Source of the DNA: a virus
Length of the DNA stretch: 25,490 nucleotides
Direction: 5' to 3' (one strand)
Virus record (IMG/VR): IMGVR_UViG_3300009149_000247
Coordinates: 1 to 25,490 of that record
The position numbers were made by a program, and so were the translations under genes. Below are positions 1 through 25,490 of this stretch, piece after piece. How positions within the stretch are numbered: the stretch's first letter is position 1; each line of letters opens with the position of its first letter. The notes under the pieces were generated by a model. That model searched no databases. It was not told where the DNA came from and was given only the letters and a program-made list of their open reading frames with translations.

Positions 1-34
1 GGTTAAACAGGTTCTTTATCTTGAAAGTATCCAT
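1..34 (-). CDS. Start of an unidentified gene, cut by the window edge
   Basis: Only the first 11 codons are in the window (MDTFKIKNLFN, then off the edge). The ATG at 34-32 is preceded by a strong AGGAGG Shine-Dalgarno with 8 nt spacing. The gene overlaps the end of the preceding small ORF (stop at 16-18) by 19 nt, so the two look translationally coupled and share the promoter at 237-265. Eleven residues are too few for a function. Confidence 0.6.
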   Translation of the reverse strand, partial: MDTFKIKNLFN

Positions 35-225
35 CTGTAAAACCTCCTGTGAAATGGCTCGTTGATTCCGAGCTGATTCCGTAATTGATTGACTCTGATC
101 CGCAATTCCTGAAGATGTCCCCTACCGACTGCGACCCTCCTTTCCTCGATTGATGCGCCGACCAGGTTCAAATACATATTTATATCCGAAAAAGTCTTTT
201 CAAGGTCTGTCAATGTGGCCTCCAT
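16..225 (-). CDS. Small hypothetical protein, first gene after the late operon
   Basis: The ATG at 225 gives 69 residues. I do not recognise a family. The sequence is charged and mostly helical in character (EKTFSDINMYLNLV, EERRVAV, HLQELRIRVNQLRNQL), with an Arg-rich C-terminus (HRRFYRWILSR), and has no membrane segment. The ATG is poorly placed: its nearest purine-rich stretch is one base away, and the predicted transcription start of the promoter at 237-265 falls only about 5 nt upstream. A TTG at 213-211, four codons in, has GGAGG at 5 nt spacing and fits that promoter better, giving a 65-residue product. It is the first gene of a new leftward unit, so it probably belongs to a different expression class from the structural genes. 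Confidence 0.6.
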   Translation of the reverse strand: MEATLTDLEKTFSDINMYLNLVGASIEERRVAVGRGHLQELRIRVNQLRNQLGINEPFHRRFYRWILSR

Positions 226-236
226 TTCCTGATTAA

Positions 237-265
237 ATTATCACATTGTTCAACTTACAAGTCAA
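237..265 (-). promoter_or_regulatory. Near-consensus sigma-70 promoter, leftward
   Basis: On the minus strand there is a -35 TTGACT (265-260), a 17-base spacer (259-243) and a -10 GATAAT (242-237). Each hexamer has one mismatch to consensus and the spacing is optimal. Transcription would begin around 229-231 and read out through the small genes at 225 and 34. It lies downstream of the terminator at 344-376, so it restarts transcription after the late operon. Regulation is unknown; I see no clear operator palindrome overlapping it. Confidence 0.75.
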
Positions 266-343
266 GCACCAAAGTAAAACATTTATTAATGTACCATGCC
301 ACCATTATCGAATTATCCAGATATACAAGGGTTTTCGGGCATT

Positions 344-376
344 AAAAAAGGATATCCAGATATTTCACCGGATACC
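344..376 (-). terminator. Rho-independent terminator of the late operon
   Basis: On the minus strand GGTATCC (376-370), a 12-base loop and GGATATCC (357-350) can pair with one bulged T, followed directly by six T residues (349-344). It lies about 30 bp past the stop codon of the last gene of the structural/lysis operon (406), where an operon terminator is expected. The stem is short and bulged, so efficiency may be modest. The rest of the 226-405 gap holds only an 11-base direct repeat (314-324 and 353-363) and the promoter. Confidence 0.6.
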
Positions 377-405
377 CTGAAGGAGAGATGGAGGTACTAC
401 GAAAA

Positions 406-675
406 TTATATCTTGGTAATCTTGCTCCACAATGTAAGGGTAGCAGACACCAATGCGAGCAGGGACGTAGCCACAAGCTCGGAGGATTCCTCTGGTACTG
501 TGTAACCTTTCCAGCCTAATATAGCCACGATAGCCAATGATACCACTGTAGCGGTTATACGCTTACCCTCGCTAATGATACCCTTTTTTGTTGTTGGCAA
601 TCCCGTGACTTTCGATATCTCTTCTTTAACCTGTCCTTCTATTCTACCGCCGAACAACTTTTTAATTAAACCCAT
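406..675 (-). CDS. Holin-like small membrane protein
   Basis: 89 residues. The N-terminal ~38 are cationic and cytoplasmic in character (MGLIKKLFGG, TTKKGIISEGKR). Two hydrophobic helices follow: about 40-56 (ITATVVSLAIVAILGW) and 66-84 (LVATSLLALVSATLTLW), separated by a short turn with Pro-Glu-Glu. Size and two-helix layout suit a phage holin that permeabilises the inner membrane and lets the endolysin through, and the gene follows directly on the M15 endolysin at 677-1048. Shine-Dalgarno GGAG lies 8 nt before the ATG. The holin role is inferred from topology and context; sequence families of holins are too diverse for firm assignment. Confidence 0.65.
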   Translation of the reverse strand: MGLIKKLFGGRIEGQVKEEISKVTGLPTTKKGIISEGKRITATVVSLAIVAILGWKGYTVPEESSELVATSLLALVSATLTLWSKITKI

Positions 676-676
676 A

Positions 677-1048
677 TTATAAGCTCCTTATCTTTAGTAT
701 CTCTGGAAATATATTTCGCATATCTGCATGAACCCATGATACCTCGTTAATAGTCCAGAAATTGCATGACTTGAATAAATCTATTATCGCCTGCCTGCCC
801 TCTAGTTCTGTCCCTATATATCCACCCCATCTTATAACGTCTACAGCCATGCCATAGGTATGTAATGATGTCTTAGCCCCGCCTTCTGCGTTGTTGTACC
901 TCTGACACCGCATGGCAGACGATAGCACAATCGGCTTATTGCCTCCAACATGCCTAACTATTTCAAGCATCTTTATAAGTGCCAAGTTCGGAAGCTGTCC
1001 GCATCCACATTTGCACACTAACTCTGCCCTGCTGAAATGTACGCTCAT
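677..1048 (-). CDS. M15-family peptidase endolysin
   Basis: 123 residues, the usual length for stand-alone Peptidase_M15_3 lysins. The zinc-site signature is intact: SLHTYGMAVDV gives His63 and Asp70, and WVHAD gives His107 and Asp109. An upstream SSAMRC segment matches the conserved substrate-cleft region of the family. Members cut peptide cross-links of peptidoglycan (DD- or LD-endopeptidase/carboxypeptidase). There is no signal peptide, so export should depend on the holin-like protein encoded next. Cysteines at 12, 14 and 16 (CKCGCG) are a common N-terminal feature of these short enzymes. The start overlaps the preceding stop as TAATG. Family is confident; which peptide bond it cuts is not readable here. 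Confidence 0.9.
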   Translation of the reverse strand: MSVHFSRAELVCKCGCGQLPNLALIKMLEIVRHVGGNKPIVLSSAMRCQRYNNAEGGAKTSLHTYGMAVDVIRWGGYIGTELEGRQAIIDLFKSCNFWTINEVSWVHADMRNIFPEILKIRSL

Positions 1049-2187
1049 TATTTCATCACATAGATAGGCTCTAAAGTGTTTACGATGCTATCAGATACCC
1101 TAACTATATGCCCGTTAATTGTTTTTCCAGACACCTTATATAACCATGTTGCCATGTCTGAGGTTCTATATACTTTACCATTTCTAGAAACCAAATATAA
1201 AAGTCCGTTATATTCTGCCATCCCTGCATATCCTAACGAATTATACTCTGGTGTGGTTATGGTAGTGCTTGCCTGTGTCCATGTCGCTCCATCTGAGGAA
1301 TATCTTATATCAGCATATCCTCCATTGGTGCTAGTGCCTATTATCCACATTTTAGAATCATATACATAAGCAAAGCCCTCTGTCGGCGTTCCAATATCTG
1401 AGGTAGCCTGTGTCCAGCTTGTTCCGTTAGATGAATACCAACAATCCGATAGTGTTCCGCTTGCGTTTTCGCCACCGATTACCCATAACTTAGAATCAAA
1501 CTCAACCACCGCCGGGTTTGTTCTGCCACTCCAAGAAGCTGCTGTGCTTGTCCAACTTGTTGATGGGTTAGGCAGGGACGCGGTTGCATAGTGAGTATAC
1601 GCCTGATATGTTGTAGATATTAGCCCGCCTATTATCCACGCTTTAGAGTCAAAATATATAGAAGAACCGTTAAACGGGATGGGACTAGGGTCAGCAATCC
1701 AAGATTGATAGGATAATGTATCATATAAATCACTACCTGATTGAGTTCCGGTTTTCTTGCTAGTTGCGCTAAAAAATTGTAGTTCATCGCCTACCAAACA
1801 AAGATCGATTCCGCGTTCCGATACACCAGTTACTGTAATCCCGTTTGTCCAATTCTCCCCATAACTCCAATAATTATGTCGTTCTGTTTTCCCGTCATAG
1901 AATATAAAGGCTCCATCGGATATGTATGTCTCGTCAACATTATTAATACCACCGGCTAATGGTTCGCCGGTTGATGGGTTATAATTGAATATATCCAAGT
2001 CACCTATTTTAAAAGTCGATAATACATTGGATACGGTTTCTATCCGTGCGGTCTGGGTTCCTGCATAGGATGGCTCTGTATCTCCTCTGTGTGTAGAGTT
2101 GAGAGAGTCCCGCCAGTTATTCAAGTTCTGAGCAAGAGTAGAGCCAGCTAAAGGAGACTCTAAATCTTCAAGGTTTATCTGTGTCAT
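1048..2187 (-). CDS. Kelch/BNR-like propeller protein, probable tail adsorption protein
   Basis: 379 residues. Residues 1-45 form a short adaptor-like module (LAQNLNNWRDSLNSTHRG, then EPSY) that resembles the start of the neighbouring 119-residue protein; VDETYISDG at 84-92 also has a counterpart there. From about 170 to 350 there are propeller repeats: SIYFDSKAWIIGG, VEFDSKLWVIGG and YVYDSKMWIIG alternate with Asp-box-like strands YSSNGTSWTQA (251-261), YSSDGATWTQA (296-306) and a degenerate YRTSDMATW. Such propellers often bind or cleave glycans. No catalytic sialidase set (Arg triad, Tyr/Glu pair) is evident, so binding is more likely than hydrolysis. It overlaps the previous gene by ATGA, lies after gpJ and before lysis, and is probably a virion adsorption or side-fibre protein. 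Confidence 0.6.
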   Translation of the reverse strand: MTQINLEDLESPLAGSTLAQNLNNWRDSLNSTHRGDTEPSYAGTQTARIETVSNVLSTFKIGDLDIFNYNPSTGEPLAGGINNVDETYISDGAFIFYDGKTERHNYWSYGENWTNGITVTGVSERGIDLCLVGDELQFFSATSKKTGTQSGSDLYDTLSYQSWIADPSPIPFNGSSIYFDSKAWIIGGLISTTYQAYTHYATASLPNPSTSWTSTAASWSGRTNPAVVEFDSKLWVIGGENASGTLSDCWYSSNGTSWTQATSDIGTPTEGFAYVYDSKMWIIGTSTNGGYADIRYSSDGATWTQASTTITTPEYNSLGYAGMAEYNGLLYLVSRNGKVYRTSDMATWLYKVSGKTINGHIVRVSDSIVNTLEPIYVMK

Positions 2188-2543
2188 GACGGACTCACAT
2201 ATACCAAATCACCCGATGCAGAATCATATTGCAGTATCTTACCGTCTGCTATATCTGTTTCGTCTACATCTTTGGTTCCCACTTGTCCTAATGGCAAAGG
2301 TGTAAATACTCCGGTGCTTGAATTAATATATCCCATTAATACATTATGTGTTCCATCATATATATTAACTTCCCATGCAGTAGCTGTTGTGGTGTCTATC
2401 CATAACATACCAGCCACTATATAAGACGGTGCTGATGTTCCTGAATGTGAACTATACAAAGCGTCTCTGAAGCTCTCCAACGCCGTCGCTAGTGTTGTGC
2501 CTGTATCTACTGCCGAGTCTATATCAAAATCATATTGTGACAT
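2184..2543 (-). CDS. Small tail-associated protein with adaptor-like module
   Basis: 119 residues with no recognised named family. Residues 1-41 (LATALESFRDALYSSHSG, SAPSY) align by eye with the start of the next protein, and VDETDIADGKILQYDS at 93-108 matches VDETYISDGAFIFYD there. GMLWIDTTTATAWEVNIYDG at 45-64 is of the kind seen in phage fibre N-terminal regions. The protein looks like the bare adaptor without the propeller that its neighbour carries. Start chosen by GGGAGG about 8 nt upstream. It probably assembles at the tail tip with, or as a platform for, the 379-residue protein; this is inference from similarity and position. Confidence 0.5.
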   Translation of the reverse strand: MSQYDFDIDSAVDTGTTLATALESFRDALYSSHSGTSAPSYIVAGMLWIDTTTATAWEVNIYDGTHNVLMGYINSSTGVFTPLPLGQVGTKDVDETDIADGKILQYDSASGDLVYVSPS

Positions 2544-2545
2544 TT

Positions 2546-3850
2546 TTATACCCTCCCATATCCTCTTGCTATCCAGTCTATAGTGCGTTCTACCCCAGAG
2601 CCTGCCGAGTTTAATATCTGAACATGAAAACCATGTCTTGTCTGCAACGTATCTGACTTAACCAAATAATCCCCTGTGGCCATGTCCTGGCATGTTACCG
2701 CTATAGCAGGCACAGCCCCAAAGGCTTTATTGAAATCTACATCTAAGCCACCAGCCGGGACAGTTATATTATCTGCGCTCTCTTGTCTATCAGGCAAATC
2801 TATTTCTACTTCTAATTCTTCTATGGCTGGTGTTAATAACGTTGTGTTTTCTGTAGACATATAAAGCCTGAACTCATATAACTGGGCCTCATAATCTGCT
2901 ATCTCTAAATCAAACCAATCCCCAAAAGTTATATCGTCCATCTGATTTTTATAACCTGTGAAATTATCATCAGTAATGCCGCTGTTAGATACAAGGTATA
3001 TATAATTATTGCCCGCATTAAAGCACGCGCTCACAGTCGCCGGGGTAGTGGTACAATGCCCTAATTCTGTCCATGTTGCGCCTTCATCTTCTGATACATA
3101 AGCGGTTTCATTCACAAGCATCATCAACCCATTGTCATAATCAACCAGCCTGAAATCGGTGGCGTAATCCCACGGCAACCCTGTATCAACCTCGGTCCAC
3201 GCCACACCGTCTGTGCTTTTGTGTAAAATTCCACCGTCTCCGGCTGTTCTTGTGGCTATATAAAAAACTCCGTCATACACACAACCGCCTATATATGTTG
3301 ATACCCCTCTCCAATCGTCCCCGGTTATAGAAACCGCAGAGAAAGTGGAACCGTCTGATGTTCTATACAAATAATCCTTATTCGCTAAATACATATACCC
3401 ATCAAACGACACATATACTGGTGAGTAGTTGGCATTAGAAGGCATGCTCCCTGATTGTGTCCATGTCGCACCGTCGTCTGATGAATACCAGAAATCCAGT
3501 CTTACTGTGCCTATTGGATATCCTGAGATACCGCCTCCAAACCACAGCTTAGAATCATATGAAAATGCTGTTCCATTTCTTCTTGCAACAAACATAGTCC
3601 CTGATGTGGTTACCTCTACCCATGTTGCGCCATTATCGGTAGACTTATATACATCAGCGGTGGATGTTATAAGATATGAATTACCGTCATGCTGGCACTC
3701 GGCTGATATTCCGAAAGAACTTGAATCGTTTATTTCTACCCAGTCGTGTGAAATATCTGGGGATATTCTAGCCTCTATTTTAGCTGACCAACCCGATAAA
3801 CCGCTATCAAATATATTATTAACATCTTCAAGTGTTCCCCATTCAGACAT
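2546..3850 (-). CDS. C-terminal part of gpJ, displaced by -1 frame, with inserted Asp-box propeller
   Basis: 434 residues in three parts. Residues 1-40 (WGTLEDVNNIFDSGLSGW, then AKIEAR) and 300-434 (FGDWFDLEIADYEAQLYEFR, LEVEIDLPDR, VTCQDMATGDY, WIARGYG) together read like the C-terminal domain of lambda-type host-specificity proteins of environmental phages. Between them, about 45-295 is a propeller with Asp boxes at 70-77, 123-130, 163-170 (weak), 212-218 and 253-260 (S-x-D-x-G-x-T-W type). The ORF begins inside the end of the 944-residue gpJ ORF with a 76-nt overlap, far longer than any other overlap here, and its ATG lacks a convincing ribosome site. It is therefore more likely the displaced continuation of gpJ than a separate gene. 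If expressed alone it would be a tail-tip receptor-binding protein. Confidence 0.65.
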   Translation of the reverse strand: MSEWGTLEDVNNIFDSGLSGWSAKIEARISPDISHDWVEINDSSSFGISAECQHDGNSYLITSTADVYKSTDNGATWVEVTTSGTMFVARRNGTAFSYDSKLWFGGGISGYPIGTVRLDFWYSSDDGATWTQSGSMPSNANYSPVYVSFDGYMYLANKDYLYRTSDGSTFSAVSITGDDWRGVSTYIGGCVYDGVFYIATRTAGDGGILHKSTDGVAWTEVDTGLPWDYATDFRLVDYDNGLMMLVNETAYVSEDEGATWTELGHCTTTPATVSACFNAGNNYIYLVSNSGITDDNFTGYKNQMDDITFGDWFDLEIADYEAQLYEFRLYMSTENTTLLTPAIEELEVEIDLPDRQESADNITVPAGGLDVDFNKAFGAVPAIAVTCQDMATGDYLVKSDTLQTRHGFHVQILNSAGSGVERTIDWIARGYGRV

Positions 3851-6609
3851 GGTAAACCACTATCTATTACGGTTGCTTTTAATGTTGAAATAACTCGGCC
3901 TATATACAAATCACCTAAGTCAGTATAACCTCCATCAAAATAATAATATCCCTCTGGATAATATTCCCCTGAATCTGTATCTAAAATCAACTTACTTGAG
4001 CTGACTACCGTATCGTCTTTTACTCCGTCGAAAGATGTTTGCTCTTGTATGGTTACAACTGCATTAATATCACTCAAATAATCGGCGGTTAATACAACAG
4101 ACACCGCATCATCCGACTCTACATCGGACGTGTCCACGGCTTTTATTAGATATGTACCGGGCAACGCTGATACGTTAGTTGTGTTTTCTACTATGCCATT
4201 TTTAAGAATAGATGCAGTTGCCCACAAGGCGCCTGTAGTAAGAGGCGTATACTTAACCATATAATGCGATAAGTCTAAATCCTTTGACCTGTCCCATGTC
4301 AATGTTGCTATGTCATTTCTTGCCGATACTTTAAAATTCTTAACCGCTAAAGGTGGCGCAAGCAACGCCTGTAAATATTGCGTCAATTCCAGAGCCTGTG
4401 TATTATTACCCAGCCCATCTATGCCTACTACTCTGAACGACCATGTTCCATCTGTAACCGTTATATCGGTTGAAGGTGTAGAGGCTAAACCGTAACTTTT
4501 CCATACGCCCTCATTTCCTTGTGCATAAACTCTATACCCTATAACTCTAGGGTCGCTTGAAGGTGTCCACGATATAGTCGCCTGAGCCACTGGGGTAGCA
4601 CCATTCAAGCTCAGATATTCTACCACCTTTAAAGCTGAAGGTGCTGATAATGCGCCTGTAGGGTACGTTGTATAACTTGGTGTATCTACTTGCAAATTAG
4701 ACTCTATACGAGCGTATTTTGTAGGGTCATGGAACACCCCGGTTATATCATAGTTTAACCCGCCAGCTTCTTTAACTGACATTATTCTAAATTGTCTAGG
4801 CTCTGCTAGTGTTGACGTGATGGTGAACATAGCACCAGATATCGGGCTATCAGTGAACGCTGATGATAGATTGAGAATAGATAAACTATCAACTGAGCTT
4901 ATAGTCTCTGACTCAATTGAGCCATCTGGAAGCACAACAGATAATTCGTATGTTTCACCGCCAGCTAATGTCAGTGAGTCATCTATATTAATCTTTGAGG
5001 TTGTTAGTGCCTCTCTGATTCTACCGCCATATCTAGCACCCATATAACCGCTATCTGCTAGGCTGATTATATCCCCTGGCATTAGGTCAGAGTGGTCGAG
5101 TGCTGCTTGGTAGCTCACTATGTATAAATATGTCTCATCATCTAATGAGGATTTACCCAGCCTGTATGCTTGCCCTTGTGATGTACACATAAACGCTGAT
5201 ATGTTGAGCTCTTTCCAGCCATAACTTGAAATCGCTTCGGCGTCCTCTATCAATACAGGTGATAGTCTATAACCGTCATCTGGGTCATTGTATGTAACTA
5301 TAGCGACTGTATGCTTATCTCGCAGAGACGTACCGCCAGTGTAATTAAATACACCGCCATTTACATTTGCGTTATTAACTAATTTAACTGGGTCAGCAGG
5401 CATGTCAGCGACCGTATAAATGACGCCCCCTTGTAGATAACACTGACCCCTGAATATTGAGGCGATTGATTGCACTAATGTAGCTGAATCTTTACGAGCT
5501 TGAATAACCCCGTTGCAAGTATATCTTGGTTCTTGTCCGCCTTCGCCATCGTCAACTAGAGCATCGCAGTATTCCGCTATACTATACAGGCTCCACTTGT
5601 CCACCTGTGAAGCTGATAAGCCTAGCCCATATCTGGATGATCTTAACAAATCATATAAAACCCATGCCGGATTATTGGTATATTGTTTAGTTCCTGAGAA
5701 TGTACCGCCCCATGAGCCTGTGTATACTCTTGTTTCTGGATCATAGTTATCAGGCACTTCACATTTAATTCCTTTAACCTCGTATGATCTAGCAGGCAAC
5801 GCTCCACCGAACGCTGTAGCTGGTATGCTCATGCCTACCACTGCGGTATATGGATAGATTAGTTTATGGTCTTGAACCTCTGTATAGCTTGCCCAATATA
5901 ATCCATTTTTGTAATATGCCTCAAACCATTCTTCGTTCTCGGCTTTCTCGCTTACCCTAGATACCTTGACTGTCCACGGCCCTGTACCGGGTAATTCCAT
6001 CCTGACAGAAAAATCATAGGTTGATGTAGACTTACCATATTTAGGAAGCTGTAACCATGATGTAGCTGCATCTGATGCAGTTATATCTATTCTCCACCAT
6101 AAGGCTGCTGATGTGACATCTCCTGGTTGTGCATACCACTTAGGATCGGGTGTCTCTACGTGTATAGGGTCCTCGCCTAGCCCCTCAAAATCAGGCACAT
6201 TATAATATAATGCTGGTATCCTCATAGTTACTATTACTGCATCTGCATCTGTGTTAGTAATGGTTCTGGATACTGAGCCGTCCCCTGAACCTGCATAAGC
6301 TGGACTGTATTTAGTTACTTCTGTATTAACGTTTGTTGTAGTCTGAACTTGCGGGAACCCTGACAGATAATCCTGTGAGTCTGTTCCATATTTCCATGAT
6401 GCTTCTATACCTTGAAAATTATAGACTCCATTATCAACCCATTTTGTATTGTCGAAGTACACGCCATCAAAGGTATTAGGAAATGAACCCGTAAACCCTT
6501 CTATCTCGCCCTCGGATATTACCTCAACTATATTAAAATGAGCTGATGAGGCTAGGGTCTTTTTGCGCTCAGCATCTTCTAGCAGTGTCATGGATGTGTC
6601 TGTTATCAT
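3775..6609 (-). CDS. J: Tail tip host-specificity protein gpJ, apparently truncated by a frame disruption
   Basis: 944 residues. The N-terminus has the family hallmark VEVISEGEIEGF (28-39), followed by baseplate-hub-like beta domains. The phage-tail-3 type segment NPAWVLYDLLRSSRYGLGLS is at 313-332. Two fibronectin type III-like domains lie at about 656-740 and 752-842. gpJ forms the central tail tip and fibre that recognises the host surface. The last ~25 residues (from about 920, CLNGEHLKMLIIYLIAV) do not look like gpJ, while the -1 frame there continues with gpJ-like sequence in the next ORF. Joined, the product would be about 1350 residues; subtracting the ~250-residue propeller gives a length close to lambda gpJ (1132). 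The start overlaps gpI as TAATG. Confidence 0.88.
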   Translation of the reverse strand: MITDTSMTLLEDAERKKTLASSAHFNIVEVISEGEIEGFTGSFPNTFDGVYFDNTKWVDNGVYNFQGIEASWKYGTDSQDYLSGFPQVQTTTNVNTEVTKYSPAYAGSGDGSVSRTITNTDADAVIVTMRIPALYYNVPDFEGLGEDPIHVETPDPKWYAQPGDVTSAALWWRIDITASDAATSWLQLPKYGKSTSTYDFSVRMELPGTGPWTVKVSRVSEKAENEEWFEAYYKNGLYWASYTEVQDHKLIYPYTAVVGMSIPATAFGGALPARSYEVKGIKCEVPDNYDPETRVYTGSWGGTFSGTKQYTNNPAWVLYDLLRSSRYGLGLSASQVDKWSLYSIAEYCDALVDDGEGGQEPRYTCNGVIQARKDSATLVQSIASIFRGQCYLQGGVIYTVADMPADPVKLVNNANVNGGVFNYTGGTSLRDKHTVAIVTYNDPDDGYRLSPVLIEDAEAISSYGWKELNISAFMCTSQGQAYRLGKSSLDDETYLYIVSYQAALDHSDLMPGDIISLADSGYMGARYGGRIREALTTSKINIDDSLTLAGGETYELSVVLPDGSIESETISSVDSLSILNLSSAFTDSPISGAMFTITSTLAEPRQFRIMSVKEAGGLNYDITGVFHDPTKYARIESNLQVDTPSYTTYPTGALSAPSALKVVEYLSLNGATPVAQATISWTPSSDPRVIGYRVYAQGNEGVWKSYGLASTPSTDITVTDGTWSFRVVGIDGLGNNTQALELTQYLQALLAPPLAVKNFKVSARNDIATLTWDRSKDLDLSHYMVKYTPLTTGALWATASILKNGIVENTTNVSALPGTYLIKAVDTSDVESDDAVSVVLTADYLSDINAVVTIQEQTSFDGVKDDTVVSSSKLILDTDSGEYYPEGYYYFDGGYTDLGDLYIGRVISTLKATVIDSGLPCLNGEHLKMLIIYLIAVYRVGQLK

Positions 6610-7196
6610 TATTCTCTGTCCTCCGTAACAAGTCCAGCCGATATAACTATTGAGCCTGTCCTCACAAATCCATATACAAGCGGTATAGCCCCGCCCTGCT
6701 CTACTGAATTGGTGGCTCCGTTAAATATATAGCTTGGTTTATTTTCAGCCGTTTCTAGCGTGTCTACGATAGGCGACTCTTGAGGATTAGTTAGTAGTGC
6801 CGATGCACCTGCATACACCATTGAATAAGCTGCACTTGTGAGCGTACTGCTAACTATAGTTGAGATTAAACCGCCCCCGAATATGCCTGCAATGCCTCCA
6901 GTTAATCCTATAAGCGCAACGCCTCCAACAATCTTACCTAGATTTCTACCAGTGTCACCACCCGCGCCCTCGATAATCGGTATAACGTGAATTTCTTCAC
7001 ACCCTGTTAGCGTCAATTCTTCTTCGCCGAGCTCAAGTTTGCCTGTATGTATTTTGCATTGCTTATCTGATACATAAGACCGCCAGCTTTTATGGCTCAT
7101 AGTCATAGCTCTTAGAGCTTCTTTAGGTGTTGATACATCGTATTCGTGAAGGGTTCCGAAGTTATCGGCTAGGTCTCCATATAAGTGTATCTTCAT
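6609..7196 (-). CDS. I: Tail assembly protein gpI
   Basis: 195 residues, matching the lambda tail assembly protein I family. The N-terminal ~75 residues are a ubiquitin-like fold candidate (MKIHLYGDLADNFG, then EEIHVIPIIEGAG). A glycine-rich hydrophobic stretch follows (KIVGGVALIGLTGGIAGIFG, about 87-106). The C-terminal signature SYIFNGATNSVEQGGAIPLV then GFVRTGSIVISAGL is well conserved. In lambda gpI is needed for tail tip initiation with gpJ, gpK and gpL, and gpI is not in the finished virion. It sits in the canonical K-I-J order and overlaps gpK by ATGA and gpJ by TAATG. Confidence 0.87.
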   Translation of the reverse strand: MKIHLYGDLADNFGTLHEYDVSTPKEALRAMTMSHKSWRSYVSDKQCKIHTGKLELGEEELTLTGCEEIHVIPIIEGAGGDTGRNLGKIVGGVALIGLTGGIAGIFGGGLISTIVSSTLTSAAYSMVYAGASALLTNPQESPIVDTLETAENKPSYIFNGATNSVEQGGAIPLVYGFVRTGSIVISAGLVTEDRE

Positions 7197-7888
7197 TTTA
7201 ATCTAATCCAATAATCAATTTTATCTTTCCATCTGCCAAGTTGCTGTCGTCTGGATAGTTGACCGTTCAGGTGATGCAATACTTTACCGTCGCCAATGTA
7301 TACCCCGCCGTGATTAGGTACAGGGCTTTTAATTCGCATTGAGAATACATCACCAATCTGCAAAGGTTCATCTTTGTCTAACACCCTAAACCCCGCATCC
7401 TCGCAATGATCTACATATAGGTTCTCGCCCTTATCCCACCAGTTATTATTGCGAGGGAAGTCTTTGAGCGTTATGTTTTTTTCTTCTTTATACCAAGCTC
7501 TGACAAGTGAATAGCAATCATTAATACCGTGAAGGAATGATCTGCCTATTAATGGCTCTTGCTCGCCTTCTGGATCTAGCCAGATTACCTCTGATGTATC
7601 GGGTCCATTACATGACAGAATACCCCATGGTAAACCTGTACGTGCTTGCTGTATCATGTCTAACTCTGACGGCTCTTTGCTTCCGTTTGTATGACTATGA
7701 ATGATAGCGTCTATCGTGCCTACCGTAGCATATTCTAATGGGTCTAACCTGAACTGTTTAGTAGGCTCTGGATGTATGTTGGATATAGATATATAATGTC
7801 TATCTATTATAACCCCGCAGGACTCTTCTGGATATCTCTTAATAGCATCCTCTTTAATACAGTGGATAGTCTCGGCTGTCATCTTCAT
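7193..7888 (-). CDS. K: Tail tip protein gpK: JAMM plus NlpC/P60 domains
   Basis: 231 residues with two complete enzymatic domains. Residues 1-110 are a JAB/MPN (JAMM) metalloprotease with Glu21/Glu22 and an exact H64-x-H66-x7-S74-x2-D77 zinc motif. Residues 115-231 are an NlpC/P60 cysteine peptidase with Cys125 (GINDCYSLVRAWY), His193 (NHGGVYIGDG) and a His at 205/206 (VLHHLNG). In lambda-type tails gpK acts in tip assembly, and its NlpC domain may cut peptidoglycan during DNA injection. Both active sites look intact. The gene overlaps gpL and gpI by ATGA in the conserved L-K-I-J order. Confidence 0.92.
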   Translation of the reverse strand: MKMTAETIHCIKEDAIKRYPEESCGVIIDRHYISISNIHPEPTKQFRLDPLEYATVGTIDAIIHSHTNGSKEPSELDMIQQARTGLPWGILSCNGPDTSEVIWLDPEGEQEPLIGRSFLHGINDCYSLVRAWYKEEKNITLKDFPRNNNWWDKGENLYVDHCEDAGFRVLDKDEPLQIGDVFSMRIKSPVPNHGGVYIGDGKVLHHLNGQLSRRQQLGRWKDKIDYWIRLK

Positions 7889-8583
7889 CTATTTTTACCC
7901 GCTCCCGGAAAACCGCCATACGGTAGTGCGCTTGTCCCATATCTCAATATACAATCTGACATACGCTTACCACACACATCTGACTGAGGTAATAGCGTAA
8001 CCTGTCCAGACGCCGTGAAGTATGAAGAGCCTGTATATGGGCATGTAGCCTTAGTGTATACGAACGCTGACCCGCTATATGTTCTATATATCCACGGACA
8101 TGTGTCTCTTAACACCTGTCTGCGAGGCATAAGCCTACCCTCATAGCCTAAGCAGGATACAAGTGACCACTCAATATATACTTTATTATGAGCTATCTTT
8201 TTATTGAATAGGAATATATCTGTGCTAATTACACTGTTAGGGTCTGCCTCTGCTTCTCCGTCTAGGAATTGTTTGAATGTTCTTATGCGAGTTAGAGTAA
8301 CGCCCAGTAAATCGCTTGCTGATATTGCTAAACTACCGATACTGCCCTGCACATCACTGAACGATATAGTAGGCTCTGGGTCTATACCTCCGGCTGATCT
8401 CTCGAGCCCTGATGTCTTTATAACGAAAGGCACATAAGTATCACCGTCGAATAATATCGATGCCCCTTCACCTTGATAGAAGTAGTATATACTTGAACCA
8501 TATACAGTAGCATCTAATTGATATAGCTCAACCACATCTCCCGGTGCATATTTTTGTATCGTTTCTTGGATAGCGTCAGTCAA
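7885..8583 (-). CDS. L: Minor tail protein gpL, probable iron-sulphur protein
   Basis: 232 residues, the usual length for the phage minor tail protein L family. The C-terminal domain keeps the cysteine pattern that in lambda gpL binds an iron-sulphur cluster: Cys162 (DTCPWIYR), Cys181 (ATCPYTG), Cys204 (SDVCGKR) and Cys211 (SDCILRYG), followed by the typical LPYGGFPG ending. An extra Cys144 lies in the linker. The protein joins the tail tube to the tip. The start is TTG at 8583-8581 with GGAGAG about 5 nt upstream. Unlike lambda, it is not adjacent to gpM: about 4.6 kb of accessory genes separate them. Confidence 0.9.
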   Translation of the reverse strand: MTDAIQETIQKYAPGDVVELYQLDATVYGSSIYYFYQGEGASILFDGDTYVPFVIKTSGLERSAGGIDPEPTISFSDVQGSIGSLAISASDLLGVTLTRIRTFKQFLDGEAEADPNSVISTDIFLFNKKIAHNKVYIEWSLVSCLGYEGRLMPRRQVLRDTCPWIYRTYSGSAFVYTKATCPYTGSSYFTASGQVTLLPQSDVCGKRMSDCILRYGTSALPYGGFPGAGKNR

Positions 8584-8599
8584 TGTATCTCTCCGGTCA

Positions 8600-8851
8600 T
8601 TATAACTCCTTACAAGAACCGTTCATCCTGCCTTTAATATAATACAATTCTTTTGAGTTAGTATCTATTTTATTGGCCATAGTCTCTTCATTTTTCTTTC
8701 GGTCTTTTTTGCAGGCTTCGTGATTCTTTTCGATGTCTTTTACCCTATATACCAATACATTATACCCTGCTACGAATCCCACTACCTGACCGAACGCACC
8801 GGCAAGAAATGGAGCCACCCAGGGAGCCGAGTCTTTTATAATATCAATCAT
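8600..8851 (-). CDS. Small membrane protein with cytoplasmic coiled coil, holin-like candidate
   Basis: 83 residues. One long hydrophobic segment at about 9-34 (APWVAPFLAGAFGQVVGFVA, continuing GYNVLVY) is followed by a charged helix of about 48 residues (VKDIEKNHEACKKDRKKNEE, then NKIDTNSKELYYIKG) with coiled-coil character. The layout recalls accessory phage lysis proteins (antiholin or XhlA-like, though XhlA has its membrane helix at the other end). Its site inside the tail operon between a beta-helix protein and gpL is unusual for a holin, and a second holin-like gene lies at 406-675. It overlaps the upstream gene by ATGA. The function is not established from sequence. Confidence 0.55.
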   Translation of the reverse strand: MIDIIKDSAPWVAPFLAGAFGQVVGFVAGYNVLVYRVKDIEKNHEACKKDRKKNEETMANKIDTNSKELYYIKGRMNGSCKEL

Positions 8852-9927
8852 ATCACGCCACCGAAGAAAAACGGGTTTCCTGTGGATGCTAATTCAGGAA
8901 GAACGTCCGTCATACATTTTAGCCAGGGTCTTGTTATTCCTAATCCCGGTACTTCTCTCATAACCCAATCATTGGCAAAGTCGAATCCGGTATAGTTAGC
9001 CTGTACCGCCATTTCCGCTGTGGTTAGTCCTGAACACCCTCCGCCTCCTCCGCCACCTATTGCTGTGGCTAACTTTTCCGAATTAAAATAAGCCCCTGTA
9101 AATGTTGCCATAGAATATCCTGCAAACGCTCCGTAACCAGAGCCCGCTGTTATTGTCCATGTGTTATCTGCATAACAATCATCTTTCTCGTAATTCTCGT
9201 TACCGCCGATACCACCATTTCTTGCATCTGCGGTTGTTGAATTTAAGTTTATAGCACATAGGGAGGCCATTTTAGAACCGTTGGCAGCTAACCATTCGCC
9301 AGCCACCCCTCCAGAATAATAAGCAATCCCGGTGAGATTGAGAGTTCCCATTGTGATTATACTGTGCATAGTTCCGTTTCTGTGGGTATATCCAAAAGCC
9401 AAACCGGCTCTTGCTTTAGATGAATTAACGGTAGCATGAACAAAACAATCCGTAACGTTTCCGTTATCAATACCGCCGAGCCAATAACCGCAGACACCCC
9501 CATACCCCGTCTCCGCTCCTGTGATTGTTCCACCTGAAGTCGTTGCATCTCCAACTCTAATTCCAGATATGTTTGAGCCAGCCCCGTATGCACCGCATAA
9601 TATTCCAGTATAATTGCCGCCAGAAACCGAAGCCCCTGTGAACTTTATATTTTTAGCTGTGCCTTGAAGATAACCGAATAAGCCCCTGTAAGTAGAGGCT
9701 CCTGTAATCGTCAGGTTTTGTATAGTATAATCATCACCATCATAACTGCCTGTAAACGGGCCGCCCGATGGACCTAACGGGGTCCAATTAGCTTCAGAGG
9801 AAAGATCTATATCATTCATTTGCAAAAAATAAGCAGATACAAAATCTTTTACTTCTTTGAGGCGAGCTACAGTATCAACCTGATAAGGAGCTTCAGCTGT
9901 TCCTGATCCTACCCCTGACCATGCCAT
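8848..9927 (-). CDS. GLUG-repeat beta-helix surface protein
   Basis: 359 residues. The N-terminal ~75 residues (GSGTAEAPYQV, LKEVKDFVSAYFLQMNDIDL, WTPLG, PFTGSYDGDDYTIQNLTI) are the standard entry module of GLUG/right-handed beta-helix adhesins. Repeats such as YRGLFGYLQGTAKNI, YTGILCGAYGAGSNI, YGGVCGYWLGG and GAFAGYSMATFTGAYF continue to about 290, ending with an eight-glycine run and a short C-terminal domain. There is no signal peptide or anchor, so in this setting it is probably a virion adhesin or fibre part and not a host surface protein. The stop/start overlap with the 46-residue gene upstream is TAATG, so the two are translationally coupled. Confidence 0.65.
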   Translation of the reverse strand: MAWSGVGSGTAEAPYQVDTVARLKEVKDFVSAYFLQMNDIDLSSEANWTPLGPSGGPFTGSYDGDDYTIQNLTITGASTYRGLFGYLQGTAKNIKFTGASVSGGNYTGILCGAYGAGSNISGIRVGDATTSGGTITGAETGYGGVCGYWLGGIDNGNVTDCFVHATVNSSKARAGLAFGYTHRNGTMHSIITMGTLNLTGIAYYSGGVAGEWLAANGSKMASLCAINLNSTTADARNGGIGGNENYEKDDCYADNTWTITAGSGYGAFAGYSMATFTGAYFNSEKLATAIGGGGGGGCSGLTTAEMAVQANYTGFDFANDWVMREVPGLGITRPWLKCMTDVLPELASTGNPFFFGGVI

Positions 9928-10067
9928 TATGCAATCTCCGCTATGGCTTCTCTGGCAACCGCTATGGCTTCAATTGCTATTGTGATAGCTTCATCTCTTA
10001 TGCACTCATTTGTACATCTGGATTCTATTTCTTCTAACACCATGAGCAATGTTTCTTTTTTTGTCAT
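9927..10067 (-). CDS. 46-residue helical peptide between two tail-surface genes
   Basis: The ATG at 10067-10065 is preceded by GGGGGA a few bases upstream. The ORF encodes MTKKETLLMVLEEIES, a Cys-containing turn (RCTNECIRD), then a regular Ala/Ile/Glu helix (AITIAIEAIAVAREAIAEIA), ending at TAA 9927-9929. The stop overlaps the next ATG as TAATG, and the ribosome site overlaps the stop region of the fibre gene at 10076. Spacing, ribosome site and coupling all support a real gene despite its length. The i/i+4 spacing of Ile and Ala suggests an oligomerising helix, so it may be a chaperone or trimerising partner for a neighbouring fibre. No family is recognised. Confidence 0.65.
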   Translation of the reverse strand: MTKKETLLMVLEEIESRCTNECIRDEAITIAIEAIAVAREAIAEIA

Positions 10068-10075
10068 CTATCCCC

Positions 10076-11614
10076 CTATGCAGGTGTAGCAAATGCCTGT
10101 GCAGGCATAAGATAGTATACACTTCCATCGTAATAGAACACAAGGAAATCTATAGCTGCTGCGGTTGTAGTGGCTACAAAGGCATCACCCCCCGCCGTCT
10201 TATATGCCGGTAATGTTACAAGTCGTGTTCCTGTTCCGTCCTGTATAACTTTAAGCCATAGAGTGCCGATGCCTGGCGTCGGTGCTGTGAATGTAAATGT
10301 ACAGTCGCCTGTCATAGTCACCTTCTGATGGTTACCATTATTCCAATCTATAGTTATGGATGTGCTTGAGTTTCCGTTATCATACTCAATATCAAAAGTA
10401 GCTACCTTGATATCCTGAACATCATGGTTATCCATGTTCTGGTCTGCTGTGGCTGTAGTTTTAGTTATGCCCGTATCAGAATGAACGTGGTCTGCTCTTG
10501 CGTACGTTGTTCCGGTTCCTACTGCTGCGGTTCCGAGTGATGCCGGTGTAGTGCTTGAAGCTGTGTTTGCTGTGGCTCCGTCTGCTACATTCAAATCTGT
10601 TCTAACCTCTGAGTAGCTTCTGCCCTCTAAACCTGTTGCAGTAAGTTTAACATAATCATTATCCGCTGCTCCGGCTCCATCGAATGAGGAAATGTTTCCA
10701 GACCCTATGCCTATTGCCGGACCCTGTTTGATTATCTTGCCAGTGGTTGAATTGAATACAGGCAGACTGTCTGCCGTTGCGCTTGCCGGGCCAACAACGT
10801 CACCCGTGTTTGCTGTGGCTCCGTCTGCTACATTGAGAGCAGACCTTACTTCTGTTGGTGTTTTACCGTCTATTCCTGTTGCCGAGAATACCGCAAAATT
10901 AGTATCAGCTACAGAGGCATCTGTTATCTTAGGAATGTTGTTTACAGCTGTTCCTATAACTGGACCTTGTTTAAGAGTCTTGCCGCCAGTGCCACTGAAA
11001 ATTGGAACAGAATCGGCGATTGCACTTGCCGGGCCTGTTACATCGCCGCCACCGGGAAGGTTAGTCAATTGGCTTCCGTCCACTGCTGGCAGTTTAGAAG
11101 TTCCGTCGAGCTGCACTATATTACTTGCGCCTGTTCCTACTGTTAACCCATCTTTGAGTAGCTTCCCTGTAACGCCATCATACTGAACAAGGGTTCCGTC
11201 CGTTGCGCTTGCCGGGCCAACAACGTCACCGGCTCCAAATCCAGATATAGAATCAGCAACCGCCTTAGATGTTGGTACTGTTGTATCGTCTGCTCCGAGA
11301 GTGGTAACGATTGTCTTGGCTGAATCTTTACCAGTCTTGCCACCAACTCCATCGAATAATACTATCGCTGAATCTGTGCTTGATGCTGGCCCTGAGAAGT
11401 CACCGCCACCTGTTGAGCCTTTGGATACCCATGTGTCTGTAGCTGCATTGAGAACATATAACCCATCATCCTCATTACAGGATACAACTTGCCCTGCATA
11501 TCTGCGAGGTGATGTGAGATATGTAGCCATATTTGCAAGGGTATCGAATACCATGTCAACGTCTATCGCTTCTGCGTTCTGTCTCTGAAATTGAATGGGC
11601 CATAATAACGACAT
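10076..11614 (-). CDS. Repeat-containing tail fibre protein
   Basis: 512 residues. The N-terminal ~65 residues have the layout of fibre attachment modules (RRYAGQVVSCNEDDGLYVLN, then TDTWVSKG). Residues 71-350 hold four imperfect repeats starting GDxxGPAS at 71, 129, 190 and 271, each followed by an 'xFDGxxGKxxKxG' type strand. NVADGATANT occurs at 261 and 342. A histidine-bearing turn (YARADHVHSD, 371-380) is typical of phage fibre shafts. The C-terminal ~110 residues (KVTMTGDCTFTF, GTRLVTLPAYK, AIDFLVFYYDGSVYYL) form a probable beta-sandwich tip. The start is supported by GGGGGA upstream of ATG. It is likely a trimeric receptor-binding or display fibre; the receptor is unknown. Confidence 0.75.
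   Translation of the reverse strand: MSLLWPIQFQRQNAEAIDVDMVFDTLANMATYLTSPRRYAGQVVSCNEDDGLYVLNAATDTWVSKGSTGGGDFSGPASSTDSAIVLFDGVGGKTGKDSAKTIVTTLGADDTTVPTSKAVADSISGFGAGDVVGPASATDGTLVQYDGVTGKLLKDGLTVGTGASNIVQLDGTSKLPAVDGSQLTNLPGGGDVTGPASAIADSVPIFSGTGGKTLKQGPVIGTAVNNIPKITDASVADTNFAVFSATGIDGKTPTEVRSALNVADGATANTGDVVGPASATADSLPVFNSTTGKIIKQGPAIGIGSGNISSFDGAGAADNDYVKLTATGLEGRSYSEVRTDLNVADGATANTASSTTPASLGTAAVGTGTTYARADHVHSDTGITKTTATADQNMDNHDVQDIKVATFDIEYDNGNSSTSITIDWNNGNHQKVTMTGDCTFTFTAPTPGIGTLWLKVIQDGTGTRLVTLPAYKTAGGDAFVATTTAAAIDFLVFYYDGSVYYLMPAQAFATPA
10563..10834 (-). repeat. Direct DNA repeats inside the fibre gene
   Basis: A 29-base stretch at 10563-10591 recurs exactly at 10806-10834, and a 31-base stretch at 10774-10804 recurs exactly at 11200-11230. 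They encode the repeated NVADGATAN and the Gly-Pro-Ala-Ser-Ala-Thr segments. Perfect identity, including silent positions, indicates recent duplication or gene conversion within the gene and offers sites for recombination that would change the number of shaft repeats. Confidence 0.8.
11200..11230 (-). repeat. Second copy of the 31-base direct repeat
   Basis: Identical to 10774-10804 and in the same reading frame. The two copies are 426 bp apart (142 codons), so a crossover between them would delete or add whole shaft repeats without a frameshift. Confidence 0.8.
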
Positions 11615-11622
11615 GATTCCCC

Positions 11623-12795
11623 CTAGATAGTTACTACATATGTAGACACTGCTGAATAAGCCTCTACTGGTTCGTATCTGTATACCTTGTAATTAATACC
11701 TGTATAACTATTAGCACCCTCAACCGATACAGTCGTCTGTGCAAAGTTACTCGTAATATCTGCGCCTAACCCCTCTGTATATGTAACGCTGGAAACATCT
11801 TGAAGAGTTGCTGGATAAGCGAACAATACAGACGTAGAGCCTATCGGTATAGATATAGTAAATGATGTACCGTTAGATGGGTTCAAGGTTGAGCCTGTTA
11901 ATGCTCTGATACCTGATGAAGTAGTACCCGCATCATCTACACCGTAGAACGCTTTACGTCTGCCGGTTATAACTGCATTCTTCGATACTGTATCTGCTGC
12001 ATCTGGTGTGCCATAGTTATCGCCGTTGCTGTCTGTTGGTTGTGGACCCTGCGAGTGTTCGCCTGAGCCTGTGAATGTATTGGTTCCGTCCTCTATAACT
12101 GTGGCTATATCTTTATAGTTAGTCGTGCCTGTAGAGACACTATTAATAATGTATTCAACTATTGGACCGCCTCTATAGTATTGAGTTGTTGTAGGGCTCC
12201 ACACACCGCCTACCAGCTTACCTTTAATCAGCCCCCTGTTATAAGCATAGGTCAATCTCAATGGCGAGCCTGCTGTGTATGTGGTTCCTGATTCCTGACT
12301 AGCAGAACCGGCAGCGGATAAGCCGTATGTTGGCTCTGTAAATGTAGGACTGAATGTAGTTAAAAGTATAGCTTCCATTGTCTCAGTGAACGAAGTACCG
12401 GAAGCAAGAACTTGACCTACTGCAACATTGCCTACTGCAAGCATGGCGGTTACATCACGTTCAAGGTCTGCGTCTCCTGTACCGGCTGGGCCTGTTATAT
12501 CCGCAATGGATATAAGGTCTGTCCATGTTGCATCGCCTACAACGCGCCATTGAATATCTGTTAATCCCGCCTGCATTTCTGGTGCTAGCGATAACTCAAA
12601 TCCGGCTGTCCAGTTTCCGGCAACGCCTTCTCTGAAATAAATCTTAGCTTCATCTGTTGCTAGGTATGAGAATCCTGCATCCTCATCATCATAATCGCCT
12701 ATGTCTGCTATAACGCCGGAAGCATCTGGTCTAAATGATGAACCGCCTGCGCCTTGTGGACCTTGTGAATATACATATATAATCTGGTCTGACAT
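11623..12795 (-). CDS. Probable tail fibre/baseplate structural protein
   Basis: 390 residues, family not recognised. The N-terminus has a short collagen-like GPQGAGG and later GPAGTG (about 100-105), a pattern common where fibres trimerise. Residues about 30-95 (FSYLATDEAKIYFREG, MQAGLTDIQWRVVGDATWTD) look like small beta modules that sit behind such linkers. The C-terminal half is beta-rich and includes AVITGRRKAFYGVDD (272-286) and repeated Ig-like strands to the end. There is no signal peptide or membrane helix. The start overlaps the preceding stop as TAATG. It probably works with the 136-residue protein upstream as part of the accessory adsorption block inserted between gpM and gpL. Confidence 0.55.
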   Translation of the reverse strand: MSDQIIYVYSQGPQGAGGSSFRPDASGVIADIGDYDDEDAGFSYLATDEAKIYFREGVAGNWTAGFELSLAPEMQAGLTDIQWRVVGDATWTDLISIADITGPAGTGDADLERDVTAMLAVGNVAVGQVLASGTSFTETMEAILLTTFSPTFTEPTYGLSAAGSASQESGTTYTAGSPLRLTYAYNRGLIKGKLVGGVWSPTTTQYYRGGPIVEYIINSVSTGTTNYKDIATVIEDGTNTFTGSGEHSQGPQPTDSNGDNYGTPDAADTVSKNAVITGRRKAFYGVDDAGTTSSGIRALTGSTLNPSNGTSFTISIPIGSTSVLFAYPATLQDVSSVTYTEGLGADITSNFAQTTVSVEGANSYTGINYKVYRYEPVEAYSAVSTYVVTI

Positions 12796-13205
12796 TATTC
12801 TGTCTCCTCATCTTCCCAGTCTCTAGTCGCCCACGGTATAGCTTTTAGTGACCCTTCAAGAAAGGGGCGATATTCTTCTGATTCTATTTTGAATATATCA
12901 ATCCTCAATATAACTGGTACGTTACGAGGGCAGAGTGTTTTTGTCTGTGCGCTTGTGAGGTGCAAAGTAAACAGACCCGATTCAGGTGTGTCTAGTGTTA
13001 TGGTTCCTGCTTCTGTGGACAGTGTAAACAAGACATCTGATGATGATACAGAATTTCTTATCTGACATATCATTCCTATCCCAGTTAGATTAACCGCTAC
13101 TTCTTCGCCGGTTGCTCCTGCATAGTGTCCTAATTGTTGGTCCCATTTCTCGCCCTTATAAACTGTCAATTCGACCGGTATATCGACAACCGCGTAATCA
13201 CTCAT
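12795..13205 (-). CDS. Beta-sandwich tail protein, BppU-like N-terminal type
   Basis: 136 residues of a common but poorly characterised phage type. It begins VELTVYKGEKWDQQLGHY, continues with strands MICQIRNSV, GTITLDTPESGLFTLHL, SAQTKTL, and ends with LRIDIFKIESEEYRPFLEGS then LKA. This order is typical of small Ig-like proteins found beside fibre genes and resembles the N-terminal domain of upper-baseplate proteins. The C-terminus is acidic (DWEDEETE). It is likely an adaptor between tail tip and fibres. Start supported by AGGGGAA upstream of the ATG. Confidence 0.55.
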   Translation of the reverse strand: MSDYAVVDIPVELTVYKGEKWDQQLGHYAGATGEEVAVNLTGIGMICQIRNSVSSSDVLFTLSTEAGTITLDTPESGLFTLHLTSAQTKTLCPRNVPVILRIDIFKIESEEYRPFLEGSLKAIPWATRDWEDEETE

Positions 13206-13214
13206 TTGTTCCCC

Positions 13215-13562
13215 TTATGCCTCAAATATTTCTTCTAATAATATAGTTATACTGGCGTGTGTATCTTTCTCTTCTACACGCTGATAGCCTTTACAAATCC
13301 ACTTCTGAGCCGAACTCTTCTTCGGTGCTGTCCAGTCTATTGTCTGGTATCCCCCGCGCTCTTCGAGATATGCTTCGAGAGTGTCCGCATCTGCATTAGT
13401 CAGCCACTTATATGCTAGGCTCCACGTAGCCCTGACAGCGTTTAAACCGTCACCGGCTCGCTGAGTATATCCATCACCGAATCCAGACTCTAATGTTCTG
13501 AATGTAGAGCTCTTCTGAGTTCCTATCGGTGTGCCTCTAGTTAATGTTGGAAATGCACTCAT
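13215..13562 (-). CDS. M: Minor tail protein gpM
   Basis: 115 residues, the usual size of the lambda gpM family (Phage_min_tail). Recognisable segments are ESGFGDGYTQRAGDGLNA, RATWSLAYKWLTNADADTLE, YLEERGGYQTIDWTAP and KWICKGYQR, with a final ILLEEIFE. gpM joins the tail shaft to the tip during assembly. It follows the tape measure gene with an ATGA overlap, as in lambda. gpL, normally next, has been separated from it by the accessory block. Confidence 0.88.
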   Translation of the reverse strand: MSAFPTLTRGTPIGTQKSSTFRTLESGFGDGYTQRAGDGLNAVRATWSLAYKWLTNADADTLEAYLEERGGYQTIDWTAPKKSSAQKWICKGYQRVEEKDTHASITILLEEIFEA

Positions 13563-15562
13563 CTGTAAAGCATCCCCCCTGGTCTCATCTGCTGACCAAA
13601 CATCTGCATGATCTTCGATTCTATTACTGCCGACGCTGCTTCGCCCGCTTCTGCCCCGTCTTGTGCTGGTGCGCCTGAACCGCTCATTTGTATGTTAGTG
13701 GTAATATTGGGCGCAATTGAATTGGCTGCTGCTGAGCCTATGTTCCGGCCTGCTGTTTCAAGTATAGATGGATTAGGCGCAAAGTCTTTACCGAATGCTG
13801 TTGTGCTGATGCTTCCAAGTAATGGAGCTATTATCTTCTGCTTAATGGCTATCTTGACCATATCCTCAATTATAGACTTAGCAAAGTCAGCAAAATTGAG
13901 CTTACCTGTGGTGACAAACTGTGTAAGCGAATCTTCCATAGTCTGGAATATATTAGTGACCGCATCTTTAACTATGGTAGCCCTATCCATCAACGTGGCT
14001 TGATAGTCTGCAAATGCTTCTTTAACGCCTACCCATGCATTGCCGTATTCTCTGAGTGTTTCTATTTGTGACTCTACTGATTTATTAATATCTTGCAAGC
14101 CACCGCCCGCACCTTTAGGAAGTCCAGCAAGAAGTCCATCACCTTCGTTAGTGTCTACATCTGCACCAGTGAATGCTCCGGCTTCTCTATCAGCTTTTCT
14201 TTTAACTGCTATTGCGTCCGCTTCTGCATAAAACTTTTTAAGTGCAGCCACTCCTTTAGCGTATATATCCCCTAATTCTCCCATGCCCAATTCTATACCT
14301 TTAAACAAGTCTGGTGCTGCCATTGCGTCATTCAAATCTTTCACTCTATCTCTTAGAACTAATAACATTTCATCGGCATAAGCCTGCCCAGAACCTTCGC
14401 CTATTCTGCCTAATTTGCTTTTTAATTTATCCCCTGCATAAGCTGATTCTGTAGAAGAAAAAACATGTCCGATTCTTTTCCATATTCCCTTTAAGCCTAA
14501 TGTCGATAGACCGCCGGATGTTAAATCTGATGCCAAGTTACTTAATTTAGATGCAAAATTTTTAACACCTTCACCGGCTGCTCTGGGTGTGTCTGTTATA
14601 CTGTTGAATGTTTCTGACAATTTCGCAAGCTTCAATTGAACCATTGTAATCGAAACAGAAAACGCCAAGAACTGAACGTCCAAGAATTGAAAAACATTAG
14701 CTACCGACTTAGAGGCTTTTATTAATCTATTGAATGAGCTGACTATGGTTGTATCGAATATCTGAGAATCTATAATATATTGTCTCAAAGCGTCTGCGCC
14801 TACCGTTATAGGTCCGGACAAATTCTTTGCTATGATATTGCCTAATCCCTCGAATACTCCTTTAAGCCTTAATACTGCATCATTGGCTAATTCTATCTGT
14901 GCAAATTCTACATCAGATAACGCTTCACCTGTTAGGTCTATTTCTTTTCTGATTGCTTCAAACTCTGAACGCCCTGCATCAAGTACTCTTATTAACTCTG
15001 TGCCACCTTCACGGCCCAGTAATTGATATGCTACTCTCAACTGAGCTGAACGGTCGCCTACGTTCTTGATAGCATCTGATAATGAATATAGCTGGTCAAT
15101 GGAACTCTTACCTTGAAGCGAATCCATATCTATACCAAGTCTCTGTATGGCTTGCGCTGCTTCTCCGGTTCCCTCTCTGGCTTCGTCTAGTCTACGAGTG
15201 AATGTAGATAATGCTTTCTCTGCACCGTCTGCACCGGCTAATTGTGCTACTCTATCAAACGCGATTAGGTCTTGCGTTGTAACGCCTATAGACTGGCTCA
15301 TCTTAGCAAATCTATCTTGAGCTTCGAATGCGCCTGCGGTTAAAGCCTTGAGCTGATTAACCACCTTATACGCTGCAAATCCTGCGGTAGCCGTGGTAAG
15401 GGCTACGCCCCATTTAGCGGTTGCGTTGGTTAAGTTAGATATGTCTTTGCCGACATTCTTAGACCAGCGTTTCATCTTGGTCTTGGTCTTATTTAATCCG
15501 CTAACTAATTCCTTAGAATTAAGACCTATACCTACTTGTAACTTACCTATCTTTTTCGCCAC
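13559..15562 (-). CDS. H: Tape measure protein (gpH-like)
   Basis: 667 residues. An N-terminal segment typical of tape measures (VGIGLNSKELVSGLNKTKTK, followed by a helical KRWSKNVGKDI) leads to a hydrophobic stretch at about 51-75 (WGVALTTATAGFAAYKVV) and long amphipathic helices with RRLDEAREGTGEAAQAIQRL. The C-terminal domain matches the lambda tape measure C-terminal family: FQTMEDSLTQFVTTGKLNFA, DFAKSIIEDMVKIAIKQK. At about 0.15 nm per residue this predicts a tail near 100 nm. The start is GTG at 15562, overlapping the end of the gpG-T frame by 20 nt, with a G-rich ribosome site. Confidence 0.9.
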   Translation of the reverse strand: MAKKIGKLQVGIGLNSKELVSGLNKTKTKMKRWSKNVGKDISNLTNATAKWGVALTTATAGFAAYKVVNQLKALTAGAFEAQDRFAKMSQSIGVTTQDLIAFDRVAQLAGADGAEKALSTFTRRLDEAREGTGEAAQAIQRLGIDMDSLQGKSSIDQLYSLSDAIKNVGDRSAQLRVAYQLLGREGGTELIRVLDAGRSEFEAIRKEIDLTGEALSDVEFAQIELANDAVLRLKGVFEGLGNIIAKNLSGPITVGADALRQYIIDSQIFDTTIVSSFNRLIKASKSVANVFQFLDVQFLAFSVSITMVQLKLAKLSETFNSITDTPRAAGEGVKNFASKLSNLASDLTSGGLSTLGLKGIWKRIGHVFSSTESAYAGDKLKSKLGRIGEGSGQAYADEMLLVLRDRVKDLNDAMAAPDLFKGIELGMGELGDIYAKGVAALKKFYAEADAIAVKRKADREAGAFTGADVDTNEGDGLLAGLPKGAGGGLQDINKSVESQIETLREYGNAWVGVKEAFADYQATLMDRATIVKDAVTNIFQTMEDSLTQFVTTGKLNFADFAKSIIEDMVKIAIKQKIIAPLLGSISTTAFGKDFAPNPSILETAGRNIGSAAANSIAPNITTNIQMSGSGAPAQDGAEAGEAASAVIESKIMQMFGQQMRPGGMLYR

Positions 15563-16090
15563 TATTGCCCCCGCCGAACATAGCCTTTAAGATTGCTAGA
15601 TGTTGCTCTGGTGTCTGCCCTGTTTGTTTCTTCTTGCCTGTCTGCATATCTGCGATGATTCCGTAATACTCTAACCACTCGCTTAGTTCTCTCGATGTCA
15701 ATGATTGCAGTAATCGCTCAGGTCTTAGATAACCGAAGTCAGAAGCTAACCGCCGTACAAATAACCAGCGGTTGCTTCTCTCGGTTAGTTTTTTTCTTCG
15801 TCCACTCCGTTAAACTTCATACCCTGATTAAAGATATCTCGCATAACTTTAGACGATTTACCCTTTAACTCTTTTGCGGTTATAATCTTTTTACCGTTTT
15901 CGTCTACCAGAATAGTAGATACAAAATCGCATATAAGTTTAGAACCGTTTTCTTCTTCTGATTTATCGATGAAGTTTTCCATTTCTAAACCGCTTAGCTC
16001 TCGGATAAATAAACCCTTACCCCACGCCTTAGTCTCTAATGGCTGGCGGGTTAAATCATCTGCTGAAAGTATCTGATTTTTTAGGCCCAT
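15543..16090 (-). CDS. GT: Tail assembly chaperone fusion gpG-T made by -1 frameshifting
   Basis: A -1 shift at 15788-15794 joins the 101 residues of gpG to 81 residues read from 15788 down to TAA at 15543-15545, giving 182 residues. The T part begins LTERSNRWLFVRRLASDFGY and contains LTSRELSEWLEYYGIIAD, the motif typical of gpT-like (DUF4035-type) proteins. It has no start codon of its own near its beginning and is reachable only by slippage. In lambda the gpG/gpGT ratio controls tape-measure coating and tail tube polymerisation. The frame fills an otherwise empty 220 bp and ends inside the tape measure start, exactly where gpT belongs. Confidence 0.9.
15785..16090 (-). CDS. G: Tail assembly chaperone gpG
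   Basis: 101 residues in the canonical position between tail tube and tape measure. It is rich in acidic and hydrophobic residues (FIRELSGLEMENFIDKSEEE, ILVDENGKKIITAKELKGKS), as in gpG-type chaperones. It ends GVDEEKN at TAA 15785-15787, directly after the slip site, so normal termination gives gpG and slippage gives gpG-T. The start lies in a 10-nt overlap with the tail tube gene, with AGGA about 8 nt upstream. Confidence 0.88.
   Translation of the reverse strand: MGLKNQILSADDLTRQPLETKAWGKGLFIRELSGLEMENFIDKSEEENGSKLICDFVSTILVDENGKKIITAKELKGKSSKVMRDIFNQGMKFNGVDEEKN
15788..15794 (-). promoter_or_regulatory. Programmed -1 ribosomal frameshift site (A AAA AAC)
   Basis: The coding strand reads GAA GAA AAA AAC TAA, so the heptamer A AAA AAC is in the correct phase (X XXY YYZ) with a stop codon immediately after it. 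Slippage by -1 opens an 81-codon frame that encodes a gpT-like domain. Heptamers of this class are among the most slippery in bacteria. I did not identify a stimulatory stem-loop downstream by eye, though the sequence AACCGAGAGAAGCAACCG could contribute. Confidence 0.9.
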
Positions 16091-16491
16091 GTTGGCTGTC
16101 CTGAAACTTTGATAACTGTATCTGCTGTGATAGCACCCTCAGTAGGTATGCCGATCTGAAAGCCTGTAACCGCACCAGCAAAGGTGAGAGTAGTTGAACC
16201 TGTATCTGGGAAAGTAATCCTGAAGTTATTAGTTGCTCCTGATTCATACAATGTATCAAGCCCGCCTCTGTCAGCAGGGTCTAGCCATATTGAGAATGAA
16301 ACCTCACCAGCATCCTTAAAGCCTGCCAGGAACTCTCTGTATGAGCCTGTGCTATCTAATGAGGATACGTCTATCTGTTCTGCTGATCCTGTTGGTCCAT
16401 TGATTGTCTGAACTCCTGCAACAGCCGTGAATACTTCTGGCGTTGCGCCGTCACCTATTGAAAATATTGTTCCTACTCCGCGTAATGCCAT
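16081..16491 (-). CDS. V: Major tail tube protein
   Basis: 136 residues with the size and pattern of the N-terminal tube domain of lambda gpV-type proteins: TIFSIGDGATPEVFTAVAGV, QTINGPTGSAEQIDVSSLDS, FKDAGEVSFSIWLDPADRG, FRITFPDTGSTTLTFAGAV. Hexameric rings of it stack to make the tail tube. It lacks the extra C-terminal Ig domain that lambda gpV has. It is preceded by GGAG at good spacing and followed by gpG. Confidence 0.88.
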   Translation of the reverse strand: MALRGVGTIFSIGDGATPEVFTAVAGVQTINGPTGSAEQIDVSSLDSTGSYREFLAGFKDAGEVSFSIWLDPADRGGLDTLYESGATNNFRITFPDTGSTTLTFAGAVTGFQIGIPTEGAITADTVIKVSGQPTWA

Positions 16492-16493
16492 TG

Positions 16494-16898
16494 TTATTCT
16501 CCTTCGTGGAATATAGATATACTCAGCGTAAATCTATACTCTTTGTAATCCTCATCATATGCAGGCTCTTGATTATTCTGCAATAATGATTGAACTCGTA
16601 TCGTTCTCCAGTACACGCCTGATTGATTCTTGAGACGTGTTCTGACTAAATTGTATAATGCTTTTCCTGTTACTGCTGAATCATCAATTATATCTATGTA
16701 TACTGATGTATTTATAATCCCAGTTTCATCGCCGTCTAGTGTAGTCTCATACTCTTCTAAATAGTTAGTGACCACGATATACGGCTTTGAAGTTGTATAC
16801 TCTGCTTGGTCAGCCCAGCATCTGCTAGAGCAGGCTGTGTCTATGGATGTATCCTCAAGCAGGAAATCAATTAATGCTTTTTCTATACTCATAGCCAT
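16494..16898 (-). CDS. Tail terminator / DUF3168-type tail completion protein
   Basis: 134 residues. The sequence begins with a helix (SIEKALIDFLLEDTSIDTAC), then KPYIVVTNYLEEYETTLDG and strands NTSVYIDIIDD, followed by helix KALYNLVRTRLKN and a final FTLSISIFHEG strand. This is the alpha/beta layout of DUF3168 / gp17-like terminators, which cap the tail tube and connect it to the head. It lies in the canonical place before the tube gene. The ATG at 16898 overlaps the upstream stop by 10 nt; a second ATG two codons in would give a 4-nt ATGA overlap and may be the true start. Confidence 0.75.
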   Translation of the reverse strand: MAMSIEKALIDFLLEDTSIDTACSSRCWADQAEYTTSKPYIVVTNYLEEYETTLDGDETGIINTSVYIDIIDDSAVTGKALYNLVRTRLKNQSGVYWRTIRVQSLLQNNQEPAYDEDYKEYRFTLSISIFHEGE

Positions 16899-17341
16899 CC
16901 CAGACTGTTAGCTTCTTTGTGTAATATCTCAGCCATCTTATCGTTCAATCTGTTTATGGCCTCTTCACCTTTTTCGTCTATAGCTGGTCTTAGGAAAGGT
17001 TGAGCAGATACTCGCTTACCACTCTTATGATTAAAACCTAGCTCAAGTAAGTGGGCGTGTCTGCCTGACATATCATCCTTATTGACCGCGCCTACTGCTG
17101 CCGAACCATATGGAACATTACCAGCCTTGCCAGCTCTCACTTTGTATGTAAGAGCTTTTTTGAGTCTGCCTGACTTCTTCGGTGCTTTTCTTTTGGCAGC
17201 TTTAGTTACAGGGGTAATGGCAAATTTTAAAGCACGTTTAAAGCTACGTTTATATAGCTTCTCTGGGAATAATTCCATAGCTTTAATCAGCTCACCCATA
17301 CCCTCTATCTCTATACCGAAGCCACCAAATCCTTTAGCCAT
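16889..17341 (-). CDS. HK97 gp10-family tail completion protein (gpZ-like)
   Basis: 150 residues. It starts with a small glycine-rich segment, then GMGELIKAMELFPEKLYKRS and a basic helix (FKRALKFAITPVTKAAKRKA), then PKKSGRLKKAL, HAHLLELGFNHKSGK and AQPFLRPAIDEK. The 'P..SG.L..al' and 'G...qPFLRPA' pieces are the family signature. The strongly basic first half is usual and may meet DNA or the acidic neck. The protein helps attach tails to heads. Its start overlaps the preceding stop by one base (TAATG). Confidence 0.87.
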   Translation of the reverse strand: MAKGFGGFGIEIEGMGELIKAMELFPEKLYKRSFKRALKFAITPVTKAAKRKAPKKSGRLKKALTYKVRAGKAGNVPYGSAAVGAVNKDDMSGRHAHLLELGFNHKSGKRVSAQPFLRPAIDEKGEEAINRLNDKMAEILHKEANSLGWL

Positions 17342-17826
17342 TATGCTGATTTAACTCCCATAACTAATACCTCAACGTCTACTGTGTCAGTGCCGTCTAC
17401 TGCTGAGATTAATAATGTATCTGCTGAGCCTGCTGTAACTGCATAACCTGTATCTGCTCCGTCTGGAGCAAGCAATACAAGTGTAGCTCCAGGTACTAGA
17501 GCAATAGTGTCTCCGGTTGCTCCCACGATTGTCTCGAAAGTTCCACTGCCCACTATTGTATTAGTGGTGTTATCTGCTGCTGCTTTGATTATGATTGCAT
17601 TTAGATATGCAAAGGTGAGAACGTTGCCTAGTTCATCTGTTGTAGGGCCGTATAAGTCTATTGTCTGTCCTGATGAATCGTCTACCGCTGTCATTGCAAT
17701 AGCGTATGATTGGTCTACGTTCGTTAGACTCTCGGATACGTTAAGAGCTACTACTCCGGTGGCTCCTGAAAATGAATTGCCATCGCCTAATGATGACTTG
17801 GATATTATTTTAACTGTTGATGCCAT
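17341..17826 (-). CDS. Unassigned beta-rich virion protein, possible decoration or neck protein
   Basis: 161 residues, no family recognised. Composition is extreme: rich in Ala, Gly, Thr, Val and Asp, with no Cys, His, Arg or Trp. Strand-turn patterns such as NTIVGSGTFETIVGATGDTI, VPGATLVLLAPDGADTGYAV and DTLLISAVDGTDTVDVEVLV suggest a beta-sandwich or short beta-helix. It sits between the head-closure protein and the gp10-type protein, where lambda and HK97 have no extra gene. Ribosome site GGGGAC lies upstream of the ATG. A capsid or neck decoration protein is plausible, by position only. Confidence 0.55.
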   Translation of the reverse strand: MASTVKIISKSSLGDGNSFSGATGVVALNVSESLTNVDQSYAIAMTAVDDSSGQTIDLYGPTTDELGNVLTFAYLNAIIIKAAADNTTNTIVGSGTFETIVGATGDTIALVPGATLVLLAPDGADTGYAVTAGSADTLLISAVDGTDTVDVEVLVMGVKSA

Positions 17827-17838
17827 TTGTATTGTCCC

Positions 17839-18147
17839 CTATGATGTTCTAGCTTCGGCTGTAATGTTCAAGCCTCGCCGTCTGCCAATTTCCGATATAT
17901 TCAAAATGTCATACACAACGCTATCTATTAAGAGTCTGTCGTGTACTGTTATGCTAATCATTCTAGGTGTTTCAAATTCTATAGTTTTACTACCCCGCTC
18001 TTGTCTATCCTCAAACGACTCTATCTCTCTGTTGGTTTTTCTTCTCAGCCATATAGTTGCTACAGCCGACCATGTTGAAACAGGTCTACCCGTTGCGTCT
18101 GTGGTCTGTGTAGGTCTCTGTATATATGCTATCCTGTCTGCTCTCAC
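17839..18147 (-). CDS. Head-closure / head-tail joining protein (SPP1 gp16 type)
   Basis: 102 residues, the usual size. The family pattern is clear: RADRIAYIQRPTQTTDATGR, STWSAVATIWLRRKTNREIE, then RMISITVHDRLLIDSVVYDI and GLNITAEAR. It plugs the connector below the portal and accepts the tail. It starts with GTG at 18147, overlapping the upstream stop as GTGA, which ties its translation to the connector gene. Confidence 0.83.
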   Translation of the reverse strand: MRADRIAYIQRPTQTTDATGRPVSTWSAVATIWLRRKTNREIESFEDRQERGSKTIEFETPRMISITVHDRLLIDSVVYDILNISEIGRRRGLNITAEARTS

Positions 18148-18653
18148 TGCAAGAACTCCAGCGAGTTATAATGCTCTGTAAGTGCCTTGACTGTTTGAGT
18201 TACACCCGCTGATATTTCACCCGTTTCATACAGCCCTTGTATAACTGTATACATTGCCTGCCTGATAGGTTCGGGTATATCGTTCGGAAGTTCATAACCA
18301 GCTGTTACTCTTATACGTATAGGGTTCCTGTCTGCTAGGGTAGCTGTAGGTTCTTCCTCAATGACTACTACAGGCGGTATGCAGATACTATCAAGAATGT
18401 AATTACTCTCTAGCTCTGTTTCTGTATCTTCATCATCTGTATAGAATATCTCAACCGATTGAACTGGTTGAACTGGAAGAACAAACTCATCATACCAAGC
18501 ATCATAATAAACATCCCATACCTGAGTGACTAGCTTTAATCCTGTTATATTTTCAACGTGCGCTCGTGCCGCCATTAGATGCGTGGATAGCAAAGCGTCC
18601 TCTGATGTATATTGGTCAGCAGAAAGTGGTCGGCCGCAAGACGCAGATAGCAT
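18144..18653 (-). CDS. Head-tail connector, phiE125 gp8 / HK97 gp6 type, N-terminus out of frame
   Basis: The 169-residue ORF contains the family core: EDALLSTHLMAARAHVENIT, GLKLVTQVWDVYYDAW, FVLPVQPVQSVEIFYTDDED and a C-terminal helix IPEPIRQAMYTVIQGLYETG. Members form a ring under the portal. They normally begin about 28 residues earlier with a '..EPvsLaEaKaHLR..' helix; that helix is present, in the other frame, at 18712 downward. Joined, the protein would be about 197 residues, the normal family length. The ATG at 18653 does have an AGAGG 4 nt upstream, so some N-terminally short product may be made. Confidence 0.8.
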   Translation of the reverse strand: MLSASCGRPLSADQYTSEDALLSTHLMAARAHVENITGLKLVTQVWDVYYDAWYDEFVLPVQPVQSVEIFYTDDEDTETELESNYILDSICIPPVVVIEEEPTATLADRNPIRIRVTAGYELPNDIPEPIRQAMYTVIQGLYETGEISAGVTQTVKALTEHYNSLEFLQ

Positions 18654-18712
18654 TTAACCTCTTGCAAATTAAGCGGCTCTTGTGTAGGTCCTGATATAAG
18701 TGTCTTAGGCAT
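18575..18712 (-). pseudogene. Out-of-frame N-terminal piece of the connector gene
   Basis: The ATG at 18712-18710 has the best ribosome site here (GGAGAGGG a few bases upstream). It encodes MPKTLISGPTQEPLNLQEVK then CYLRLAAD before running into a different frame and stopping at TAA 18575-18577. The EPLNLQEVKCYLRL stretch is the expected first helix of phiE125 gp8-type connectors. It needs a -1 displacement between about 18653 and 18610 to join the main ORF. No canonical slippery heptamer is present in the overlap. The cause may be a one-base loss in the phage, or an assembly error. Confidence 0.7.
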
Positions 18713-18726
18713 CCGACCCTCTCCTG

Positions 18727-19518
18727 TTATCTATCCTGCCAGATTCTAATGAACTTGGCTTTTAATGCTCCACCGCCAGTTGACCCTGCTTTATAAACAG
18801 AGTAGAAAGGCTGAAACAATACGCTAGTTACGTTAGCTGCTGATGTAGCCACTGTGTTGCCGTCGATAAAGAAACGTACATTATCAGTGTCATAGCATTC
18901 GATTCTGAAATCGTGATATGTTCCTGCTACTGCTGCAACGCCGGTATCGGTAATGGTCTGCGTGTTCTCGGCATCATTTACTACAGCCTGCCAGTTAGTA
19001 TCTGAATAACGAACCATAAACATTAGAGCATTACCGGATCCGTCTACAGATGTCCCAACTGGACCCATAAGCCCGAAACCAACCTCTGCTGTACCTACTG
19101 TAGTAGGAAGCGTATATGCTGTTGCTTTAGTGTTATACCCCAAATTTTTAGCGGGGTTAAACTGTTCAAGGTCTGCCATATAGATAGTACCCTGTTCGGC
19201 TTCTGATGCTGTTACATCTAAGGTTATATAGATACCGCCACCATCTTCTGAGGTAAGGAAGCTAACCGTTGGTGTACCTGTGAATTTATAACGCCATGTA
19301 TCATCTGTTGTTACATTTGCTGCTGCATTATATACAGGTATGGTTGAGATGCTTCTGATAAACTCATCATAGAATTGAAGAGCCGGAAGTGGTAAAACCG
19401 TCTCTTGAGTTTTTGACTCAAAATATTCAAGATGGCCTGCTTTCCATTTTGCTTTAGTGCTTGCCATAGCTGGAACACAAAGGCCCGCGATAACAAGAGC
19501 TAGTATAATTTTTTTCAT
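18727..19518 (-). CDS. Secreted lectin-like (jelly-roll) protein encoded in the head cluster
   Basis: 263 residues. The N-terminus is a textbook type I signal peptide: MKK, a hydrophobic core IILALVIAGLCVP, and cleavage after AMA (A19|S20). The LGLC-like stretch does not satisfy a lipobox. The mature part is beta-rich with a concanavalin/LamG-like look (ALMFMVRYSDTNWQAVVND, GTYHDFRIECYDTDNVRFFI, DGNTVATS, LKAKFIRIWQDR). A ribosome site GGAGA with ~7 nt spacing decides the start. It sits between decoration and connector genes, behind a strong hairpin. It may be a capsid-surface glycan binder, or a protein exported to the infected host's periplasm. No enzymatic motif is seen. Confidence 0.7.
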   Translation of the reverse strand: MKKIILALVIAGLCVPAMASTKAKWKAGHLEYFESKTQETVLPLPALQFYDEFIRSISTIPVYNAAANVTTDDTWRYKFTGTPTVSFLTSEDGGGIYITLDVTASEAEQGTIYMADLEQFNPAKNLGYNTKATAYTLPTTVGTAEVGFGLMGPVGTSVDGSGNALMFMVRYSDTNWQAVVNDAENTQTITDTGVAAVAGTYHDFRIECYDTDNVRFFIDGNTVATSAANVTSVLFQPFYSVYKAGSTGGGALKAKFIRIWQDR

Positions 19519-19534
19519 TGTATAATCTCCTTAA

Positions 19535-19566
19535 ATTAGAGAGAGGCTTTTCAACCCCTCTCTAAT
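19535..19566 (-). terminator. 14-bp hairpin with GAAA tetraloop between capsid-decoration and secreted-protein genes
   Basis: On the minus strand ATTAGAGAG (19566-19558) pairs with CTCTCTAAT (19543-19535). Five inner pairs (two G-U) continue the stem to a closing GAAA loop. It has no T tract, so it is a poor intrinsic terminator. A GNRA-capped stem just after the highly expressed capsid genes is better explained as an mRNA processing or stability element that sets different levels for genes on each side. It lies 8 nt past the decoration stop and ends just before the next ribosome site. Confidence 0.7.
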
Positions 19567-19571
19567 AATTG

Positions 19572-20051
19572 TTACGCGTTAGGGTCTACTGGAATTGATG
19601 AAACGTAATCAGGCTCACCGAGGATATAGAATACTGAGATAAGGTCAGCATTAGCTCCCGGAGAAGCTATGTTCACGCGGACCCAGTTAAACTCATTATC
19701 GCTGTCTAAATCAGAAGCATCAATCTGTAATACCGTTACAGTGTTAGCTGTAGCAGGAAGATTGAAAGTATCTGAGGTTATGGCTGTTTTGGTTGTTATG
19801 GATGCACCCGCCAGCTTTGTCCAGTAGTAGTCCATTGCAAGCGACTTCTCATCTGTGAATGCTTCAACTGTGGCTTGTGTAAGAGTAACGGCTGGTGTAC
19901 CACCAGCCCATGCACCCTGTGATATAACAATCATCAGCTTGCCATAGTTAGCCATGTTTACTGCTGTGCCTGTGACTACTGCTCCAGTAGTATCGATTGG
20001 AACTGCTCCCATTTCAGGGAAGATTGTTTCTAAGTTTAATCCGTGCTTCAT
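19572..20051 (-). CDS. Probable capsid decoration protein
   Basis: 159 residues, no named family recognised. Placed directly after the major capsid gene with a GGGAGA ribosome site, where decoration proteins usually lie. The chain is beta-rich (AVNMANYGKLMIVISQGAWA, AVTLTQATVEAF, TVLQIDASDLDSDN, WVRVNIASPGANADLISVFY) with no Cys and no membrane segment. The pattern resembles the small beta-sandwich proteins that follow HK97-fold capsid genes in many environmental phages. Assignment rests on position and fold impression. Confidence 0.55.
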   Translation of the reverse strand: MKHGLNLETIFPEMGAVPIDTTGAVVTGTAVNMANYGKLMIVISQGAWAGGTPAVTLTQATVEAFTDEKSLAMDYYWTKLAGASITTKTAITSDTFNLPATANTVTVLQIDASDLDSDNEFNWVRVNIASPGANADLISVFYILGEPDYVSSIPVDPNA

Positions 20052-20061
20052 GTTATCTCCC

Positions 20062-21339
20062 TTATGCCCTTGCTGCCAGAGCTACGGCTGCTGACATGTT
20101 GCTTCCGTGACTTGGTTTATAAACTGAATCGTTGAGGAATTTACCATCTGAGTACATTGTCCATCTCAGTGCTGTCTCTGCATAATCGAAACGGATATGC
20201 ATACTGGAAGCTGCTACAGCTGGACCGCCAGTAACCACCATATACTGAGAAAGATCCACAAACATGATATCGCCAAGGTCGCCGAGCGCAGATGAGTGTT
20301 CTGTATAAACAATCTCTCTACCGTCGAGTGCTCCGAACATTGCTTCACTGTATCCACCGGAAGGAAGGAATACAGGAGCTCCACCAGTACCAACACCGCT
20401 TACCATCTGTCTAAGCTGTGTTTCGCAATCTTGATTAGCCAACCATATTGAGTTGCCTCTGAACTGTGGTCTGAGGCGTGGTGTCATCTTAGCGATGTTC
20501 TCGGATACGATTGTGTCTGCATCCTGTCCTGGTTCTTTTACTACTGTGATAAGACTCTTGGAATTGAGGATACCGTTAAACTGTCCACCTGTTCCTGAAC
20601 CTCTGATGATCTCATTGTTATGAGCATATGCAAAAGCAGCGGTTACGCTCTTGTTGATATACTGCTCAAGTGCGCCGTCTCCCTGACTCATAAGCTCGTC
20701 AGTTACATATACCATACCGTGAATTGCATGAGGTGTGAACGATACGCTTCTAAGTCCAGGTTTACTGGAAGTAAGCTGTTCGCCTTCTTTAACGCGATAA
20801 ACTTTAACACCACCATATACGAGTCCACCCGATCTATCAGAGTCATCACCAACGATAAGTCTAAGCTCACCTTTAACGTTATTGATCTGATTACATCTGC
20901 TCATCAGATTGGTAGGGTCATCCATGATTGAATTGAGTAAGTCTGTGCTTACTGTCTCAGGAACCGCGAGTCCACCCTCTGATGGTGTAAGTGTATTCAT
21001 TCCAGATACAGAAGCATTGAGTCTAGGGTCTGTATACTGGTTAGTTGCTTTCAGATAGATTGCTTTTGCAAACTGTCCTGAGTTAGCGAAACCTGTAGGC
21101 TCTTCTATTTCTATTTTCTCATAAGTTCCCTGCGGCCTTGAAGCTGCTGGTGCTGTTGCTTCATAATCAATCTGTCGTTTAGCTCTAGCGATATCAAAGT
21201 CGAGTGCTTTGATCTCTTCTGCTATAGCATCGTCTCTTGTAATTTCTTCTGCTGTTAGTTCAGTTTCGGTAGCGTAAAACGCTTTTGATTCTGCAACCAA
21301 CGCTGCACGATTAGATACTAATTTGTTATAACGTGTCAT
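20062..21339 (-). CDS. Major capsid protein, HK97 fold
   Basis: 425 residues. The first ~60 (NKLVSNRAALVAESKAFYAT then EEITRDDAIAEEIKALDFDI) form the coiled-coil delta domain that serves as internal scaffold and is removed by the prohead protease; a Pro/Ala-rich stretch follows (TAPAASRPQG). The mature fold starts around 95-115 (SEGGLAVPETV). HK97-family segments include NPTNLMSRCNQI-like helix (137-148), SFTPHAIHGMVYVTDELMSQ, EQYINKSVTAAFAYAHNNEI, RGSGTGGQFNGIL and the C-terminal FDYAETALRWTMYSDGKFLN. Start supported by AAAGG about 10 nt before ATG. It is made in the highest amount, and the hairpin downstream may stabilise its mRNA. Confidence 0.94.
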   Translation of the reverse strand: MTRYNKLVSNRAALVAESKAFYATETELTAEEITRDDAIAEEIKALDFDIARAKRQIDYEATAPAASRPQGTYEKIEIEEPTGFANSGQFAKAIYLKATNQYTDPRLNASVSGMNTLTPSEGGLAVPETVSTDLLNSIMDDPTNLMSRCNQINNVKGELRLIVGDDSDRSGGLVYGGVKVYRVKEGEQLTSSKPGLRSVSFTPHAIHGMVYVTDELMSQGDGALEQYINKSVTAAFAYAHNNEIIRGSGTGGQFNGILNSKSLITVVKEPGQDADTIVSENIAKMTPRLRPQFRGNSIWLANQDCETQLRQMVSGVGTGGAPVFLPSGGYSEAMFGALDGREIVYTEHSSALGDLGDIMFVDLSQYMVVTGGPAVAASSMHIRFDYAETALRWTMYSDGKFLNDSVYKPSHGSNMSAAVALAARA

Positions 21340-21396
21340 AATGGTATTACCTTTCTGGTTTTTATAATTCTGATATTAATATTGGACATTGGTCCT

Positions 21397-22209
21397 TTAA
21401 TCACGCCATAGGGCGCGGTTACGTCTCAATCTATTATTCTCTACTGGTTTAACTTTTCTGCTTGCTATCTCTGCAAGTGTAAGGTTCCCGTCAATCATTC
21501 CTATTGCTACAGCGTCAACACCTTTGAATGTTCTACCACCGCCGAAAGTCTTAATAACTTTATCCTTGGATATGCCTCTGCCTTTAGATATGTCAGATAT
21601 AAACATTGCATAGTCTGCATCAACTCTGCTCTGTAAGTGTGCTAGTGATTCTTCTGACGTTGGTGTAGATGGGTCAAACTCTGCTTTGTTCTCGCCTGCT
21701 CTAATTACATTAACTTTGATACCAGCGTTGGCTAGTGCTTCCGACTCGTCATAAGCTACAGCGTATACACCAACTGAGCCTACATCGGCCGAACCAAGCA
21801 CGTGAACCTCTGTAGCCTGTGAAGCTAACCAATAAGCTGCTGATGCCATCAGGGCGTCTGTTACCGCTATGACTGGCTTGATCTTTCTTATCTCTCGGAT
21901 CTCTGCCGCTGCTTCTGTTAGTCCAGCTGTTGAACCGCCCGGTGAGTACACATCTATGATTATCTGGTCTACAGTATTATCAGACGCCATAGCTCTAAGC
22001 CCGTTCATAAACTCGTCTAGTCCCGAACTGAACCAATCTGATCTAGGCATTATAACCCCGTGAAGATTAACCACACCTGAACGATTGACAGTTGTCTGTC
22101 TGTTACTTCGTACCGCCGACAGGACTACAGGCGTATCATTTGCAAACGTCTTGATATAATCTTCATGTATAGCCATTGCCCCGTTAAGAAGGTTCGCGTA
22201 TCTTTTCAT
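21397..22209 (-). CDS. Prohead maturation protease, S49 (SppA/gpC) family
   Basis: 270 residues from the ATG at 22209, which has GGGAG 5 nt upstream; an earlier ATG at 22221 (274 residues) lacks a good site. Family features (274-residue numbering): VVNLHGVIMPR at 50-60, IIIDVYSPGGSTAGL at 87-101, nucleophile Ser127 in DALMASAAYWLAS, GSVGVYAVAYDES at 148-159, and the probable general base Lys179 in GENKAEFDP. It digests the capsid delta domains and itself before DNA packaging. The start lies inside the portal's last codons, so translation is coupled. No embedded scaffold extension is present, consistent with a delta domain on the capsid protein. Confidence 0.92.
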   Translation of the reverse strand: MKRYANLLNGAMAIHEDYIKTFANDTPVVLSAVRSNRQTTVNRSGVVNLHGVIMPRSDWFSSGLDEFMNGLRAMASDNTVDQIIIDVYSPGGSTAGLTEAAAEIREIRKIKPVIAVTDALMASAAYWLASQATEVHVLGSADVGSVGVYAVAYDESEALANAGIKVNVIRAGENKAEFDPSTPTSEESLAHLQSRVDADYAMFISDISKGRGISKDKVIKTFGGGRTFKGVDAVAIGMIDGNLTLAEIASRKVKPVENNRLRRNRALWRD

Positions 22210-22211
22210 TG

Positions 22212-23726
22212 TCACTCCCATATAACGGTCAATGCCGTCTCTGATGATATTCTATATTCACTATCTAAATCTCTGTTATCTTCTGCATATAGGTCACGCG
22301 CTCTCTTGCGCCTTGTCTCGATATAGTTCGCCCATCCATCACACGCCGTTATCTTCTGGCAGAACTCAGCTAATGATTGATACTCTTCGTTGATGATCTT
22401 ACAGGCGTCCACAAAGGTTTCTGCACTCATAGCCTTCTTGAGTATAGCTTGTTCTTTACGAGCTATCCTATCAGATGCAGATACAGCCAATGCTCTGGCT
22501 GATGTTTCTTGCTTGTCTGTCAATGCAGACTTAGTATTAGATGTAGTGTTAGGATTAGCATAATCGTCGCCACCACCGTCTATTCTTCTAGGCATATTCT
22601 CTTTCCGTCTAATCTCGTTAGATGACATCCACTCTGATGATCTTGCAATAGCGTAAGCCTCGTATCTGCTTTTGGTATCACCTCGTAATAGCCCATCAAT
22701 GTTGAACTCAAGGAACTCGCCCGCTTCTGTATCTACGAGAGCAAGGTTGAACTTATCCTCAATGCACTTAACTATAGGCTGGATACAATCGCCCACTGAC
22801 TCAATAGCTTGTTGCTCAATGTTGGAAAATGTAGCTGCTGACATTTCAGCAACCTTATGAGGTGGCACGCCAAAGATACGACATATATCTAATACTGAAA
22901 ATTTGCGCTGCTCGATAAACTCTAAATCTACAGGGGTTAGATATGTTTTCTTAAACTCAAGGTTGTTACCGAGTACGGCAATATCGGCAGGGTTGCTCAT
23001 CTGCTCATGCCATCTCTTCTTTATTTCCTTCGCTGTCTCTTTGCCTTTTTCTCCACCTAATGGCTGGTCGGTTGAAAGATATCCTCTAGGTATTTCATTC
23101 TTGTCTAAAGAGTTATAGGCGTACACCTGCCCTATCCTGTCTGCTTCCATGCCTACTCTATGATGGGATATGCGAGACAGTCCGGTTATACCGTTTATAC
23201 TTGCGCCTCTGATATGCAGTATATCATCTGATGTATATGTTTTGCGCCCACCGTTTAATAGCCTGACTTCATATATTATTCTACCGTTCTTATTAAGTTT
23301 AACCTCTACCATCGTATCATCAATAGGCTCAAGCTCGGCTGGCCACTGTGTAGGTGTACCCTTCATAAAATAATAAGCGTTGCCTCTAAGCAGATACTTG
23401 ATTATCAATTGTTCGATGAACTCGAATCTAGTCTGTTCATACATCTGATTGATCTGACCCTTGAACATAATAGCTGCTGGTATATATGGTGCTTCAATCT
23501 TCTCGCCGTCTGGTTCACCTATGTATGCTTTAAGTGGTAGCTTGGCTATCGTCTTAGATATGTATGATACGCAAGCATATACAGCTACTGACCGCATAGC
23601 TGTATCTTCGCTGGTTACTCTTACTTGTGCTGCTGAGTTAGATGAGGTTAGAGACGTCCACCCGTCTGAGGTATCGGAAGCCTTCTCGGATACGAAAAAA
23701 TCAATTACACTTTGAATCATACTCAC
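22212..23726 (-). CDS. Portal protein, HK97 type
   Basis: 504 residues. Hallmarks of the phage_portal family include RSVAVYACVSYISKTIAKLP, FIEQLIIKYLLRGNAYYFMK, DDILHIRGASINGITGLSRI, KKRWHEQMSNPADIAVLGNN, ARKFSVLDICRIFGVPPHKV-like hinge (here EQRKFSVLDICRIFGVPPHK) and FSNIEQQAIESVGDCIQPIV. Twelve copies form the DNA entry ring at one capsid vertex. The C-terminal ~100 residues are charged helices (RIARKEQAILKKAMSAETFV, ETRRKRARDLYAEDNRDLDS). It starts with GTG overlapping the terminase stop as GTGA; an ATG two codons later is an alternative. Confidence 0.93.
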   Translation of the reverse strand: MSMIQSVIDFFVSEKASDTSDGWTSLTSSNSAAQVRVTSEDTAMRSVAVYACVSYISKTIAKLPLKAYIGEPDGEKIEAPYIPAAIMFKGQINQMYEQTRFEFIEQLIIKYLLRGNAYYFMKGTPTQWPAELEPIDDTMVEVKLNKNGRIIYEVRLLNGGRKTYTSDDILHIRGASINGITGLSRISHHRVGMEADRIGQVYAYNSLDKNEIPRGYLSTDQPLGGEKGKETAKEIKKRWHEQMSNPADIAVLGNNLEFKKTYLTPVDLEFIEQRKFSVLDICRIFGVPPHKVAEMSAATFSNIEQQAIESVGDCIQPIVKCIEDKFNLALVDTEAGEFLEFNIDGLLRGDTKSRYEAYAIARSSEWMSSNEIRRKENMPRRIDGGGDDYANPNTTSNTKSALTDKQETSARALAVSASDRIARKEQAILKKAMSAETFVDACKIINEEYQSLAEFCQKITACDGWANYIETRRKRARDLYAEDNRDLDSEYRISSETALTVIWE

Positions 23727-25378
23727 AATATAAAGTCGTCCACGGTGTGCCCCTTTGAGCCTGCTGCTGCTCTGCTTACCGCCATTATCGAAGCTATAAG
23801 CCCGTCTATATATTTTCCGCGCTGTTTGCGGTCTGGTTTCATGGGTTTAATATTACCCGCTGGATCAGTGATAATTTTAGCACATGATACGTTATGTGTC
23901 AATATTTGATTGTTCCCGTGTCTAATATTGCCAGTCAACATTATACGTTCAAACTCCTTTGAAGCTGGAGACATACTTGCGAAACCTTGTCGAAACACCA
24001 CACAGTTATGGCCGTCTTGCATTAGTAACTGTACTTGATGATGGGCGTTATAAGGGTCGTATGCTATTTCCTGTATGTCATATTCTGACGCAAGCATATC
24101 AATTTCTGACTGTATGTATTGATAATCAATTACATCACCCGGTGTCAGGAATAGCAGCTTATTCTTTTCCCATAAGTCGTACCGGATACCCTCTTGTTTA
24201 ATTCTCTTTTGTATGTTATCGGCTGGCATCCAATATCGCAATTGAAGCGCAAAGGTTCCATCGTCGAGAGGGAAGCACAACGCTACTGCGCTCATATCTA
24301 TCGTGGTGGATAAGTCAATGCCCGCATAGCACGTGCGACCTTTGAGTGATTCCTTGATAGCTTTGGTTAGAGGCTTACACTTCTTCCATCTATTCAATTG
24401 AATCCATACGGTTTCTTGCTCTGTCCACATATTGAGATAGAGGCGCTTAAATGTATTCTCATAGCTGGGTAGCTCTTTAGCTCTGTTGCATTCCTCTTGT
24501 AAGTATTCCTCTGTTATACCTATGCCTAGATTAGGATTAGCTTTATACCATACCTTCGGGTCTGTCCAATCGTCATCAGGGTCAGCTTCATATATTATAG
24601 GAAGGAAAGTAGGGTCTATTGTAGGGTCAGCCTTTACTCGCTTTGCGTGTTCATACATCTCATAACAGAATGAACTTTTATCATAACCGGCTGTAGTTGC
24701 AAGGAACGCCAACGGTTGAGCCCTGGTTCCTCTGGATGTCATAAGTGAATCATATAAGTCTCTGTTAGGTTGTGTGTGTACTTCGTCTATGATTACACCG
24801 TGAGCATTCAAGCCCATCTGTGACTCTGCATCGGCTGGCACTACTTTATAGAATGAACCAGACTGAGGATGCACGATAGTCTTATTACCTCTTGCATTAG
24901 GATTGCCACCGTATACGTCTAACTTCTTATTAAGTGTTGAGTCGGCGTGTACCATTCTTGCAGCCTCATCGAATATAAGAGCTGCCTGCCCTTTGTCTCT
25001 GGCTGCCGAGTATACCTCTGATACAGGCTCTTGATCTGCTACCGTTAGGAATAAACCCACGCCTGCGCCTATTGTTGACTTACCATTCTTGCGAGGTATG
25101 AACAGGAAGCATTCTTTATATCTTCTTAACCCGTTGCTCTTACGCTTCCATCCGAACAATGGTCTGATGATCCCATCTAATTGCCATAGCTCTAGTATAA
25201 AAGGCTGACCGGCGAAGATGCCTTTAGAGTGTTTCAGATACTTAGCAAAGAACTTGACCGCCTTGTCCGCTGCTACTTCGTCAAAGTAGTATAACGACTT
25301 GATAGATTTCTTTTTATCCGAAGATTTCTTTTTCAAGTTTCTCTGCTTCCGTGTCTGTCTTTGTATCCTTGATAACAC
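23723..25378 (-). CDS. terL: Terminase large subunit
   Basis: 551 residues from GTG 25378. ATPase: FLFIPRKNGKST at 91-102 is the Walker A-type motif of HK97-like terminases, GVIIDEVH at 194-201 is Walker B with Asp198/Glu199, and FLATTAGYDKSS is the coupling motif. Nuclease: CYAGIDLSTTIDMSAVALCF, AYDPYNAHHQVQLLMQDGHN and KYIDGLIASIMAVSRAA supply the RNase H-like acidic residues. It packages DNA into proheads and cuts concatemers. The GTG overlaps the small subunit by 65 nt and has no clear ribosome site. A TTG at 25336 (14 codons in) is a reasonable alternative, since the first residues are just a basic tail. Confidence 0.94.
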   Translation of the reverse strand: MLSRIQRQTRKQRNLKKKSSDKKKSIKSLYYFDEVAADKAVKFFAKYLKHSKGIFAGQPFILELWQLDGIIRPLFGWKRKSNGLRRYKECFLFIPRKNGKSTIGAGVGLFLTVADQEPVSEVYSAARDKGQAALIFDEAARMVHADSTLNKKLDVYGGNPNARGNKTIVHPQSGSFYKVVPADAESQMGLNAHGVIIDEVHTQPNRDLYDSLMTSRGTRAQPLAFLATTAGYDKSSFCYEMYEHAKRVKADPTIDPTFLPIIYEADPDDDWTDPKVWYKANPNLGIGITEEYLQEECNRAKELPSYENTFKRLYLNMWTEQETVWIQLNRWKKCKPLTKAIKESLKGRTCYAGIDLSTTIDMSAVALCFPLDDGTFALQLRYWMPADNIQKRIKQEGIRYDLWEKNKLLFLTPGDVIDYQYIQSEIDMLASEYDIQEIAYDPYNAHHQVQLLMQDGHNCVVFRQGFASMSPASKEFERIMLTGNIRHGNNQILTHNVSCAKIITDPAGNIKPMKPDRKQRGKYIDGLIASIMAVSRAAAGSKGHTVDDFIL

Positions 25379-25490
25379 TTGCTTTAGGTCTTGATGCTGG
25401 TGTCATCCCGAACTCAAGAGCTAATCGTCTGAACCTATCCCATGCATTATTGCGTATGGATATCATAGGATTAATCTGTGAACCCTTGAA
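25314..25490 (-). CDS. terS: Terminase small subunit, C-terminal end (P27 family), cut by window edge
   Basis: The last 58 residues are in the window, ending at TAA 25314-25316. The stretch INPMISIRNNAWDRFRRLAL then EFGMTPASRPKA is the conserved C-terminal signature of P27-family small terminase subunits ('NP...i...a...l.rl..efGltPasR'). The acidic/basic tail (KTDTEAEKLEKEIFG) is typical. The subunit recognises phage DNA and hands it to the large subunit encoded next. The start and DNA-binding domain lie beyond the window. Confidence 0.88.
   Translation of the reverse strand, partial: FKGSQINPMISIRNNAWDRFRRLALEFGMTPASRPKASVIKDTKTDTEAEKLEKEIFG

Follow-up and report, generated by a model that had tools for sequence, protein, structure and literature searches.

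A jelly-roll protein with a predicted signal peptide in the head-decoration slot of a viral genome, and its leaderless relatives

The DNA analysed, a stretch of 25,490 nucleotides from IMG/VR virus record IMGVR_UViG_3300009149_000247 (referred to below as the window), belongs to a tailed bacterial virus and encodes a head module on its minus strand, in which the genes for terminase, portal, S49 protease, HK97-type capsid protein, a decoration-type protein of 159 amino acids, a protein of 263 amino acids, a head-tail adaptor and a head-closure protein follow each other. The gene for the 263-aa protein, which carries a predicted signal peptide and a predicted jelly roll of the LamG/ConA type, occupies positions 18727..19518 on the minus strand, stop codon included; the plus strand of 18727-19518 contains many stops. 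Directly upstream lies the decoration-type gene (19572..20051, minus strand), relatives of which are located 3' of the capsid gene in many loci, preceded by the gene for the major capsid protein (20062..21339, minus strand; PF05065, 1.2e-33). Downstream, the head-tail adaptor (18144..18653, minus strand; phrog_442, 3.6e-15) is followed by a head-closure protein matching PF05521. These neighbours confirm the position between decoration and connector genes given in the first-pass annotation and place the gene, as would be expected for capsid decoration, in the head module beside the capsid gene.

The N-terminus of the protein, MKKIILALVIAGLCVPAMA (residues 1-19; 19462..19518, minus strand), is a predicted Sec/SPase I signal peptide, after which the predicted mature protein begins with STKAKW. 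Signal peptides were scored with an n/h-region heuristic and not with SignalP. By this heuristic the window protein shows a positively charged n-region (KK), an uncharged hydrophobic core with a mean Kyte-Doolittle value of 3.2 over 10 residues, and small residues at -3 and -1 in the cleavage motif AMA|S. It is the only one of the 29 ORFs of the window with a signal-like N-terminus, and just 0.11% of random 19-residue extensions of the same base composition pass the signal-peptide test. The clean type I signal peptide proposed earlier is therefore borne out at the level of the heuristic, and export of the protein is likely on the basis of its sequence. A lipoprotein was rejected, as there is no lipobox, PF08139 reaches 10.9 bits against a cut-off of 20, and Leu precedes Cys14.

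The apparent signal peptide would be untranslated if the true start were the internal Met18 codon (19465..19467, minus strand), or both forms could be made. This codon stands exactly where the leaderless relatives start (MSTKAKW-type). We nevertheless consider such a start rather improbable: the long, signal-bearing start ATG1 is served by a strong and well spaced Shine-Dalgarno sequence, AAGGAG (19527..19532, minus strand), none is present upstream of ATG18, and an untranslated extension would resemble a signal peptide only at the low random rate given above. In addition, no Met is found at the junction in the signal-bearing relatives of loci L027 and L116 or in the signal-bearing members of a second family of about 125 amino acids treated below.

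Single-sequence searches with the window protein gave no match in phages, plasmids, viral contigs or genome contigs, and relatives were reached only via the capsid gene. A scan with the capsid family led to 80 viral loci, in which 12 genes, located in the same slot, matched the window protein; the family profile then extended the set to about 98 distinct scored members from uncultured phages. The window protein matches the family profiles over the whole mature domain (1e-82 for alignment A2 and 4e-61 for alignment A4). The gene order capsid, decoration, LamG-like gene, connector is kept in nearly all of the approximately 98 members, the window gene included. Four tblastn queries against 50,697 phage records found no member of the LamG-like family. 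The only genome-assembly contigs found to carry it, L168 and L169, are labelled as Spirochaetes MAGs and represent the sole host clue; a scan of 296 Spirochaetes genomes added no full-length family member. A tandem second copy of the LamG-like gene was observed in L028, L096, L099, L102, L109, L142 and L169.

Of the 98 members, 95 lack a signal peptide; their start lies at the position of Met18/Ser20 of the window protein, as can be seen from the start of leaderless L105, MSTKAKWSSGVLTYFD, next to that of the window protein, STKAKWKAGHLEYFES. None of these 95 carries any other N-terminal extension of at least 12 amino acids, and two further leaderless members were found beyond this set. A leader is present in three members only: the window protein, L027 and L116. 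The leaderless state is thus the majority trait of the family of alignment A4, not a strict requirement, and the window gene is an exception, a variant. The first-pass annotation had held that relatives lacking a signal peptide would count against its reading; such relatives make up most of the family, while the signal peptide of the window protein itself and the unusual nature of its position remain supported. With 95 of 98 members leaderless, this is not a family of periplasmic or moron proteins with a chance location in a head operon.

L027 is 47% identical to the leaderless relative L247, and L116 is 51% identical to leaderless L011. Since each has a leaderless relative of about 50% identity, it is the leader state that changes, and slot and domain stay. 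The family tree requires two leader changes, with long branches for the window and L027, but a tree with all three signal-bearing LamG genes in one clade, and hence with one origin, was not rejected by an AU test (p-AU 0.395). Taken from the sequences, this is a head-module family in which a signal was probably gained (or lost) at the exact boundary of the protein, and probably more than once. From the joining or loss at that boundary it follows that the cleaved exported form would begin where the leaderless form does. Cysteine counts of the signal-bearing LamG members (5, 1 and 6) show no clear excess over the leaderless mean of 3.3; they give no support to the idea that the protein is exported in order to be oxidized in the periplasm.

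The predicted mature domain (residues 20-263, beginning STKAKW; 18730..19461, minus strand) was modelled with AlphaFold2. With an alignment of 79 family sequences a pLDDT of 88.5 and a pTM of 0.87 were obtained, compared with a pLDDT of 35 from the single sequence. Order begins at residue 21, just past the predicted cleavage site, and the signal peptide itself is of low confidence or disordered in the model. The best structural match is the GH16 laminarinase/lichenase fold (VIA-align, GH16 glucanases, Z 18.6, rmsd 2.5 over 173 residues). Foldseek matches include 2a5z, the crystal structure of SO2946 from Shewanella, which bears the title "protein of unknown function" and for which a literature search returned no functional information. 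The LamG/concanavalin-type lectin fold suggested by the first reading is thus in agreement with the predicted structure. The window protein shares the jelly-roll fold with SO2946 and Laminin_G_3 but falls under the Pfam cut-offs, scoring 18.9 bits for Laminin_G_3 (PF13385; gathering threshold 27.6) and 19.5 bits for SO2946-like_C (PF22237; 27), so that by sequence its relation to both is a remote one only. Within alignment A2 (n=12), PF22237 and PF13385 match 5 and 7 members, respectively, at E<=0.1, with best values of 3e-7 and 9.6e-9. A GH16 enzyme was rejected: the ExDx(x)E catalytic motif is absent from the window protein and from all 109 family genes examined, which argues for a binding or structural domain.

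The gap between the decoration gene and the 263-aa gene contains a 14-bp RNA hairpin (19535..19566, minus strand; -20.3 kcal/mol, z -5.1). Many relatives, whether or not they have a signal peptide, carry a stable hairpin in the same gap, the median over 73 gaps being -29.2 kcal/mol, a value that has no shuffle control. The hairpin of L116 has a T-run, and the gap of L027 leaves no room for a hairpin. As the hairpins before the window gene, L116 and the leaderless genes are alike, the expression context of these genes looks alike as well. The hairpin may serve as a partial terminator or processing site, which would keep the level of the accessory gene below that of the decoration protein, with or without a leader. 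These observations bear on the earlier idea of lysogeny cargo, i.e. a lysogenic-conversion (moron) gene merely placed in the head operon. An exported lectin-like product would suit conversion functions, but the slot is conserved across many phages, leaderless homologues occupy it and share the hairpin, and promoters in the region show no excess (11 found, 9.2 expected). A moron gene is therefore very unlikely.

In the same slot there is another family, unrelated to the first, with proteins of about 125 amino acids (MAGTVTITEE...); 6 of its 67 members carry a leader and 61 do not. Its loci include L012, L027, L050, L061, L093, L106, L107 and L116, and none of six members scanned matched a PHROG. 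The leader junction again falls exactly at the leaderless start, and at least two to three changes are needed. Two cysteines are present in 4 of the 6 signal-bearing members, compared with two or more in 8 of the 61 leaderless ones; this might hint at periplasmic oxidation, and the sequence difference is suggestive only. Two more signal-bearing slot proteins pair with leaderless homologues with the same kind of junction, and the C-terminal domain of one signal-bearing protein in the L106 slot recurs in cyanophage proteins that lack a leader and carry the annotation virion structural. Over the loci with a defined slot, signal-like N-termini were found in 10 of 125 slot genes and in 6 of 1003 other genes (p 9e-7, a value which overstates independence because the ten slot genes come from five loci, two of them with gene runs).

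In the decoration-connector interval of L033 (6312-7730), L045 (3824-6216), L063 (10850-12513), L098 (6736-10206) and L107 (6713-8878), three to five signal-peptide genes stand in a row, among them genes for fibre-like and for cysteine-rich proteins. One protein of L098 (8194-10206) combines a LamG domain with a SASA carbohydrate-esterase domain. In Caulobacter phage Kronos (L005, 6575-7309) an unrelated protein in the same slot, between capsid gene and connector, has a signal-like start, MKTTRFAHASLLALCAAAALA.

Signal-like hydrophobic leaders were also seen on large terminases, in L006 (642-2420), L013 (512-2287), L014 (88-1863, with the same leader as L013) and L015 (524-2296). They sit just before the start of a close relative in L038 (MASVYTAQQY...), and the genes have internal start codons near the junction, without a Shine-Dalgarno sequence. 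The large terminase works in the cytoplasm. Hydrophobic leaders on the cytoplasmic large terminases of L006, L013 and L015 mean that a leader need not imply export, and in this phage group leaders may not always stand for it. The leader could be real and tether head proteins to the inner membrane during assembly, with no export taking place. The terminase leaders of these three related phages, placed at the start of a close relative, and the leaders on several head-slot families would fit such a tether. The leader of the window protein, however, differs from a signal anchor in its short core and good SPase I site, and no leader was found on any of 93 portal, 62 decoration or 47 connector proteins. 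A tether is on balance unlikely.

The slot, the signal-type N-terminus, the exact junction and the leaderless relatives in the same slot are read directly from the sequence, and the fold is taken from a predicted model. The explanation to which we give a tentative preference is that of an exported accessory protein of the virion surface, belonging to the head-decoration slot, with a jelly roll of glycan-binding type and loaded onto particles at lysis. The window protein would be synthesized late, together with the head genes, exported via Sec and cleaved after AMA, giving STKAKW..., nearly the same start as that of the cytoplasmic relatives. The mature protein would build up in the periplasm, meet the virions at cell lysis and settle on the capsid exterior as a low-copy accessory, where it could contact glycans on the next cell or in its environment. 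The effect of the signal would be that a surface accessory protein folds outside the cytoplasm and still ends up at the same site on the virion. Should the exported and the leaderless form share one function, this function has to be reachable from the periplasm, which points to the exterior of virions released at lysis.

Head assembly in tailed phages is cytoplasmic, and for that reason a protein that is exported may just as well no longer take part in building the virion. In this main rival explanation the signal re-routes a former virion protein to the periplasm or to the infected cell's surface, or yields a soluble lectin after lysis, with superinfection exclusion, blocked re-adsorption to debris or particle retention as its job. 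A signal peptide combined with a lectin-type fold is consistent with this, and there are precedents: T4 Spackle is a phage protein of the periplasm that attaches to a component of the entering virion (PMC7677548), and in lambda the gene for the exported protein Lom lies within the tail genes (PMC12309495). The position and the hairpin, on the other hand, are common to leaderless relatives, nothing specific indicates exclusion, and Spackle is an early product, whereas the window gene lies in the head cluster. We regard re-routing as possible, with the balance of evidence leaning against it.

To our knowledge, the folds of T4 Hoc, T5 pb10, SPP1 gp12 and phi29 gp8.5 differ from that of the window protein. 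A close parallel to the preferred reading, an exported protein of the virion surface, is offered by these four, which are likewise head-module accessories of a glycan-interacting type and do not belong to the core capsid genes (PMC7602432). Some decoration proteins are known to bind carbohydrates and to help in attachment (PMC7602432). The same review of decoration and fibre proteins mentions no signal peptide, periplasm or secretion, and the window protein is a putative capsid binder. With Spackle it shares being phage-encoded and, by prediction, processed on periplasmic export; Spackle differs in being a small helical bundle and an early product, and it is not a variant of a head protein (PMC7677548). 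Lom is likewise a signal-peptide protein encoded within a structural gene region, but it is an outer-membrane beta-barrel of the tail region, for which the text reports no leaderless virion relatives (PMC12309495). Spackle and Lom are thus exported phage proteins but not variants of head proteins, whereas the window protein, judged by its relatives, is a variant of a head-module protein.

The broader proposition, that some tailed phages send capsid accessory proteins via the host Sec pathway with a cleavable signal at the exact start, periplasmic maturation and virion decoration only at lysis, is one we hold to be doubtful. No description of such a two-compartment assembly route for tailed phages was found in the literature searched, and the open-access literature searched yielded no account of head-module proteins of tailed phages that bear signal peptides. 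Repeated, junction-exact gain or loss of a Sec signal across several unrelated proteins of one slot would imply that a portion of the virion's surface, or a defence derived from the virion, is produced outside the cytoplasm. The natural pairs of about 50% identity, one with a leader and one leaderless, offer direct test material. Signal-peptide genes in structural modules should not automatically be filed as lysogenic-conversion genes.

Elsewhere in the window, two tail-region proteins (1048-2187 and 2546-3850) gave weak matches to Kelch/BNR-type propellers below the Pfam cut-offs. A small protein with hydrophobic stretches (406-1048) adjoins a Peptidase M15 gene, and the two likely form a lysis pair.
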